A stretch of 64,000 nt of DNA from Candidatus Acidulodesulfobacterium acidiphilum (GTDB lineage Bacteria > SZUA-79 > Acidulodesulfobacterales > Acidulodesulfobacteraceae). This document shows, piece by piece, positions 1 to 64,000 of the stretch. The stretch covers positions 11,559 to 75,558 of the forward strand of contig SHMQ01000011.1 in assembly GCA_008534395.1 (NCBI GenBank), read 5' to 3'. The translations under genes and the position numbers were made by a program. Under the pieces are notes generated by a model. It did no database searches. It worked only from the letters and a program-made list of their open reading frames with translations, and had not been told where the DNA came from. Position 1 is the stretch's first letter. The number at the start of each line of letters is the position of its first letter.

Positions 1-1
1 A

Positions 2-190
2 TTATTTGAAAAAGTCATACAAAAATCTATATTAAAAAAGAACCATAAATTTACCTTTCTGTTTTTGAGAATTTATGAAAAGTTTTTTTTACACAGCATA
101 AAAGTTCAATCTTTTATATTGACCTGCGCTTTGCAATCAGGAGATCCTTATTTTGCCAGAGATATTGCGCTTAAAATTATAAAAAGTTAA
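2..190 (+). CDS. 3' end of an unrecognised gene, probable helical-repeat protein (partial)
   Basis: The frame is open from the window edge to a TAA at 188-190 and encodes the last 62 residues of a protein. The C-terminus (…SGDPYFARDIALKIIKS) looks alpha-helical and resembles a HEAT- or TPR-type repeat, but the family cannot be named from this fragment. It ends 18 bp before the PelB-like gene on the same strand, so it is probably in the same operon and could be another Pel component such as PelE. That assignment rests on position only. Confidence 0.55.
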   Translation, partial: LFEKVIQKSILKKNHKFTFLFLRIYEKFFLHSIKVQSFILTCALQSGDPYFARDIALKIIKS

Positions 191-208
191 TTTATTTTAT
201 TGTAATTT

Positions 209-3163
209 ATGTTCATGAATAACAAATCGAAACTTATATCTTATTTATTAATTTTTTTTACGGTATTTTTGCTTGTTTGTTTCTTTTTGCCGGTAAAATC
301 TCAATCTTCTCAGTCAATCATAAGCAATAAAATTATAAAACCATATGTATATGGCAATGCAAAAAAAAATAAACTTTTACGCACACATTTATTTAAAGTA
401 AAAAATAAATTAACTAACAATAAGTATTCAAAATTTAATATATTATTTAATCTTGAATTTAAAATATTTTTAGGAGCCGGCGATTTAAAAAATGCCGCAA
501 AAATTTGTCGTGAAGCGTTAAATATGTTTCCCGGTTATTATCGCTGGTGGCAAAAATGCGGACAGGTTTACATTTGGATGGGAAATACAGAAATAGGTTT
601 GAAATTTTATTATAAGGCTTTTATGCTAAACGGGGATAAAAATATTGCCGAAAAATTATATAAATTTTATATCGGCTCTCATCAGTGGAACATGGCTGTA
701 AAAATGCTGGATACAGGGATGATATCGTCAAGTTTAAAAGATAGGGTTTTCATATATACTATGGCCGGAAGCACAAAAAAACTTATAAATTATTTGACTA
801 ATCTTTATAAAGAAAAAAAATCAAAAAAGGTTTTAAATTATATTATATATACTTATTGGCAGTTAGGCAAAATCAATAAAACTATAAAAACTATTAAGCT
901 TTTAAGAAAAACGTTCGGTCTTGGCCCAAAAGATATAGTAATGTATTCTAATATATTGGCTATAAAAATGAATTATAAAAAAGCGTTCGACGTTCTAAAA
1001 AATTTTGTATCTAAAGCTCCTTACAACGATTATATATACTGGGATAAACTATCAGATATAGGATGGATGCTGGGACATTATAAAACTGCCGTAAAAGCTT
1101 CAATGCATCTGGCAAATTTAAAAACGGTAAGAATAATAGAAACCAAAGAGGATGCCAACGGAAGATTTTACAAAACTTCGGTTAATTATACTCCGGGCAG
1201 AAGGCGCGATTTCGAAAGAATTTATCTTTATTATTCGAATATAAATCCTCAAATAGCTATAAAATATGCATTGTCTGGGTGGAAAAAATACCGTATAAAA
1301 AATCTTTTTGACGGCGTTATTTATCTTGCTTCAAAAGAAAAAAGAAATAGATTCGTAATAAAATTAATTAAAAGTTTAAGCGTTAAGGATTTTACGGAGC
1401 TTTCAAAAAATACTTATTTTGTATTGAATTATGCAAACGCTTTAGTAAAAACGGGACGTTTTAAAAAAGCCGAAAATATATGTTTAAAAGAATTAAATGC
1501 GAAATTTAATTCTGCTTTTTTATCGGAACTAATTTATATGGAATTAAATGCCGGTAATATAAAAATGCTTAAATATATATCTTCAAGGTGGGGCGAATAT
1601 GCCTATGACTATCCCAGTCTTGCCGCTCCCTTTGCTTCATTAAATATGTACTTTGAAAACAGCAGGAAAGCGCTTATGTTGTCTAAAAATTTAAAGAAAA
1701 ACCCAACCGAAGACAATCAATTAGTTTACTCAGATATACTTTCGCTAAGAGGCGACGTCTACGAAGCAAACGGTATAAGACACGGTATATGGATAAAAAT
1801 GAAAAAACGGTTGCAAAAAAACCGGAAACTGAAAAGAAACGTAGCTTTCATGGAAAATTTTTTAAGCGTATCTATGAAATTTGAAAGCGGAAAAAATTTT
1901 TTAAAAATGCTTAAAAATTCTAAAAAAATATTACCCGTAAAAACGTATAGGGATTTTATTTTGTCTTATAAGTTATACAAAAATGAGCGCGATAAAGTTA
2001 AATATTTACGAAATAAAAAAGGTTATAAACTTAAGCCATGGATGAAACTTGATATTGCTATGTCAAGAAAAAATACCTATAGCGAGCGCAAGTTATTAAA
2101 ACATTGGATATCAACGCTGCCTATAAGAGACAGGGTGGAAGCGCTAAGAGAATCGGGAGATATCGGCGGCGCTTTTACTTATGCGTTTAAAGGGTATGAG
2201 GAAAACGGAAAAGATTACCTATTATACAGGCAGTTTAGAGCCTTAGCAGACGAATATTCAAACAGGGCGCACATATCTTTTAAGTACATTAATTGGCAGG
2301 GTTACAGGGAGGTATATGAAAATATGTATTTAAAATACAACCTTGCCGACGGTTTTAGCTTAACACCCAATATTAACATAGGCAAAGAAATTTCTTACGA
2401 CAACGGAGATATAATAGACGCTCCTTATAAACATTACGATGCCGGAGTTACATTAAAAAAAGAGTATTCAGATTTTAATTTTAAAGCATCGGCTGGGGTT
2501 ATATCGTCTATAGGAACGAATCCTTATTTCAGTATAGAACCTGAGTGTAAAATTACGGATACTACGATTCTAAAACTATTTTATGGAGAGCATATCAAAG
2601 ACGACGACACATTGTTTACATACTTAGGCGGTTTAAAAAGAGAGATAAAAGCATCTATTTTCCAAAATATAACGAACAGAGCTTCTTTTACGGGATATAT
2701 TTCTCAAGACTGGTACATGTCGCAGAATAACGTAAATATTGGAAACGGGAACGGGGTTTACGGCGAATTTGATTATAAATTAACGGGAGAATATACAGAT
2801 ATCATATTAAGAGCTTTTGCGCAGTCAAACCGCTATTACGACAGCGGCAACGACGGGGATATGTCTGAAATTTTTCCGGTAAAAGGAACTGCTGCTTTGC
2901 CTTCTAGTTATAATCTGGCCGGCGGCGGTTTTACATTGGGAAGTAATTATAAAAATAAGCTTGAAAAGTCATGGCATCCATTTTTATATACCGATATTTT
3001 ATACGAAACAGGTTCTGGTCTAGGATATGATATGGGTGCCGGTTACGGAGGTTCAATACTCGGTTACGATAACTTAAGCATAGGGTTCAATTATTATTCA
3101 GATTTTCAAGGATCTTCGGCTCCTTATATGAATATTTTCTTAAGTTACAGCTTATTTTATTAA
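209..3163 (+). CDS. pelB: PelB-like TPR / outer-membrane beta-barrel exopolysaccharide export protein
   Basis: In the Pel system PelB carries a periplasmic TPR scaffold and a C-terminal outer-membrane porin that exports the Pel polysaccharide. The 984-residue protein starts with a hydrophobic signal segment (about residues 10-30). Tandem TPR-like helical hairpins follow over roughly residues 70-660 (for example around AAKICREALNMFPGYYRWW). The last ~300 residues consist of alternating aromatic/polar beta strands and end in …SYSLFY, with a terminal aromatic residue typical of outer-membrane barrels. The protein is shorter than the roughly 1200-residue Pseudomonas PelB. No good Shine-Dalgarno precedes the ATG, so translation may be coupled to the upstream gene. 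The adjacent PelC-like lipoprotein strongly supports the call. A BcsC- or PgaA-type exporter is the main alternative. Confidence 0.8.
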   Translation: MFMNNKSKLISYLLIFFTVFLLVCFFLPVKSQSSQSIISNKIIKPYVYGNAKKNKLLRTHLFKVKNKLTNNKYSKFNILFNLEFKIFLGAGDLKNAAKICREALNMFPGYYRWWQKCGQVYIWMGNTEIGLKFYYKAFMLNGDKNIAEKLYKFYIGSHQWNMAVKMLDTGMISSSLKDRVFIYTMAGSTKKLINYLTNLYKEKKSKKVLNYIIYTYWQLGKINKTIKTIKLLRKTFGLGPKDIVMYSNILAIKMNYKKAFDVLKNFVSKAPYNDYIYWDKLSDIGWMLGHYKTAVKASMHLANLKTVRIIETKEDANGRFYKTSVNYTPGRRRDFERIYLYYSNINPQIAIKYALSGWKKYRIKNLFDGVIYLASKEKRNRFVIKLIKSLSVKDFTELSKNTYFVLNYANALVKTGRFKKAENICLKELNAKFNSAFLSELIYMELNAGNIKMLKYISSRWGEYAYDYPSLAAPFASLNMYFENSRKALMLSKNLKKNPTEDNQLVYSDILSLRGDVYEANGIRHGIWIKMKKRLQKNRKLKRNVAFMENFLSVSMKFESGKNFLKMLKNSKKILPVKTYRDFILSYKLYKNERDKVKYLRNKKGYKLKPWMKLDIAMSRKNTYSERKLLKHWISTLPIRDRVEALRESGDIGGAFTYAFKGYEENGKDYLLYRQFRALADEYSNRAHISFKYINWQGYREVYENMYLKYNLADGFSLTPNINIGKEISYDNGDIIDAPYKHYDAGVTLKKEYSDFNFKASAGVISSIGTNPYFSIEPECKITDTTILKLFYGEHIKDDDTLFTYLGGLKREIKASIFQNITNRASFTGYISQDWYMSQNNVNIGNGNGVYGEFDYKLTGEYTDIILRAFAQSNRYYDSGNDGDMSEIFPVKGTAALPSSYNLAGGGFTLGSNYKNKLEKSWHPFLYTDILYETGSGLGYDMGAGYGGSILGYDNLSIGFNYYSDFQGSSAPYMNIFLSYSLFY

Positions 3164-3209
3164 ATAAATAAAAATAAAATTAAAAAAAAAAAGAAAAAAG
3201 GAGGCAGAA

Positions 3210-3710
3210 ATGAAAAAAATGTTTATTTTTTTAGAAATGTCGTTATTTGTGGTATTATTATCTGCATGCGCTACAATGGTAGTAAATTCCGACAATTCCA
3301 GATTGCAAAAAAACGGATCGTATTTAGTTGCCGTATTTAAAAATTTTACCGAAACTCCTCATGCAGGATTAAGAGTATCGTCTATGATAGACAGTATTAT
3401 GGCTTCAAAAGGTTATAAGACCTACAATACGTCTGAAATTTTAAAAAGTAACGGTAACAATAAAAATATTGATAAATTAATTAGACGCGCAAAAAGAAAA
3501 GATATAGAATACGTAATTTCCGGAACAGTAAACGAATTTAGATATAAAACCGGTATTGAAGGAGAACCCGCAGTAGGAATATCAATTTTTGTATATAACA
3601 CTTCAGACGGAAAATTAGTTTGGAGCAGTACGGGATCGGCTACAGGTTGGTCTAATCAATCAAGGACGACTATTTTGCAGAATCTGATAAATAGGTTAAT
3701 AGATAAATAA
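3210..3710 (+). CDS. pelC: PelC-like outer-membrane lipoprotein
   Basis: PelC is a small lipoprotein that forms a ring on the inner face of the outer membrane and guides Pel polysaccharide to the PelB pore. This 166-residue protein has a lipoprotein signal with lipobox LLSAC (Cys about residue 19). The conserved PelC C-terminal region is recognisable: a motif of the form YVISGTVNEFRYKTGIEGEP, then AVGISI, then a Trp-containing strand and SATGW. A strong GGAGG site lies 6 bp upstream of the ATG. It follows the PelB-like gene by 46 bp on the same strand. The inner-membrane synthase genes (pelD, E, F, G) and pelA are not visible downstream, where the next gene is convergent, so they should lie left of the window edge or elsewhere. 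Confidence 0.88.
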   Translation: MKKMFIFLEMSLFVVLLSACATMVVNSDNSRLQKNGSYLVAVFKNFTETPHAGLRVSSMIDSIMASKGYKTYNTSEILKSNGNNKNIDKLIRRAKRKDIEYVISGTVNEFRYKTGIEGEPAVGISIFVYNTSDGKLVWSSTGSATGWSNQSRTTILQNLINRLIDK

Positions 3711-3750
3711 TAAAATATTTTGCAGTTTACATAATGTATCTTATGGGACA

Positions 3751-6174
3751 TCATACAATCCAGTTCGCTATTTCAAAGTTTGTATCGGGTATCGTCGTTT
3801 CAAAATAACCGCTGACCGGAAAACGCTCTATTTCGACAAGCGGATTATTTTTATAAGTAAGGACGGCGTAAAAGTCGATTTGATTGCTTGGGGCTACGCC
3901 TAAGGTAAAAGTTTTAATGGATAATTCGAGAATTTTATTATATGCGGCTTTCAAAATATTGCCCGTATTATGTTTAGTCGCGGATTTTCCGTCTTTAATA
4001 TAAGGCGAATTTAATAGTAAATTTAATGAGTTATTTATATTAAATTCAATTTTTACTTCAACATCAGAATTATTTATAAATTTTATTATAAGTACTTTTC
4101 CTAACAATTCTGAATAGTCTTTTTTAAAGAAATCAAATCTCATGAAAAAATATTCACCATTAAATCCGTATTGCATTTTTCTTATAAATCTGTCGGTATG
4201 CGCCATTGCCTTACCGGATAAGATACTTGGGAAAAATACCGCGCTTCCGAGCCATTCAAAATAATTATCTGCTATGCCGTCTATTTTCGGATAAATATAC
4301 GATACTATATCCATATTAGGTTTTACTGCTTTTTTACCTTCTAACAAAGGTATAAAATATTCGTCGGGCGGGGTTTCGTTTAAAAATTTGTACACGTTTA
4401 TAAGATGTGTTCTGTAAAGGAAATCATATTCTTCGTCTATGCCGGACGTTCTGTCTTCCCCGTACCACCAGTTATAATCGCTTCCTTCCGCTATAAATAT
4501 TTGTTTCCATGCCGCTTTAAAATTTGGTCCGGCGCCGTTTTCTATATTAACCGGCGCCGCTGCGTCATTTTTGTCGGCATATGCTTCTTTATCTTTCTGT
4601 AAAAGATAATCTCTTGTTTTAGAAAGAATATCCCAAGCTCTGTTGTCTTCTTTATCCCCTATCCATATTCTGAAATTATGGTTAATCCATGAACCCGGGT
4701 ATATCATAGGTATGTTGTATATTTTAGAATAATCGAAATCGCTATCTTTGTCAGGGTCGGTATTCCATTTAATATCGAAAAACGATTTAACTTTAACTCC
4801 GGTTTTGCCGTTTTCATAGGTACCTGATTCCGGTTCGGCATCGGTTATTTTTAAAGTTTCTTCCGTTTTTTTAATATATTCGCTAACGGTAAGCGTTTTT
4901 ATAATTTTTGAGTTTTTAGTAATATTTTCATAAAGATAATTAAAAAAATCGTATGCGTTATTTTTATAATATTCCCATGCATTTTCGCCGTCCAATATTA
5001 TCGGTACTGCAGATAGTCCATTTTTATCGTAATCTTGAATACTTAATGCTATATTTTTAAGGTTATTTATTAAATCTTCCGCCGCGGCTTTAGGTTCGTA
5101 ATTTGAATATTTAAAACCTATTAAATCCGAAAGCCCTTTATCCCTAAAAAAAATATATAAAAATTTGTCGTTTCTTTTTATTACATATGGCCTGTATAAT
5201 AATTTTCGCAATCTTAAATCCTTTAGATTTGTTCCTATGGAGTTTTCTAAGATTTCTTCATCCGTAGCTATCCAGTTTATATCGTTGTCCATAAAAAGTT
5301 TTAAAGCCTTTTCGCTAACGCTTCCTTCTGACGGCCACATTCCTTTAACTTTATATTTTAATTTGCCGCTGAAATAATCCAATGCGCTTTTAATTTGATA
5401 ATCTGCATCTTCAGGATGTCTGAAAGGCATAGGCAGTTTTATGCCGTCGTGAAAATCGGCTATATCGGTGTCGCACAGCAGAGGCAGTATTGGATGATAG
5501 TAAGGGCTTGCGGAAAGTTCAATTTGTCCGTTTTTTGCAAGTTCGGTTATTAAGGGAAGTATTTTATTTAAAACCTGCGGAATTTTTTCTTTAATTAATC
5601 TGTCTTTTTCTTCTTCAGTAAATTTTTTGTCTTTATTTTTTAAAGCGGTTAAAAACTCGTCTTCAGCTATGGAAACAGGGTCAAACCACATAAGATTAAA
5701 CAGGACAACAATATCTAAATAGTCCTGAGTATCGAACATATCGACTTTTTCCTCAAGTCCTCCGCCGTCTGCCGTTTTTAATCTTGCATAAAGTTGTTTA
5801 AACCTGGCGCTTTTTTCTATGAAATTATTGCTTGAAGAACATGCGGGAAAAAATTTTTCTATAATAAAAAGTTTGTCCTCAAGCGAAAGTTTCGATATTT
5901 TTCCATCGGATATGCTTAAAAATTCTTCGTTTTTAAGAAGTGCGCCGTAATTGCCGGTATAATCTTCAAGCTGACTGAGCAAGGACGGCGAATAGTTAAA
6001 AGTAGCGTGTATTTCGGGATGATTTTTTAAAAGCGCTCCCATGTAATAGTAGTCTTTTGTTGCATGCAGCCTCGTCCACGGCATCAGCATTTCGCCGGTA
6101 AAATTATCTTTGTAATACGGCTGATGAAAATGCCACAAAAATATTACGTTGATAGGATTATTTATCGAATCCAC
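3751..6174 (-). CDS. GH57 family glycoside hydrolase (amylase/glucanotransferase type)
   Basis: GH57 enzymes hydrolyse or transfer alpha-glucans. The 807-residue protein begins with the family hallmark WHFHQPYY (residues 14-21). It has the nucleophile region MWPSEGS (Glu about 283) and the second catalytic region ILDGENAWEYY (about 390-405), where Asp is expected to be the acid/base. A C-terminal beta-rich domain of about 200 residues follows, as in the longer GH57 members. The start is a GTG that overlaps the stop of the upstream chemoreceptor gene by one base, so the two are probably cotranscribed and translationally coupled. No signal peptide is seen, which suggests a cytoplasmic role in glycogen or maltodextrin turnover. 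The exact substrate cannot be told from sequence alone. Confidence 0.88.
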   Translation of the reverse strand: MDSINNPINVIFLWHFHQPYYKDNFTGEMLMPWTRLHATKDYYYMGALLKNHPEIHATFNYSPSLLSQLEDYTGNYGALLKNEEFLSISDGKISKLSLEDKLFIIEKFFPACSSSNNFIEKSARFKQLYARLKTADGGGLEEKVDMFDTQDYLDIVVLFNLMWFDPVSIAEDEFLTALKNKDKKFTEEEKDRLIKEKIPQVLNKILPLITELAKNGQIELSASPYYHPILPLLCDTDIADFHDGIKLPMPFRHPEDADYQIKSALDYFSGKLKYKVKGMWPSEGSVSEKALKLFMDNDINWIATDEEILENSIGTNLKDLRLRKLLYRPYVIKRNDKFLYIFFRDKGLSDLIGFKYSNYEPKAAAEDLINNLKNIALSIQDYDKNGLSAVPIILDGENAWEYYKNNAYDFFNYLYENITKNSKIIKTLTVSEYIKKTEETLKITDAEPESGTYENGKTGVKVKSFFDIKWNTDPDKDSDFDYSKIYNIPMIYPGSWINHNFRIWIGDKEDNRAWDILSKTRDYLLQKDKEAYADKNDAAAPVNIENGAGPNFKAAWKQIFIAEGSDYNWWYGEDRTSGIDEEYDFLYRTHLINVYKFLNETPPDEYFIPLLEGKKAVKPNMDIVSYIYPKIDGIADNYFEWLGSAVFFPSILSGKAMAHTDRFIRKMQYGFNGEYFFMRFDFFKKDYSELLGKVLIIKFINNSDVEVKIEFNINNSLNLLLNSPYIKDGKSATKHNTGNILKAAYNKILELSIKTFTLGVAPSNQIDFYAVLTYKNNPLVEIERFPVSGYFETTIPDTNFEIANWIV

Positions 6175-7553
6175 TATTTTTTTTGCCTGTTGTAAATATT
6201 GTTCGCTTTGACTTTATCGTTTAAGTCGTCGATAGTTTTTATTACCTGATTTTTGTAGCCTATCAACTTGTCGGCTAAGCTATTTGCTTTATCCGTGTCT
6301 TTTGCGTTTAAAGCGTCGATTAGAGCTTTTCCGGTTTCGTGGACTTTCGGATGGATCTGCCCTAATTCTATAAATTCTTTATAATCTCCGTATTTCTGTC
6401 TGCCTATGCCGTCGTACCACTTGCCGAGCCTGCACTGATGATGGTCGGTTAATTCTGAACTGCTTAAAGATATCTGTTTATTAGAAAGTGCGTCCAACAC
6501 TCTTGTGACCCACAATAAATGGTCCGCCTTTACTATGTTTAAAAGCATGCAGTCAAATTTCCAATCCGAAAAGGTTTTTAACGAATTAGACTGTTCTTTA
6601 ATTATCTTATCGAAATAGGAACCGATGGTGTCGAAGGTATTTTGTATTTCTTCCATGCCCGAGGACAGAGATGAAAGATTATTGGCCATTTCCGCGGCGA
6701 CCTGGGACTGTTCTTCCGCCGCGGTAGCGATATACGTTACCTGTTCGCTCGTCTGGGTAGCGGCTTTATCGGCTATCGACATAACGTTCGTTACGACGTC
6801 CAAAGATTCCTGCGAGTTCTTAAGGTGAGAAAGCCCTTCATTGACTTTAATTTCTACTTCTTTAGACTGTCCGCCTATGTCCTGGGTAACCTGTTCTATC
6901 TCTTTTGCCGCCTGAGCGGATTTTTCCGCCAGAGTCCTTACTTCGTCGGCTACTACCGCAAATCCTCTGCCGTGTTCACCTGCCCTTGCCGCTTCTATCG
7001 CGGCGTTTAAAGAAAGAAGATTCGTCTGCGCCGCGATTTCTTTTACTTTATCGGTAAGTTCGACTATTTTCTGCGTCCTTGTTACAAATTGATTTATGGA
7101 TTCCCCCATAGTTTTAACGGCCTGTTCGACCTGCTCCATTCTTGAAACAAGTTCTTCTAACGCCGCCGAGCCTTCTTTGGTTTTTTTAACGGTATCTCCG
7201 GCTTCTCCCGCCGCCGCCTGCGCGTTTTTGGCTATTTCCTTCGCCGTGGAAGACATTTCTTCCGTTGCGGCAGCCACGCTGGTTATCCTTTGAACCGCCG
7301 TTTCTATCTCGCCTCTGAAAACCCCCGCATTCTTTTTGGTATCTATGGTGATTTCCATTATATCTACCTGGTCGGAAGCAAGGGATAATATTCTGTTTCT
7401 CCACTCGTTGACTAAAGATAACGCCGGAAAAGAAGCGTCGAACAGTCTAGTATCCGACTTTTGAACTTTTTCCAATTCGTCGTCGTTGTCGGTTAAGGCG
7501 GAATTCATTACGCTATAGCAACTTTTGTTATTTAACTTGTTGAGTAATCCCAT
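6174..7553 (-). CDS. Soluble methyl-accepting chemotaxis protein with C-terminal CZB zinc-binding domain
   Basis: Chemoreceptors control CheA/CheW signalling to the flagellar motor. The 459-residue protein has no transmembrane segment. Its MCP signalling hairpin tip reads [20 protein letters not shown] with [10 protein letters not shown] after it (about residues 165-215). The C-terminal ~110 residues match a chemoreceptor zinc-binding (CZB) domain: a His in DHLLW, the CRLGKWYDG motif, and a later H-x3-H (HPKVHETG). CZB domains bind zinc through three His and one Cys and have been linked to sensing of zinc or oxidants in other bacteria. It lies directly upstream of, and overlaps by one base, the GH57 gene, which is an unusual pairing. 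Flagellar genes elsewhere in the window fit a working chemotaxis system. Confidence 0.9.
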
Positions 7554-7631
7554 GTTTTTTCTTTCCCTAGTTAATTTTTATTGTATTTATTTTTCCGGTA
7601 TTTAATTAAATCTAGCGACAGCTTATAATTG

Positions 7632-8267
7632 TTAAGAATTAAGCTGAATTAAATTTTCTATATAACCCCTGTCTTTAGTCATTGCATCGTTTGTAAGCAT
7701 AGCTTTATAAAGCGCAACCGCTTTTTTGGGTTCTTTTATTTTAGTATAAACGGCGGCTTCTTCAAGCATGGCATATTCCTGAAGCTTTACGTCGTTTATT
7801 TTGGACATGGCGGCAAAATCTGGTATTGCGCTTTTATAATTCTTTTCCAGCATAGAAACCGTTGCAAGATTACTGTAAGCTAGATAAGTTAAGTTGTCTG
7901 AACCAGGTTTTGGATAATATTTGACGTATTTGTTAAAATAAGACGACGAATTTTTAAATTTTCCTATTCTCATATAATCTAAACCCGCATAAAAACAAGA
8001 TATTTTAGCCGCACTGGTTCCTCCGTATTCGCCGCGGAGTTTTTTTAGGTATGAAATAGATTTTGTAATAGCTGAAGGATTTTTTCCGTCGTAAGACATA
8101 TAAAGCCTTACGCCTTTCCATAAAAGTTTTGAAGCTTTTTTGCTTTGCACGCTTTTATAATATCTTATGCCGAAAACGGCGCCGGCTATAAGAATAACCA
8201 GTATGAGAACGGCTATTAACGCAATCTTATTTTTAATAAAAAAGCCTTCCAAATCGATTTTATCCAT
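7632..8267 (-). CDS. Membrane-anchored TPR protein, YfgM-like
   Basis: The 211-residue protein has a short cytoplasmic N-terminus (MDKIDLEGFFIKNK). One transmembrane helix follows at about residues 15-35, then a TPR-like helical region (for example YAMLEEAAVYTKIKEPKKAV). This layout matches the YfgM/ANAPC3-like family (PF09976), whose Escherichia coli member is a periplasmic-facing partner of the SecYEG/PpiD secretion apparatus. The sequence is too divergent to transfer that role with certainty. It sits between the chemoreceptor and the PHP gene on the same strand without overlaps. Confidence 0.65.
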   Translation of the reverse strand: MDKIDLEGFFIKNKIALIAVLILVILIAGAVFGIRYYKSVQSKKASKLLWKGVRLYMSYDGKNPSAITKSISYLKKLRGEYGGTSAAKISCFYAGLDYMRIGKFKNSSSYFNKYVKYYPKPGSDNLTYLAYSNLATVSMLEKNYKSAIPDFAAMSKINDVKLQEYAMLEEAAVYTKIKEPKKAVALYKAMLTNDAMTKDRGYIENLIQLNS

Positions 8268-8327
8268 TAATATTTTCCTTTTTTAATCATTAAAGATAAC
8301 TAATATTATAAGATAACAAAATAAAAA

Positions 8328-8999
8328 TCAAGCGTTTTTTTTCAACAAATTCAATGCATTTTCTTTAATTTTTATAAGTTCTTCGGCGGTCAGTCCCGCC
8401 CCTAACCCGACCGCATCGTATTCTTTTTCGCTCATTATATCTGAAGGCGAATGAGTATCGCTTGAAATTATAAGCCCTGCCCCTGTTTTTTTCGCAGTGG
8501 CGGCGACGTATCCGTTCGCGAGACAGTGTCCTTTTCTGTACGACAACTCTAAATATATTCCGTTTTTCTTTGCCGCAGAAGCTTCCGCTTCGGTAATTAA
8601 ACCCGGATGCGACAATATGTCTATATCTGCTTTGAGCGCCGCGGCGTTAGTGCCTTTTTCGACCGGTTCGCTTAAGGTTTCCCCGTGAACAATGATTATT
8701 TTTGCTCCGGATTTTCTTGCAAGAATAGCGGCGTCTTTTATAAGGGCAGGCGGTACGTGGGTAATTTCGACGCCCGGCAGAACTTGAAATTTATTGCCGT
8801 TTTTTTTATTGCCGTAAAGAGAATTTATCTTTTCGCATATTTTTTTTAAGCCTGATAAATTATGCTCTATATTTGAAAAATCGGCATGATCCGTTATCGC
8901 TATGCCGTTAAGACCGGCATAAATCGAACGCCTTATTAATTCGGCAGGAACAAGTTCTCCGTCCGAAAATACCGTGTGCATATGGAAATCTATAATCAT
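8328..8999 (-). CDS. PHP-domain metal-dependent phosphoesterase
   Basis: PHP-domain proteins are di- or trinuclear metal phosphoesterases; family members include histidinol phosphatases and nucleoside 3',5'-bisphosphate phosphatases. The 223-residue protein shows the first PHP motif FHMHTVFSDG (residues 5-14) and ITDHADF (about 35-41). It also has GVEITHV, a central VHGET, DILSHPG and a C-terminal SSDTHSP, together the expected set of His/Asp/Glu metal ligands. The length fits the short stand-alone class. A GGAGG sequence lies 12 bp upstream of the ATG. The in vivo substrate is unknown. Confidence 0.85.
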   Translation of the reverse strand: MIIDFHMHTVFSDGELVPAELIRRSIYAGLNGIAITDHADFSNIEHNLSGLKKICEKINSLYGNKKNGNKFQVLPGVEITHVPPALIKDAAILARKSGAKIIIVHGETLSEPVEKGTNAAALKADIDILSHPGLITEAEASAAKKNGIYLELSYRKGHCLANGYVAATAKKTGAGLIISSDTHSPSDIMSEKEYDAVGLGAGLTAEELIKIKENALNLLKKNA

Positions 9000-9082
9000 A
9001 TAATATATTTTATACCTCCGGTTTTGTTTTTATAAAGATATGCTTGTAATAACGACGAAGATGCCTATTACGGTTGAACTAT

Positions 9083-10276
9083 CTATCGCCCGCAATGACG
9101 AAGACTTATTTCTTTGTATTTTTGAAATACCTTTTCAAGCCTTTCTTTTTTAACCTCCAATAAAATATCGTCGTTAAATTTAGAAGCTTTAGTAAAAGGT
9201 CTCGGCGAATATTTGAATGCGAAAATAGAACTAAACTCCGCTTCTTCTATTAATTTTAATGTATCTTCAAAATCTTCTTCGGTTTCACCCGGAAAACCTA
9301 CTATTATGTCTGTAGAAATAGAAATATCCGGATGCCCGTTCTTTAATTTGCGGACGAGTTTTAAATAGTCGGCATTGGTATATCCTCTGTTCATCATTGC
9401 AAGTATTTTATCCGAGCCGGATTGAACCGGAAGATGAATTTCTTTTGTAATTTTATCATTGCCGCAGACCGTGTCTATTAATTTATCGTTGAAATCCTTA
9501 GGATGAGATGTTAAAAATTTAATTTTAAAAGACCCTTCTATTCCGGACGCCGCATTTAATAAAAAACAAAAGTCTTTCTTGCAGTCGTCCGGCGACATGT
9601 AAGAATTAACGTTTTGACCTAAAAGAGTAATCTCTGTAGCACCTTTATCTATGAGATTTTTAACGGTCTTATATATAATGTCTATAGGAATAGACCTTTC
9701 TCTTCCCCGCACGTAAGGCACTATACAGTATGAACAAAAATTATTGCACCCTTCCGTTATTTTTACGGATGCGGTTCCGTCGTTTTCCGGCTTTTTGCCG
9801 TAAAAATATTCTTCGATTTTTTTGGCGTTTTCTAAATATTCCTCCGGCCGTTCCGTTAAGGAATAATTTTGGCTTGTTTCGTTTGAACCGCCTGTATCGT
9901 TGACGGCTGTATTATTTATAAGTATATCGGGAATGGAAAAAATTTCTTCCGGGGCGAAACAGTAATCGAAATATATACTGCCGTTTTGTTCTTTTTTCAG
10001 CTTAATCTGTTTAGCAAAACACCCTGCAAGAACTATTTTTTTATCGGCATAGTTTTTTTTAAGCCTTCCAAGTTCGGAAATTACTTTATGGTCGGCATTA
10101 TCCCTTACGCTGCATGTATTGAAAACCACTATGTCGGCGTCTTCGACCGAGCCGGCTTTTTTAAATCCTTTTTTTACCAGCCCGTTTTCTATTAAATCCG
10201 AGTCGTGCACGTTCATCTGACAGCCGTATGTTTTAATGAAAAATCTATTATTTGCTTTAATCTTCGACGAGGTCAT
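9083..10276 (-). CDS. miaB: tRNA-2-methylthio-N6-dimethylallyladenosine synthase MiaB, lacking the TRAM domain
   Basis: MiaB is a radical-SAM methylthiotransferase that modifies A37 of tRNAs reading UNN codons. The N-terminal UPF0004 domain has YGCQMN and NTCSVRD cysteines plus a third Cys in LAGCFAKQ. The radical-SAM CxxxCxxC lies in EGCNNFCSYCIVPYVRGRE (about residue 175). At 397 residues it is shorter than the usual ~440. It stops just after the KERLEKVFQKYKEI segment, where a TRAM RNA-binding domain normally follows. The last codons (LRHCGR, stop) fall in a CGTCATTGCGGGCGAT sequence that looks like a dispersed repeat rather than MiaB code. The start overlaps the upstream HU/IHF gene by 20 bp. 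RimO or MtaB are less likely given the N-terminal motif YGCQMNVHDS. Confidence 0.88.
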   Translation of the reverse strand: MTSSKIKANNRFFIKTYGCQMNVHDSDLIENGLVKKGFKKAGSVEDADIVVFNTCSVRDNADHKVISELGRLKKNYADKKIVLAGCFAKQIKLKKEQNGSIYFDYCFAPEEIFSIPDILINNTAVNDTGGSNETSQNYSLTERPEEYLENAKKIEEYFYGKKPENDGTASVKITEGCNNFCSYCIVPYVRGRERSIPIDIIYKTVKNLIDKGATEITLLGQNVNSYMSPDDCKKDFCFLLNAASGIEGSFKIKFLTSHPKDFNDKLIDTVCGNDKITKEIHLPVQSGSDKILAMMNRGYTNADYLKLVRKLKNGHPDISISTDIIVGFPGETEEDFEDTLKLIEEAEFSSIFAFKYSPRPFTKASKFNDDILLEVKKERLEKVFQKYKEISLRHCGR

Positions 10277-10535
10277 TTTTATAAATTTTACTAACTTTAA
10301 ACTGAGGAACTACTTTTTTATCTACCTCTATTTTTTCTCCGGTTTTGGGATTTCTGCCGGTATAAGTATCGTATTCCTTAACGAAAAAACTCCCAAATCC
10401 CCTGATTTCTATTCTTTTACCCTGAATTAAAGTTTCTTTAATTTCATTAATTATAGTATCGATTATTCTGTCAGCCAATTTAATTGGTATATTGTTTTTA
10501 GAAGCGAATTTTTCCGTAAATTGAGCTTTATTCAT
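10257..10535 (-). CDS. HU/IHF family nucleoid DNA-binding protein
   Basis: The 92-residue protein has the full HU/IHF fold: N-terminal helices and the signature RIEIRGFGSFFVKEY. The DNA-intercalating beta-arm GRNPKTGEKI follows (Pro at the tip). The C-terminal PQFKVSKIYKN completes it. The family forms dimers that bend DNA. The GFGSF and GRNPKTG forms are shared by HU and IHF subunits, and sequence alone does not decide which this is; the arm is IHF-like. Its 3' end overlaps the start of miaB by 20 bp, so the two are probably coupled. Confidence 0.9.
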   Translation of the reverse strand: MNKAQFTEKFASKNNIPIKLADRIIDTIINEIKETLIQGKRIEIRGFGSFFVKEYDTYTGRNPKTGEKIEVDKKVVPQFKVSKIYKNDLVED

Positions 10536-10684
10536 TTAATCGTAACCTCGAAGAGATAATTTAGTTTATAGTTTATTATATTATTATATAATTTTAAATA
10601 ATTTATTTTATATTTACATTGCAGATACCTTATATTAATCTTAACTTTAGAATATTTATATATGCGGAATAGTTTTTTAGTTTA

Positions 10685-13009
10685 TCACATAAGAACGTCG
10701 GGGTCAACATCTACGACAATTTTTCTAGAAGAAAAACTTTTAAAGAGATTAGCGTCCATTTTTAAGGCCGATGCGAGTTTATGCAGATTTGCCGCAGGCG
10801 GAGGCGATTTTAAAATTAGCTGATACCTGTAGTCGTTATCTATTTTCTCTATTGGGCAAGGCGAAGGTCCCAAAATACTTATATTGCCGTTAACGCCGCC
10901 GGAAAAATCGCCGGATTTTATTTTTATATCTATAATATTTTCGATGCTTTTTTTTAGGTTTAAAGCGGTTTCTATCAGAGCGTCGATATTTTTATCGGTT
11001 AGTTTCAGGGCAATTATCTTAGAATAAGGCGGATATCCATATTCTTTGCGTATATCAAGTTCTTTTTCGTAAAATCCTTTTATATCGTGAGCCGCAGTAT
11101 ATCTTAGCAAGTAGTTATCCGGTATAAAAGTCTGAACGGCTATTTTGCCTTTATCCGTTCCCCTGCCGGCTCTTCCGGCTACCTGCGTTAGTATTTGAAA
11201 AGCTTTTTCTGCGCTTCTAAAGTCGGGCAGATTAAGCAGGCTGTCGGCAAAAATTACCACCACGAGACCGACGTCGGGAAAATCATGCCCTTTGGCTATA
11301 ATTTGCGTGCCTATTAGTATGTCTATTTTCTTATCGTGCATTTTTTTAAAAATTTCTGCGCCTGTTTTACCTTTTTTTGCGATATCCGAATCTATTCTCT
11401 CTATTATTATCCCGTTTTTTTCGCCGTTTAATTCATTTAAGGTCATGTCTAAGTCTCCGCAGGCATCTTTATATTCGTAAGAACTGCGGGAATAGTTTGA
11501 AAATAAAGACTTAACGTGTTCTTCCAATTTTTGTACGCCTATGCCGTAAGGTTCTATAGTATCCATGCCGCATTCCGGGCAGAGTTTTGGAACTTTTTCT
11601 TTATAGCCGCAATAATGGCATTCTAATATTTCCTGCGATATATCGGTATGAATTTCCTTTTTCCTTCCGTCTTTATGTTTATGGTAAACCAAAGATATAG
11701 CGCAATTTTTACATAAAAATTGATGTCCGCAAGAAGTGCATATTAAAAACGTGGAAAATCCCCTTCTGTTTAGAAACAGCAAAACCTGCTTTCGGGCTAA
11801 GATGTTTTCGGTTATTAATTTAATAGTTTCTTCCGATAAAATTTTATCTTTAAATTCTTTTTTGGTAAGCGTTTTAAATTCGGATTTTAAATTTATAAGC
11901 TGTATATCAGGGAGCGTTTTGCCTTTAACCCTGTTTTTTATATAAATATATTCATATTTTTTTAATACGGAGGCATTATAATAAGACTCTAAAGAAGGCG
12001 TAGCGGAACCGAGTATGCATACCGAGGAAGTTTTCTTAGCTATCATAACCGCAACGTCCCTTGCATTATAAAGAAGACCCGACTGCTGCTTATAAGAACC
12101 GTCGTGCTCTTCGTCGATTATTATAAGTCCGGGATTTATTAAAGGAGAAAAAACTGCCGATCTGGCGCCCAGAATTAGCTTGACGCCGCCGTTCATTATC
12201 CTGAAATGGTTTATTAGCTTTTCTTTTCTTGAAATTTTACTGTGAAATACCGCAAATGCATTTTGTTTTATTAGGTTTTCAAAACGTTTTTTTATAAGAT
12301 AAATAAACTGGTTCGTTATAAAAATTTCGGGAACGGTAATTATAATCTGTTTATTTAAAGACAATACATAATCTATAAGATTGAAATATACTTCGGTTTT
12401 ACCGCTTGCCGTAACGCCGTGAAGCAGAAAAGTTTTATAAAATCCGTTTGATATATATTCTTTTATGAAATTTACGGCGTTTTCCTGGTCTTTAGTAAGT
12501 TCGTATTCAGCTTTTGAAAGGAAGCCGTTTACCGGTTGTCTCTCTGAGTTTAAAATATCGGGATTATTTTCTTTAAGGAGATGCTTTTCCTGTTTTGAAA
12601 CATCGGCGGGACTTTGATTAAAACTTTCGGCCTCTTCAAAGTATTTATCGAGCAGGTCGAATCTTTTTACGTCTATAGACGGCAAAACGGCATCAAAAAC
12701 GCCGGATATATTTTCGTGATAATATCCGGCTAAAAAATTAAAAATATCTTTACGCGATTCCGTAAAAAAAGTTGCCTTTGAAATACGCAATACATTTTTT
12801 AATTTTATAGGTTTACTATCTTTTACACTTTCCTTTTCTTCATCGTCGGTTTTTTTTATTCCGTAAATAAACCCGTAAACGGTTCTGTTTTTTAACTGAA
12901 CAAGCACTGCCCTGCCGGTTTCCGCTTCGCTATTAAGATCATCGGGTATTATATAGGTAAACTTTATATCCGTTCCGCTTTTAGGTATAACAATCTCTGC
13001 CGTGGTCAT
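10685..13009 (-). CDS. priA: Primosomal replication restart helicase PriA
   Basis: PriA is a superfamily 2 3'-5' DNA helicase that reloads the replisome at stalled forks. The 774-residue protein has an N-terminal 3'-DNA-binding domain and Walker A LLHGVTASGKTEVYF (about residue 195). The DEEH box follows in IIDEEHDGSYKQ, then LGSATPSLES (motif III). The Zn-binding insert has paired cysteines: CTSCGHQFLCKNC and then CHYCGY…LCPECG. Motifs V/VI are present as IGTQIIAKGHDFP and TQVAGRAGRG. The length is normal. It is followed by a gap holding a palindromic repeat and does not overlap its neighbours. Confidence 0.97.
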   Translation of the reverse strand: MTTAEIVIPKSGTDIKFTYIIPDDLNSEAETGRAVLVQLKNRTVYGFIYGIKKTDDEEKESVKDSKPIKLKNVLRISKATFFTESRKDIFNFLAGYYHENISGVFDAVLPSIDVKRFDLLDKYFEEAESFNQSPADVSKQEKHLLKENNPDILNSERQPVNGFLSKAEYELTKDQENAVNFIKEYISNGFYKTFLLHGVTASGKTEVYFNLIDYVLSLNKQIIITVPEIFITNQFIYLIKKRFENLIKQNAFAVFHSKISRKEKLINHFRIMNGGVKLILGARSAVFSPLINPGLIIIDEEHDGSYKQQSGLLYNARDVAVMIAKKTSSVCILGSATPSLESYYNASVLKKYEYIYIKNRVKGKTLPDIQLINLKSEFKTLTKKEFKDKILSEETIKLITENILARKQVLLFLNRRGFSTFLICTSCGHQFLCKNCAISLVYHKHKDGRKKEIHTDISQEILECHYCGYKEKVPKLCPECGMDTIEPYGIGVQKLEEHVKSLFSNYSRSSYEYKDACGDLDMTLNELNGEKNGIIIERIDSDIAKKGKTGAEIFKKMHDKKIDILIGTQIIAKGHDFPDVGLVVVIFADSLLNLPDFRSAEKAFQILTQVAGRAGRGTDKGKIAVQTFIPDNYLLRYTAAHDIKGFYEKELDIRKEYGYPPYSKIIALKLTDKNIDALIETALNLKKSIENIIDIKIKSGDFSGGVNGNISILGPSPCPIEKIDNDYRYQLILKSPPPAANLHKLASALKMDANLFKSFSSRKIVVDVDPDVLM

Positions 13010-13065
13010 AGTTTTATATTATAATATAAATGGAAAGAATATAAAACTACTTAACCCAACATAAG

Positions 13066-13152
13066 AAAAAGGCGTCAAATTAATTTTACGCAACATCTTT
13101 TATCGTTAATTATTTCTTTTTGTATGCGTAAAATAAAATCCGACGCCTTTTT
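13066..13152. repeat. Palindromic dispersed repeat, copy 1 (ACGC variant)
   Basis: The left arm AAAAAGGCGTCAAATT…TTTTACGCA and the right arm TGCGTAAAATAAAATCCGACGCCTTTTT are near-perfect inverted copies around an ~35-nt centre. The centre is shared with copy 2 at 16456. The element lies between priA and the SPASM radical-SAM gene. It looks like a non-autonomous REPIN- or MITE-like element; no transposase is present in the window. Confidence 0.85.
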
Positions 13153-13218
13153 CTAAAACATTTTTCTTATCATTATAGTATATTCAAGATGTTTTGTCGT
13201 TCTAGTGAAGGATTAAAG

Positions 13219-14676
13219 TTAATTATTATTTATATTTTTCTCGCTATCTTTATTTTTACCTCCGTTAAGCGGATACAGTTGTTTTCTATAATAATCTTCT
13301 TCGTTTAATTCTAATTTTTTGCCGTCGTAGGCAGTGAAATATTTACCGTTTCCAAATTCCGTTTCCCATACTTTGTCGGCAATTTTGCCGTAATTTTGGG
13401 AGTATTCGTCCATCTTGTCTTTAAGTTCCGTAATTATAGACTCTCCTCCTTCCTGCGCAGCCTTTGCTCCGCCTTCGGAAACTACTTTTCTTAGTATTTT
13501 GGGATGGTCTATTATCATGCATGGACGAAGCCTGTTCTTGACCCCCATCTGCTCTTTTCTGATTGATTTAAAATACATGGAGTTTAAAATTTCTTCCATA
13601 GATTTATCGAAAATATTGTCTGCGGCAAATTGGGCAAATACGCAAGGTTCTACTCCGCCGTTCGCGTTTACGTGAAGATATACGCGCCCGCCCGAAAGAC
13701 AACCGTGGGAAAGTACGCCGTCGTTCCAAAAGTCTGCAACCACTATCGGTTTTGTTTCCCTAATTTCTACTACCCTCTTTCTTCTAAAATTGCGCTGTTC
13801 CGGCGTAGGCATAAGATTTACGTCGGGTTCGCGTCCAATGGGTATATAATTAAAATACCAGCCCAGAAATGCTCCCTGTTTAATGTAAAAATCTATAAAT
13901 TCGTCGCTGACTATTACTTCGTTGTTATAGCGGGTAGCAGTCGCCGAAAATCCGAACAATACTCCGTTGTCTTTAAGGTTGTTCATAGCGGTTACTACTT
14001 TTTTAAAATGCCCCTTACCTCTTCTTTCATCCGTTTCATTCTCGAACCCTTCGACGCTAATGCACGGAAAAACGTTCCCAAGGTTAGACAATCTTTCCGC
14101 CGTTTTACCGTCTATAAGCGAACCGTTTGTATATATCTGAAAATAGCAGTCGTTATTTCTTTCCAGTATATCGAACAGGTCTTTTCTTACGAAAGGTTCT
14201 CCGCCCGATATAGTATAAAAGAATATGCCGAATTTTTTGCCTTCGTCGATAATTTCGTTAATTTTTTCAAAAGAAAGTTTATCGCTGCGGGTATAATTGG
14301 CGGAATAGCACCCGTAACATTTTAAATTGCAATGCATAGTCGGACTGATTACGTAAAAGAGGGGCGGATAAAATCCGTTTTTTTCTATAAACGCTTTTCT
14401 TCTGTCTCCGCTGAGCAAAAGAAAGTTTGAAATAAAATTATCCAGTATTCCTTGTTTTACGTTTTTAGATAAATGCGGAAACTTTCTTTTTAATCCGATA
14501 AAAATATGGTCGAAAAAAATTTTACCGGCAGGCGCTTCAAAATTATTTATTTTATCGGAAAGTTTAATTATAGTTTCGTCGCTTAATTTAGGCAATACAT
14601 AGTTGCCCGCAAAGTGAAACACGTTTTTTACGACCGAACTTTTAACCGACTGTTTAAACGAGGCTAATCTCTCCAT
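13219..14676 (-). CDS. Radical-SAM / SPASM-type protein of unknown substrate
   Basis: The 485-residue protein has the radical-SAM cluster motif CNLKCYGCYSA (CxxxCxxC, about residue 117) and the SAM-binding GGEP (TISGGEPFVRKD). A C-terminal SPASM-like region follows with HGCLSGGRVYLHVNANGG, VEPCVFA and RPCMI cysteines. An N-terminal helical domain of ~100 residues precedes the core. Members of this group include peptide-modifying and anaerobic maturation enzymes, but no precursor peptide or target enzyme gene is adjacent. Translation starts at an ATG 6 bp after a strong GGAGGGGG site. It is transcribed alone, with repeats on both sides. Confidence 0.8.
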   Translation of the reverse strand: MERLASFKQSVKSSVVKNVFHFAGNYVLPKLSDETIIKLSDKINNFEAPAGKIFFDHIFIGLKRKFPHLSKNVKQGILDNFISNFLLLSGDRRKAFIEKNGFYPPLFYVISPTMHCNLKCYGCYSANYTRSDKLSFEKINEIIDEGKKFGIFFYTISGGEPFVRKDLFDILERNNDCYFQIYTNGSLIDGKTAERLSNLGNVFPCISVEGFENETDERRGKGHFKKVVTAMNNLKDNGVLFGFSATATRYNNEVIVSDEFIDFYIKQGAFLGWYFNYIPIGREPDVNLMPTPEQRNFRRKRVVEIRETKPIVVADFWNDGVLSHGCLSGGRVYLHVNANGGVEPCVFAQFAADNIFDKSMEEILNSMYFKSIRKEQMGVKNRLRPCMIIDHPKILRKVVSEGGAKAAQEGGESIITELKDKMDEYSQNYGKIADKVWETEFGNGKYFTAYDGKKLELNEEDYYRKQLYPLNGGKNKDSEKNINNN

Positions 14677-14880
14677 TTCCCCCTCCTGATTTAATTATTT
14701 AATTGTTCATATTTTATAATTAAACTTTATATATCAATTAATTATATTAATTCAAGAAATTATTAAGCGTTTAAAACAGGTAAAATATTTATCGTTTCTA
14801 AATAATATTTTATCGCAGGTATTCAAAAAGTCAAGAACGAGGTTGCAATTTTAATTTTTTTTTGGGATAATTATTAAATA

Positions 14881-14907
14881 CGGTGACAGAATTCAATTCT
14901 GTTACCG
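14881..14907. repeat. Inverted repeat upstream of tRNA-Ala, copy A
   Basis: The unit reads CGGTGACAGAATT then CAATTCTGTTACCG, a near-perfect palindrome that can form a hairpin. A second copy follows after a 13-bp spacer at 14921. It lies between the divergent radical-SAM gene and the tRNA. Its function is unknown; a protein-binding site or a small repetitive element is possible. Confidence 0.8.
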
Positions 14908-14920
14908 TCACAAATTGAAA

Positions 14921-14946
14921 GTGACAGAATTCAATTCTGTTACCGT
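14921..14946. repeat. Inverted repeat upstream of tRNA-Ala, copy B
   Basis: This is the second copy of the palindrome at 14881, with the core GTGACAGAATTCAATTCTGT followed by TACCGT. It ends 17 bp before the first base of tRNA-Ala, within the region where the tRNA promoter would be expected. Confidence 0.8.
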
Positions 14947-14963
14947 TATGAATTGTTAAAAGT

Positions 14964-15039
14964 GGGGGGTTAGCTCAGTTGGTAGAGCGATGCCTTCGCA
15001 TGGCATAGGCCAGGGGTTCGAATCCCCTATCCTCCACCA
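14964..15039 (+). tRNA. tRNA-Ala (anticodon CGC)
   Basis: A full cloverleaf can be folded. The acceptor is GGGGGGT/ATCCTCC with the alanine identity pair G3-U70. The D arm is GCTCAGTTGGTAGAGC and the anticodon stem ATGCC/GGCAT with loop TTCGCAT (anticodon CGC). The T arm is AGGGG-TTCGAAT-CCCCT. The discriminator is A and the CCA is encoded. It reads the GCG codon. The gene is 76 nt and stands alone between two protein genes. No integrase or attachment-site duplication of its 3' end is visible nearby. Confidence 0.97.
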
Positions 15040-15126
15040 ATTATTTTTACATAATTAGTTATTGCAAATTATTTAGCAAAGGTCATTACCGGTAATATTT
15101 CTTCCAATCTTTAAAATCTAAATACT

Positions 15127-16413
15127 TTAAAATACTTTTTTTATCGCTTCCGAAATAATTGCAACTGTTTTGTCTAAGTCCGCTTTAGAATGTTTGGAGC
15201 TTACGAACATTGCTTCATATTGGGACGGAGCAATAAATAATCCTCCGTTTAATACAGAGGAGAAAAAATCTTTAAATCTGTTTGTATCGGATTTCATAAC
15301 GTCGTTAAAATTAAGAACTCCCCCGCTCTTAAAAAATATAGTCAGTATCGAAGAAATAGAATTTACGGTTATTTTGTCGTTAAAATTTTTAAGTTCGTTT
15401 TTTAAACCGTCTATTAAATAATTAGCGGAAGAATTAGCCTTAGATACGGCGTCGTCTCTTTCTATAGCTTTTAAAGTCGCAATGCCGGCGGCTACGCATA
15501 CCGGATTGCCGGATAAAGTACCGGCCTGATAAACAGGCCCAAGCGGAGATAGAAATTCCATTATGTCTTTTCTGCCGCCGAAAGCTCCTATAGGAAGTCC
15601 TCCTCCTATTATTTTACCGAGACAAGTAATATCCGGTTTTAAACCGAATAATCCCTGCGCTCCGCCGTTAGAAAGCCTGAAGCCCGTTATGACTTCGTCG
15701 AAAATGATTAGAGAACCGTTATCGTGAGCTAAATTTATTAATTCGTTTAAAAAACCTTCCTTAGGCAAAACGACGCCCATATTTGCCGCAACCGGTTCTA
15801 TTATAACAGCCGCTATCTCTTTTTTGTTCGCGGAAAAAAGTTCTTTAACCGATGATATATCGTTGTAAACAGCGACTAAAGTATCCTTTGAAAGGCTTTC
15901 CGTTATGCCGGCGCTTGAAGGAACGGACGTAGTCAGCGCTCCGGAGCCTGCTTTAACAAGCATAGAATCAGAATGTCCGTGATAGCATCCTTCAAATTTT
16001 ATAATTTTGCTTTTTCCTGTAAAACCCCTTGCAAGCCTTAGTGCGCTCATAACGGCTTCCGTTCCGGAATTTACCAGCCTGACGGACTCTATGGACGGAA
16101 AATGCTTATTTATTAAATCGGCAAGTTCGATTTCGGCTTCCGTCGTGGCGCCGAAACTGAAACCTTCCGACGCGGCGGACCAGACGGCTTTGACTACTCT
16201 TTCGTCGGCGTGTCCAAGGAGCATAGGGCCGTAAGACATTACGTAATCAATATATTCGTTTCCGTCTATATCGTAAATTTTATCGTCTTTAGCCTTTTTT
16301 ACGATTATCGGCGATAACCCGACTGATTTAAATGCCCTGACCGGACTGTTAACGCCTCCGGGCATAAGCAATTCTGCATGTTTTACCGCTTCTAAGCTTT
16401 TATCTCGTTTCAT
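15127..16413 (-). CDS. hemL: Glutamate-1-semialdehyde 2,1-aminomutase
   Basis: HemL is the PLP enzyme that converts glutamate-1-semialdehyde to 5-aminolevulinate in the C5 tetrapyrrole pathway. The 428-residue protein has the family start PGGVNSPVRAFKSVG and the substrate loop NSGTEAVMSALRLARG. It also has YHGHSDSMLV, FDEVITGFRLS and the PLP-lysine region CLGKIIGGGLPIGAFGG (Lys about 265). Length is typical. An AAGGGA site lies 8 bp before the ATG. It is monocistronic as far as the window shows, with a palindromic repeat just upstream. Confidence 0.97.
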   Translation of the reverse strand: MKRDKSLEAVKHAELLMPGGVNSPVRAFKSVGLSPIIVKKAKDDKIYDIDGNEYIDYVMSYGPMLLGHADERVVKAVWSAASEGFSFGATTEAEIELADLINKHFPSIESVRLVNSGTEAVMSALRLARGFTGKSKIIKFEGCYHGHSDSMLVKAGSGALTTSVPSSAGITESLSKDTLVAVYNDISSVKELFSANKKEIAAVIIEPVAANMGVVLPKEGFLNELINLAHDNGSLIIFDEVITGFRLSNGGAQGLFGLKPDITCLGKIIGGGLPIGAFGGRKDIMEFLSPLGPVYQAGTLSGNPVCVAAGIATLKAIERDDAVSKANSSANYLIDGLKNELKNFNDKITVNSISSILTIFFKSGGVLNFNDVMKSDTNRFKDFFSSVLNGGLFIAPSQYEAMFVSSKHSKADLDKTVAIISEAIKKVF

Positions 16414-16455
16414 AAAATTCCCTTTAAATTTTTTTTAAAATAAACAATGATATAG

Positions 16456-16556
16456 AAAAAGGTGTCAGATTAATTTTACGCAACGTCTTTTATAGTTAAT
16501 TGTTTTTTTTCGTATGCGTAAAATAAAATCCGACACCTTTTTCTTGACGCCTTTTT
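16456..16556. repeat. Palindromic dispersed repeat, copy 2 (ACGC variant)
   Basis: The left arm AAAAAGGTGTCAGATT…TTTTACGCA (16456-16482) pairs with TGCGTAAAATAAAATCCGACACCTTTTTC (16515-16543). An extra half-copy TTGACGCCTTTTTC follows. The central spacer is nearly the same as in copy 1 at 13066. It lies between hemL and the alpha/beta hydrolase gene. Confidence 0.88.
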
Positions 16557-16604
16557 CATATATTCGATATTCAATAAGTTTTTGTGTTGTATTTATATTG
16601 ATTA

Positions 16605-17708
16605 TTATAAAAATTTCCTTCCGTTTTTATTGCTTTTTATATTTTTTTTAACGGCGTTTTTATCGTATTTTGGCAGATAAGGAGCAAAAAACTTAAAAAC
16701 TTCCATATTCCAGCCCGGAAGCACGACGTGACCGCTGTTTTTCGCGACAAAAAGCTTTTTCTTCGATTTAATCATTTTATAGACTACCAAAGTGCCTTTA
16801 GGCGGACAGTCCTCATCTTTAAGTCCTATGCCTATCATTACCGGAACTTTTATCCATTTTGCAAAGTGTTTGGTATCCACGTAATATAAAGAGCGCATAA
16901 CTTTAGATTTGTCGTCCGGATGTTTTTTTAGAAAAGCCTTAACTTCCATATAAGGACCCATTTTTGCGAGCGGCATCTGTACCGGAATATCGCTTAAAAA
17001 CGGAACGTCCCCAGCTGCAGCGGTAACGTGTTTATCGATAGCGGCGTCTATTAAAGACAGCCCTCCGCCCATACTTCCGCCGGTAACAAAAATATACTTA
17101 TTGTTTATATCTTTATAGTGTTCAAGGAATCTTAAAGATGCAAGGGAATCCATAACTATTTTAACCATAGAAAAACTTTTTACGTGAAGAATTCCGTTAG
17201 TCATAAGACCCGGAAAACCGGGATGATAAACCGTCGCGCTTCTGCCGTGACCCCTTAGGTCAATCGAAAGAGCGGCATATCCCCTTCTTGCAAAAAAATG
17301 CGCCCAGCCCGGCGTTCCATAAGAGCCGTAGCCGTGCAGAAGCAGAACCCCCGGATATTTTTTTCCTTTGACCCCGTAAGGAATTGCGAAGTAACCCTTC
17401 AGCTGAAGCCCGTCGTAAGAAGTAAGGGTTAGGCTGTATGTTTCTATTTTATTAATTTTATCGTTATAAAGCGGCCTTAAAGAATAAATGACTTTTTCGG
17501 TGCGAAGATGGGCGTACATTTTATGCCAAAATTTTTTAAATTTTTGATATCTAGTAAGTTTAATTTTAGAAATTTTTGATTTTGAGGCAGATGTAGAGGC
17601 GTTAGGTTTTGCGTTAAAATTTTTATACAGCAGCGTTCCTGCGGCTAAAACGACTGCGACTATTAATAATATTATTAATACGGTTTTATTTTTGTTATTT
17701 GTTTTCAT
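16605..17708 (-). CDS. Membrane-anchored alpha/beta hydrolase
   Basis: The catalytic fold is clear. The oxyanion region is VLLLHGYGSYG, then SIDLRGHGRSA. The nucleophile elbow is GGSMGG, the acid lies in GIGLKDEDCPP and the catalytic His in NSGHVVLPG. The family resembles acetyl-xylan-esterase/dienelactone-type hydrolases; the substrate is unknown. I place the start at the ATG of MKTNNKNK, 25 codons inside a longer open frame, because that puts a Lys-rich head directly before one N-terminal hydrophobic anchor (VLIILLIVAVVLAAGTLLY). The enzyme domain then faces the periplasm. No convincing ribosome binding site supports either start. Confidence 0.8.
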   Translation of the reverse strand: MKTNNKNKTVLIILLIVAVVLAAGTLLYKNFNAKPNASTSASKSKISKIKLTRYQKFKKFWHKMYAHLRTEKVIYSLRPLYNDKINKIETYSLTLTSYDGLQLKGYFAIPYGVKGKKYPGVLLLHGYGSYGTPGWAHFFARRGYAALSIDLRGHGRSATVYHPGFPGLMTNGILHVKSFSMVKIVMDSLASLRFLEHYKDINNKYIFVTGGSMGGGLSLIDAAIDKHVTAAAGDVPFLSDIPVQMPLAKMGPYMEVKAFLKKHPDDKSKVMRSLYYVDTKHFAKWIKVPVMIGIGLKDEDCPPKGTLVVYKMIKSKKKLFVAKNSGHVVLPGWNMEVFKFFAPYLPKYDKNAVKKNIKSNKNGRKFL

Positions 17709-17774
17709 AATAAATTTTTCTAATTTTTGTATTTGTATATATATATTGTTAAGATTAATATAAAGAATCATATA

Positions 17775-17825
17775 AAAAGGCATCTATGAATTTAAATTTA
17801 TTCAATTTATTCATAGATGCCTTTT
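17775..17825 (-). terminator. Intrinsic terminator of the cytochrome c gene (bidirectional hairpin)
   Basis: AAAAGGCATCTATGAA (17775-17790) and its exact inverted copy TTCATAGATGCCTTTT (17810-17825) enclose an AT-rich loop, giving a 16-bp stem with a T run on the minus strand. It lies 50 bp after the stop of the minus-strand cytochrome gene. It just overlaps the unused upstream part of the hydrolase open frame. Confidence 0.85.
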
Positions 17826-17874
17826 ATTGTTATTTATGTTAATTAATTTTGCGCGATGATACGATTGTAAAAAC

Positions 17875-18354
17875 TTATTTTAAAGATTCAAGATATTCCG
17901 CAACGGTTTTTAACTGAGTCGGATTTAGGTTATGATTTGGCATCATAGTGGTCTTATCGTGAACTTTAGGGGTATTGATCTGAACTTCAAGCCAATGTAT
18001 AGAATGGCCTTTTGTTCCTTCTTTGTCGAGATTTGGACCTATAGTTCCGCCTTTCCCGTTAATTACGTGGCATCCCGTGCATCCCTGAGCGTTAATAATT
18101 TTCAATGCGGCGGTTTTTAAATTTCCGGCTGCCGGTTTGGGAGCGGATGCAGTTTTTGCTTTTGTTTTAGAAGTTTTCGATGTTTTTTTAGCTGCTTTTT
18201 TAGCGGCTTTAGCTGCTTTTTTAGCGGTTTTTTTGGCCGGTTTAGTCGGTGCAGCCGGTTTTTTTGCGCAACCGTAAAGACTGAAGCTTACCAATACTAA
18301 AAATAATGCGGTAAATAAAACGGTTAATCCTTTTTTTCCTTTCAATGCTTTCAA
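17875..18354 (-). CDS. Lipoprotein mono-haem c-type cytochrome with Lys/Ala-rich linker
   Basis: The 159-residue protein has a lipoprotein signal with lipobox LYGC (Cys about residue 29). A highly basic Lys/Ala/Thr linker follows (residues ~31-75, histone-H1-like KKAAKAAKKAAKK). A small class I cytochrome c domain comes next with the haem motif CTGCH and a distal Met in MMPNH. The cytochrome is thus tethered to a membrane on a long positively charged arm and probably shuttles electrons in the periplasm. Start is TTG, 7 bp after GGGAGGG. A clear terminator follows, so it is monocistronic. Its partner oxidoreductase is not in the window. Confidence 0.88.
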   Translation of the reverse strand: MKALKGKKGLTVLFTALFLVLVSFSLYGCAKKPAAPTKPAKKTAKKAAKAAKKAAKKTSKTSKTKAKTASAPKPAAGNLKTAALKIINAQGCTGCHVINGKGGTIGPNLDKEGTKGHSIHWLEVQINTPKVHDKTTMMPNHNLNPTQLKTVAEYLESLK

Positions 18355-18591
18355 TTTCTTACCCTCCCTAATTAATTAAAAATTAAATTAAATTTATAAT
18401 CGTATTACCATCACTTGTTAAATTAATTCAAAAAAAATGATTAAAATTATATGAAGTATATACTATACTGCATGTATCGATATGTAGTATGGTATATTTA
18501 TAAATACGATATAACATTTGTTTCAGTCTTTCATTGACTTATTATTTTAATATATAATATAACTATTTTTAAATTTGTCAATAAATTTTTT

Positions 18592-21024
18592 TTATAAATT
18601 TATATTTATAATTTTTAATCCTTCAGGCAGCAAACCATTTATTTTATCTTTTAAATCGGTCAAATTCATAGATGCGGCATGAATTTTTGGAATTCTCCCC
18701 TTAATGTACAGCTCGTCGCTTTCCGACATAAAAGGTATCGGGTTGGAAAAACTTAGTTTCGGTCTCAAAGTATATTCGGATTCTTTATATAACAGCGGAA
18801 TTTTTATTATCCTGAAAGCTTTAAGCAGTATTTTAACGGTTTCCAAATGTCCGAGATATTTTGCTATTCCTCTTTTTGAATATGTAAAAGTTATTTCTGA
18901 AAACGGAACGGTTTTAACTTTAATATCATTATTGCCGTTAAAATTATAGAGTTCTACGCTGTTTATGCCGGTTTTATTAAAAAAGACGTCTTTATTTATA
19001 CTGCTGTCATAATTATCATTTACGCCACTATTTTTATCTTTTTCATTTTCATTATTTTTAATATTATTTTTATGCATTTTTACATTTGCGGCTTTTGATG
19101 AATAAACCGGACTTACGGTTTTAAAATCGCATACTCCGCATAAGCAGCATATTTTTCTGCAGTTTTGGGTAGAAAGGTATTCTCCGTCTATTTCGGAATT
19201 AAAATAATAAATAGATTTAGCATTTTGCATGTAAGATTTTTTATATTCTTCTTTCAAAAATTTTTTATCGACCAGAATATCGATAAAATCCCACGGCAGC
19301 GAGTCGTTTATATTTTTTTCTTCATATAGATATTTAAAATAACCCTGATAAGATTGATAATCGTTTCCATGGCTAAACTTGTTTTCGTTTTGATTCCGGT
19401 TTTCGGTTTCTATCGCTTTTATCCATGCATCAAAGTTGAAAAGCCTCGACTCGCTGTCGTAAACGGCTCCCGATTTGTACGCCTTATAGATAATTTTAGA
19501 CGTAAATTCATCCCCTCTCGATATCAGCGCTTCTACAAAACTCACCCTGGGATCCTGATATTTAAAATTTACGTTCAGCGGTTTTAATATCTTTTTTAAA
19601 TAATTTATTTTAAAGCTAAGCGCTTCTTCTTTTTCCATAGGAAACCACTGAAAAGGAGTATGCGGTTTTGGAACGAAGTTATTGACGTTCACGGTAACGT
19701 TAAGTCCTTTTGCCGCTTTTTTTATTTTTACTATTAAAGAGGCTATTCCGTCCAAGTCGGCGATTCTTTCAAAAGGAAGACCTATCATAAAATAAAGTTT
19801 TAAAGACTTATATCCTTTTTGAGAAAGCCCTGCTGCTTCATTAAGCAGATCAGTTTCGGATATATTTTTATTTATGATATTTCTTAGTCTCTGGGTTCCG
19901 GCTTCCGGAGCCAGCGTAAAATTTGTTTTTTTTACTGCGGCGGTTTTTTTAAGTATATTTTCGCTTAATGAGCCGATTCTCATAGACGGAAACGACATCG
20001 ATATCCTCTCTTCGGTAGTTAATTCCGCTAACTCGGAAAGAAGCGGTTCTATTTCGGAATAATCTCCGGTAGAAAGCGAAGACAGCGATATTTCCTCTAA
20101 ACCGGTCGTATGCAACCCGTGTTTTACGGCATTTACTACGGTATCTTTTTTCCTTTCCCTTACCGGCCTGTAAATATAACCGGCCTGGCAGAACCTGCAT
20201 CCGGAAGAACAGCCCCTCGCTATCTCGACGGCAAGCCTGTTGTGGACGGTTTCTATAAGCGGTACGATATGCTTGTTAATATAAACATACTTGTTGGTTT
20301 TAAAATCAAAGTTATAATTTAAATCTATATCGTTAAGTAATGATTTTTTTACGCTTTTTGAAATTCCAGGCACATAAACGCCCCGTATTTCGGCAAGTTT
20401 TCTTTTAACGTAATTTCTGTAATCCGATATATCGACAACGCCTGATTTTAGGTCGTTTTTTGCTTCCAATACCGCATCGCATACCAGGGCGGTAGCAATT
20501 TCGCCGTCTCCTATTATGAAAAAATCCATAAAGTCATTTAACGGCAGAGGGTTAAAAGCGCAAGGTCCGCCCGCTCCAACGAAAGGAGAGTCCGTTCCGG
20601 TTCGGTCTTTAGAAAATAAGGGAATACCCGAAAGTTCAAGCATTAATAATATATTCGTATAGGATAGTTCATACTGAAGCGAAAAACCTGCTATGTCGAA
20701 ATTTTTAATTTCTTCGAAAGATTCTAAAGAAAATAAAGGAATATTATGCTCTTTAAGTTTTGCGTTCATATCCGGATAAGGCAGGTAAACCCTTTCGCAG
20801 GCAATATAATCGACGGAGTTTAAAATATCGTATATTATTCCCATTCCTATATGGCTCATGCCGAGTTCGTAAAAATCGGGGAAAGCCAAAGCAAATTTTA
20901 AAGGAATATTTTTGATATCTTTTATGGTAGTTCCTGTTTCCAAACCCAGATATCTAACCGGTTTCTGGACGAAAGGCAGAACGTCGCCGTTCAGTTTGCT
21001 ATAAAGTTTATGGTTTTTTTTCAT
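18592..21024 (-). CDS. TIGR03960-family B12-binding-like radical-SAM protein fused to a DUF2344 domain
   Basis: The N-terminal part carries the family signature ALAFPDFYELGMSHIG and a B12-binding-like fold. The radical-SAM cluster follows in EIARGCSSGCRFCQAGYIYR (CxxxCxxC). The C-terminus (FTYSKRGIAKYLGHLE… PKLSFSNPIPFM) is the DUF2344/TIGR03936 domain, which is often fused or adjacent to this family. A Cys-rich patch (CRKICCLCGVC) lies between them. The function is unknown, and in other genomes the family is often found near ribonuclease G. A longer frame with a TTG start at 21072 is possible; I prefer the ATG at 21024 because related proteins begin only a short distance before the KPVRYLG motif. 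Confidence 0.85.
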   Translation of the reverse strand: MKKNHKLYSKLNGDVLPFVQKPVRYLGLETGTTIKDIKNIPLKFALAFPDFYELGMSHIGMGIIYDILNSVDYIACERVYLPYPDMNAKLKEHNIPLFSLESFEEIKNFDIAGFSLQYELSYTNILLMLELSGIPLFSKDRTGTDSPFVGAGGPCAFNPLPLNDFMDFFIIGDGEIATALVCDAVLEAKNDLKSGVVDISDYRNYVKRKLAEIRGVYVPGISKSVKKSLLNDIDLNYNFDFKTNKYVYINKHIVPLIETVHNRLAVEIARGCSSGCRFCQAGYIYRPVRERKKDTVVNAVKHGLHTTGLEEISLSSLSTGDYSEIEPLLSELAELTTEERISMSFPSMRIGSLSENILKKTAAVKKTNFTLAPEAGTQRLRNIINKNISETDLLNEAAGLSQKGYKSLKLYFMIGLPFERIADLDGIASLIVKIKKAAKGLNVTVNVNNFVPKPHTPFQWFPMEKEEALSFKINYLKKILKPLNVNFKYQDPRVSFVEALISRGDEFTSKIIYKAYKSGAVYDSESRLFNFDAWIKAIETENRNQNENKFSHGNDYQSYQGYFKYLYEEKNINDSLPWDFIDILVDKKFLKEEYKKSYMQNAKSIYYFNSEIDGEYLSTQNCRKICCLCGVCDFKTVSPVYSSKAANVKMHKNNIKNNENEKDKNSGVNDNYDSSINKDVFFNKTGINSVELYNFNGNNDIKVKTVPFSEITFTYSKRGIAKYLGHLETVKILLKAFRIIKIPLLYKESEYTLRPKLSFSNPIPFMSESDELYIKGRIPKIHAASMNLTDLKDKINGLLPEGLKIININL

Positions 21025-21171
21025 GCTTATGTGATTATGTAATATATTATCATTATATAATATTACGGACAAAAAATTAACGGAAAAATTAAAATAAAAT
21101 AATAAACATTGCTAATAAACTAATAAAATTATGTTGATTTATAAGGAAAAATAATCGTATAATGGTTTAAT

Positions 21172-21888
21172 ATGAATAATACGATTCAGCTTATAGTAAT
21201 TGCAATAATTCCGGTTTTATTCGCCATTATACTTCACGAGGTTTCACACGGCTACGTGGCCCATATTTTCGGCGATGATACCGCAAAAAACGCAGGCAGG
21301 CTGACGCTTAATCCTATTAAACATATCGACCCTTTTGGAACTATACTCCTCCCTTTATTATTAATTTTGGTAGGTTCTCCGTTTTTATTCGGCTATGCAA
21401 AGCCTGTTCCGGTAAATTTTAACGGGCTAAAAAATCCGAAAAGAGATACCGGATTCGTTGCGGCGGCAGGACCGGTCACTAATTTTATTCTGGCTTTTAT
21501 ATGTTTTGTTTTTTTAAAGATTATACTTTTTGAATTTCCGGTTATGAATTTATATCTTGCATATTTTATAAGCCATCTTCACTTTCAGGCAGTGCACGGC
21601 TCCTCTGTTTTTAAATTTTTCGTTTATCCGGTAACTTTTATGCTTTTTATCGGCATAATGATAAATGTAATACTTGGAACGTTTAATTTGATACCTATTC
21701 CTCCTTTGGACGGCGGCAGGATAGCCGTCAGTCTTTTACCAGAGCCTTTTTCTGGTTATTTAAACAAATTAGAACCTTTCGGCATATTTTTAATTTTAAT
21801 ACTGCTTTTAATCGATCCCGGCAATTTTTTAGTGGTTTCTTTTAACTTTATAGTAAACGATATAGTTTTAAAAAATCTTTATTTTTAA
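21172..21888 (+). CDS. Site-2 protease family (M50) intramembrane metallopeptidase
   Basis: The 238-residue integral membrane protein has the zinc motif HEVSHG (HExxH, residues 22-26) in its first helix. The third-ligand region is NLIPIPPLDGGRI in a later helix (Asp about 182), and there are about five hydrophobic segments. No PDZ or CBS domain is fused, so it is the compact class often found beside trpS/scpA genes in deltaproteobacteria and Firmicutes. The scpA gene follows 48 bp downstream on the same strand, which matches that common arrangement. The substrate is unknown. Confidence 0.9.
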   Translation: MNNTIQLIVIAIIPVLFAIILHEVSHGYVAHIFGDDTAKNAGRLTLNPIKHIDPFGTILLPLLLILVGSPFLFGYAKPVPVNFNGLKNPKRDTGFVAAAGPVTNFILAFICFVFLKIILFEFPVMNLYLAYFISHLHFQAVHGSSVFKFFVYPVTFMLFIGIMINVILGTFNLIPIPPLDGGRIAVSLLPEPFSGYLNKLEPFGIFLILILLLIDPGNFLVVSFNFIVNDIVLKNLYF

Positions 21889-21936
21889 TGAATTTACTGT
21901 ATTTTAATTCCGTTATATATATTATAGTTTATAATC

Positions 21937-22911
21937 ATGCATCCGATTAAACGGCAAGATACCGTAACTACTTCTTTAAATTCAAATTCCTTTTATCCCA
22001 AAGTAAACCTCGAAGCCTATAACGGACCTTTAGACCTGCTTTTAACTTTAATTAAAAAAAATAAAATCAATATATACGATATTCCGATAGTCGAAATAAC
22101 GAACCAATATTTGGAAGCTATAGGCATCGGCGAAAAAAGCGGAATTTTGACTAAAGATGAAGACACGGTGGAAGGCATGAACGGAGGCGGCGCCTTAAAT
22201 TTAGATTCCGGCGGCGATTTTATAGTAATGGCGGCGCAGCTTATATATATCAAATCGGTAATGCTTCTGCCTAAACGCAATACCGAAAACGGCGAAGACG
22301 ATGACGGCGATATAGAAGACCCTAGAGCCGAATTGGCAGATATGCTTTTAGAGTATAAGAAAGTAAAAGAAGTTGCCGAATTTTTAAATAACCGCCCTAT
22401 ACTCGGGCGCGACGTGTTCGGAGTTAAAATTATTCAAAACGATGAAGGTGAAGACGAAAACGGCGCTCTTATCGCGCAAAATCAGAATAAAAATAACGGA
22501 GTCGTTTTTGAAGCAAATATATTCATACTTTCTAAATATTTTTACGATAAAATAAAAGAAGCTCAAAACAGGATTAGCGTATACGAAATAGCTAAAGAAA
22601 ACTTTTCCGTAAAAGAAAAAATCATAGAAATAATGGAGAAATTTAACGATAATATTTATTATTTCGAAAATTTTAACGCCGCAGGAAATAACAATAATGC
22701 TATTGCTAATACGGGCAATATAACTTTTGGAATAATCGTAAAAAACAGCCGCACCAAAGATGAATTTTTTACATATTTTCTTGCTGTATTAGAAATGGCA
22801 AGACTGCTCCTTATAAGTATCGATCAGATTCAGCTATTCGGCGATATATATATTGCTCCCGTTTCCGGCAGCCTCGAAACGTACCGTTCAAAAATAGCAA
22901 GCATGAACTAA
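21937..22911 (+). CDS. scpA: Segregation and condensation protein A
   Basis: ScpA is the kleisin that bridges SMC heads in the bacterial condensin complex together with ScpB. The N-terminus has the kleisin signature LEAYNGPLDLLLTLIKKNKI and DIPIVEITNQYLEAI. The FIVMAAQLIYIKSVMLLPK helix and the C-terminal winged helix (EFFTYFLAVLEMARLLLISIDQIQLFGDI) are intact. An acidic insertion lies near residues 120-135. ScpB normally follows directly. Here scpA is followed by repeats and a convergent rluB, so scpB must be elsewhere or lost from this site. Confidence 0.95.
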   Translation: MHPIKRQDTVTTSLNSNSFYPKVNLEAYNGPLDLLLTLIKKNKINIYDIPIVEITNQYLEAIGIGEKSGILTKDEDTVEGMNGGGALNLDSGGDFIVMAAQLIYIKSVMLLPKRNTENGEDDDGDIEDPRAELADMLLEYKKVKEVAEFLNNRPILGRDVFGVKIIQNDEGEDENGALIAQNQNKNNGVVFEANIFILSKYFYDKIKEAQNRISVYEIAKENFSVKEKIIEIMEKFNDNIYYFENFNAAGNNNNAIANTGNITFGIIVKNSRTKDEFFTYFLAVLEMARLLLISIDQIQLFGDIYIAPVSGSLETYRSKIASMN

Positions 22912-22915
22912 TTTT

Positions 22916-22944
22916 TAAAGGGGACAGATTTATTTATTTCTTTA
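22916..22944. repeat. Half-copy repeat (GGGGACAGATTTATTT type)
   Basis: AAAGGGGACAGATTTATTTATTTC sits 5 bp after the scpA stop. It resembles one arm of the palindromic family (GGTGTCAGATT) with GGGACAG in place of GTGTCAG. It precedes the full copy at 22995. Confidence 0.6.
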
Positions 22945-22980
22945 CTCCCGACTGCGTTTGCTAGTTTAGTCGATAAATCG

Positions 22981-23081
22981 AAAAAGGTGTCATGAAAAAG
23001 GTGTCAGATATTATTTTCCGCATACGTAATAGTCAATTTATAAATAAACTACTTGCGGAAAATTAATCTGACACCTTTTTC
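22981..23081. repeat. Palindromic dispersed repeat, copy 3 (CCGC variant)
   Basis: The left arm AAAAAGGTGTCAGATATTATTTTCCGCA (22995-23022) and the right arm TGCGGAAAATTAATCTGACACCTTTTTC (23054-23081) are inverted copies. A partial left arm lies just before it (22981-22994). It separates the convergent scpA and rluB genes, so its hairpin could also act as a bidirectional terminator. Confidence 0.88.
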
Positions 23082-23142
23082 GCTTGACGGCAAACCGAAG
23101 CAGAAAAATATTTATTTATTTGCGCTGCCTCATATTAACATA

Positions 23143-24042
23143 TTAATCCGAGTCTGCGTTAGAAATAGCCAATTCCGCTGTTTTTTTGTTCAATATGCGG
23201 TATTCGCCGGAAGGCAGGTCGCCTATATATAGTCCGCCTATTCTTACTCTTTTAAGCATTAAAATCTTAAGATTAAAAAACTCCATAAGTCGTCTTATTT
23301 CACGGTTTTTTCCGTGGGTTAAATCGACCGACAGTATAAATTTATTTGGATTTTTTCTGACTATTTTTACGTCGTCAGGTTTTAAAAGACCTGCTTCTTC
23401 AAGTCTGACGCCTTTTTTTATCCTGTTGAAAAGGTCTGAGGTCAGTTCTCCTTTAACTTCTACTATATAGGTTTTTAATACGTCGAATTTTGGATGCGTT
23501 AATTTATACGAAAAATCGCCGTCGTTGGTAAGTATCAGCATGCCCTCACTCATAAAATCGAGTCTGCCCGCAGGAAATATATGCTTGTATTTCAAGGTTT
23601 CTTTTTTCACCAATTCCATGACTGTCTTAAAACCTTCTTCGGATTTTACCGCGGTAATATATCCTTGGGGTTTGTTAAGCATGATATAAATTTTAGGTTC
23701 TTCTTTGAATTTAATTTTTTTACCGTCGACGGAAACTTCGTCGCCGGGTTTAACCGAAACGGCAAGTTTATTTATTTTTTTTCCGTTTATTACGACCCTT
23801 CCCTCTTCTATAATTTCGTCTGCATTTCTCCTTGAAACGCCGGTATGCATAGCTATAAATTTATTTAATCTTATTATTGCGCTTCCTGTGCCGCTTCCCG
23901 TGTCTGACGCAGGCAACGCCGATTTTACAGACTTTACAGATTTTACAGACTTTACAGGCTTTGATTTTTGCGGATTATTATTAGCAGATTTAGGAATCGC
24001 GGAATACTTGGAAGTCTTGTTTATTTTTTTTTCTTTTGTCAA
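23143..24042 (-). CDS. rluB: 23S rRNA pseudouridine synthase, RluB type
   Basis: The protein has an S4 RNA-binding domain ([21 protein letters not shown], about residues 57-77, then VSVDGKKI). The RsuA/RluB catalytic core follows with the Asp-bearing motif [20 protein letters not shown] (catalytic Asp about 163), then [13 protein letters not shown]. Family members isomerise uridine near position 2605 of 23S rRNA; the exact site is inferred. The N-terminal ~55 residues are a low-complexity basic tail with four KSV repeats encoded by tandem DNA repeats at ~23925-23960. The start is TTG, 9 bp after GGAGGG. That site lies inside the end of thiG, and the start overlaps the thiG stop (TTGA), so the two are coupled and rluB belongs to the TPP-riboswitch operon. 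Confidence 0.9.
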
Positions 24043-24824
24043 AATACTATTCCCTCCATTTGGGTTGAAGCCTGAGCATAAAGTTTCATGGGGATTCGTC
24101 CCGATAGGTACGCCTGTCTGCCTGCTTCTACAGCTTTTTTCATAGCGTCTGCCATATTAACGGGATCTGCAGCTCCGGCTATCGCCGTGTTAATGAGAAT
24201 TCCGTCAACGCCGAGCTCCATGGTTTTGCAAGCATCGGATGCCGTTCCTACTCCAGCATCGACTATTACGGGAACAGAGACCGTTTCTTTAATTATTTTT
24301 ATGTTATACGGATTTTTTATGCCTAAACCTGAACCTATAGGAGAAGCAAGCGGCATAACTACAGGACATCCAATGTCTTCAAGTTTTTTTGCAAGGACAG
24401 GATCGTCCATCATATAAGGCATAACCGTAAATCCTTCTTTAACTAAAATTTTTGCCGCCTTTAACAGTTCTTCATTGTCGGGATAAAGGGTTTTTTGATC
24501 GCCTATCACTTCCAATTTTACGAGGTCTGTTCTAAAAACGTCTAATTCTCTCGCAAGCAACAAAGTGTTTACCGCGTCTTCTGCCGTGTAGCATCCTGCG
24601 GTATTCGGTAAAAGAATATACTTATCAAGGTCAATATAAGACAATAAATTTTCTTTGGCGTTAAAGTTGATTCTTCTTACGGCGACGGTTATTATTTCTG
24701 CTCCGGAAATATCCGCCGCCTCTTTCATTGTTTGAAAGTCGGGATATTTTCCTGTTCCGATAAGCAGTCTCGAGTCAAATTCGTATTTTCCTATTTTTAA
24801 AATATCGTCTTTTTTTTTCATCAT
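24039..24824 (-). CDS. thiG: Thiazole synthase ThiG
   Basis: ThiG builds the thiazole phosphate ring of thiamine from deoxyxylulose phosphate, ThiS-thiocarboxylate and dehydroglycine. The 261-residue protein has [14 protein letters not shown] and the AAVRR-like VAVRRIN. It also has [34 protein letters not shown] and [20 protein letters not shown], all standard for the family. A strong GAGGAGG site precedes the ATG. ThiS lies upstream and rluB overlaps its 3' end. A short half-repeat sits between thiS and thiG. Confidence 0.97.
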
Positions 24825-24856
24825 TTTATATAACCTCCTCTTTTATTTAAATTAAA

Positions 24857-24896
24857 ATAAATAAATCTGACACCTTTTTTTGACACCTTTTTTTCC
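24857..24896. repeat. Half-copy of the dispersed repeat inside the thi operon
   Basis: AATAAATAAATCTGACACC followed by a T run and a second TGACACCTTTTTTT lies in the 77-bp gap between thiS and thiG. It is one arm plus a partial duplicate of the palindromic family; no inverted partner is present. Confidence 0.7.
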
Positions 24897-24901
24897 TTTT
24901 T

Positions 24902-25105
24902 TTATCCTCCTGGAGCTATAGTTACCATGTCTATTTTATCGTTCTCTTTTAACGTGAATTCTGCGTAACAATTTTTGGAAATTATGGTTTTATTTACTGC
25001 AACGGCAGTGCTTTTTATATTAAGTTTGAGTTCGTCGATTAGTTTTTGAATCGTAATACCGTTTTGTTCGACTATATATTCGTTTCCGTTTAATTCTATT
25101 TTCAT
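24902..25105 (-). CDS. thiS: Sulfur carrier protein ThiS
   Basis: This 67-residue ubiquitin-fold protein carries sulfur as a C-terminal thiocarboxylate for thiazole formation. It begins MKIELNGNEYIV and has the family AVAVNKTII strand. It ends in the required di-glycine (VTIAPGG). The start overlaps the stop of the upstream CofH-like gene (ATGA). The adenylyltransferase ThiF needed to activate it is not in this operon. Confidence 0.95.
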   Translation of the reverse strand: MKIELNGNEYIVEQNGITIQKLIDELKLNIKSTAVAVNKTIISKNCYAEFTLKENDKIDMVTIAPGG

Positions 25106-26265
25106 AAAATTTTATTATTATTTTTTTCGTATATATAATTATATACGGTATCCCTTCTGACCGGAGTTTTGCCGGCATGTTTTATTAAATTTATTATTTC
25201 TTTTTCCTCTAAAAATTCACCGAATTTACCTCCGGCGCTTTTAGTTATGTTTTCTTCCATTAAAGTCCCGCCGAAATCGTTAATGCCGCAATCAAGAGAT
25301 TTTAAAGCCGCGGACACGCCTATTTTAGGCCAGCTTGTCTGAATATTTTTAAAATTGTCCAAGAAAAGCCTTAAAATTGCATAAAATTTAAACACTCTTT
25401 TTTCGCCGATTATTTTCTTTCCGTTTATCGACTTTCCTAAAGACGTTTTGGGAGAAATAAACGGCAGAGCTATAAATTCCGTAAATCCGCCGGTTTCATC
25501 CTGCAAACGTCTTATAATACTTAAATGATAAGCCAAATCTCCGCTTGATTCTATATGTCCGAAAAGCACCGTAGCAGACGTTTTAACGCCGAGTAAATGC
25601 GCCGTTTTTATTATTTTCATCCACTCTGCCGTATTTATCTTTTGCGGGCATATCTTTTTTCTTGTTTCTTCGGCTAAAATTTCAGCGGCAGTTCCGGGCA
25701 TGGAATTAACGCCGCAATCAACTAATTTTTCGATAACCCGCGCATACGTCATACCCGTTGTTTCGGAAAGTTCGTAAATTTCCTGAGGCGAAAAAGCATG
25801 TATATGAAGTTTCGGAAAATTATTTCTTACCGTTTTAATTAAATCAAAATAATAATCCGGATTTAATTTCAATTCCGGATTTATTCCGCCTGTTACGCAT
25901 ATTTCGTTAATACTGATGCTTTTTACGCCCTCCGAAATTTTCTCGATTATCTTATCGTAATCTAATAAAAAAGCGTCTTTAGAATTTTTTGTTCTTTTGT
26001 ATCCGCAAAATTTGCAATTTAAACCGCAAATATTAGTAAAATTAATATTTCTGTTAACGACGTAAGAAACTTTATCGGAATTAATTTTTTTATTTAGCGT
26101 ATCTGCCGTAAAAATAATTTCCTCAATAGCTTTCTCTTCCTGCTCTTCAAGCAGTATAAGCAAATCATCGCTATCAAGTCTTTTGCCGGATAAAGCTTTT
26201 TGCAAAATATAATCCGGTTCGATTTTATGTGTTTTACTATTTTTATTATTCGACAAATTAAGCAT
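25102..26265 (-). CDS. CofH-like radical-SAM enzyme in the thiazole operon
   Basis: The 387-residue protein has the radical-SAM cluster NICGLNCKFCGYKR (CxxxCxxC) after NRNINFTN. It also has CofH-type signatures: EICVTGGINPEL, LHIHAFSPQEIYE, NSMPGTAAEIL, GGFTEFIALPF, DFGGTLMEENITKSAGG. CofH (FO synthase subunit 2) cleaves tyrosine and joins the hydroxybenzyl fragment to a pyrimidine in F420 synthesis. Here the gene follows a TPP riboswitch, overlaps thiS (ATGA) and heads the thiS-thiG set, the place normally taken by ThiH. ThiH also cleaves tyrosine to dehydroglycine, so this enzyme may supply ThiG. That role is inference; the alternatives are a true CofH or MqnE-like enzyme. Confidence 0.85.
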   Translation of the reverse strand: MLNLSNNKNSKTHKIEPDYILQKALSGKRLDSDDLLILLEEQEEKAIEEIIFTADTLNKKINSDKVSYVVNRNINFTNICGLNCKFCGYKRTKNSKDAFLLDYDKIIEKISEGVKSISINEICVTGGINPELKLNPDYYFDLIKTVRNNFPKLHIHAFSPQEIYELSETTGMTYARVIEKLVDCGVNSMPGTAAEILAEETRKKICPQKINTAEWMKIIKTAHLLGVKTSATVLFGHIESSGDLAYHLSIIRRLQDETGGFTEFIALPFISPKTSLGKSINGKKIIGEKRVFKFYAILRLFLDNFKNIQTSWPKIGVSAALKSLDCGINDFGGTLMEENITKSAGGKFGEFLEEKEIINLIKHAGKTPVRRDTVYNYIYEKNNNKIL

Positions 26266-26369
26266 TGTAATATATCTTCAATTTATTGCTTAAAGCTTAA
26301 TGTATTATGCCTGAAGATAAAGCTTTTGGAAAGAAAAACTGCAGAAAAGAAAAAGTAAGCAGAAAGTCT

Positions 26370-26468
26370 ATCTTCCCTACGACGGCATTATCCGTATCAG
26401 GTTCAAAGGGTTGCGTGCTTTAACGGCTACGCTCTCAGCCATAGTTACAATAATACGGCACCCCTGAT
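26370..26468 (-). promoter_or_regulatory. TPP (THI-box) riboswitch
   Basis: Read on the minus strand, the conserved THI elements are in order: TCAGGGGTGCC at the 5' end, GGCTGAGAGCG, then ACCCTTTGAACCTGATACGG and ATAATGCCG with CGTAGGGAA at the 3' end. It lies about 105 bp upstream of the CofH-like gene that heads the thiS-thiG-rluB operon, so thiamine pyrophosphate should repress the set. The expression platform (terminator or start-site masking) was not resolved. Confidence 0.95.
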
Positions 26469-26527
26469 TTCATTGCATACCGACCTAAAACATATAAACT
26501 ATCGATATATTATAAATTATACCATTA

Positions 26528-27298
26528 TTACTTTATAATTCCAACCAAAAAACTTTTGCTTTTATTGTTGTAAACCTTAACGCAAAAAACTTTTACCGTT
26601 AAAACGTCGTGTTTTGCCGTTAAAGGAATAAAATTATAGGATAGAAAAACGGATTTTTTAATATGACCGAATGTTCCGGTTCTTTTATTGATAAACTTTT
26701 CCGCTCTTTTTGCCGGAATACTTAAAAAATTAAACTTTCCCGCATTTTTAAAAACTATCGTTAAACGCTTTGAAAAATGATATATATTTCCGTGTTCTAT
26801 CTTTACGAAATCGATATTTCTGTCCGTTCTCATGCCATTCATTATAACTTTCTTTTTATTGCGGTACGTTAAATAGAAACCGCCTTTATTCATTATATAG
26901 CCGCTAAGCGACGCTTTTACGTAATTTTTAAAATATTTTACTGAATCGACGTAGCTCATAAGTTTATTCAGCCTTGTCTTATCTTCAGAATATAGCTTAT
27001 TCCATAAAAACACGTTATTCCTGTCATGCTTATATTTTGCCGGATTAACTATTTTTATATAGGTAACCACGTCGTTTTTACTTATAGCCTGTCCTTTCGC
27101 CTTTAAATAAAGCGCATAAATTATAGGATTTGTAGCATATACTCCATTACAGTCCGTATTGCCGTTTCCGTCGGCAAACGACTTTCTGACCGACGCCGGA
27201 TTAAAATTAAGAAATAAAATTGCCGATAACACTAAAATAAATAAAAATGAGGTCTTAAAAATAAATATACCGTTTTTAATAATTTTATCTGCAATCAT
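26528..27298 (-). CDS. Secreted protein of unknown function
   Basis: No family is recognised. The 256-residue protein has an N-terminal signal/anchor segment (FKTSFLFILVLSAILFLNF) and a mature part rich in Lys, Tyr and Asn. Two cysteines lie in the C-terminal half or near the mature start (TDCNG, VFCVKV). The tail looks like beta strands (VVKVFCVKVYNNKS-like). An AGGAG site 9 bp upstream supports the ATG. It sits alone between the TPP riboswitch and the restriction-modification genes. Confidence 0.6.
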   Translation of the reverse strand: MIADKIIKNGIFIFKTSFLFILVLSAILFLNFNPASVRKSFADGNGNTDCNGVYATNPIIYALYLKAKGQAISKNDVVTYIKIVNPAKYKHDRNNVFLWNKLYSEDKTRLNKLMSYVDSVKYFKNYVKASLSGYIMNKGGFYLTYRNKKKVIMNGMRTDRNIDFVKIEHGNIYHFSKRLTIVFKNAGKFNFLSIPAKRAEKFINKRTGTFGHIKKSVFLSYNFIPLTAKHDVLTVKVFCVKVYNNKSKSFLVGIIK

Positions 27299-27434
27299 TT
27301 TATGATGCTCCTTGTTTTTTAAATTTTTAATGAATTTACTTAATTTTAATAAAATTAAGTATAATTTGTCAAATCAATAAAATATTACGTCGCAAATAAT
27401 AAAAAATGTCGCTTATAGTAATTTAAGCAAAATT

Positions 27435-28217
27435 TTATTTAAATCTCGCAAAATATTCGTCTATCTCAGGCCTTAATTCGATTCCGGCAATTTCAAAACA
27501 ATTAAGCAGTTCTTCGTAAGTACCGTCGCCGCCAAGAAAATCCCAAAATTCTTTCCCTACCTTTAGTTCGCAATCTAAATCCAACATACCCTTTAGCGTC
27601 CATCTTTCGTAAGGTTTGGGTTCGTATGGATTATATGGTATTGCTATATACGAGTTTATATCGGCGTCTGGATTTTCAGCAAGATAAATTGCTGCCCATT
27701 CAAGCAAAGTATGTTTAAAATCTTTAAAACTGCTTATGTTCGGTTTGACTGTTTTTAAATCGAATAAATGTATTTTACCTTCTTTATCATTAATAAATAA
27801 ATCTACTTTAACCGTCTTTAATTTATTCATTTTCCCGTCTTTGCAAACCGCTCTTATTCTTTCTATTTCTCGTGCTTTATTCGGAACGCTTTCTATTTCC
27901 GAAGCAAGACCGTTGATTATAGATTGAATTTCATTTTGGGCTTTTTCGCTTATAAAGTCTCCAACCGTATATTGTTTTTCGGCAAATCTAAAATTTGGAT
28001 TAAGATTAGCAAGGGTTTTGGCGACCGGTTCATAAATAGATATTCCGAAAGTCGTATTTAAAGAATGAATAAAAGAAAATAATGCCATTCTGTCTTTGCC
28101 AAGCAATAAATAATGAAACGGCATTTGTTTAGTTTCCGGCTTATACGTTTTAAACTTCTTTTTTAAACTTTCTTTTATAATATTTTTTATTAAAGCGATT
28201 CTATCATTAGATTCCAA
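27435..28217 (-). CDS. TdeIII-like type II restriction endonuclease
   Basis: The 260-residue protein resembles the TdeIII family: MPFHYLLLGKDRMALFSFI and SLNTTFGISIYEP are characteristic. A PD-(D/E)xK-type nuclease core is suggested by KVDLFINDKEG followed by IHLFDLKTVKPN (Asp…Asp-x-Lys). The start is TTG behind GGGAGG. It lies 48 bp after the methyltransferase gene on the same strand, which gives a compact methylase-then-endonuclease operon. The recognition site cannot be read from the sequence. Confidence 0.8.
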   Translation of the reverse strand: MESNDRIALIKNIIKESLKKKFKTYKPETKQMPFHYLLLGKDRMALFSFIHSLNTTFGISIYEPVAKTLANLNPNFRFAEKQYTVGDFISEKAQNEIQSIINGLASEIESVPNKAREIERIRAVCKDGKMNKLKTVKVDLFINDKEGKIHLFDLKTVKPNISSFKDFKHTLLEWAAIYLAENPDADINSYIAIPYNPYEPKPYERWTLKGMLDLDCELKVGKEFWDFLGGDGTYEELLNCFEIAGIELRPEIDEYFARFK

Positions 28218-28265
28218 TCTATTTAAAGTCCTCCCGAGGTTTAAAGCTTTGCTTATTTAAAATCC

Positions 28266-30023
28266 TTACTTATTTTGCTTTATATGAAATATCGTTTCTG
28301 AATAAATATTACTCCTATCTTTTTCTACCCTGTTGAGTACCGGACGGTTAAACCTATTGACTATTTTCATTCCGGATAACTTTACTATTTCAGGGTATAT
28401 GTTATATTTATCGTTTGCCACTAAGAAAATATCGTAGTCTTCCTGCAAGTATTTTGCCGAATTAATTAAAACATCGGAAATATCTTTAATATAAGCTTCT
28501 CTGGCTTTTTTACCAGAACCTTTAGAAAGCGAGCCTATTTCCATTTCGTCTTTTTTTTGAAAGCCGAACAGTTCGTAAGCGTAAGCATGTTGTTCATGAT
28601 AATCTATCAATCCTACGTAAGGCGGACTTGAAAAGATTCCTCTTATTTTTTGATTTTTTAATATTTCATAAAAAAGAACATTTTTTTTATTTACTTCGGC
28701 ATATATATCCAAATTTCTACTGTCACCGCACAAACATAATTGAAAAGTATTCGTTTTTAATTTTTGAAACTCTTCAAGCCTTTGTATCGTATCTTCGGAA
28801 TAAGTTTTCCACCAGTCTTTTATAGTCAATAAAGGTTTGCATATTTTACCGTGTTTTTTGCAGTAATAAGGACTTACTATCGGCTCCTTTAACGTTGCTA
28901 AGTCGGCATGCGTCGTAGCCCTGCAAGAGCGCATAGTTCTGCTTAATATGGCCGCTAATACTTTTTTTACGTCCGAGTTTTCTATCTTTTGAATCTCGCC
29001 GAAAATAAAATCTATTTCTTCTTTTACCGGCCGCAAAAACCATTTTCCGTTAAAACTGCTATAGTCGTACTTGTTAATTATCTCGACTTTATACTCTTTT
29101 ACCAATCTTTCGTATTCTACTAAAAACTCTTTCTCTTTTTGCCCGCCGTATTCCTTTTCGTTTATACCTCCCTCTCTTACTTTTATTTTATATTCCGGTG
29201 AAGGGAAATATTTATTATTAAATTTTGATAAAGAACGATTTAAATTTTCGATAAAAAAATCGTTATTTTTCTTCTTTCGAAAATCCGTAAATTTATATGT
29301 TATATCTGAAATATATTTTCTGATTTCAGACAAAGGATGCGTTCCTATCTTTATATTACTTATTAAAGCATTAAAGGGCGAAATCTCGATTCCAACGGCA
29401 TGCAGATTTAATTCGTTAGATTGAACCAAAGTAGTTCCGCTTCCGCAAAACGGGTCAAGAACTATATCTCCTTTTTTAAAATACGCTTCTTTTTTAAATT
29501 CGTCGATATGGATATCAAGAAAATATTCAACTAATTGAGGTATAAACTTTCCTTTATAAGGATGTATCCTATGAACATGCTTAGTTCTTTCGGATTCTGT
29601 ATAACGAGAAAAAGACAATAGCGGATTCGCAAAGTCATTCAAACGCTGACCGTCGGAATTGCCTAATCTATTTTTATTATCGATGTTCTTAACAATATTC
29701 TCGTTGATTTCTGATCTGTTAATAATATATTCATCTTTAGTTATATTTTGTAAATTTAAAGGATTTTTGGTTGTAAGTTTATATTCAAAATTATTTAAAG
29801 AATCATAATATTTTATTAATTCTAAAACATCTACCAATATATTTCTTTTATCGCCATATTTTTTAATTCTGCCGTATTGCAATAGATATGAAATATTAGA
29901 AACGGAAACCGGCTTATTTAAATATGCAGAAGCAAAATTGCTTGTCTCAGACAAATTTAGAAACCTTTTTTCCGGCGCGGTAATATTATTTTCATTTAAT
30001 AAGGTATTAACATTATCGGTCAT
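28266..30023 (-). CDS. DNA methyltransferase (SPPY type) of a type II restriction-modification system
   Basis: The 585-residue protein has the SAM-binding motif I DPFCGSGTTLV (about residue 192) and the catalytic motif IV SSPPYVG (about 466). Motif I comes first, with a long target-recognition-like region between them. SPPY suggests N4-cytosine methylation, although N6-adenine enzymes can share it. The first ~80 residues look like a helix-turn-helix module (VSVSNISYLLQYGRIKKYG). It precedes the TdeIII-like nuclease and should protect the host site. Confidence 0.85.
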   Translation of the reverse strand: MTDNVNTLLNENNITAPEKRFLNLSETSNFASAYLNKPVSVSNISYLLQYGRIKKYGDKRNILVDVLELIKYYDSLNNFEYKLTTKNPLNLQNITKDEYIINRSEINENIVKNIDNKNRLGNSDGQRLNDFANPLLSFSRYTESERTKHVHRIHPYKGKFIPQLVEYFLDIHIDEFKKEAYFKKGDIVLDPFCGSGTTLVQSNELNLHAVGIEISPFNALISNIKIGTHPLSEIRKYISDITYKFTDFRKKKNNDFFIENLNRSLSKFNNKYFPSPEYKIKVREGGINEKEYGGQKEKEFLVEYERLVKEYKVEIINKYDYSSFNGKWFLRPVKEEIDFIFGEIQKIENSDVKKVLAAILSRTMRSCRATTHADLATLKEPIVSPYYCKKHGKICKPLLTIKDWWKTYSEDTIQRLEEFQKLKTNTFQLCLCGDSRNLDIYAEVNKKNVLFYEILKNQKIRGIFSSPPYVGLIDYHEQHAYAYELFGFQKKDEMEIGSLSKGSGKKAREAYIKDISDVLINSAKYLQEDYDIFLVANDKYNIYPEIVKLSGMKIVNRFNRPVLNRVEKDRSNIYSETIFHIKQNK

Positions 30024-30216
30024 TTTATGATTCCTTGTTTCTATTCAGATAAAATTTATTATACGCTGGATATATACTATGATATGCTATGCTTTATCTC
30101 TCTTAAATTCGCATAAGTTACAATAATAATATTGCATTATCCGGTAAAAATTTTTATTATCGTCAAAGATGATTAACTCAAGCTATTATATCATTTTTTG
30201 GCGGTTTTGTTTATAA

Positions 30217-30825
30217 TTACCTCAATATTTTTCTGTAATAAATATAATACCTATAAACCCGCATAATATAAATCTCAGTCTGCCGGTACGGCGGAATTAT
30301 AAATTTGCGGCGGTTTTTGATATATACCGTGCGGACAGAATCTGGACCTGCGTTATAACAGGCTAAAGCAGTAATAGGTTTAAAGCCGAAACGTTTAAGG
30401 CAGTAATGAAGATACTTTGCGCCGGCAATAATGTTTAATTCAGGATTTTCGACGTTAATATCCATTTCTTCGCCTGTCTTGGGCATAACCTGCATAAGCC
30501 CGACCGCGCCTTTAGGACTTAAAGCCATAACGTTAAAGCCGCTTTCGGCTTTCATAACCGCAATAAAAAAAGGAAGCGGTATGCCGTATTTTTTTGAAGC
30601 GTAGACTATGGTTTCGGCCAATCTTTTTTGATTTAAACCGGCGGCATATACAGGACTTAAACATATTATAAAATTTGCTAAAAAGATGCAAAGCAGCAAA
30701 ACGGAGAAAATAAAAAACGGAGCCGAAAACTTTTTAATTAATCTTGTATTTAATAAAAAAATTGATAACATTATCGATAGATACCAAAGTCTGAAAATTA
30801 AAATTATTTTAGCCAAATTATTCAT
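30217..30825 (-). CDS. Lytic transglycosylase, VirB1-like
   Basis: VirB1-type enzymes open peptidoglycan for type IV secretion assembly. The 202-residue protein has an N-terminal membrane/signal segment and an SLT domain: catalytic Glu in AVMKAESGFN, GAVGLMQVMPKTG, and ALACYNAGPDSVR. Its start overlaps the upstream lipoprotein stop (ATGA). It is the last gene of the type IV secretion cluster. A general housekeeping transglycosylase is possible, but the overlap ties it to the cluster. Confidence 0.85.
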   Translation of the reverse strand: MNNLAKIILIFRLWYLSIMLSIFLLNTRLIKKFSAPFFIFSVLLLCIFLANFIICLSPVYAAGLNQKRLAETIVYASKKYGIPLPFFIAVMKAESGFNVMALSPKGAVGLMQVMPKTGEEMDINVENPELNIIAGAKYLHYCLKRFGFKPITALACYNAGPDSVRTVYIKNRRKFIIPPYRQTEIYIMRVYRYYIYYRKILR

Positions 30826-31787
30826 AATCTAACGGGCAGTTTTATAAATCTTACTCCGCCGTAATTGTTTTTATATAACGCTTCGATAAACAAAACCGTT
30901 TTATGCAAAGCCGGTTTCTCAATGCTTTTTTTATCTTTTAAAATGCAGATAAGTTTTCCTTTGATTTTGCTAAAGCCGGATAAAATAAAGTAATTTTTAC
31001 CGCCTTGTTTTTTAATATTTGATTTAAAAGGTATTTCTATGTGTTTGTTTTTACCCGATTTTTCAAACAGCAAAGGCTTATATCTTAAAGGCAATTTGTA
31101 AAAATTAGACAGCGAAAACGAAATAATTTCTAAATTGCCCGCAGCTTGAATGCCGTTTATGTTTAAAACTATTTTACCGTCGTCGGCCTTAGCGGTTTTA
31201 CTTAATTTAATAAATATCGGGGTTATTTCTTTTTCTTTTTGTTTTGACGCATTGGCAGCCGCAGCCGTATTTACATTTTTATTCACGTCTTTAGCCGATT
31301 TGACCTTTCTTATTTTAACGGTAGCAGTAGCATTATAAGCGTAATTTTTTGTATTTTTTTTAATTTTATCGGTAATGCCGTGTTCTTCCTTCATAAAGGA
31401 AGGCACAATATAACCATTGTTTAAGCCTGTTTGCTTAATTTTGCCCTTATGCCCGTATTTTTCCGAACGTTCTAAATTCTTAATTTTTCTTCCCGAAACT
31501 TTGTTTAATTTTAAAGAATAGTATAATACGCTATTTTCCAGCGCTTTTTTAAGGTTTTCATTTTTTTCTAAAAAAGCGCCGCTTCCGTTACTGCCGCTTT
31601 CTTTATTATTATAATTATTATAAGTCGATGCAGAACTATTTCTAAATAAAGAATTTGAAGCGCAACCCGAAAGAAAAAATTGCATCGATAAAATTAATGT
31701 AAAACATAAAATATATATCTTTATGTTATTATATTTAATAATTTTTTTTATTATTTTTATACCTATATACTTATTATTGATTTTCAT
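30822..31787 (-). CDS. Lipoprotein of the type IV secretion cluster, unknown
   Basis: The N-terminus has a basic, AT-rich leader followed by a hydrophobic stretch and lipobox FFLSGC (Cys about residue 42). The mature ~280 residues are Lys/Asn-rich with no recognised domain; the C-terminal part looks beta-rich. Position between the VirB9-like gene and the VirB1-like gene suggests a VirB7/TraV-like outer-membrane core role, but it is far longer than classical VirB7. It overlaps the next gene by 4 bp. Confidence 0.55.
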   Translation of the reverse strand: MKINNKYIGIKIIKKIIKYNNIKIYILCFTLILSMQFFLSGCASNSLFRNSSASTYNNYNNKESGSNGSGAFLEKNENLKKALENSVLYYSLKLNKVSGRKIKNLERSEKYGHKGKIKQTGLNNGYIVPSFMKEEHGITDKIKKNTKNYAYNATATVKIRKVKSAKDVNKNVNTAAAANASKQKEKEITPIFIKLSKTAKADDGKIVLNINGIQAAGNLEIISFSLSNFYKLPLRYKPLLFEKSGKNKHIEIPFKSNIKKQGGKNYFILSGFSKIKGKLICILKDKKSIEKPALHKTVLFIEALYKNNYGGVRFIKLPVRL

Positions 31788-31858
31788 TTTTTTATTTAAG
31801 ATTTTTATTTAAGATTTTAGCTATCGAAATATAAATTAAAATAGAGAATTAATATCGA

Positions 31859-32947
31859 TTATGGGTTAATACCGTTAATTTTTAATTTTATTAATCTTTT
31901 ACCGTATAAAATATGAAAAGAAAGCCTCATATTCGTATATCCCGACGATTGCGCCGAATAACCGCCGCCGTTCGAGCCGCTTTTGCCGCCTTTTTTAAAA
32001 ATTATTACGTTTTTTATTATTTTATAAGGCATATAGTATTTATTATGAGGCGTTTTATTTATAACCGGAATTTCTTCTAATTTATCGGGCGTGTATCCGT
32101 TGAAAAAATTGCCGCCGTATTCTTTATACAGATAGACGTTTCTTACGAAAAATTTTCTGTTTGAATTATTAGTCAGCTGATACTGCAGGTAATAAAAATT
32201 TTTTATCCTGCTTACGGCAAGCGCAGTCAGCGTAACACCGTCTTCGGTAAACGACTTGTTGATTATTTTTCTGTTAATCATAAGGATAAGATTCATAACG
32301 CTTCTTTTTTCTTTTTTTAATTCTTCGGCTTTTTTGCTTAAAGATAATTCACGAGTTTTATATTTTTTGGACAAAGTCGTTTTTAAAGCGTCAATTTTGT
32401 TTTTAACGTAATTTTTGACGAAAACGTTTTTTATAGTATTTGCAATGTTTAAATTATAGGTGACCGATTTAGCGTTGCTTATTCTTAAAAGTACGTTTAT
32501 TAACCCGTATTTAGTGTATATCTCAAGGTTGCCGGTTTCTTTATAATCGTATGTAATTGGTTTTATAAATATCTGCCTGCCTACTATCTGTTCCGAAAAA
32601 GCTCCGGTATTGCCCAGCGCAACGTCCAAAGGTATAACGGGAAGAGTTATAACGGAAACATATCCCGGCGACGTGTTTAATTGATATATTATGCCGGATT
32701 TTATTCGCAGTTTATGCACCCAAAGTTTTTTCCTCATCGTATATTTTTTTAAAGGCGAATAACTTACGGCGAATGAAGGCTTGGCAGTAAAATTTATATA
32801 ATATGACAGAAATAAAATTAAGAAAAAAGGCAATATTTTATATAATTTAATGCCGTTAATACAATAAGTTATAGTATTATATTTAAATGTAAACTTTAAT
32901 TTATATTTATAATTTTCTTTCAAATTTTGGTTTGAATTTAATTTCAA
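31859..32947 (-). CDS. VirB9/TraK-like outer-membrane core protein of type IV secretion
   Basis: The N-terminal half after the signal anchor reads like the VirB9 N-terminal domain. It has hydrophobic strands with TSPGYVSVITLPVIP, LDVALGNTGAF, GRQIFIKPITYDYKETGNLEIYTKYG. A coiled-coil-like Lys/Glu helix follows (KAEELKKEKRSV). The C-terminal domain (YYLQYQLTNNSNRKFFVRNV) is not the classic VirB9 CTD and is closer to TraK/DUF2381-like beta domains. The start is TTG 7 bp after GGAGG. It lies between a small membrane protein and the lipoprotein. Confidence 0.65.
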   Translation of the reverse strand: MKLNSNQNLKENYKYKLKFTFKYNTITYCINGIKLYKILPFFLILFLSYYINFTAKPSFAVSYSPLKKYTMRKKLWVHKLRIKSGIIYQLNTSPGYVSVITLPVIPLDVALGNTGAFSEQIVGRQIFIKPITYDYKETGNLEIYTKYGLINVLLRISNAKSVTYNLNIANTIKNVFVKNYVKNKIDALKTTLSKKYKTRELSLSKKAEELKKEKRSVMNLILMINRKIINKSFTEDGVTLTALAVSRIKNFYYLQYQLTNNSNRKFFVRNVYLYKEYGGNFFNGYTPDKLEEIPVINKTPHNKYYMPYKIIKNVIIFKKGGKSGSNGGGYSAQSSGYTNMRLSFHILYGKRLIKLKINGINP

Positions 32948-32962
32948 AATATTTCCTCCTTT

Positions 32963-33313
32963 TTATGGTTTCATGCCGTTTTCTTCGTTATTGCCGCCGT
33001 TATATTTTTCTAATTTATTAAACATTTTTAGTTTAGAACCGCTGACCCTTATTTCAAAAATTCTAACGTATAAACCGTGAAGTCCCGCTAAAAATAAAAA
33101 CAGGTTTAAAACGTATAAAATTACGTCTGCAGGATAAACTTTAAAAGAATAGGCTATAAATGCATAAAACGAATTTATATAATACTTAAAATTTAAATTC
33201 GTAAAATAGAAAAGAGCGAATAATCCGCTAAATACTAAAAAAGCTATCTCAATAATATCCAGATCTCCTCCCTGCCCTCCTCTTCCGTTTCCGCCGTAAC
33301 CGTAATTGCCCAT
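32963..33313 (-). CDS. Small membrane protein of the type IV secretion cluster, unknown
   Basis: The 116-residue protein has a Gly-rich N-terminus (GNYGYGGNGRGGQGG) and two to three hydrophobic segments. The C-terminus is polar. No family is recognised. It is co-oriented between virD4 and the VirB9-like gene and ends 16 bp before it, so it is part of the operon. Confidence 0.6.
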   Translation of the reverse strand: MGNYGYGGNGRGGQGGDLDIIEIAFLVFSGLFALFYFTNLNFKYYINSFYAFIAYSFKVYPADVILYVLNLFLFLAGLHGLYVRIFEIRVSGSKLKMFNKLEKYNGGNNEENGMKP

Positions 33314-33366
33314 AATATATTATCTAACCCCCAACCTTATTATTTCAAATTTTAATAATAACAAAA

Positions 33367-35166
33367 CTAATCGAAATAGCTCTTAGTTTTAGGCCTGTAT
33401 ATAGGATGAAGATATACTACGCCGGGTCCTTTTACTTCGCCGCCGGAATAAACTCTGTAAACGGCCTGATTTAATTTTAAATTTGCAAAACCGTCGGTAT
33501 CGAAAGACGGCATTTTTTCGTAAGTCTTTGTGGTTCCCTGAGAAATAGTATTGTCGTCGGACAGCAGTTTTCCTATATAAGGATTAAATACCGCCCTGTC
33601 GTCCTGCTCGGTTATATTTTCCGTAATTTTAAGCTTATACTCCTTATCGCATATTTTAGAAGCTTTTTCTCTCGAATAATCGTCGCTTAACGCAAGCCAA
33701 ATAGTCGATCTTATATTTCCTATTAAAGAATTTAATTTTTCTTCGGAGCCGAGTTTCAACTTTAAAGAACTGTAACTCTGGGTTAAAACTATATTAATCG
33801 CTTTAGACTGTCTGCATCTTGCGAAAAATTCAGCGTCCGATTCTATATCGCCGGAAGTCACATAATTCTGATATTCGTCGCATATAAACAAGACCGGTCT
33901 TTTAGTATTTACTTTATCGTCTATGACCGATTTGTAAACCCTGTTGAGAACCGTCCTGAAGTAATCTAGTTTCATCATTATGCCTATAATTTTTCCGGTT
34001 AAACCGTATTTTGATTCCGGCATGTTTAATATAACTATTTTTCCGGAATTAACGACTTCATGAAAGCCCGGAAAATTTAGCTTTTCCTGAGGAGCGCAGA
34101 AAGTATCTTTAAAAACAGGCTTTATAAAATCGCTGCATACCCTTAAAGATTCGCTCTTAATAATGGCTTTTGTCCTTTCGTCGAGACCTGCGTAATCCGC
34201 GCCCGAAAAATAAGATACCGCTAATTTAAGTTCGTTTGCGTAAGTTTCGGTTTTATTCGATTTTATTTTTATTAAATTTTTTGCATAATCTATAATGTTG
34301 CCAAGTTTATTTTCGTCGGACAATATTTCGTAAATATCGCTTAAGGTAGCGTAATCCATGCAAAGCCGTATTATATCTATGGAATTCGCCAAAAGATTTA
34401 TGGATTTATCTTTCCAGAAACTGTCCTGTCTTCCGTCGTTTGAATTCATATTTTCTAAAACGGAATATAATCTTTCTGCAATAATTTTGGCATCTAGATG
34501 CGGATAATGTATGGGATTAAAATAGTAACCGGACCCGGGTTCGATTATAACTATATCTTCTGTTCTTTCATTTCGTTTTAGTATGGAAACCGCCTCTTTC
34601 CAAAAATCGCCTTTAACGTCTAGTATAAGCCCGCCTATCTTTTCTTCCGGCGACTTGTTTTTATATTTAGCCAACTGGTCTAAAAAAGGGTATGCGCATG
34701 CGGTTGTTTTTCCGGTGCCCGTAGAGCCAAATACTAATATTCCTGTATATAGACCCTTTGCGTCTATTGTAAGCCAATCCGGTTTTTCTTTTCTGTTTCC
34801 GTTTTTTTCGTGAATTTCTCCGACTACCAACTGAAGTTCCGGGCTTTCCGGCCATATCATAGCGCCTGTATTTTTTGATTTTTTGCCCGTTAGTTTATTT
34901 TTATTTTTTTTATCGTCGTCGGGTTTTAAATATAAATATTTGTTGAAAATTATATTAGTCAAAGTGTATGAAGACGCAAACCATGTAGTTAAAGGAATAA
35001 AAATAAACGCAAGCTTTACTCCTTTAAAATAAGCAAAATAGTTAGATATTTTTTCATCGAAGAAAAATCCTGATACAAGAAACAGATAAACTAATTCTAT
35101 TGCGAAAATTCCGCCCGAAACCGATAATTTAACGATAAAAGCGCCGTTTTTTTCGCCGTTTTTCAT
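33367..35166 (-). CDS. virD4: VirD4/TraG-type coupling ATPase
   Basis: Coupling proteins deliver substrates to the type IV channel. After two N-terminal transmembrane helices, the ATPase domain has Walker A LVFGSTGTGKTTACAYPF and GGLILDVKGDFW. Walker B is PVLFICDEYQNYV, with the TraG-type sensor ARCRQSKAINIVLTQSYSSL after it. I place the start at the ATG of MKNGEKNG (35166), not a longer frame, because it overlaps the moxR stop as ATGA and the protein then begins just before its first membrane helix. Length (~599) is normal. A coupling protein is present although no relaxase is visible. Confidence 0.92.
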   Translation of the reverse strand: MKNGEKNGAFIVKLSVSGGIFAIELVYLFLVSGFFFDEKISNYFAYFKGVKLAFIFIPLTTWFASSYTLTNIIFNKYLYLKPDDDKKNKNKLTGKKSKNTGAMIWPESPELQLVVGEIHEKNGNRKEKPDWLTIDAKGLYTGILVFGSTGTGKTTACAYPFLDQLAKYKNKSPEEKIGGLILDVKGDFWKEAVSILKRNERTEDIVIIEPGSGYYFNPIHYPHLDAKIIAERLYSVLENMNSNDGRQDSFWKDKSINLLANSIDIIRLCMDYATLSDIYEILSDENKLGNIIDYAKNLIKIKSNKTETYANELKLAVSYFSGADYAGLDERTKAIIKSESLRVCSDFIKPVFKDTFCAPQEKLNFPGFHEVVNSGKIVILNMPESKYGLTGKIIGIMMKLDYFRTVLNRVYKSVIDDKVNTKRPVLFICDEYQNYVTSGDIESDAEFFARCRQSKAINIVLTQSYSSLKLKLGSEEKLNSLIGNIRSTIWLALSDDYSREKASKICDKEYKLKITENITEQDDRAVFNPYIGKLLSDDNTISQGTTKTYEKMPSFDTDGFANLKLNQAVYRVYSGGEVKGPGVVYLHPIYRPKTKSYFD

Positions 35167-36083
35167 TTTAAAACTCTCCCTACGACGTTTTTTACCGCCC
35201 TTATATCGGAATAATATGTCCATAAAGAAGGTTCGAGCATTTTTAAGTCTTCAGCCGCAACATTAGACCTTTTATTTAAAACCGCGGCCGTTTTTAAAAT
35301 TTTAACCGTTTCGCGCCATCTTCTGTCGGAAACTATCACCTGCTTATTTTTTAATTCTTCCCTGATTAAATACATTTTATTTAAAATTTCGTCGCTAATT
35401 TCTATGTTTTCCGCCGTTTTATTTAGGATATTTATATCTTCCCTTTGCAAAAAAACTTCTTCTCCGTATTTAGAAATTTCACATTTTTCAATATCTCCGT
35501 CTTTAAGTCCGAGTAATTTTTTAAAATTTTCTTCGCTTCTGACGGGCAGAATTTCCATTCTGAATAAAAATCTGTCGTAAAGAGGCAAAAGATTTGAATC
35601 GGAAGACTTGTCCGTCCTCTCGTTAGACGACGCAAAAAGACTTATTAGCGGAATTTTCACGGGTTCGGAGTTTCCGTTATAAAATATTCTTTCATTCATT
35701 ATCGATAACAATGAGTTTAACGTGGAATGATGACCTTTAAAAAATTCGTCTATCAAAGCAATATCGCAATTGTCGATGCCGATTTTATTTTTATTCCGGC
35801 TGCGGCTATCGCCTGTTCCTCCGCAAGAAAGAAGTTCCTCTATTTTAGTTGCAGGCGTCATTTGAAAATCAAAAAATTTTAAACCTTTTATCCTGCAGGC
35901 AAGCGCTTTTAAAACAGCCGTTTTTGCGAGTCCGGGGCCGCCTATTAAAATTGAATGTTTTCCTGAAATAACGGATAAAACTATCATATCTACGGCATTT
36001 TTTCTTTCCAGAAAATTTACGTTTAAACCGTCTTTTATAGCGTTGATTTTATCTGCTATCGTATATGCATTATTATCGTTCAT
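35163..36083 (-). CDS. MoxR-type AAA ATPase embedded in the type IV secretion operon
   Basis: The 306-residue protein has Walker A LIGGPGLAKTAVLKAL, the MoxR hallmark QMTPATKIEELL and Walker B CDIALIDEFFKGHHSTLN. SIMNERIFY, sensor 1 (LFASSNERT) and SDRRWRETVKILKTAAVL (RavA/MoxR lid) follow. MoxR ATPases act as chaperones that usually pair with VWA-domain proteins. None is present here. It sits between virB10 and virD4 and overlaps virD4 by 4 bp. No VirB11 ATPase is in the cluster, so it could provide the missing third ATPase function; that is inference. Confidence 0.9.
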   Translation of the reverse strand: MNDNNAYTIADKINAIKDGLNVNFLERKNAVDMIVLSVISGKHSILIGGPGLAKTAVLKALACRIKGLKFFDFQMTPATKIEELLSCGGTGDSRSRNKNKIGIDNCDIALIDEFFKGHHSTLNSLLSIMNERIFYNGNSEPVKIPLISLFASSNERTDKSSDSNLLPLYDRFLFRMEILPVRSEENFKKLLGLKDGDIEKCEISKYGEEVFLQREDINILNKTAENIEISDEILNKMYLIREELKNKQVIVSDRRWRETVKILKTAAVLNKRSNVAAEDLKMLEPSLWTYYSDIRAVKNVVGRVLK

Positions 36084-36106
36084 AATTTTATTTTGCGTTC
36101 AAGCCG

Positions 36107-37438
36107 TTAAATCCCGTTCATATATAAAGGTCTTAAAAAAATTATCTTAATAGGAGTACCCGCCGGCAAAGTAATACTAATGTTTTGATTGGACTGCGCA
36201 TAACCGTTAAGTCCGTTTTCTGCGTCGTTAAGTTCGTTCTGCGCTATATTTTGCCGAACCTGATCCTGAAAAGTATATGGATTAGAGGAGTTAACGCTCG
36301 ACCCGCCTCCTACGAAAATAGACGCCGCGCCGACTATGCCCTGCGCTATAGAAGTTAATATATTTCCGGTATAATGATTATGGACGTCGCCTTTTACGCC
36401 GCCTGAACCGTCGGGCATCATCGCTATTGCGTCTATGGTTAAAGATTTTCCGGAACGCTCTATAATCTTATTAAAATTTATGTTCAGTCTGTTTAAAGAA
36501 TGTTTTACGCTTACCGTTCCAAAAAATTCGGCTCCTTTTTCGAAAACACGTTTGCCGCCGCGGTAATAACCTGAAACCGATACGGCTATTACGGGAACGG
36601 ACGTATTATACGAAAAAATTTTATATTTCGTGTAGGCGTTTATTACTGCGCCTTGCGGGACGGCTATTTCCGAATAAGCTGTTTTCTGCGGAAAACCGGC
36701 GTTTTTTCGCGGGCCTTTGACGATTTTTAAACCTCTTTCTTTATCTAAAATATATTTTCCGTAGCTTGCTTTTATAAAAACTACGGTTTTTTTAGTTATC
36801 TGAGCCGCCGAACCGCTTCGAGAGTTCGAGTAGCGTCCGCCGTATCCGTTACCGTTACCTCCGTCCGAATTAAATTTTATCCTGCGGTTCAAATTATCCG
36901 CTTCTTTTTTAAATTTAACGTTAAATTTTTTTCTTCCTATCTCGTTCGACTTGGAACTTAAACGATTTTTTTCTACGGAATTATTTTTACCGCTTTCGTT
37001 AAAAACCGCAGGAGAAAACATTTTTTTATCGTTTATAACGGTATTGTTCTTCACGACTTTTTTCACGACTTTTTCCGGTTTTCCGCTTAATATAATATAC
37101 TTTATAAAAAGCAAGACGGCAATTAATATAACTAAAATTATCAGCGGCAATTTAAAATAGCGTAAAAAATCTTTTCCCGATAATTTTTTTGGGACCGCAG
37201 GGTTTGAATTATAAATATCTTTGCCGTCGTCGGCTCCGTCGTCATATATAGCGTCGACCGTTTCATTTTTGTCTTCGCTTTCATTTCCGCTTCCGCTTCC
37301 GCTTTTACTTTTTCTTTTACTTTCGTTAAAATCAACGTAATTATAGCTATCGCTACCGTTATCGTTATTGTTATAACTGTCGCCGTTCTCTAATTCTTCT
37401 TCTTTGATTACGTTAGAATCGTTCAAATTTTTAAACAT
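36107..37438 (-). CDS. virB10: VirB10/TrbI-like type IV secretion scaffold protein
   Basis: The 443-residue protein has an acidic, low-complexity cytoplasmic N-terminus (about 1-90) and one transmembrane helix (LPLIILVILIAVLLFIKYIIL). A polar periplasmic linker and a C-terminal beta domain follow. The latter has family-like strands (AVPQGAVINAYTKYKIFS, VIAVSVSGYYRGGKRVFEKGAEFFG, LTIDAIAMMPDGSGG, a Gly-rich turn and ISITLPAGTPIKIIFLRPL). VirB10 spans the envelope and links inner and outer complexes. Its GGAGG site lies within the last codons of the virB8 gene 4 bp upstream, so the two are coupled. Confidence 0.88.
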   Translation of the reverse strand: MFKNLNDSNVIKEEELENGDSYNNNDNGSDSYNYVDFNESKRKSKSGSGSGNESEDKNETVDAIYDDGADDGKDIYNSNPAVPKKLSGKDFLRYFKLPLIILVILIAVLLFIKYIILSGKPEKVVKKVVKNNTVINDKKMFSPAVFNESGKNNSVEKNRLSSKSNEIGRKKFNVKFKKEADNLNRRIKFNSDGGNGNGYGGRYSNSRSGSAAQITKKTVVFIKASYGKYILDKERGLKIVKGPRKNAGFPQKTAYSEIAVPQGAVINAYTKYKIFSYNTSVPVIAVSVSGYYRGGKRVFEKGAEFFGTVSVKHSLNRLNINFNKIIERSGKSLTIDAIAMMPDGSGGVKGDVHNHYTGNILTSIAQGIVGAASIFVGGGSSVNSSNPYTFQDQVRQNIAQNELNDAENGLNGYAQSNQNISITLPAGTPIKIIFLRPLYMNGI

Positions 37439-37441
37439 CCT

Positions 37442-38104
37442 TTAAGCTCCTCCAAGTTTTAAACTGCTGAAATAGACTATTTCCAAACCGAAAGGATACT
37501 GAACGCTTCTTTTGATTCTTTTAAGAATCAATTTGTCTTCGTAGGCCGCCGCATTCTTCGCGGAAGTATCGGTATTAGATATTACGGTTCGTATGACGTA
37601 AAGTTTTAATTCGTCGTGATTGACGGTCTGCTTAATTAACTTTATTTTTTTAAATTTTATTTTTGAAGTAATATCGGCTTTTTCCATTTTTTGAATAAAC
37701 CTGCTTCTTATTATAGCCCTGAGCGTTTTTTTGCCGTATGTTTCCGACATTTTATTTAATGCGCGGGAAAGTTCCGTTTTTATCATTATCGAATTAAATC
37801 CGGTAAATTCCCTTACGAAACTTTTTGAAAAATATACTATTTCGCCCATTCCCGTTTTATTATTAAAGGGCAGATTTCTCAATACCTTTGCGTTTCCAGC
37901 CGAATTAACCCTTATTACTACCGGAATCCTGTTTGCTTTATAAGTATAAAAAGCAGTCAATAAAGACGTCGAAGTAATTAAAGACATTAAGACTATTATT
38001 ATTTTTAGGGTCGTATTCTGGGCTTCCAAATCGCCCCATATTTCGTAAAACAATCTGCCGTTTCTTTTTTTATAATCGTTTTTATAATTAAACAGATTAG
38101 ACAT
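37442..38104 (-). CDS. virB8: VirB8/TraE-like type IV secretion inner-membrane protein
   Basis: The 220-residue bitopic protein has an N-terminal cytoplasmic head (residues 1-32) and one transmembrane helix (IIIVLMSLITSTSLLTAFYTY). A periplasmic domain of ~160 residues follows with helical and beta character (SKSFVREFTGFN, then alternating strands at the C-terminus). Layout, size and position directly upstream of virB10 match VirB8/TraE/TrbF. No catalytic motif is expected. Confidence 0.8.
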   Translation of the reverse strand: MSNLFNYKNDYKKRNGRLFYEIWGDLEAQNTTLKIIIVLMSLITSTSLLTAFYTYKANRIPVVIRVNSAGNAKVLRNLPFNNKTGMGEIVYFSKSFVREFTGFNSIMIKTELSRALNKMSETYGKKTLRAIIRSRFIQKMEKADITSKIKFKKIKLIKQTVNHDELKLYVIRTVISNTDTSAKNAAAYEDKLILKRIKRSVQYPFGLEIVYFSSLKLGGA

Positions 38105-38173
38105 ATAGTATTTACCCTAATTTTTTATCTTTATAGTTTTTACTATTTATTTTTTATAACTTTTTTAATAATA

Positions 38174-39394
38174 TTATGAAACGGCGGCAATTCCTGCAGA
38201 AACGACTTTTGATTTTACGTTTTTAATTTTTTCATGCGCTTCGCCGCTTATACCTTCAAATAATTTTGCTACTAAAAAAGGAACCGAAACGTTTATTGCT
38301 ATCATTACGATAAAAACTGTTATAACTTCCGCAAAAGTAAACAATCCTATAATATTGCCTATTCCGCTTCCCGTAGAAGGCATATTTGCAGATTCCATTT
38401 TGCTTAATATAGTAAAAAAAATAAGCTGTTCGAGAGCGACCATAACCCCCCAGAACGATATTTCTACAAACATTTTAAACCATTTACCGAATATTCCTCT
38501 CATATAAGGTATAGTTTCAAAACCGAGTATTATAGGACACATCGAAAATAAAAGCCCTAAAAATACAAGCTGAATTAACGCCATAAAAAGCTGTATCGCA
38601 AGATAAATTATATTAAACAAAAACCAAATTATGCCCATAAGAACCGCTCCCGTTATCGCATGCATAGCGCCGGCAAGCCAGGAAACGGGATTTAAATTCC
38701 AGCCGCTTTTTACGGATGCGGTGCCGTTAGAAGAAACGGTAGGTATCGAAACGGAATGAAGACTGCCCGAAATAGAAGACACTATCTGCGAAACAGACTG
38801 ACCTATCCCCAATATGTTTTGCTTTATCAGATAAAGCTGAATTTTATCGGCTAAAGTCAATATAAGCTGGGCAAAATTAGACTGCCCAGTCTGCTTCCAT
38901 GAAAGAAAGCCTATAGCTATCAAAGCCGTCCTTAAAAATAATCCGTAATAATTAAAAACGGCTCCCGTTAATTCTGCGCGGTATCCTTCAAAAAAAGAAA
39001 GGACTATTCCAAGCGCAAATAAAAAATAGAAAATATATGTAACGAAAGTACTCAGTTCGGAGTCGTTATTTAATGCCGAAGGAATAGAATCGATAGAAAG
39101 CATGCTTAAATCTTCGCCGTTTTTAAGTTTTGAAATAGAAAGGGCGGATTGACTCACCGCCGTATCGTTTGATTTTGCCCCTCCCTTTTTAGAAGAAGCG
39201 GCTGAGGCGGGAGGGTTGGACGCATAACATTTTTTTGCGTTAAAAATAGAGGAAACAGACCAAAAAATTAAAAATATAGATAAAATTGCCGACAAAAATG
39301 CAACAAGGGTTATAAAAAAATTATAGCGCAAATTATGCTTTAAACCTGTATATATTTTCATTTTCATATTTTTTAGTTCCATTTTTTTAAACAT
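38174..39394 (-). CDS. virB6: VirB6/TrbL-like polytopic type IV secretion protein
   Basis: The 406-residue protein has at least six hydrophobic segments. One lies near the N-terminus, one at about 115-135 and a group at ~240-370 (for example FNIIYLAIQLFMALIQLVFLG). Its size and place between VirB5-like and VirB8-like genes fit VirB6/TrbL, which forms the inner-membrane platform. Several closely spaced ATGs exist (39394, 39379, 39367) without a clear ribosome binding site, so the exact start is open. Confidence 0.78.
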   Translation of the reverse strand: MFKKMELKNMKMKIYTGLKHNLRYNFFITLVAFLSAILSIFLIFWSVSSIFNAKKCYASNPPASAASSKKGGAKSNDTAVSQSALSISKLKNGEDLSMLSIDSIPSALNNDSELSTFVTYIFYFLFALGIVLSFFEGYRAELTGAVFNYYGLFLRTALIAIGFLSWKQTGQSNFAQLILTLADKIQLYLIKQNILGIGQSVSQIVSSISGSLHSVSIPTVSSNGTASVKSGWNLNPVSWLAGAMHAITGAVLMGIIWFLFNIIYLAIQLFMALIQLVFLGLLFSMCPIILGFETIPYMRGIFGKWFKMFVEISFWGVMVALEQLIFFTILSKMESANMPSTGSGIGNIIGLFTFAEVITVFIVMIAINVSVPFLVAKLFEGISGEAHEKIKNVKSKVVSAGIAAVS

Positions 39395-39469
39395 TTTTTA
39401 AAAATATTTGTTTAAATTTTTTCTTAATTACTAAGAATCGGTTGATAGGTAATAAGTTGAATATAAAAT

Positions 39470-40603
39470 TTACATAGTAGTTTTAGTATAATAATTTAAA
39501 CCGGGGGTCGGATTTGTTTGCGGCATAATAACCGAACCGATATGTTCTTTTTTAATTTCTTCCGCCGATTTGTCTAATTCTATCTGCTTAAGCTGACTTT
39601 CCATATATCCTAAATTCTTTAAACTCGATGCGTTTTCTTCAGCCATAATAGTTAAAATAGAACTTTGATATGCATAATAATTTGAGCTGTTTTTTAATGC
39701 CTCTCCGGAAATTTCGTTCATAAATTCTGAGCCTTCCAACTCCGCCTTGTGAGCTCTTGCCGCGGATAATCCCGCATTATAAAGCCCTGAAGATGCGGTA
39801 TCGCTTATAAATCCGCCGGCTAAATTGGTGCATCCTCCTACGGGATTTCCGCTTGAATCAAAAGTATAGCCGACATCAAGCGACGAACAGTTTATATTTT
39901 CTGAAGGATCTCCGGAATTTTCCGCCGAATTAAAAATTGCCCCCTGAGAAAATAAAGCGGAACCGTTTTCGAGATCAGATTTATTTAAAGAACCCGACTG
40001 CCCGCCTGCAGAACCTCCCGAAACAAAAACCGACGGATTATAAGCGTTTTCATCTGAAACCGCCGAAGCAATATTTCCGTATTCGGAAGATTCGTAATTA
40101 ATGTCCGAATTAATGCCTGATGCCGCATTTTGCAATGAACCGGTTTGAACGTCGCTTGCCGTTAAATCTTGCGGAATCTGATTAAAAGCCGAGTTAATTT
40201 GATTATTCAAATTATTTATATTGTCTACGGCATCTTCAACCGAATTCGCTAAATGGCTTATTTTATCGAAATTTATTAATATGTTTTGATACTCCTCCTG
40301 CATATTAGAAACATCTGCCGTCAGTTTGTCCACGGTAGCCATTGCTTCCGAAAGTCCGGGTCCGGGATTAAAAAGAGGTCCTCCACCAGCCCCAGGAGCA
40401 TAGCCGAGAGTTCCGGCCAATCCCTGCAGCGCCGAAAACGCTCCGTTTGCGGCAGTTTCTACCGACTGGATCTGTCCCGATATAGCGGTTATATCCGGAA
40501 TAGGCAGGGGCAAACCGTACGAAACGCCGGTTAAATATGTCGAAACTGTAAAAATAGCTATAACCGAAGCTATCAGCGGTTTATTTTCAATCAATTTCTT
40601 CAT
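39470..40603 (-). CDS. VirB5/TrbJ-like secreted type IV secretion component
   Basis: The 377-residue protein has a signal peptide (IASVIAIFTVSTYLTGVSYG). A long, Ala/Asn/Ser-rich helical region follows (residues ~30-175 and ~285-360), separated by a low-complexity Ser/Gly central part with an isolated pair of cysteines (NCSSLD, GGCTN). Two-helix proteins in this slot are VirB5/TrbJ minor pilus or tip proteins. The assignment rests on architecture and position between virB4 and virB6. A strong GGAGG supports the start. Confidence 0.6.
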   Translation of the reverse strand: MKKLIENKPLIASVIAIFTVSTYLTGVSYGLPLPIPDITAISGQIQSVETAANGAFSALQGLAGTLGYAPGAGGGPLFNPGPGLSEAMATVDKLTADVSNMQEEYQNILINFDKISHLANSVEDAVDNINNLNNQINSAFNQIPQDLTASDVQTGSLQNAASGINSDINYESSEYGNIASAVSDENAYNPSVFVSGGSAGGQSGSLNKSDLENGSALFSQGAIFNSAENSGDPSENINCSSLDVGYTFDSSGNPVGGCTNLAGGFISDTASSGLYNAGLSAARAHKAELEGSEFMNEISGEALKNSSNYYAYQSSILTIMAEENASSLKNLGYMESQLKQIELDKSAEEIKKEHIGSVIMPQTNPTPGLNYYTKTTM

Positions 40604-40699
40604 TTCATCCTCCTTAAATTTTTGAACTGCCGCAATGGCTGCATACGCTATATTCCTGAATAATGCCGTATAATAGCTTATTTATCCGGCATATATTGT

Positions 40700-43288
40700 T
40701 TATACGTTTATTCCGTTTATCCCATACGGTCCGTTCGGATATTTTTCCGCAAGAATATAAAGCCGTTCTTTTAAGGTTTTATCCGGATAAAGCCGTTCTA
40801 TCCGTCTTTCTAATTCTTCGTCTTCGGACGATTTACAACAAAGCCAGTATTCAAAAGGGTCGGGGGAATTTCTTATAACCGACGAATCTTTTCCGAATTT
40901 TAAAAGATATTCCGAATAATGTCCTTTGACTACCTTAAGATTTTTTACGGTGTTTATCTCTTTTTCGTTTAGTCCGCATATTTTTAAGTCGTTTTCCGAA
41001 ACTCCTCCGTCAAGCTGACAAAATATTTTAACCGACGAATTTTCTATTATGCTTTTACCTACGGCGCCGGCCTTTAACAAATCGCCAGGCTCCTGCGTAA
41101 TACTCCATACCATAGAACCCCATTTTGCGGATGTTTTGTATAGATGCATTATCAGCTCCGCAAGTTTAGGGTCTCCCATAAATTCCCAGCATTCATCGTA
41201 AAAGAAAAAAACTTTTGCCGATTTGTCGTACATTTTTTTAAAAGATATATTTTTTATAATAGCAAATACTACTTTTTGCAGGTCTTCATGGCCTTTTAAC
41301 TTTTGCAGGTCGAATATTACTATTTTATTATCTATATTTATTCCGTTTTTTCTGTTTATGAGCATTCCGTACGGCGAAGAAATATCCGTCCACTGAAACA
41401 GATTTTTCCCCATTTCCATAGCCCTTTGTTTATCTTGAATATCCCTGGCTTCGCCGTAATCGAATAAAATGTTGTTTATATCGGATATTATAGGCATATC
41501 TTCATAGTCGTCTATATTATCGTAAACCGCCTGCACCGCCCTCGATATTATGGTTCTGTCGTTGGGCGATAATTTTTTTTCCGGTTCTACCATTAGTCCT
41601 ATTATACCCGTCAGAAAAACCATAATATCGGGGTCGAAAGCCTCTTCTCCGTTTATTTCTTTGACGAAGTATTTTTTCGGAGGGAAAGGATTTATGCAGT
41701 AAGAGCCGTCGAGGTCTATTTCTATATAATCGCCGTTAAATATTTTGCAGAATTTTTTGTAAGTTCCGCCTATGTCAACCCCTACTATATGGTAATCGTC
41801 GCCGGATATGTAAAAATTGCTTAAAAATCCGTTAAGCATAAAACCTTTTCCGCTTCTCGTTTTGCCGAAAACTATTCCGTGCTTTGAAGGCAGGCGGTTT
41901 TCGTAAAGGTCGAGTCTTACCGCTTCCCCTCTGTCGTTTATTAACGGAATAGCGCATTTTTCCGTCCCCTTAAACCCTTCGTTAAGCGGTATGAAAGGTG
42001 CCGCCGCCGTAGAAATAGACGTTTTAAATCTCCTGTTAAAGCGCGATTGACCGGGTAAAAAAGAAAGATAAAGTTTATGATGCTCCATGTCGTCTATTAT
42101 TCCTTCCATTCCGTTCAAATTTTTAAAAGATTCAAGGAGTTTTACCGCCCTTACATTCAGGTCTTCTAAATTTTTAGACTTTATTCGCGCGCATAAAGAA
42201 AATTCTACGACTTTCTTTTTAAGTTTTGAAACCGATTCCAAAAACTCGTCTAACTGTTCGGTAATATTAACCCCTTTATAATCCGTATATCCGCCGTTTA
42301 CCGCTTCCGTCAAACTTGCTTTTATATTTCTGTCCGTCTGTATTTTTTCCATAGTTTTTTCCTGTTCTGGAATATTAAAGGCGACTGCTATATCATAAGG
42401 GAAAAAATCATCTTCCGTCACAGACCCGTTTAAGTTTAAAAGGGGCGTTATACCGAATGAATCTATTTTTGACGGAAGTCTGTGCATGTTTATAAATTTA
42501 TAATAATATCCGTCTATATAAAAAAAATCTTTTTTGATTTCGGCATATGAATATACAAGCTGGCTTCTGAACGTCGAACCGTCCATCATATCTTCCCATT
42601 TCGGCGCTTTGACTCCGCAGGCAAATCTTAAAGGATTTAATTCTTCGTAAAAATAGTCCACAAGCTCCTGATTATTCATTTTTTTTAAGCTTAAATCGAG
42701 TTTTGAGGATATAAAACCCAGATTGTTTTCGACGTTTCTTAATTTTCTTTCTATTATTTTTTTATCGCAGCCGGCGTTTAGTTTTGCGATAGAATTAACG
42801 GAAGACTTTAAATCAATTTTGGCAAGCCTGCCTGCAAAACCTGCAAATATAGAAGTTAAGTTCGTTTTGTCGGTATTTGAACGAAGGCTTAAACCGTTAA
42901 TTGTGCAAAAAAGGTATATATTAACGTTTTTAATATTTTTAGATTCCAGATGCTTTATTTTATTATCTTTTATATATTTAAAATTTACTGGCGGCACGGA
43001 AGAGTTTTCGTAGTTAGAAATAAATTTTTCATTTTTGTCGCCTATTTTGTAAATCCATTGAAGACTGATGTTTTCGTCCATAAGATTGAGCAGAAGATCG
43101 TTTACGTAAGCCGTATCGTTAACTATTTTATTTTCGGAAAGATAGTAATCGAAGCCTTTTACGGAAAAACCTATTGTAAAAGACCCGTCTACGCCTGCGG
43201 CTATACCGTCGTTTACCGACAAAAGATTAACGTATTTATTTAATGAACCGGACGGCTCTATTTTTTTTAAAACGGAATTTAACAGCAT
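40700..43288 (-). CDS. virB4: VirB4/TraC-type secretion ATPase
   Basis: The 862-residue protein has the CagE/TrbE N-terminal region and a C-terminal ATPase. Walker A is HGIVFGKTRSGKGFMLNGFL (about 470), followed by DYHIVGVDIGGTYKKF. Walker B is KVFFFYDECWEFMGD with IMHLYKTSAKWGSMVWSITQEPGDLL after it. VirB4 is the signature energiser of all type IV systems. An AAGGAG from the end of the preceding gene serves as ribosome binding site. Length is normal, so the gene looks intact. Confidence 0.95.
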   Translation of the reverse strand: MLLNSVLKKIEPSGSLNKYVNLLSVNDGIAAGVDGSFTIGFSVKGFDYYLSENKIVNDTAYVNDLLLNLMDENISLQWIYKIGDKNEKFISNYENSSVPPVNFKYIKDNKIKHLESKNIKNVNIYLFCTINGLSLRSNTDKTNLTSIFAGFAGRLAKIDLKSSVNSIAKLNAGCDKKIIERKLRNVENNLGFISSKLDLSLKKMNNQELVDYFYEELNPLRFACGVKAPKWEDMMDGSTFRSQLVYSYAEIKKDFFYIDGYYYKFINMHRLPSKIDSFGITPLLNLNGSVTEDDFFPYDIAVAFNIPEQEKTMEKIQTDRNIKASLTEAVNGGYTDYKGVNITEQLDEFLESVSKLKKKVVEFSLCARIKSKNLEDLNVRAVKLLESFKNLNGMEGIIDDMEHHKLYLSFLPGQSRFNRRFKTSISTAAAPFIPLNEGFKGTEKCAIPLINDRGEAVRLDLYENRLPSKHGIVFGKTRSGKGFMLNGFLSNFYISGDDYHIVGVDIGGTYKKFCKIFNGDYIEIDLDGSYCINPFPPKKYFVKEINGEEAFDPDIMVFLTGIIGLMVEPEKKLSPNDRTIISRAVQAVYDNIDDYEDMPIISDINNILFDYGEARDIQDKQRAMEMGKNLFQWTDISSPYGMLINRKNGINIDNKIVIFDLQKLKGHEDLQKVVFAIIKNISFKKMYDKSAKVFFFYDECWEFMGDPKLAELIMHLYKTSAKWGSMVWSITQEPGDLLKAGAVGKSIIENSSVKIFCQLDGGVSENDLKICGLNEKEINTVKNLKVVKGHYSEYLLKFGKDSSVIRNSPDPFEYWLCCKSSEDEELERRIERLYPDKTLKERLYILAEKYPNGPYGINGINV

Positions 43289-43298
43289 AAATTTATTC

Positions 43299-43613
43299 TT
43301 ATTTCTCCTTTTCAGAATTTAAAACGTACAGCTCTTTTTTTGCGAATATAAAAGATAAAAGCGAATTCGTATAAAAATCCGGTTTATTTTTCTTATACTT
43401 TTTTATAAATATTAATGTTGCGGTATCCGACAATATCGCTATAATAATAGCTTTTTTAAATATTAATATAGAAGCCGTAGTCAAAAAAATAAAAAATGCC
43501 CAGTCGTAAATTTCAAGCCCGAATCTCGTTATTTTTCCGTGTATTTCGCTGTATATTTTAAATTCGGTATATCCTTGCGCATTTATTGCTTTGTTCTGTT
43601 TTTTTTGAGTCAT
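43299..43613 (-). CDS. VirB3/TraL-like small membrane protein of type IV secretion
   Basis: The 104-residue protein has a hydrophobic hairpin around residues 37-70 (DWAFFIFLTTASILIFKKAIIIAILSD-type segment) and a basic C-terminus. It lies directly between the pilin-like gene and virB4, where VirB3 or TraL is found. Sequence similarity is too weak to prove the call; position and topology support it. Confidence 0.62.
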   Translation of the reverse strand: MTQKKQNKAINAQGYTEFKIYSEIHGKITRFGLEIYDWAFFIFLTTASILIFKKAIIIAILSDTATLIFIKKYKKNKPDFYTNSLLSFIFAKKELYVLNSEKEK

Positions 43614-43669
43614 TTTTTATTTTATTTATATATATGTATTGTTATAATTATTTTTATTTATGCAGCATT

Positions 43670-44215
43670 TTAAGGCTGTCCTATCGTCGTTGCGCCGTTA
43701 CCGGCTCCAATATTCATACCGGCGGCAGCGCCTCCCGCATTCTGGACTATTCCGAGTATTGCCCCTGTTATAGTCGGAGCAAGCATAACGCCTGTTCCTG
43801 CCGCCGCAGTTATAAACGCTTTTCTTGCGGCATCCGGTTTGTGCTGTTTTATATCGTAAAAGCCTTTAACGAGTCCTATGGTAAGAGTAGCGGGAGCAAG
43901 CCTGTAGCATATCCACGTCGTAGCTTCGTTTAAAATGCCGGAAGCGCCTATACCGAGCGAACCCTGATTTAAGTTTATCATAGCGGAAGCGCATGAAGCG
44001 ACGGAGATAATACTTCCGAAAGCAAAAACAGATAATAAAACCTTGCCGTAAGATACATTAGTTGCCTTATTTTTTTTAGTTTCGGACTGAATTTTTGCGG
44101 CGATATTTACAGAAACGTTAAAATAAAAATTTTTAAACCTTTCAATCTTTTTAAATGTTTTAAGCGGATTAAAATAGTTAAAGTAAACGGCGTTTTCTAA
44201 TTTTCTTGCGGACAT
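43670..44215 (-). CDS. VirB2-like pilin candidate of type IV secretion
   Basis: The 181-residue protein begins with a long basic leader. A hydrophobic stretch then ends in a possible signal cleavage site (SVASCASA, then MINLNQG). Two further hydrophobic segments follow, separated by a short basic loop (GLVKGFYDIKQHKPDAARKAF). The tail is Gly/Ala-rich. This is the layout of VirB2/TrbC pilins with an unusually long leader. It is the first gene of the cluster, with GGAGGGA before the ATG. Confidence 0.6.
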   Translation of the reverse strand: MSARKLENAVYFNYFNPLKTFKKIERFKNFYFNVSVNIAAKIQSETKKNKATNVSYGKVLLSVFAFGSIISVASCASAMINLNQGSLGIGASGILNEATTWICYRLAPATLTIGLVKGFYDIKQHKPDAARKAFITAAAGTGVMLAPTITGAILGIVQNAGGAAAGMNIGAGNGATTIGQP

Positions 44216-44445
44216 TTCTGCGTCCCTCCTTAAACTTAACGATTAAATTAATTTAATATCAATATTAAAAACTGATATAATTGAGATAATATTATTTAAT
44301 CATTTTAATGTTTCAGGATTATGACGAAAATGTTAAAAATATGTTAATTTTTTGTTACATTTACGTTACAAAATTCCGCAAATAAGGAAGGAAACGGCAA
44401 TAGCGGGAAAAGGATATAATTGATTCTGCCCACGTCAAAAAAATA

Positions 44446-44946
44446 TTAGAATTTTTCGAAATCCTTAATAGCTTTTCTAAGGTATTCTGGAATACGCTTA
44501 GGTTTAAAATCTACGTTGTCGACGCAGACTAAGACCGTATATCCGGAGGCGATCTCGGTATGTATTGAAGGCAGAGTTTGTTTAAGTTTCGAGGTCATAG
44601 GGTATCCGCCGTCTTTCGGCGGATTTTCCGTCTTATTTTCTCTTACTATTTTATAAATAAAGTTAAAACTAGAATTTTTTATATATTCTATTTTTGTATA
44701 TATCTTTAAATCGTCGTCGTATTTCGCAGGATTAAAATATTTACAGTTGGATTCGGCTACAACGAAGTAAAAGCCTTCTTTTTCTATGTCGGTATATTTG
44801 TAGCCTATGTTTTTAAGATACTCCGTTCTTGCCACTTCGAAAAATACGAAATATTTACCGTAGTAAACGACGGACATAGCATCCGTTTCTTCGTATCTGA
44901 CCTTTAGTTTTGTGTAAAATTTAAATTCTTCCGTTTTATCCTTCAA
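44446..44946 (-). CDS. Hotdog-fold acyl-CoA thioesterase, YbgC/4HBT family
   Basis: The 166-residue protein has the 4HBT signature VRYEETDAMSVVYYGKYFVFFEVAR (catalytic Asp in ETDAM; residues ~17-40). The following beta strands (ESNCKYFNPAKYDDDLKI) fit YbgC-type thioesterases. These hydrolyse acyl-CoA thioesters; the substrate is unknown. The start is TTG and lies inside the response regulator gene upstream (11 bp overlap), so it is translationally coupled to a signalling gene, an unusual link. Confidence 0.85.
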   Translation of the reverse strand: MKDKTEEFKFYTKLKVRYEETDAMSVVYYGKYFVFFEVARTEYLKNIGYKYTDIEKEGFYFVVAESNCKYFNPAKYDDDLKIYTKIEYIKNSSFNFIYKIVRENKTENPPKDGGYPMTSKLKQTLPSIHTEIASGYTVLVCVDNVDFKPKRIPEYLRKAIKDFEKF

Positions 44947-45313
44947 TTTTTAAATATTCCCTTATTTTTTCGTAAAGTATGTTTTTATCTATAGGTTTTG
45001 CGATAAAATCGTTAAACCCAAGAGATATCAGATGTTCTTTATTGCCTGCCATGGCGTGAGCCGTAACCGCAATAACGGGAATATTTTTGTATGCTTCATT
45101 GCATTTCAACCTTTTAAAAACTTCTATTCCGTCTATCCCTGGAAGTCCTATATCGAGAAGAATTAAAGCAATATCGGGATTTTCATCCGTTTTTTTAAGC
45201 GCTTCGTAACCGTCTTCAGCCGTTACTATATCTAAATCGAACGGCTCCAGCATTGCCGTAATTAAATCAAGATTTATAGCATTATCTTCTACTATAAGAA
45301 TTTTATGGCGCAT
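44936..45313 (-). CDS. Single-domain response regulator (CheY/DivK-like)
   Basis: The 125-residue receiver has the acidic pair VEDN, the phosphoacceptor Asp in LILLDIGLPGIDG (about 55), the Thr in VIAVTAHAM and the Lys in AKPID. No output domain is present. It lies just downstream of the hybrid kinase on the same strand, so that kinase is a likely phosphodonor. Its 3' end overlaps the thioesterase start. Confidence 0.93.
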   Translation of the reverse strand: MRHKILIVEDNAINLDLITAMLEPFDLDIVTAEDGYEALKKTDENPDIALILLDIGLPGIDGIEVFKRLKCNEAYKNIPVIAVTAHAMAGNKEHLISLGFNDFIAKPIDKNILYEKIREYLKIEG

Positions 45314-45391
45314 ATTATATAATTAATTTAATTTAATAATGCAACGTATCAATAATTAATATTAATTTATTTCTTTATTTTTTTTAATTAT

Positions 45392-48328
45392 TCAGTTTAC
45401 TTCCGCTACGGCATTTCCTCCCGAACTCTTAATATCGCAAAGCTTGTTGTATATTTTAGAAACAAGCTCTTCCGGAGTCTCTCCGTCTTTTGGGAACGAA
45501 GCGACTATAAAAGAAGCCGTTAATTTTTTCGAGTTCAACTCTTCTTCTTTATAAAAAGGATAATCCCTTATAACGGAACAGAACCTGTTTGCGACGAATA
45601 CGGCCGCATCTTTTAATGTATTATTTAATATTATTGCAAACTCGTCATAGCCGAATCTTACTATCACATCTGAGCCTCTAAGCATTTTCTTTAACATTTC
45701 CGATATTTTTTTAAGCGCTATATCGGAATGAAAATTTCCTACTAAATCACAGTATTCTTTAAAATTATCTATATCTAAAAATATTACGCTGAAAACTATA
45801 TTGTATCTTTTTGCCCTGTTAATTTCCTGAGCCAATCTTATATTAAAATAATTATGGTCTAAAAGACCGGTAATTTCATCGAATAAACCTGCTTTTTGGG
45901 GATAGATAAGCTCCAATTCCCTTATAGAGCGGCTTAATTCTTCGGCGGAAAAAGATTTTTTGCCTATTATTCTTTCAATATTGCCGGAAAGTTTAAGCCT
46001 TTCTTCCACCGTCAAATCTTTGGACGTTATAATGAATATAGGTATTTGAGCAGATATAGGATGTTTTTTTATGTTTTCGGCTACTTCGAATCCGTCTATG
46101 TCCTGCATTATCAAATCTAGCAGTATCAAATCGGGTTTAAGCTCTATTGACATTTTAAGGCCTTCTTCGCCGTTGTATGCATGGACGAGATTAAAACCTT
46201 CATCCGCCAAAATTTTTCCTATCATTTTATGAACTATCGGGTCATCGTCGACAAGCAGAATATTAACCTGTCTTTTTTTTCTTTTAGAGGTCAATGTAAA
46301 CTGCGAAAGAGTATGAATAAGCGATTCTTTTTCTATAGGTTTTATAAGATAATCCGTAGCGCCTAGCGCAAATCCCAAGTCTTTATTGTCTATTATGCTC
46401 GTTATAATTACCGGTATGTTTTTTGTGTCTTTGTCGGTTTTTAATTCGTTTAAAACGTCCCATCCGTCCTTTTTCGGCAGCATAATATCTAATAGAATAG
46501 CGAAAGGCTTTAAACTTTTCGCCTTTTCGACGGCTTCTATTCCGTCGTATGCATGGGCAACCGAATATCCCGAGTTTACCAAGTTTATAGTTAAAATTTC
46601 AGAGGTAGGGCGGTCGTCTTCTGAAACAAGCACTAAAGGTTTATTTCTTTTGGCGTTGTTGTTCCAGAAAAAAGTTTTTGCATCTACCGTTATTAAAGTT
46701 TTTTCGGTTTCTTCGACGCTCATTGCGGCAGCTTTTTCGGCTTCAAGAGGATTTGGCAGGATAAAAGTAAAATCGGTTAAACCGTTTTCGACCGATTCAA
46801 AGTTTATATGCCCTCCGTGCAGTTCTATTATTTTTTTCGTCAAAGCAAGTCCGAGGCCCGTTCCTTCATACTGCCTAGAGTAATTATTATCCGCCTGAGT
46901 AAATTCTTCGAATATTTTATTTTTAAAATTATCGTCTATGCCTATTCCGCTGTTTATAACGTCTATCTGTATGTATTCAAACAATTTATCGCGAGATGTT
47001 TCCGGTTTAATATTTACGGCGGGAGAAACATTTTTGCACACTACTTTAACTTCGGTATTTTCAAAAGAAAATTTTATGGCGTTGCTTAAAAGATTATATA
47101 TCACCTGTTTAAATTTAATTCTATCGGAATACAGTTTGTAATCTTGGGAACATTCATAATCGACGGTTATCGTAAGATTCTTTTTTCCGGCAAGCGATTT
47201 TAAAACGACGATAGCTTCGTCTATAGCTTCCTTAATAGAAAAAACGGAGTATTCAAGAGTGAACATGCCTGCTTCTATTTTAGATATGTCGAGAATATTG
47301 TTTATAAGCTGGAGCAGATGTTTGCCCGATACTAATATGTTATTGGTATATTTTTTATGCTTTTCGCTTAAATCCGCCGAATCTTTAAGAAGATCTGAAT
47401 AGCCTATAATTGCATTAAGCGGCGTCCTTAATTCGTGAGACATATTTGCGATAAATTTAGATTTTAACTCATTTGACTTTCTAAGTTCCTTGTTGCTTTC
47501 TTCAAACTGTTTCGTTCTTTCTATAACCTTATTTTCAAGATTTTCGTTCAGCTCCTTCAGCCTTTTTTCCTGCAATTTTATGTCCGTAATATCTTTAGAA
47601 ATGCCGATAGTTCCTATTATATCTCCATTCTTATCCATAATGCGTGATATCGTAAGAGATATATTGACCGTACTTCCGTCCTTTTTTCTAAGCAGCGTTT
47701 CGTAATTTGCTACGAATTTATCTTTTTTAAGCTTTTCTAAAATATCGTCTCTTTCTTCGGGATTTATATAAAATTCGGATGCGCGCTTTCCTATAACTTC
47801 TTTCTGGGAATAACCGAGCATATTTTCGCCGCCCTTATTAAATTCGGTAATTATACCGCGGCGGTCGGTGACCATAATCATATCGAAAGAATCGTCTAAG
47901 ATATTTTTAAAGTATGCCTTCTGCTCTCTTAACTGCTTAATAATGCTTTCTTTATCGATATGATTTTTGTGCCTGTCGTAAAGCAGGTCGTAAATAAGTT
48001 TGGAACTGACGGAATTAATAATCTCTATTCCGTGGTCGTGAAGCAACGCAAGCTCGGCAAGTTCTAATTCAGGTTCTCCGGTCAGATTAAATATTATATT
48101 AAAATTTATATTAGAGTCGTTAACTTCCTTAATCGTTTTAAAGCATTTTATTCCGGATTCTTTTGCATAGACGGCGCCTTCTTTGTCTAAATTTCTGGCG
48201 GTTAACGCGGCTATCTCGACGTTTTTATCGTCTCGAAGCATTTCAATCATAGTCTTAGCGGCTTTGCCGCCGCCGTATATCAGAATTTTTGCCATGACAC
48301 CGTTCATAAAATTATTCAGTTTCTTCAA
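45392..48328 (-). CDS. Hybrid histidine kinase with N-terminal Rossmann-like domain, PAS, two receivers and a GGDEF-like domain
   Basis: The 978-residue protein runs, in order: a Rossmann-like nucleotide-binding region (AKILIYGGGKAAKTMI, residues ~12-115), PAS (~135-255) and a coiled coil. HisKA follows with the phospho-His in NMSHELRTPLNAIIGYSDLL (~298), then HATPase (NLLSNAIKFS, GTGLGLALTK). Two receivers (Asp in ILLDIMLPKKDG and LILLDLIMQDIDG) precede a GGDEF-like domain whose signature is FGYDEF (~893), degenerate at the second Gly. No membrane helix is seen, so it should be cytosolic. The Rossmann part could sense a dinucleotide or redox state; that is inference. Start is TTG; GGAG lies 13 bp upstream, and ATGs at 48307 and 48295 are possible. 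Confidence 0.9.
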   Translation of the reverse strand: MKKLNNFMNGVMAKILIYGGGKAAKTMIEMLRDDKNVEIAALTARNLDKEGAVYAKESGIKCFKTIKEVNDSNINFNIIFNLTGEPELELAELALLHDHGIEIINSVSSKLIYDLLYDRHKNHIDKESIIKQLREQKAYFKNILDDSFDMIMVTDRRGIITEFNKGGENMLGYSQKEVIGKRASEFYINPEERDDILEKLKKDKFVANYETLLRKKDGSTVNISLTISRIMDKNGDIIGTIGISKDITDIKLQEKRLKELNENLENKVIERTKQFEESNKELRKSNELKSKFIANMSHELRTPLNAIIGYSDLLKDSADLSEKHKKYTNNILVSGKHLLQLINNILDISKIEAGMFTLEYSVFSIKEAIDEAIVVLKSLAGKKNLTITVDYECSQDYKLYSDRIKFKQVIYNLLSNAIKFSFENTEVKVVCKNVSPAVNIKPETSRDKLFEYIQIDVINSGIGIDDNFKNKIFEEFTQADNNYSRQYEGTGLGLALTKKIIELHGGHINFESVENGLTDFTFILPNPLEAEKAAAMSVEETEKTLITVDAKTFFWNNNAKRNKPLVLVSEDDRPTSEILTINLVNSGYSVAHAYDGIEAVEKAKSLKPFAILLDIMLPKKDGWDVLNELKTDKDTKNIPVIITSIIDNKDLGFALGATDYLIKPIEKESLIHTLSQFTLTSKRKKRQVNILLVDDDPIVHKMIGKILADEGFNLVHAYNGEEGLKMSIELKPDLILLDLIMQDIDGFEVAENIKKHPISAQIPIFIITSKDLTVEERLKLSGNIERIIGKKSFSAEELSRSIRELELIYPQKAGLFDEITGLLDHNYFNIRLAQEINRAKRYNIVFSVIFLDIDNFKEYCDLVGNFHSDIALKKISEMLKKMLRGSDVIVRFGYDEFAIILNNTLKDAAVFVANRFCSVIRDYPFYKEEELNSKKLTASFIVASFPKDGETPEELVSKIYNKLCDIKSSGGNAVAEVN

Positions 48329-48404
48329 GCTAAACTTATTTCTCCTTGATAGTTAAGTAATAAATATCTATTTATACGCAACGATAATAAATTATAAATT
48401 TGAA

Positions 48405-48809
48405 TTATAAAGACCGGCTGTTAAGCAGAAGGCTTATTTTGTCTCTGAGCAGTTCGTTTCTTATAGGCTTATCGACGTAATCGGTAGCTCCGTCTTCAAA
48501 ACTTTTTTTTACGGTTTCTTTATCGTTAAGAGCGCTTATCATTAAAATGGGAACTTTGTCGTAAACTTTTCTGATAGTCCTGAGAACGTCGAGACCGTTT
48601 ATTTTCGGAAGCATTATATCGATAATAATAAGGTCGAAAATATTTCCTTCGGTAATTTTATCCAATGCGTCCCTGTCGTTTTCTGCTATAGTTACGTCGG
48701 CGTCAAAAGACGATTGTATAATAATTCGCACAAGTTCCGAATGCATCCTGTTGTCTTCTACCAGAAGAATTTTTTTTCTGGGAGTAATTCTGTTCGCTAA
48801 ATTTATCAT
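48405..48809 (-). CDS. Single-domain response regulator
   Basis: The 134-residue receiver has VEDNRMHSE, the phosphoacceptor Asp in LIIIDIMLPKINGLDV, Ser/Ala in MISALND and Lys in DKPIRNE. There is no DNA-binding domain. It lies 76 bp upstream of the hybrid kinase gene on the same strand and probably belongs to that phosphorelay. Confidence 0.92.
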   Translation of the reverse strand: MINLANRITPRKKILLVEDNRMHSELVRIIIQSSFDADVTIAENDRDALDKITEGNIFDLIIIDIMLPKINGLDVLRTIRKVYDKVPILMISALNDKETVKKSFEDGATDYVDKPIRNELLRDKISLLLNSRSL

Positions 48810-48882
48810 GGCATTATCCTTAATAAATAACAGCCGTTAGATTAATTTTGATATATTATGTAATACCGCTATTTTAATATTA

Positions 48883-49245
48883 TTACTTATTCTTCCTTTT
48901 TTCAAGTTCTTCCTGTTTAGTTTTGCAGGCAATGCATAAAGTAGCTTCCGGCCTGTATTCCAATCTTTTTTCGGAAATTTCTCCGCCGCATTCGTCGCAT
49001 ATTCCGTAAGTACCGTTTTCTATTCTGGACAGCGCTTCCTGTATTTTAGGAATTAGTTTCCTTTCTCTGTCGCGTATCCTTAGTTCGAAATTTCTGTCGG
49101 ATTCTAAAGTCGCCCTGTCGTTAGGGTCTGGAAAATTATCGTCTTCTTTCGTCATGCTGTCGACGGTTTTAAGAGCATCGTCGAGCAAAGACTCTAATTT
49201 TTTGTTTAAAATATTTTTAAAATGTAAAAGCTTTTCTTCCGTCAC
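48883..49245 (-). CDS. dksA: DksA/TraR-family zinc-finger regulator
   Basis: DksA binds the RNA polymerase secondary channel and works with ppGpp. The 120-residue protein has a coiled-coil region with a tip motif DPNDRATLESD (Asp pair equivalent to the DksA tip) and a C4 zinc finger CDECGGEI…CIACK. The C-terminal helix is Lys/Glu-rich. It is short compared with E. coli DksA (151 aa), as in deltaproteobacterial and other short forms. The start is GTG with a G-rich site upstream. Confidence 0.88.
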   Translation of the reverse strand: MTEEKLLHFKNILNKKLESLLDDALKTVDSMTKEDDNFPDPNDRATLESDRNFELRIRDRERKLIPKIQEALSRIENGTYGICDECGGEISEKRLEYRPEATLCIACKTKQEELEKRKNK

Positions 49246-49335
49246 GGAAATTATGCCCCCGCCTTTTTATAATATAATTTGTTGTTTATTTATAAAAATT
49301 ATAACATAATTTTAATTTTAAAAAAATATATATAT

Positions 49336-50382
49336 TTAGCGATATTTTTTTATTAGCGTATAATTATTCGTTCTCTGCGCAGGAATAAATCCCGCGTCCT
49401 TAATTAATCTAACCATTAATTTTTCATCGACTGTTCTGTTTGCCGTTCCCGCCGCTTTTACTACGTTTTCTTCAAGCATTGTGGAACCCATATCGTTAGC
49501 TCCGAAACTTAACGCGACCTGTCCCATTTTCGCTCCCTGCGTTACCCATGACGCCTGAATATTATCGAAATTGTCTAAAACTATTCTTGAAACCGCAAGT
49601 ACTTTAAGATAATAATGACCGAAAACGCCCCTTGGATTAAGCGACGTATTTTTACTCTGAAAACTCCAAGGAATAAAAGCCTTGAAACCGCCGGTTTTAT
49701 CCTGAAGGTCTCTAAGTTTTAAAAGATGTTCCACTATATCTTCATCGGTTTCTATAGTTCCGAACATCATGGTGGCGGAAGAATTTAAACCCGCATTGTG
49801 AACTTCTTCCATGACTTTAAGCCACTGCCCGCTGTCTATCTTATTCGGGCTTATTTTTTTTCTTACCCTGTCGACTAATATTTCCGCTCCTCCGCCCGGT
49901 ACGGAATTCAAGCCTGCTTCTTTCAAAAGATTTACGGTTTCTCTGATAGTCATATCGTTTGAACGGGCGATAAAAGTAATCTCCGGCGGAGAAAACGCAT
50001 GTATATGTATATCGAAATTTTCTTTAATATCGTTTAACAGATTAATATAGTAGTCTATAGTTATATCGGGATTTAATCCTCCCTGAAGAAGAATCTGCGT
50101 ACCGGAAAGTTCTTTTGTTTCCCTGATTTTATCGAAAATTTGTTCTTTCGTCAGCACGTAAGCGTCGTCGTCGCACACTCCGTATTTTTTGTAAAAAGCG
50201 CAAAATTTACATTCCGAGATGCAGACGTTGGTGTAGTTAATATTTCTGTCTATAATAAACGTGACTATATCGTCCGGATGTTTTTTCTTTCTTATACCGT
50301 CGGCTATTTTTCCAAGTTCGATAATGTTATCGTTTTTAAACAGCGACAAAGCATCTTTTTTGCCTATCCTATATTTGTTCAT
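49336..50382 (-). CDS. mqnC: Dehypoxanthine futalosine cyclase MqnC
   Basis: MqnC is the radical-SAM cyclase of the futalosine route to menaquinone. The 348-residue protein has NVCISECKFCAFYK (CxxxCxxC) after DRNINYTN. It also has ILLQGGLNPD, IHAFSPPEI, LNSVPGGGAEILVDRVR, FIPWSFQSKNT and STMLEENVVKAAG. SVPGGGAEIL and PWSFQ distinguish it from CofH/MqnE. It is a paralogue of the CofH-like enzyme at 25102. No other mqn genes lie in the window. Confidence 0.93.
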   Translation of the reverse strand: MNKYRIGKKDALSLFKNDNIIELGKIADGIRKKKHPDDIVTFIIDRNINYTNVCISECKFCAFYKKYGVCDDDAYVLTKEQIFDKIRETKELSGTQILLQGGLNPDITIDYYINLLNDIKENFDIHIHAFSPPEITFIARSNDMTIRETVNLLKEAGLNSVPGGGAEILVDRVRKKISPNKIDSGQWLKVMEEVHNAGLNSSATMMFGTIETDEDIVEHLLKLRDLQDKTGGFKAFIPWSFQSKNTSLNPRGVFGHYYLKVLAVSRIVLDNFDNIQASWVTQGAKMGQVALSFGANDMGSTMLEENVVKAAGTANRTVDEKLMVRLIKDAGFIPAQRTNNYTLIKKYR

Positions 50383-50427
50383 ATTTTTTTATTTTATTTT
50401 TTTATATTTAGTTCGCGGTTTATTTAT

Positions 50428-51750
50428 TTAATTCAGCAGTCCGGTCATTTCGTTAATGCTTTCCTCGAAAGAATATTTTTCCTCGGGGGTCTGTTTTATA
50501 AAGTTTTCTATCTTAGATATATGGTCTATGGCAAAATCTATCGCTTCGCTGGAACCTTTAGAATAAGCGCCGATATTTATAAGGTCTTCGTTTATCCTGT
50601 ATTCCGAAACCACTTTTAAAACCTCTCGTGCGTACAGCAGATGCTCTTTTGAAACTATGTCCGGCATGACGCGGGACAAACTGTTTAAAACGTCTATCGC
50701 CGGAAATATTCCTTTTTCCGCCGTTTTTCTCGAAAGAACTATATGTCCGTCGAGTATAGACCTTACCGTGTCGGAAACAGGTTCGTTCATATCGTCGCCT
50801 TCTACTAAAACCGTATATATTCCGGTGATGCTTCCTTTATCGGAGTTGGCAGCTCTTTCTAACAGTTTCGGCAAAACGCTGAAAACGGATGGCGTATAGC
50901 CTCTTACCGTCGGAGGTTCTCCCGCCGAAAGTCCTATTTCCCTCGAAGCCATTGCAAACCTGGTAATGGAATCCATAAGAAAAAGCACGTCAAGTCCTTT
51001 GTCCCTAAAATATTCCGCAAGGGCTGTCGCCGCAAAAGCTCCTCTCATTCTGACCAACGGGGATTTATCCGACGTAGCGACGATAACGGCGGATTTTTTT
51101 AAACCTTCTTCTCCTAGACTTTTTTCTATAAATTCTTTAACTTCGCGCCCTCTTTCGCCGATAAGCGCTATAATATTTACGTCTGATTTAGAATATTTGG
51201 TAAACATGCCGAGAAGAGTGCTTTTGCCGACCCCTGAGCCGGCAAATATACCTATCCTCTGCCCTTTGCCTATCGTCAAAAAAGAATTTACCGCCCTTAC
51301 TCCGACGTCCATAACTTCGTTAATTCTTTTTCTGGATAAAGGAGATGGAGGCTCGTTGACTATCTTTGCATAACCGCCGCATTGAATTTTTCCTTTATCG
51401 TCTAACGGATTGCCGAACGGATCCACGACTCTTCCCAGCAGTTCTTCGCCTGCCGGAAATTTTTCCTCTTCTTCTAAAAGAATAACCTCGCTTTCTAAAC
51501 TTATGCCTCCTATATCGCCGTAAGGCATAAGAACTGCCTTGTCGTCTTTAAAACCGATAACTTCTGCGGTGATACCTTTTGAAGACACGTCGTTTTTACC
51601 TTTAATGCGGCAGATTTTTCCTATGGAAAGATCAGGATGTTTAGCTTCAAGGACGAGTCCGACGGCTTTAACTATTTTTCCCTTTATAAGCATAGGATTA
51701 AAGTCTTGGAGCATACCGGCGTATTCTTTTAAATTTATAAGTCTTCCCAT
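50428..51750 (-). CDS. fliI: Flagellum-specific export ATPase FliI
   Basis: FliI powers flagellar type III export. The 440-residue protein has Walker A GIFAGSGVGKSTLLGMF, then IALIGERGREVKEFIE. Walker B is VLFLMDSITRFAMASREIGLSAGEPP, followed by PSVFSVLPKLLERA. Length is typical. FliH and FliJ are not adjacent in the window; the FlgJ-like gene lies upstream on the same strand. Confidence 0.96.
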   Translation of the reverse strand: MGRLINLKEYAGMLQDFNPMLIKGKIVKAVGLVLEAKHPDLSIGKICRIKGKNDVSSKGITAEVIGFKDDKAVLMPYGDIGGISLESEVILLEEEEKFPAGEELLGRVVDPFGNPLDDKGKIQCGGYAKIVNEPPSPLSRKRINEVMDVGVRAVNSFLTIGKGQRIGIFAGSGVGKSTLLGMFTKYSKSDVNIIALIGERGREVKEFIEKSLGEEGLKKSAVIVATSDKSPLVRMRGAFAATALAEYFRDKGLDVLFLMDSITRFAMASREIGLSAGEPPTVRGYTPSVFSVLPKLLERAANSDKGSITGIYTVLVEGDDMNEPVSDTVRSILDGHIVLSRKTAEKGIFPAIDVLNSLSRVMPDIVSKEHLLYAREVLKVVSEYRINEDLINIGAYSKGSSEAIDFAIDHISKIENFIKQTPEEKYSFEESINEMTGLLN

Positions 51751-51807
51751 AATATAAAATAAACGATATGATAAAATTTATACGATGATAATCCCGCTTA
51801 AAATTAA

Positions 51808-52707
51808 TCAAGAGTATTCTTTATAGTAAGCAAGAACGGTTTTTACGTAATTTTCCGTTTCTTCAAACGGCGGTATTCCGTTATATTTTTCGACATTTCC
51901 TATACCGGCGTTGTATGCGGCAAGAGCAAGCTCGGTATTGCCTCCGTAACGGTCCAAAAGCTGTTTAAGGTAAAGCGTTCCGCCTAAAACGTTGCCTTCG
52001 GGATCGTAAGGATCGACGCCCAGTTCTTCTGCAGTTTTAGGCATTAACTGCATAAGTCCGACGGCGCCTTTATTGGAAACGGCATAAGGATTAAAACCGG
52101 ATTCCGTTTTGATTACGGCTTTTATTAAACCGTACGGAACGCCGTAAATTTCGGAAGCTTTTTTTGCAAGACCGTCGGCGGTGGCATAATCTTCGGTAAC
52201 TCCTGAGGCGTCAGAACCGGAAGCGCCGTCGGATTTCAAAGCGTTAAGTTTCAGTCCTTCGGCGCCGGCGCCCCCATATTTTGAAGCTAATCCGTATGCC
52301 TGAAATAAATTGCCGGTAGCGGACATAGAAGCGACAGAAGAACTTAGTCCTTTTATTCCGTCCTTTGCTATCAAAGACGGATGCTCTTTAAAATAATCGA
52401 CGATCATTTTTGCTATGCCTATGCCTTTACCGTAGCTGTTGTTGTTAGCTACGGCCTCGTAAAAAAGGGAATTGTAAATTTTATAGCCGGTACCTTTATC
52501 TATAAAAGAGCCTTTTTCCACTGCCTTAGACATAGAATCAAAAATCATATTTAAAAAAAGGCTTTCGAATTTAACGGCGACCGTTTTTATTTCGCTAAGC
52601 TCTTCAGGGGTAATTTCATTTTTACCGTTATTTTTAACGGAAGCTTCGCTCGAAATTTTCGGTTCCGAAGAAACCGGAATGTTAAGATTAATATTTAATT
52701 TTTCCAT
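51808..52707 (-). CDS. flgJ: FlgJ-like rod-assembly protein fused to an SLT lytic transglycosylase
   Basis: The first ~110 residues are a rod-binding domain ([20 protein letters not shown], then [20 protein letters not shown]). The C-terminal half is an SLT domain with catalytic Glu in [31 protein letters not shown], and [15 protein letters not shown]. FlgJ in enterobacteria carries a glucosaminidase; this version uses a transglycosylase to open peptidoglycan for the rod. It is oriented divergently from motAB. Confidence 0.9.
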
Positions 52708-52852
52708 TGTCGTTTAAAATATGCGGCATGAACGCAACTTAAATTTAATATAAATTTTAATTTTTTATATTATATCATAATGCCAACGTTAATAAAAGTT
52801 TAACCGGCGGCTATAAAATCATCGTTTATTATTAAAATTGATTTATAAGATA

Positions 52853-52881
52853 TTTAAAAAAAATATTTTTTGTATTATAAT
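52853..52881 (+). promoter_or_regulatory. Candidate sigma-70-like promoter of motAB
   Basis: A perfect TATAAT (52876-52881) lies 17 bp downstream of TTTAAA, a weak -35, about 65 bp before the motA ATG. The surrounding sequence is very AT-rich, so chance matches are likely. No sigma-28 or sigma-54 promoter was recognised in the 240-bp divergent gap between flgJ and motA. Confidence 0.3.
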
Positions 52882-52947
52882 ATAGAAAATTTATTATTAT
52901 TTAGATTTATTTTAATATAATTTAATCTTTTTATAAATATACAAACA

Positions 52948-53730
52948 ATGGATATAGCTTCTATTATCGGTTTTATATTGGGTCTCGGCGGAATAATATT
53001 CGGAAATTTCCTCCAAGGTTCTAATTTGATGCAATTGCTTGACCCTATCGGTTTCGTAATAGTTATAGTAGGAACAACCGGCGCAACGGTTGCCGGAAAC
53101 AGGATGGATAACCTTAAAAAAGCGATTATATCCGCAAAAGGAGTTATTTTATCAAAAAAAGTCGATTATGAAACTACAATTTCCGACCTGTTGAATTACG
53201 CAACGAAAGCAAGAAAAAACGGCGTTCTTGCATTGGAATCGGAAATAGAAGCCTCATCCGACCCTTTTATAAAAAAAGCGCTTCAGTTAGTAGTGGACGG
53301 CATAGATCCTCAGGTAGTCATGGATATTATGGAAACGGAGTTGTCTAATATAGAAGAATTCGGCGACGAAAGCGTTAAAATATTCGAGCAGGCGGGCGGC
53401 TATTCACCGACGCTCGGCATCATAGGAGCAGTCTTAGGTCTTATACACGTTATGCAGCATCTGAACCAGCCTAACAGACTAGGCGCAGGTATTGCAGTCG
53501 CATTTACGGCAACGCTTTACGGTCTTGCTTTTGCAAACACCATACTTTTTCCTATATCCAGTAAACTTAAAATGAACCTTAAAGTGGAAGTTTTAAGGTA
53601 CGAGCTTATCCTTATGGGCATAAGAAGCATTCAGAACGGCGAAAATCCTAGACTTATAGAAGAAAAACTTAAGTCTTTTTTAAGCACAGAGCAGAAAAAA
53701 GCTTACGATTTGAAAAATGGAGAAAAATAA
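52948..53730 (+). CDS. motA: Flagellar motor stator protein MotA
   Basis: The 260-residue protein has four transmembrane segments: N-terminal IIGFILGLGGIIFGNFL and PIGFVIVIVGTTGATVAGN, then YSPTLGIIGAVLGLIHVMQHL and GAGIAVAFTATLYGLAFANTILFP. A cytoplasmic loop lies between the pairs, as in MotA/PomA. With MotB it forms the ion-driven stator. motB follows after 2 bp. Whether protons or sodium drive it cannot be told safely. Confidence 0.96.
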   Translation: MDIASIIGFILGLGGIIFGNFLQGSNLMQLLDPIGFVIVIVGTTGATVAGNRMDNLKKAIISAKGVILSKKVDYETTISDLLNYATKARKNGVLALESEIEASSDPFIKKALQLVVDGIDPQVVMDIMETELSNIEEFGDESVKIFEQAGGYSPTLGIIGAVLGLIHVMQHLNQPNRLGAGIAVAFTATLYGLAFANTILFPISSKLKMNLKVEVLRYELILMGIRSIQNGENPRLIEEKLKSFLSTEQKKAYDLKNGEK

Positions 53731-53732
53731 GA

Positions 53733-54527
53733 ATGTCCAGAAAAAAGAAAAAATGTCCGGAACATTCGAATTCCGAAAGATGGATGATCAGCTATGGGGA
53801 TTTTCTTACCACTCTCCTGTCCTTTTTTATAGTAATGTTTGCAATATCGAAAGTAAACAACGTCAGATTAAAGGAGCTTGCAATTTCGATACAGCAGGCA
53901 TTTGGAGCCAATAAGTTTATAACGGTTTCGCGTTCAAAGCCGAATATAGCTTCTACTCCAAAGCTGGTAGTACCTAAGGTTTCGCCTTCCCAATTTAAGG
54001 TATCTAAGTCGAATAAAAAGCTCATTAAAGAAGAACGGCAGGAATCGGCGGTATTTACGGGAATAGAATCAAAAATAAAATCTTTTGCCGCCGGAAATGC
54101 ATTGTACAAATCTTCGTTAAGAATTTATAAATCTACCAGGGGACTTGTTATATCCCTTAAGGGTTCAAGCTTTTTTAATTCCGGCAGCGCTAGAATAATA
54201 AAAAAATATCATCCGCTATTAAAATATATAGCCTCCGAACTTTTAAAAATAAACAACAATATTTCAATTGAAGGATATACGGATTCTACGCCTATTAGAA
54301 CCTTTAGATATCCCAATAACTGGATGCTTTCAACCGCAAGGGCGGTTAACGTCCTAAGTTTTTTCATAAAAAGCGTTCATTTTCCTCCGTCCAGACTGTC
54401 TGCTTCCGGATACGGCAAATATAAGCCTGTAGCCAGCAATGCTACCGCCGCCGGACGAGCGCTTAACAGGCGCGTCAATATAGTCGTTCTTTCAGATTTT
54501 TTAAATAACGAACTGCCAAAATCGTAA
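53733..54527 (+). CDS. motB: Flagellar motor stator protein MotB
   Basis: The 264-residue protein has a single N-terminal helix starting WMISYGDFLTTLLSFFIVMFAIS. The Asp in GDF is the ion-binding residue (about 22). A C-terminal OmpA-like peptidoglycan-binding domain follows (ISIEGYTDSTPIRTFRYPNN, LSTARAVNVLSFF, SASGYGKYKP, NRRVNIVV). GGAG within the motA end provides its ribosome binding site. It converges on the PilZ-like gene with a palindromic repeat between. Confidence 0.95.
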   Translation: MSRKKKKCPEHSNSERWMISYGDFLTTLLSFFIVMFAISKVNNVRLKELAISIQQAFGANKFITVSRSKPNIASTPKLVVPKVSPSQFKVSKSNKKLIKEERQESAVFTGIESKIKSFAAGNALYKSSLRIYKSTRGLVISLKGSSFFNSGSARIIKKYHPLLKYIASELLKINNNISIEGYTDSTPIRTFRYPNNWMLSTARAVNVLSFFIKSVHFPPSRLSASGYGKYKPVASNATAAGRALNRRVNIVVLSDFLNNELPKS

Positions 54528-54542
54528 CTTGCATTTTAACAG

Positions 54543-54642
54543 AAAAAGACGTCAAATTAATTTCTCCTAAATAACTTTTTTGAGTTAGTTATTAGTTAAT
54601 TGACGATTTAATATCCAGAAAATAAAATCTGACGCTTTTTTT
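54543..54642. repeat. Palindromic dispersed repeat, copy 4 (divergent)
   Basis: The left arm AAAAAGACGTCAAATTAATTTCTCC (54543-54567) pairs with CAGAAAATAAAATCTGACGC followed by a T run (54616-54642). Its arms have drifted more than other copies. It separates convergent motB and the PilZ-like gene and may act as a terminator for both. Confidence 0.75.
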
Positions 54643-54669
54643 TAACAAATAAGGAGTAATTGATTTTTT

Positions 54670-55662
54670 TTATAGCTGCTCCCTATTTTGTTTGGCTATC
54701 TGCCGTCTCTGCTGTTCAAATGTAAACTTAATAATTTCGTCTCTGTCCGATTCATTTATTGCGGTAAATTTGCATGCAAAAGAAATCTTGGCTTTATTTG
54801 AACCTTCGTCGGACGGATATTCCGAAACATTAACGACTTGTGCGAGAGCTTTTACTACAAATTGAGGAACGGATGGAAACAGCATAGTAATCTTTAATAT
54901 GTCGCCGAGTTTTAAGTTTAAATCCTCTTTGTTTTCGTCTTTATTTTTATTTTGAATCGTATCGTTTTTATCTGTTTCCTCTATCCACATAATTCCTGAA
55001 CCGCTTATGGATACTCTTTTTTCTTTAACATCCGAAAAAATAGACGCTTCAGGATTTAATATAGACAAAATAACGTCTAATTTACTGTTTATGGCTATCA
55101 AAAGATTTTCTAATTTAGGATTTATAGGGATATCTTCGTCCTTTTCGGCATGAGTTCCGTATACTTTTGGAGAAGCTACGCCGTAAATTCCATAAACGGA
55201 TGTAGTAAAAGAAGGTCTCGCAATATACGACTCTTTAGTTTCAAGGAATTCCTCCATAGAAATTTTTTGATAAATAAATTGTATAACGGCAATTACCCTT
55301 ACAAATTCCCTTCCTTCCCTTTCTTCTATAGGTTTACCGGAAATATTTGCCTTAATAAAAATACCGCTCGTATTTCTAAAAATTTTATGTATAGCAATTT
55401 TATATTTATACGTTTTAGAAAATCCATAGTTTATTATGTTTATATCGTCCGTTTTTTTTATAAGTTCTATATCTTTTTCCGGATTGCAATCGTTTAAATC
55501 AAATTCTAAAACTTTTTTATCTTCAAAACAAGCGTATAAAATTATATTTAAAATATTTTCATCTAACTTAGCAATATATCCTTTAAATTTTTTTTGGGGA
55601 GTTTCTAAAACTATCTCCTGATTTTCATAAAAAAAATTATCGTAATCTTCCTCTTTTTTCAT
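54670..55662 (-). CDS. PilZ-like protein with a large insertion (putative c-di-GMP effector)
   Basis: The 330-residue protein is arranged like YcgR. An N-terminal beta domain (FKGYIAKLDENILNIILY) is followed by a PilZ-like region starting with REFVR (RxxxR). The second PilZ motif appears as VSISGSGIMW, which fits [DN]xSxxG except for the first residue. The C-terminal FACKFTAINESDRDEIIKF with QQRRQI is typical of PilZ ends. About 110 residues, partly helical (KLENLLIAINSKLDVILSIL), separate the two binding motifs. The protein lies in a flagellar region. Binding of c-di-GMP is inferred. Confidence 0.65.
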   Translation of the reverse strand: MKKEEDYDNFFYENQEIVLETPQKKFKGYIAKLDENILNIILYACFEDKKVLEFDLNDCNPEKDIELIKKTDDINIINYGFSKTYKYKIAIHKIFRNTSGIFIKANISGKPIEEREGREFVRVIAVIQFIYQKISMEEFLETKESYIARPSFTTSVYGIYGVASPKVYGTHAEKDEDIPINPKLENLLIAINSKLDVILSILNPEASIFSDVKEKRVSISGSGIMWIEETDKNDTIQNKNKDENKEDLNLKLGDILKITMLFPSVPQFVVKALAQVVNVSEYPSDEGSNKAKISFACKFTAINESDRDEIIKFTFEQQRRQIAKQNREQL

Positions 55663-55714
55663 TTATAGTCCGTCCATTTATTTAAAATTTAATTTAATAT
55701 TTTTTAGATAGTTT

Positions 55715-56074
55715 TTAGTTTGATTTATAAGCTTTTATAGCCGAAGAAATTTTATTAAGCATCGCTATTTTTTCGCCGACGTTTTCTTTCATGCCGTCCA
55801 GCATATCGATAATTTTTTTATCCGATTCTATAATATATGATAATTTATTCTGTATATCGATTTTATAAACTTCTTCGTTTATGTTTTTAAACCTGCTTAA
55901 ATCTAAATTTTCACAGCGTATGCCGGATTTAAAAAACAATCTCGTCAGCAAAACTTTTCTTTCGAATATTTTTTTTAAATTAACCGGATTTTCTCTTTTT
56001 TCGGATAAAATTAACATTATATAATTATTCAATATAATAATATTATCGGCAATTTTTAATTTCAATAAATTCAT
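55715..56074 (-). CDS. Small helical protein, possible flagellar chaperone
   Basis: The 119-residue protein is predicted mostly helical, with Leu/Ile/Lys heptad-like patterns and no recognised domain. Size and setting among flagellar genes would fit a FliT- or FlgN-type export chaperone, but there is no motif to prove it. It lies 52 bp upstream of the PilZ-like gene on the same strand. Confidence 0.5.
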   Translation of the reverse strand: MNLLKLKIADNIIILNNYIMLILSEKRENPVNLKKIFERKVLLTRLFFKSGIRCENLDLSRFKNINEEVYKIDIQNKLSYIIESDKKIIDMLDGMKENVGEKIAMLNKISSAIKAYKSN

Positions 56075-56175
56075 TTTTTTATTTATTTTTATTTATTTTT
56101 ATTTGCTTATTAATTATAATAACTATTATAATTTTATAATATGATATAATATAAATCAACACAAAACGGAAAAAT

Positions 56176-56556
56176 ATGCAGAAAATTAAAACCGACAAAT
56201 TAAAAGCAGGGGATGTCCTGGCAAAAGATATAGTTTCCAGAAAAGGTATAACTATTCTTAAAAAAGGAACGGAATTAACCGATAAATTTATAGAAAATAT
56301 AAAAAAGATAAGCGGCGAATATTCTTCTCCCGAAGAAATGCATATATTTATAGAAGGAACCGGCCGCGACAGGGAAAAAGATAATGAAATTTCCGTAGAA
56401 AATAAAGAAAAAATGGAAAAAGAGATAGCGTCTTTAGAAAAAAGATTTAAAAATGACGATGGTTATGAATATATGGAAGAAATCAAAGACGCAATTAAAA
56501 ATCAGATAATTAAATTTTACGGCGAAACCCATAATTCCGGTGAACGCGGCAAATGA
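56176..56556 (+). CDS. Small DUF3391-like protein (HD-GYP N-terminal domain type)
   Basis: Residues 1-50 (KTDKLKAGDVLAKDIVSRKG, ITILKKGTELTDKFIENIKK) resemble the beta-rich module found at the N-terminus of HD-GYP phosphodiesterases. The rest is an acidic/Lys-rich helical tail. No phosphodiesterase domain is attached. The gene overlaps the HDOD gene downstream by 4 bp (ATGA), so the pair may act as one split regulator. Confidence 0.65.
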   Translation: MQKIKTDKLKAGDVLAKDIVSRKGITILKKGTELTDKFIENIKKISGEYSSPEEMHIFIEGTGRDREKDNEISVENKEKMEKEIASLEKRFKNDDGYEYMEEIKDAIKNQIIKFYGETHNSGERGK

Positions 56557-57452
56557 AAAAAATAGACACCTTGGACAAGTTAATAGCTACCGTTAAAAAA
56601 ACCGAAAATATACCTACCCTCCCTAAGGTTTTAACTAAAATTTCGGAAGAAATAGATAACGATAATTTTTCTATCAAAAATATCGGCGATTTGATGTCCC
56701 GAGACGTCAGCCTGTCCGCAAGAATTTTAAAAATAGTAAATTCTCCTTTTTACGGGTTTCCGCAAAGAATATACAGTATAAACCATGCCATAGTGCTTTT
56801 AGGCGCAAACGTATTAAAGAGCATCGTAATTTCTACATCTGTTTTTACCGCAATGAAAGAAACTATGACCGGTCTTTCGGAACATTCCCTGTTCTGCGCA
56901 TTCGCTTCCAAACATATTTCTCAGGAAATAAACAAAAGCATAAAAAAAACCGGCGAAACCGGTAAATTAAAATCAAACAACAAAAAACAACAGCAAACCG
57001 TAGATCCAGACAATATGTTTGCGGTCGGCTTGCTGCATGACATAGGGAAAATTATTATAGCAACGACTTTTAAGGAAGATTTTAAGGCTATATTGGAAAC
57101 AGCGCAAAAAGAAGAAAAACCTTTGGAAAAAGTAGAACATGATATTCTCAACATATCTCACGACCAGCTTGGGTATATGCTGGTAAAAGAATGGAATCTT
57201 CCTTCCTCTATATATATACCTATAAAATACCATCATAATCCCGCTCTTGCCGACGATTTCAAAAAAGAAACGGCGATATTAAACATTGCGGATTTTTTGA
57301 CAAGGGCTATGGGAGTTGGATTTTCAGGCTCAACTTACTTAGAAAAAATAAATACCGATTCCATGAATATTTTAGGAATTAATATCGATTTTATAAAATC
57401 GGCGATAGAAGAAATTTATCTGTACAAAGACGAACTGAATATATTCGACTAG
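56553..57452 (+). CDS. HDOD-domain regulatory protein
   Basis: The 299-residue protein has the HDOD pattern: IPTLPKVLTKISEEID, DVSLSARILKIVNSPFYGFPQ, and SINHAIVLLGANVLKSIVIS. It retains an HD pair in VGLLHDIGKI, and further His in NISHDQLGYML and YHHNP. Most HDOD proteins lack phosphohydrolase residues; here several are kept, so hydrolysis is possible. It sits between the DUF3391-like and GGDDF genes. Confidence 0.9.
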   Translation: MKKIDTLDKLIATVKKTENIPTLPKVLTKISEEIDNDNFSIKNIGDLMSRDVSLSARILKIVNSPFYGFPQRIYSINHAIVLLGANVLKSIVISTSVFTAMKETMTGLSEHSLFCAFASKHISQEINKSIKKTGETGKLKSNNKKQQQTVDPDNMFAVGLLHDIGKIIIATTFKEDFKAILETAQKEEKPLEKVEHDILNISHDQLGYMLVKEWNLPSSIYIPIKYHHNPALADDFKKETAILNIADFLTRAMGVGFSGSTYLEKINTDSMNILGINIDFIKSAIEEIYLYKDELNIFD

Positions 57453-57477
57453 TCAAATAAAAATTGAATAATAATGC

Positions 57478-58491
57478 ATGAACAAACAAAAAAATAAATC
57501 TTATAAAATATTTGCGGTACTCGACGAATCCGAAAAAAACTTTTATAAATCCTTTATAAAAGACGAACTCGAAGAATATAATATAATGATGTTCGATTCT
57601 TTTAACCGGGCATACTATTCGGTTTACGCATCCCCGCCGAATTTAATTATAATAGTAATCGGTTCTATAATGCAAAAAAACGAACTTGAATACAAAAAAG
57701 AACTGAAAATGATTAACGATATGCAGATAGACAACATGCTGAGCAATATTCCGATTCTTTTTATTATTCCTCCTGATTTTGATTTTAAATCTATTGCCTC
57801 ATCGGAAAAATATATTTTAAAAGATTACATTAAAGAACCGCTAAGCAAAAACGAACTCAAGTATAAGACAGAAAGCATAATAAAATCTTCTAAATCGGCA
57901 TTAGACGCAAATCCGCTTACTAAACTGCCCGGAAACTCGTCAATAATAGAATCGGTAAAAACCAAATTAGACGAAGATATCGATTTTGCTTTTGCTTATA
58001 TTGATATAGACAACTTTAAATCGTATAACGACAAATACGGTTTTTTGAGGGGCGACGAAGTTATAATGATGACCTCAAGGCTTATTGCTACTACCGTTTA
58101 CGATATTTCCAAAGCAAAACGCAGAAATATCGAAAAATACGTATTTATAGGACATATAGGCGGCGACGATTTCGTAATAATGTCCCACAACGAGGACATA
58201 TTGGAAATATCAAACAATATAATAGCTAATTTCGATAAAATCATCCTTTCTTTTTACGATAACACGGATAAAGAACGAGGATACATAGAAGCTTACGGAA
58301 GGCAAAAAAATCTTCAAAGATTTCCTATAATGAGCCTGTCTATAGCAATTATAGAAAACGTAAATAAAAAAATTACGCATTACGGACAGATAAGCGAAAT
58401 AGTCTCGGGACTTAAAAAAGCCGCAAAAGATATGTCCGGTTCAAATATAATAACCGACAGAAGAAACCCCGAAAGCGGCGGCGTTTATTAA
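57478..58491 (+). CDS. GGDEF-like protein with GGDDF signature and a receiver-like N-terminus
   Basis: Residues ~1-135 look like a degenerate receiver. The diguanylate cyclase-like domain starts near DANPLTKLPGN, with AYIDIDNFKSYNDKYGFLRGDEVI and the active-site loop HIGGDDFVIM (~227). The fourth residue is Asp instead of Glu, a conservative change that may reduce or keep activity. It is 26 bp after the HDOD gene, so the three genes form a likely signalling operon beside fliW-csrA. Confidence 0.85.
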   Translation: MNKQKNKSYKIFAVLDESEKNFYKSFIKDELEEYNIMMFDSFNRAYYSVYASPPNLIIIVIGSIMQKNELEYKKELKMINDMQIDNMLSNIPILFIIPPDFDFKSIASSEKYILKDYIKEPLSKNELKYKTESIIKSSKSALDANPLTKLPGNSSIIESVKTKLDEDIDFAFAYIDIDNFKSYNDKYGFLRGDEVIMMTSRLIATTVYDISKAKRRNIEKYVFIGHIGGDDFVIMSHNEDILEISNNIIANFDKIILSFYDNTDKERGYIEAYGRQKNLQRFPIMSLSIAIIENVNKKITHYGQISEIVSGLKKAAKDMSGSNIITDRRNPESGGVY

Positions 58492-58532
58492 CGGTTAATA
58501 GTTAATAATTAATGGTTGGAATTATTATTGCA

Positions 58533-58991
58533 TCAGGCTTTAACGGGATTTATGGGAAGTTTCTGTTTAACGTCGTATAAATCGTTGTTTAAGACTGTCT
58601 GCATAGCTTTTCGGCTTTTAACGTTGATTATTATCGGAGCTTTTAGATTAACCGTAGAGGAATATAAGTCTTTAAAAACGGTTACTATAACGAATATAAT
58701 AGCGTCGGTTTTATCTTTTAATCCTATAAGTTCTTTATCTTCTTCCGTTATACCCGCAGTATAATCCTTAAAGAAATAGTTCGGGTCGGCTACGATAAAG
58801 CAAAGTTTATCGTTTTCGATACTTTGCAGTATAAAAAAAGGAAGATTTTTTTCTTTATTTATATTTAATATGCAATATTTTTTTAAATCGTTAAATCCCA
58901 GTATAGGCTTAACGAATTCTAAAATTTTCGACTTTTCTACCGCAACCCCTTCGGGATAATATATACTTTTTACTAAAATTTCGGAATCCAT
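58533..58991 (-). CDS. fliW: Flagellar assembly factor FliW
   Basis: FliW binds flagellin and antagonises CsrA in the FliW-CsrA-flagellin switch. The 152-residue protein has the family pattern: FVKPILGFNDLKKYCIL, PFFILQSIENDKLCFIVADP, and VNLKAPIIINVKSRKAMQ. An AGGAG lies 10 bp upstream of the ATG. It follows csrA by 17 bp, the classical arrangement. Confidence 0.95.
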   Translation of the reverse strand: MDSEILVKSIYYPEGVAVEKSKILEFVKPILGFNDLKKYCILNINKEKNLPFFILQSIENDKLCFIVADPNYFFKDYTAGITEEDKELIGLKDKTDAIIFVIVTVFKDLYSSTVNLKAPIIINVKSRKAMQTVLNNDLYDVKQKLPINPVKA

Positions 58992-59008
58992 TAATTATAA
59001 AACTCCTT

Positions 59009-59332
59009 TTATATTTTTTTATTTTTATCCGAGGATAAAACGTTTAAATTTTTAATTCCGTTTAATTCGTTAAGTTTATTAAAGTTATCGAAGTTATTAA
59101 GCTCATTCAGTTCGTTTAGTTTATTCAAACCGGATATATCGTCTAAGCTGACAGTCGAAGCGTTTATATTTTCGTTCTTAATTATATCGTAAAGTTCTTT
59201 TCTTAAAATATTTATAGACTTTGGAGCGTCTATTCCTATTTTTACGCTGCTCCCCGACATAGATAATACTTCTATAGTTACGTCGTCGCCGATTTTAATG
59301 CTCTCTCCGGCCTTTCTCGTAAGAATCAGCAT
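59009..59332 (-). CDS. csrA: Carbon storage regulator CsrA with a Leu/Asn-repeat C-terminal extension
   Basis: CsrA represses translation by binding GGA motifs in mRNA leaders. Residues 1-62 are canonical: MLILTRKAGESIKIGDDVTI, VLSMSGSSVKIGIDAP, and LRKELYDII. The usual length is 60-80 residues; this one has 107. The additional ~40 residues carry repeats of the type LNKLNELNELNNFDNFNK encoded by near-repetitive DNA. The tail could affect dimer packing or FliW binding; this is untested. It is followed by fliW and preceded by flgL on the same strand. Confidence 0.94.
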   Translation of the reverse strand: MLILTRKAGESIKIGDDVTIEVLSMSGSSVKIGIDAPKSINILRKELYDIIKNENINASTVSLDDISGLNKLNELNELNNFDNFNKLNELNGIKNLNVLSSDKNKKI

Positions 59333-59485
59333 GATTAAAATTATTTGTTATATTATATGATATTTTTATTGTTTTGTATTGCTATTTTATTGCGCATCGT
59401 TTGTAAAACTTACGGGCTATTATAATTATAGGCTATAGCTTATAATATAGCATAATAGCATATAGAAAATATGAAGACCTATAGA

Positions 59486-60472
59486 CTATTTTAAATACTG
59501 GAGAAGCATAGGCGTAAGCGAAGTAATATTAGACGAAGCTTCTAGCGTAGCCTGATAAGACTCCTGCGCCTGCGTAAGATTAGTCATAGCCTGCGCTACA
59601 TTCACGTCCTGCGTCTGGCTTAGGAGTTGGGAAATATTTGTCAAAACGGTCTGATAGCTCGTCTGCTGTTCATTAAGCCTCTCCGTTACCGTTCCTATAG
59701 TAGCCTGTGCGGCAGTCATAGTGCTTAATCCGTTCTGTATGCCTTGAATAATAGATGAGGAATTTTGCTGATACACGTTTTTCTGAAGTTCCGACTGAAA
59801 AAGCGAAAGAACGGAAAGCAGTCCGGAGGGGACTGTTGCAGAGGATGTGCCGGAGGGGACGGGGTCATTTCCGAAGATAGCATCGGCGGTAAGCGTAGGC
59901 GTTACAGTTTCATTTTGGGTTATCTGATAATTCTGGCTAGTATCCGTTCCTGCATAAGTATAAACATTATAAGAAAGGGATGAGGATGAGGGTATTCCGA
60001 TTAAACCAGTAATTTTATGAGATACGGCCGTATATGCCGACGTCAAATTTAAATTGTTCCCTGTAAAAAGATTTTGTCCGTTATAAGAGGTATCCGCATA
60101 CTGCGTAAGTTCGTTAATCATCTGCCCTACCTGCTGGGCTGCCGCCTGATTATTTGCAGGAGTATTCGTCCCGTTTGCCATTTCGACGGCAAGAGAATTT
60201 GCCTGGTTTACCACGTTCATTGCGTTTGTTATTGTAGAAGAAGCTAAAGAACCGATATTGCCGGCGATACTAACGTTTGAATTGTACTGCGTAACGAGTG
60301 CAGTACTGTTGTTATACGACAAAACGTTAACCATGCCGCCCGGATTATTCTGCGGCGACATAATCTGCAAGCCGCTCGAAATCTCATCCTGAAGGTTATA
60401 TACGCTGTTAGATTCGTTAAGCAGTTCATTATTAATATTGTTATACATCATCGCATTAGTTATCTGTATCAT
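59486..60472 (-). CDS. flgL: Flagellar hook-associated protein 3, FlgL
   Basis: FlgL is the junction protein between hook cap and filament. The protein has the flagellin-like N-terminus MIQITNAMMYNN…, LQDEISSGLQIMSPQNNPGGM, NELTQYADTSYNGQNLFTGN. The flagellin-like C-terminal helix NVAQAMTNLTQAQESYQATL completes it. I use the ATG at 60472, 8 bp after GGAGG, instead of a TTG five codons upstream. The gap to flgK (about 640 bp) is unusual and filled with repeats; a copy of this gene's first codons lies at 61093. Confidence 0.95.
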   Translation of the reverse strand: MIQITNAMMYNNINNELLNESNSVYNLQDEISSGLQIMSPQNNPGGMVNVLSYNNSTALVTQYNSNVSIAGNIGSLASSTITNAMNVVNQANSLAVEMANGTNTPANNQAAAQQVGQMINELTQYADTSYNGQNLFTGNNLNLTSAYTAVSHKITGLIGIPSSSSLSYNVYTYAGTDTSQNYQITQNETVTPTLTADAIFGNDPVPSGTSSATVPSGLLSVLSLFQSELQKNVYQQNSSSIIQGIQNGLSTMTAAQATIGTVTERLNEQQTSYQTVLTNISQLLSQTQDVNVAQAMTNLTQAQESYQATLEASSNITSLTPMLLQYLK

Positions 60473-60533
60473 TTTATTTGCCTCCAAACACTTTTCTTGA
60501 CGCTTTGCAATAAAGACGGCCGCAAAGAAAAAG

Positions 60534-60623
60534 AAAAAAGGTGTCAGATTTTATTTTCCGCCTGACATACTGCAATTATTTATAAACAAAGAATAGCGGA
60601 AAATTAATCTGACACCTTTTTTC
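60534..60623. repeat. Palindromic dispersed repeat, copy 5 (CCGC variant)
   Basis: The left arm AAAAAAGGTGTCAGATTTTATTTTCCGC and the right arm GCGGAAAATTAATCTGACACCTTTTTTC (60596-60623) are inverted copies around a 35-nt centre. It lies 50-60 bp upstream of the flgL start in the flgK-flgL gap. Confidence 0.9.
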
Positions 60624-60713
60624 AATCAGTCATTTTTATCCGCATTTCTTTTTATTATTAATCGACGCAATAAAGATAAAAAAATAAATTTTTATAAACT
60701 ATCTAATATAATA

Positions 60714-60752
60714 TATCGATATAATTATATCGACAATATCGTTCGGATAAAG
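60714..60752. repeat. Direct repeat, copy A (flgK-flgL gap)
   Basis: TATCGATATAATTATATCGACAATATCGTT then CGGATAAAG recurs nearly unchanged at 60806. The inner part TATCGATATAATTATATCGA is itself near-palindromic. The function is unknown. Confidence 0.75.
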
Positions 60753-60805
60753 AACCGACATTTATCCACAATTTAATACCAAACAATATAATATAAAATA
60801 TAATC

Positions 60806-60845
60806 TATCGATATAATTATATAGACAATATCGTTTACGGATAAA
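60806..60845. repeat. Direct repeat, copy B (flgK-flgL gap)
   Basis: This copy of the 60714 unit (one A for C and one inserted base before CGGATAAAG) runs directly into the left arm of palindromic repeat copy 6. Confidence 0.75.
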
Positions 60846-60925
60846 GGTGTCAGATTAATTTTCCGCAAATAACTTCACACTTAAATTGAATATCTCGTAT
60901 GCGGAAAATAAAATCTGACACCTTT
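60843..60925. repeat. Palindromic dispersed repeat, copy 6 (CCGC variant)
   Basis: The left arm AAAGGTGTCAGATTAATTTTCCGCA (60843-60867) and the right arm TGCGGAAAATAAAATCTGACACCTTT (60900-60925) are inverted copies. It is the second complete copy in the flgK-flgL gap. Confidence 0.9.
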
Positions 60926-60958
60926 ATCATTATATATCCGCAAGTGCAGACGAGAGTA

Positions 60959-61050
60959 AGAGAATAAATAAATCTGACACCTTTTTTCGAGAGAATAAAT
61001 AAATCTGACACCTTTTTTCGAGAGAATAAATAAATCTGACACCTTTTTTC
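60959..61050. repeat. 31-bp tandem repeat, three units, built from one repeat arm
   Basis: Three consecutive units of AGAGAATAAATAAATCTGACACC followed by TTTTTTCG (60959-60989, 60990-61020, 61021-61050) are identical. Each contains the arm of the palindromic family. Perfect identity suggests recent tandem expansion. Confidence 0.95.
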
Positions 61051-61051
61051 C

Positions 61052-61093
61052 ATTAATATTGTTATATATCATCGCATTAGTTATCTGTATCAT
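61052..61093 (-). pseudogene. flgL: Truncated copy of the flgL 5' end
   Basis: Bases 61052-61100 match 60431-60479 at 48 of 49 positions and include the flgL start and first codons (MIQITNAMIYNNIN). After that the frame runs into repeat DNA and yields an artificial peptide that ends at 60881. The copy lies 19 bp after the flgK stop, where an intact flgL would be expected to begin. It therefore looks like the old gene start cut off by repeat insertion or expansion. Confidence 0.88.
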
Positions 61094-61111
61094 TTTATTT
61101 CACCTTTTTTA

Positions 61112-63280
61112 TTACGGCACGGTATTTAATAGAGCAGTCATGATTGCCTGAACCGAGCTTGTAATCGCCGCCGCCGCCTGATACGAATTCTGGTAATTGA
61201 CGAGGTTAGTCATTTGCTGGTTCATATTTACTCCGACGAACGATTGGAGCTGATTTTGCAAATTAGTCAAAACCGACGTCGAATTTGTATAGTTTGTATT
61301 GGCGTTTTTAGCCTGCGTTCCGATATTTGAAACTATATTTGAATAATAAGTAGAAATGGTAGAACTTGTCCCGTTGATAGGCAGATTGTTATTTTGAAGC
61401 GCTCCAAGGGCAAGAGCATTTTCGTTGTTACCCGATAAACCTAATGAACTTATGTTAGAAGAATTTAATCCTGTTGTCTGATATGTTGATTGAGGCGATA
61501 AAACATTTGCAGTAAATGTATCGCCGTTTTGCGGCGTTCCGGTTAGGGTAACATGAAAATTTTGAGCGCTTATAACGCCCGAATCATCGGTCTGATTTCC
61601 AAAGAAAACTGAATATTCCGTTTGACCGTTCGAATTAGTCGTCGGGTTTATATTAAGATATTGAGTATTGCCCGTAGTAGTATTCGTTACGGTAAAGTTA
61701 TAGTTTGAATTTGCGACGCCGTTTACGACCTGTCCCGTACCGCCTGGAGTATATTTAATAGTATATTGTCCGCCTTCATTGCTATTTGCTATAGTCGTTC
61801 CGTTAGTAACGTCCGTAGGATTAATAACCGCTCCGGCACTAATAGTTGCGTCGCCGGTATTGTTAGGATTAACAGCGGTTGAAACGGCTGATGCCGCAGC
61901 TACTTGAGATGTCGTCAAATTAGGATTAACAGCCATAGTAAAAGCAGGGGCGGTTGTCAATTGATTAACCGTGAAAGTATCACCTTTTGCGGGAGCAGTT
62001 CCTGAAGTCGATGTTCCGGTAATATTTACCGATACACCGTCAAAATTAAGCGTATATACACTTTGTCCATATTTATTCTGCGTTGGGGTTACTGTTTGAG
62101 GGGCAATTTTATTTGATGAATTAGTATTGTCGGTTATGTTAAAAGTTGCACTTTTAGAAGAAGAACTTGAAATTTGTATCGTATATTTATCCCCTGTCAA
62201 ATCCGCCGGATTAGTTACCGTGCCGGTAGATATAGTTGCATCTGTTACAGCAGTACCGGCAGAATTTGTCCCCACCGCCGTCTTCAAATCCGGCGTGAAG
62301 AAATAATTTCCGGTAGAACCGTCCAAACCGTAGCCGTTGTATTGCAGGGAATTGACGTTGTCGGTAACGGACGCCGCAAGGGAATTAAGCTGGTTTATGT
62401 AAGACGGTGCTACGTTTTGTTCGAGATTTACGTATGCCCCCAGAGTGCCGCCGGTTATCTGGCTTGTTACCGACTGGGCGGAGCCGTTTGGTCCCGTCCA
62501 CATTACGTCTAAATTTTCTGGATTTGTAGGATCAACCTGCGTAGAAAGGTTAAAAGAATCATCGCTCGATACTAACGGCATGTTGCCGAGCGCTATATTT
62601 GTTTTTCCGTTATTATTGGTATAATATGAAATATTTACAAGTTTGGAAAGACTGTTTATGGCGTTTGCTTGTTCATCCTGTAGTTCGTTTGCATTACTGC
62701 CGGCATTAATAGCATAAGTAATCTGTTTATTAAGACCTGCAATTTGTGCAGTTAAATTGTTTATTTCAGGAATTAAACCCTGTATAGAATTATTAGTTGA
62801 TGCTACAGTGTTTTGAATAGTCGTATATGCATTTTTTATAGAACCGGTAAGCGACTGAGCGTCGGATAATAAAGCCGTTCTCTGAGAAGTATTAGAGGGA
62901 TTGTTCGCGACGTTCTGAAAATCGTTGAAAAACTTCGAAATTTGAGAACTGAAACCGGAACCCGTCTGGTCGTTGAACAGATTTTGAATCTGGTCCAAAC
63001 CCTGATATAACGTAGTATAATAGCTATTTTGTCCGGTTTCGTTGTTTACTTCCGACTGTACGAAATTATCGGTGCTTCTTTGAATTTGATTGACGTTTAC
63101 GCCTGTGCCGTATGTATAAGGAGCCCCTACTACCGCCGGAGCTTCGGTTTCTATAGGGGTTTCGCTGTTGTAAAACGGCGTATTGACGTTCGCGACGTTC
63201 TGCGAAACCGTGTTCATAGCCGCCGTATTGGCGTTCATAGCCGAGTCTGCAATGTCGAGTATATTATTGACGGTTATCAT
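61112..63280 (-). CDS. flgK: Flagellar hook-associated protein 1, FlgK, enlarged
   Basis: FlgK links the hook to the filament. The N-terminus (ILDIADSAMNANTAAMNTVSQNVAN, then VNTPFYNSE) and C-terminus (VGVNMNQQMTNLVNYQNSYQAAAAI) are typical. At 722 residues it is longer than most (~550). The centre holds two related modules starting DATISTGTVTNPADLTG (~343) and DATISAGAVINPTDV (~473), each ending in a GDTF-type strand. These form a duplicated surface domain. flgN lies 3 bp upstream. Confidence 0.95.
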   Translation of the reverse strand: MITVNNILDIADSAMNANTAAMNTVSQNVANVNTPFYNSETPIETEAPAVVGAPYTYGTGVNVNQIQRSTDNFVQSEVNNETGQNSYYTTLYQGLDQIQNLFNDQTGSGFSSQISKFFNDFQNVANNPSNTSQRTALLSDAQSLTGSIKNAYTTIQNTVASTNNSIQGLIPEINNLTAQIAGLNKQITYAINAGSNANELQDEQANAINSLSKLVNISYYTNNNGKTNIALGNMPLVSSDDSFNLSTQVDPTNPENLDVMWTGPNGSAQSVTSQITGGTLGAYVNLEQNVAPSYINQLNSLAASVTDNVNSLQYNGYGLDGSTGNYFFTPDLKTAVGTNSAGTAVTDATISTGTVTNPADLTGDKYTIQISSSSSKSATFNITDNTNSSNKIAPQTVTPTQNKYGQSVYTLNFDGVSVNITGTSTSGTAPAKGDTFTVNQLTTAPAFTMAVNPNLTTSQVAAASAVSTAVNPNNTGDATISAGAVINPTDVTNGTTIANSNEGGQYTIKYTPGGTGQVVNGVANSNYNFTVTNTTTGNTQYLNINPTTNSNGQTEYSVFFGNQTDDSGVISAQNFHVTLTGTPQNGDTFTANVLSPQSTYQTTGLNSSNISSLGLSGNNENALALGALQNNNLPINGTSSTISTYYSNIVSNIGTQAKNANTNYTNSTSVLTNLQNQLQSFVGVNMNQQMTNLVNYQNSYQAAAAITSSVQAIMTALLNTVP

Positions 63281-63283
63281 TTT

Positions 63284-63745
63284 TTATATCCTCACGCCGG
63301 ATTTCATTAAAACGTTCTTTAAAGGAGAAAACGATGCATTGTTTGAACCGGATCTGTCGTAAATAGAATTTCTTTTAAAAGCATCCGTAATAAAAGAAAT
63401 GGTCAGCTGATTATAGTTTATATTTTTTCTGATCAAAGAAGAAAATGCTTCGTTAATCTTGGAAAGTTCGTAAATTTCAGCTTTTATAATTTTTTTAATT
63501 TCTTTGGCACCGTCGTCGTTTTCTTCTGAAAATTCGTCGTTATGCTTAGATAAAAATATACCGGATTCTTTTATTTTTTCGGTTATTTCCTTTAAAATAA
63601 TACCTTTTTTTTCAAATAAGCTTATATTGCTTAAAGGATTAAAACTTGTTTTTAAAACGTTATAGCAATCTGAAAGCTCGCTTTTTAATTTAAGAATTAT
63701 ATCTAAAAGCTCTTCATATGTTTTTAGTTTAGTTTCATTTTTCAT
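63284..63745 (-). CDS. flgN: FlgN-like flagellar export chaperone
   Basis: FlgN keeps FlgK and FlgL export-competent. The 153-residue protein is almost wholly helical and contains the recognisable tail INYNQLTISFITDAF…SIYDRSG. It ends 3 bp before flgK and follows flgM, as in many flagellar operons. Confidence 0.8.
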   Translation of the reverse strand: MKNETKLKTYEELLDIILKLKSELSDCYNVLKTSFNPLSNISLFEKKGIILKEITEKIKESGIFLSKHNDEFSEENDDGAKEIKKIIKAEIYELSKINEAFSSLIRKNINYNQLTISFITDAFKRNSIYDRSGSNNASFSPLKNVLMKSGVRI

Positions 63746-63809
63746 ATTTTGGATATATATAATTTATATTAAGTATTATGCTTAATTTTATATATAAATT
63801 ACTACGTTA

Positions 63810-64000
63810 TTATTCGCCGAAAATATTTAACGAATTAATCAAGCCTTCGGCTATTTTTGAACTGTCCGCATAGGTGCCGGAAGCTATTTTTTGAATTATA
63901 TCGTTAATTTTAGACGGAGAAGACGTTTCGGAAGAATCTATCTGCCCTCTTAAATTGCTAATGAAAGTTGCGTCTCCGGATATGCTAACTTTATCAGAAG
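63810..64000 (-). CDS. flgM: Anti-sigma-28 factor FlgM, C-terminal part (partial)
   Basis: Reading the minus strand from the window edge gives an open frame with …VSISGDATFISNLRGQ, SSPSKINDIIQKIASGTY, and SSKIAEGLINSLNIFGE, then TAA at 63812-63810. The pattern I…I..IASGTY....KIAEGLI is the FlgM sigma-28-binding region. Its 5' end lies outside the window. It heads the flgM-flgN-flgK-flgL series. Confidence 0.88.
   Translation of the reverse strand, partial: SDKVSISGDATFISNLRGQIDSSETSSPSKINDIIQKIASGTYADSSKIAEGLINSLNIFGE

Follow-up and report, generated by a model that had tools for sequence, protein, structure and literature searches.

The window, a stretch of 64,000 nucleotides from Candidatus Acidulodesulfobacterium acidiphilum, carries on its reverse strand a thiazole operon in which a gene of the CofH family, called thi-CofH below, occupies the ThiH slot. 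In operon order, its features are:

26356-26475, reverse strand: TPP riboswitch aptamer, the operon leader (RF00059 by cmscan, full model 1-105, 69.4 bits against a gathering cut-off of 54.3)
25102-26265, reverse strand: thi-CofH, a CofH-family radical-SAM gene of 387 aa (NCBIfam CofH, over the cut-off)
24902-25105, reverse strand: thiS, sulfur carrier of 67 aa with a C-terminal GG (TIGR01683, 55.9 bits, cut-off 37.45)
24039-24824, reverse strand: thiG, thiazole synthase of 261 aa (PF05690, 369 bits)
23143-24042, reverse strand: RsuA/RluF-type pseudouridine synthase gene (TIGR00093, 143.9 bits, cut-off 109.3)

Covariance-model and profile matches confirmed the order that had been proposed from the sequence alone, namely TPP riboswitch, CofH-like gene, thiS and thiG, with the thiS start overlapping the thi-CofH stop by 4 bases (ATGA). 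The span given in that reading, 24039-26468, holds for the operon content but not for its end, since the riboswitch runs 7 bases further. The C-terminal GG of ThiS aligns with that of E. coli ThiS, and ThiG shares KLE and other motifs with E. coli ThiG. A 4-base overlap joins the pseudouridine synthase gene to the thiG stop; the gene also adjoins thiG in genera g1, g3, g4 and g6 and in genome G028, is absent at the g2 operon, and is probably a co-transcribed passenger. The aptamer, assigned by homology, is the sole TPP riboswitch found in a search of the whole genome. No intrinsic-terminator-like site was found on the operon strand between the aptamer and the start codon, and the folding energy of the leader is not unusual.

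Directly upstream of the riboswitch, in the window (26528-27298, reverse strand) and in most of g1, g3 and g6, lies a gene for a DUF4852-like protein, here of 256 aa and with a likely signal sequence. It is preceded in the window by a type II restriction-modification pair (27435-30023, reverse strand) made of a TdeIII-type restriction endonuclease gene (PF09520, 289 bits) and an adjoining DNA methylase gene. On the other side of the operon, a single 826-aa ORF (18592-21072, reverse strand) carries Radical_SAM_N2, Radical_SAM and DUF2344 domains.

The thi-CofH protein belongs to the radical-SAM enzymes by its match to PF04055 (59.1 bits), its barrel and its CxxxCxxC cluster motif (C80, C84 and C87, invariant). 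It passes both NCBIfam cut-offs for CofH (5-amino-6-(D-ribitylamino)uracil-L-tyrosine 4-hydroxyphenyl transferase), with 434.3 bits for NF005609 (cut-off 426) and 399.1 bits for TIGR03551 (cut-off 374.1), and is up to 46% identical to archaeal and bacterial CofH. With ThiH (2-iminoacetate synthase) it shares a radical-SAM barrel, the two belonging to one broader group, but it is not an orthologue: its 42.4 bits against TIGR02351 are far below the equivalog cut-off of 380. MqnE and MqnC of the futalosine pathway are members of the same subfamily (TIGR00423), whereas thi-CofH scores below both of their cut-offs (324.1 bits against 434.55 for MqnE, 357.7 against 428.1 for MqnC).

The sequence-only reading had proposed a phylogeny against CofH and MqnE. 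In our maximum-likelihood tree, a 99/98 split sets CofH apart from MqnC/MqnE, and the thi-linked proteins fall on the CofH side as one clade (support 100/100, stem length 0.95). When a CofG outgroup and extra Mqn rows were included, the thi clade (100/100) and the Mqn group (100/98) persisted and the base collapsed, so that a position inside CofH and one as sister to CofH are not separated.

At the residue level, 67 of the 77 nearly invariant CofH columns are kept in thi-CofH, among them the residues that discriminate CofH from MqnE and MqnC. Five residues, C123, T192, T262, E263 and K314, occur without exception in CofH and the thi clade and in none of the MqnE/MqnC rows examined, including those of Sulfurovum and Streptomyces; Pedobacter MqnE also differs at these positions by alignment. 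Tyrosine is not a substrate of MqnE or MqnC, and because these enzymes differ there, we regard the five residues as candidates for tyrosine handling. Conversely, positions fixed in CofH are altered across the entire thi clade (R58N, F89Y, A113G, A119I, T120D/N, Q125T and V313P), perhaps because the second substrate is no longer used. Two further interpretations were dropped: T125 as a ThiH-like ‘TG’ convergence, as a T also occurs in Pedobacter MqnE (6xi9), and H237 as a CofH marker, as it is present in Sulfurovum and Streptomyces MqnE.

An AlphaFold2 model of thi-CofH (pLDDT 90.8) has as its closest solved fold MqnE (6xig/6xi9; Z 43.6, rmsd 2.5, 345 residues), a ranking obtained with no CofH structure for comparison, none being known to one review (PMC8498797). 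The next folds are PylB/HydE (Z ~31) and HydG (Z 29.9), and tyrosine-bound ThiH (7pd1) follows with Z 29.7, rmsd 3.2 over 334 residues and 15% identity in the structural alignment.

We then consider which pathways the enzyme could serve in its own genome. The assembly searched comprises 2,093,156 bases in 70 contigs and is 100% complete and 0.03% contaminated; tblastn (E 1e-4) covered all of it, the summed pieces minus overlaps equalling the genome length within a few bases. No ThiH was found by profile search, where the top match was thi-CofH itself (38.5 bits of the required 380), nor by tblastn of the whole genome. Profile search likewise gave no ThiO (top match 26.7 of 250.8 bits, short FAD-fold stretches only) and no CofG. 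A hidden ThiH or ThiO elsewhere in the genome is thereby ruled out, and the earlier statement that both are missing, made for the operon, is true genome-wide. CofC, CofD, CofE and NpdG have no homologue by tblastn (E 1e-4), and a CofGH query matched only thi-CofH, MqnC, MqnE and BioB, proper MqnC and MqnE being encoded as separate genes. Hence thi-CofH has no F420 or FO pathway to serve. The findings that the sequence-only reading had named as speaking against it, a ThiH or ThiO elsewhere together with CofG and a full F420 pathway, were all missing from this genome.

The other thiamin genes are present: ThiC and ThiD (both on C17), a ThiE/TenI-like gene beside ThiC, ThiM and Dxs, with an additional weak ThiE match on C30. 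The source of dehydroglycine is the single visible gap in the pathway. One ThiF/MoeB-type E1 is encoded, and it probably charges ThiS as well; its gene belongs to a group (C10 243-2786, L175) that also encodes a cysteine-synthase-like protein, a TusA-like protein and a ThiS/MoaD-like carrier with a fused NIL domain. Beside the thiS-thiG-cof operon of genus g2 there is likewise an E1 gene, close to a SAM riboswitch. Near a CobT-type (DBI_PRT) gene lies a second ThiC paralogue (C19 7444-8757, with 3366-4487; L177), whose 523 bits exceed the thiC cut-off. It is found in most genomes of the phylum and, rather than serving as a thiamin ThiC, probably acts in cobamide lower-ligand synthesis, like BzaF.

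The distribution of the gene was followed in 30 genomes of the order, the same 30 standing for the phylum. It occurs in 27 of them, with 63-90% identity, and most genomes carry two more CofH-family genes of ~40% identity, which in the window's own genome are the proper MqnC and MqnE. ThiH over its cut-off was found in 0/30 genomes, and so was CofG over the TIGR03550 cut-off. The genomes bearing thiG are exactly the 27 with thi-CofH; the three that have neither are 85-86% complete. This co-absence says little, because genes that are linked disappear or escape detection as a unit, and co-occurrence as an independent argument is weakened in the same way, as it partly follows from physical linkage and only G028 separates the two genes. 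Two genomes have an additional thiG copy close to a contig start (G018:C34:316-1050 and G019:C11:330-1064), possibly through strain mixture or contamination.

The linkage itself is more telling. In 26 of the 27 genomes thi-CofH adjoins thiG, and the adjacency comes in two different gene orders, cof-thiS-thiG in genera g1, g3, g4 and g6 and thiS-thiG-cof in genus g2; it is therefore more than chance, and the best indication of a shared function is that it survived a rearrangement of the genes. The exception is G028 (g5), where thi-CofH lies ~37 kb from thiS-thiG on the same contig. TPP aptamers lead the operon in the window and at 13 other related loci, and one precedes thiS-thiG-cof in both g2 genomes whose upstream region was examined. 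In G028 an aptamer precedes thiS-thiG, and none was found in the upstream region of thi-CofH. No aptamer over the cut-off was found at the genus g3 and G014 loci, and in genus g4 the contig begins too close to the operon to hold one upstream.

Outside the phylum, a GTDB r220 scan gave at least 590 relatives, of which we inspected the best 80. Five MAG records of the same group are 64-80% identical to thi-CofH, below which, among these 80, identity drops to 46% (archaeal CofH). At the other 75 loci no thiS or thiG lies within the flanks examined, and at many of them CofG adjoins CofH.

The arrangement can be read in the light of three known systems. The CofH reaction releases, as its other product, a two-carbon fragment derived from glycine, and the partner enzyme CofG turns the CofH product into FO. 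ThiH is commonly, though not universally, linked to thiS/thiG under TPP regulation. To our knowledge, two bacterial routes to the dehydroglycine of ThiG are generally known, ThiH and ThiO. CofH takes a hydrogen from the amine of tyrosine, which then breaks to give a p-hydroxybenzyl radical (PMC8498797), and ThiH, by the same cleavage, converts tyrosine into dehydroglycine and p-cresol (PMC9046217). Thi-CofH has the operon place and TPP control of ThiH, and presumably its product. ThiO (glycine oxidase), although it fills the same gap as that proposed for thi-CofH, is an unrelated FAD enzyme that needs oxygen and is absent from the window's genome. Compared with CofH, thi-CofH sits in a TPP-regulated thiS-thiG operon, in a genome lacking CofG, CofC, CofD and CofE, and in a long-stem clade of its own with N58, Y89, G113, I119, D/N120, T125 and P313 fixed.

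We therefore weighed what such an enzyme could do. It is quite probable, as judged from sequence and genome context, that thi-CofH is a CofH-derived radical-SAM tyrosine lyase standing in ThiH's place and supplying dehydroglycine to ThiG. It would be made at low TPP through the riboswitch, cleave SAM at its CxxxCxxC [4Fe-4S] cluster, and then split tyrosine; the 4-hydroxybenzyl half might meet the fate it has in ThiH, release as p-cresol, or the one it has in CofH, addition to an acceptor, and the dehydroglycine would be handed over to ThiG. In the simplest reading, CofH would have been retained here for the fragment that it normally discards. Some points count against a tyrosine lyase. CofH normally requires a second substrate, and the thi-CofH sequence gives no sign of how the 4-hydroxybenzyl radical would be quenched; the separation in G028 with no riboswitch ahead of the gene, and the g3 and G014 loci with no aptamer over the cut-off, also stand on that side.

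In one rival reading the full CofH reaction is kept: the 4-hydroxybenzyl radical would still be joined to 5-amino-6-(D-ribitylamino)uracil, dehydroglycine being the wanted product and the adduct a by-product or the feed for another compound. The 67 of 77 conserved columns and the scores above both CofH cut-offs are in its favour. But no CofG or other F420 gene is present to use the adduct, the CofH-fixed positions 58, 113, 119, 120, 125 and 313 have changed clade-wide, and the reaction would waste a riboflavin precursor; we hold it to be unlikely. TPP control and linkage indicate a role in thiamin synthesis and not which step, so that the enzyme might instead act by radical chemistry on the pyrimidine or another precursor, with dehydroglycine coming from another source, for example glyoxylate and ammonia. 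As ThiC, ThiD and a ThiE-like protein are present and the dehydroglycine step is the one visible gap, this seems very improbable.

The two remaining possibilities would place the enzyme outside thiamin synthesis altogether. An ordinary CofH making the deazaflavin FO, found in a thi operon by accident, would agree with the profile family assignment; it is opposed by the lack, in 30/30 genomes, of the CofG needed for FO, and by a TPP-led linkage to thiG conserved through a change in gene order. With CofG and the F420 genes absent, we rejected the deazaflavin/F420 role and give it very little chance indeed. A third enzyme of menaquinone synthesis by the futalosine pathway, MqnE- or MqnC-like, has behind it the closest fold, that of MqnE, a match for which no CofH structure could compete. 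It was rejected in turn, with a probability close to nil: proper MqnE and MqnC are encoded in the same genome, thi-CofH scores under both cut-offs, the tree places it on the CofH side (99/98), and MqnE and MqnC lack C123, T192, T262, E263 and K314.

The sequence-only reading had offered two possibilities, and they fared differently. For recruitment of a CofH-family enzyme to feed ThiG, the genomics gives strong support: the phylum-wide and mostly TPP-led linkage, the absence of ThiH, ThiO and CofG, the presence of proper MqnE and MqnC, and the retained CofH residues. A single enzyme serving both deazaflavin and thiazole synthesis is contradicted, as CofG occurs in 0/30 genomes and the window's own genome lacks CofC, CofD, CofE and NpdG. 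We found no earlier report that connects CofH to ThiH or to TPP control in the open-access literature, which omits most subscription papers.

The phylum as a whole appears likely to obtain its dehydroglycine from a supplier of a third kind, distinct from both ThiH and ThiO: a CofH with no deazaflavin partner left, predicted to act as a tyrosine lyase for ThiG. The lineage is probably Candidatus Acidulodesulfobacterota (Sva0485) of acid mine drainage, whose described members are proposed to be sulfate or iron reducers (PMC6776010). In that case an enzyme that needs oxygen, as ThiO does, would fit poorly in such cells. A third route would fill a pathway gap across an uncultured lineage, and would correct both the ‘CofH’ label and the false predictions of F420 synthesis that it brings to these genomes. 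It would also connect two cofactor pathways in their chemistry, what CofH discards being what ThiG needs; if true, the two-carbon fragment that CofH normally throws away can be a useful product.
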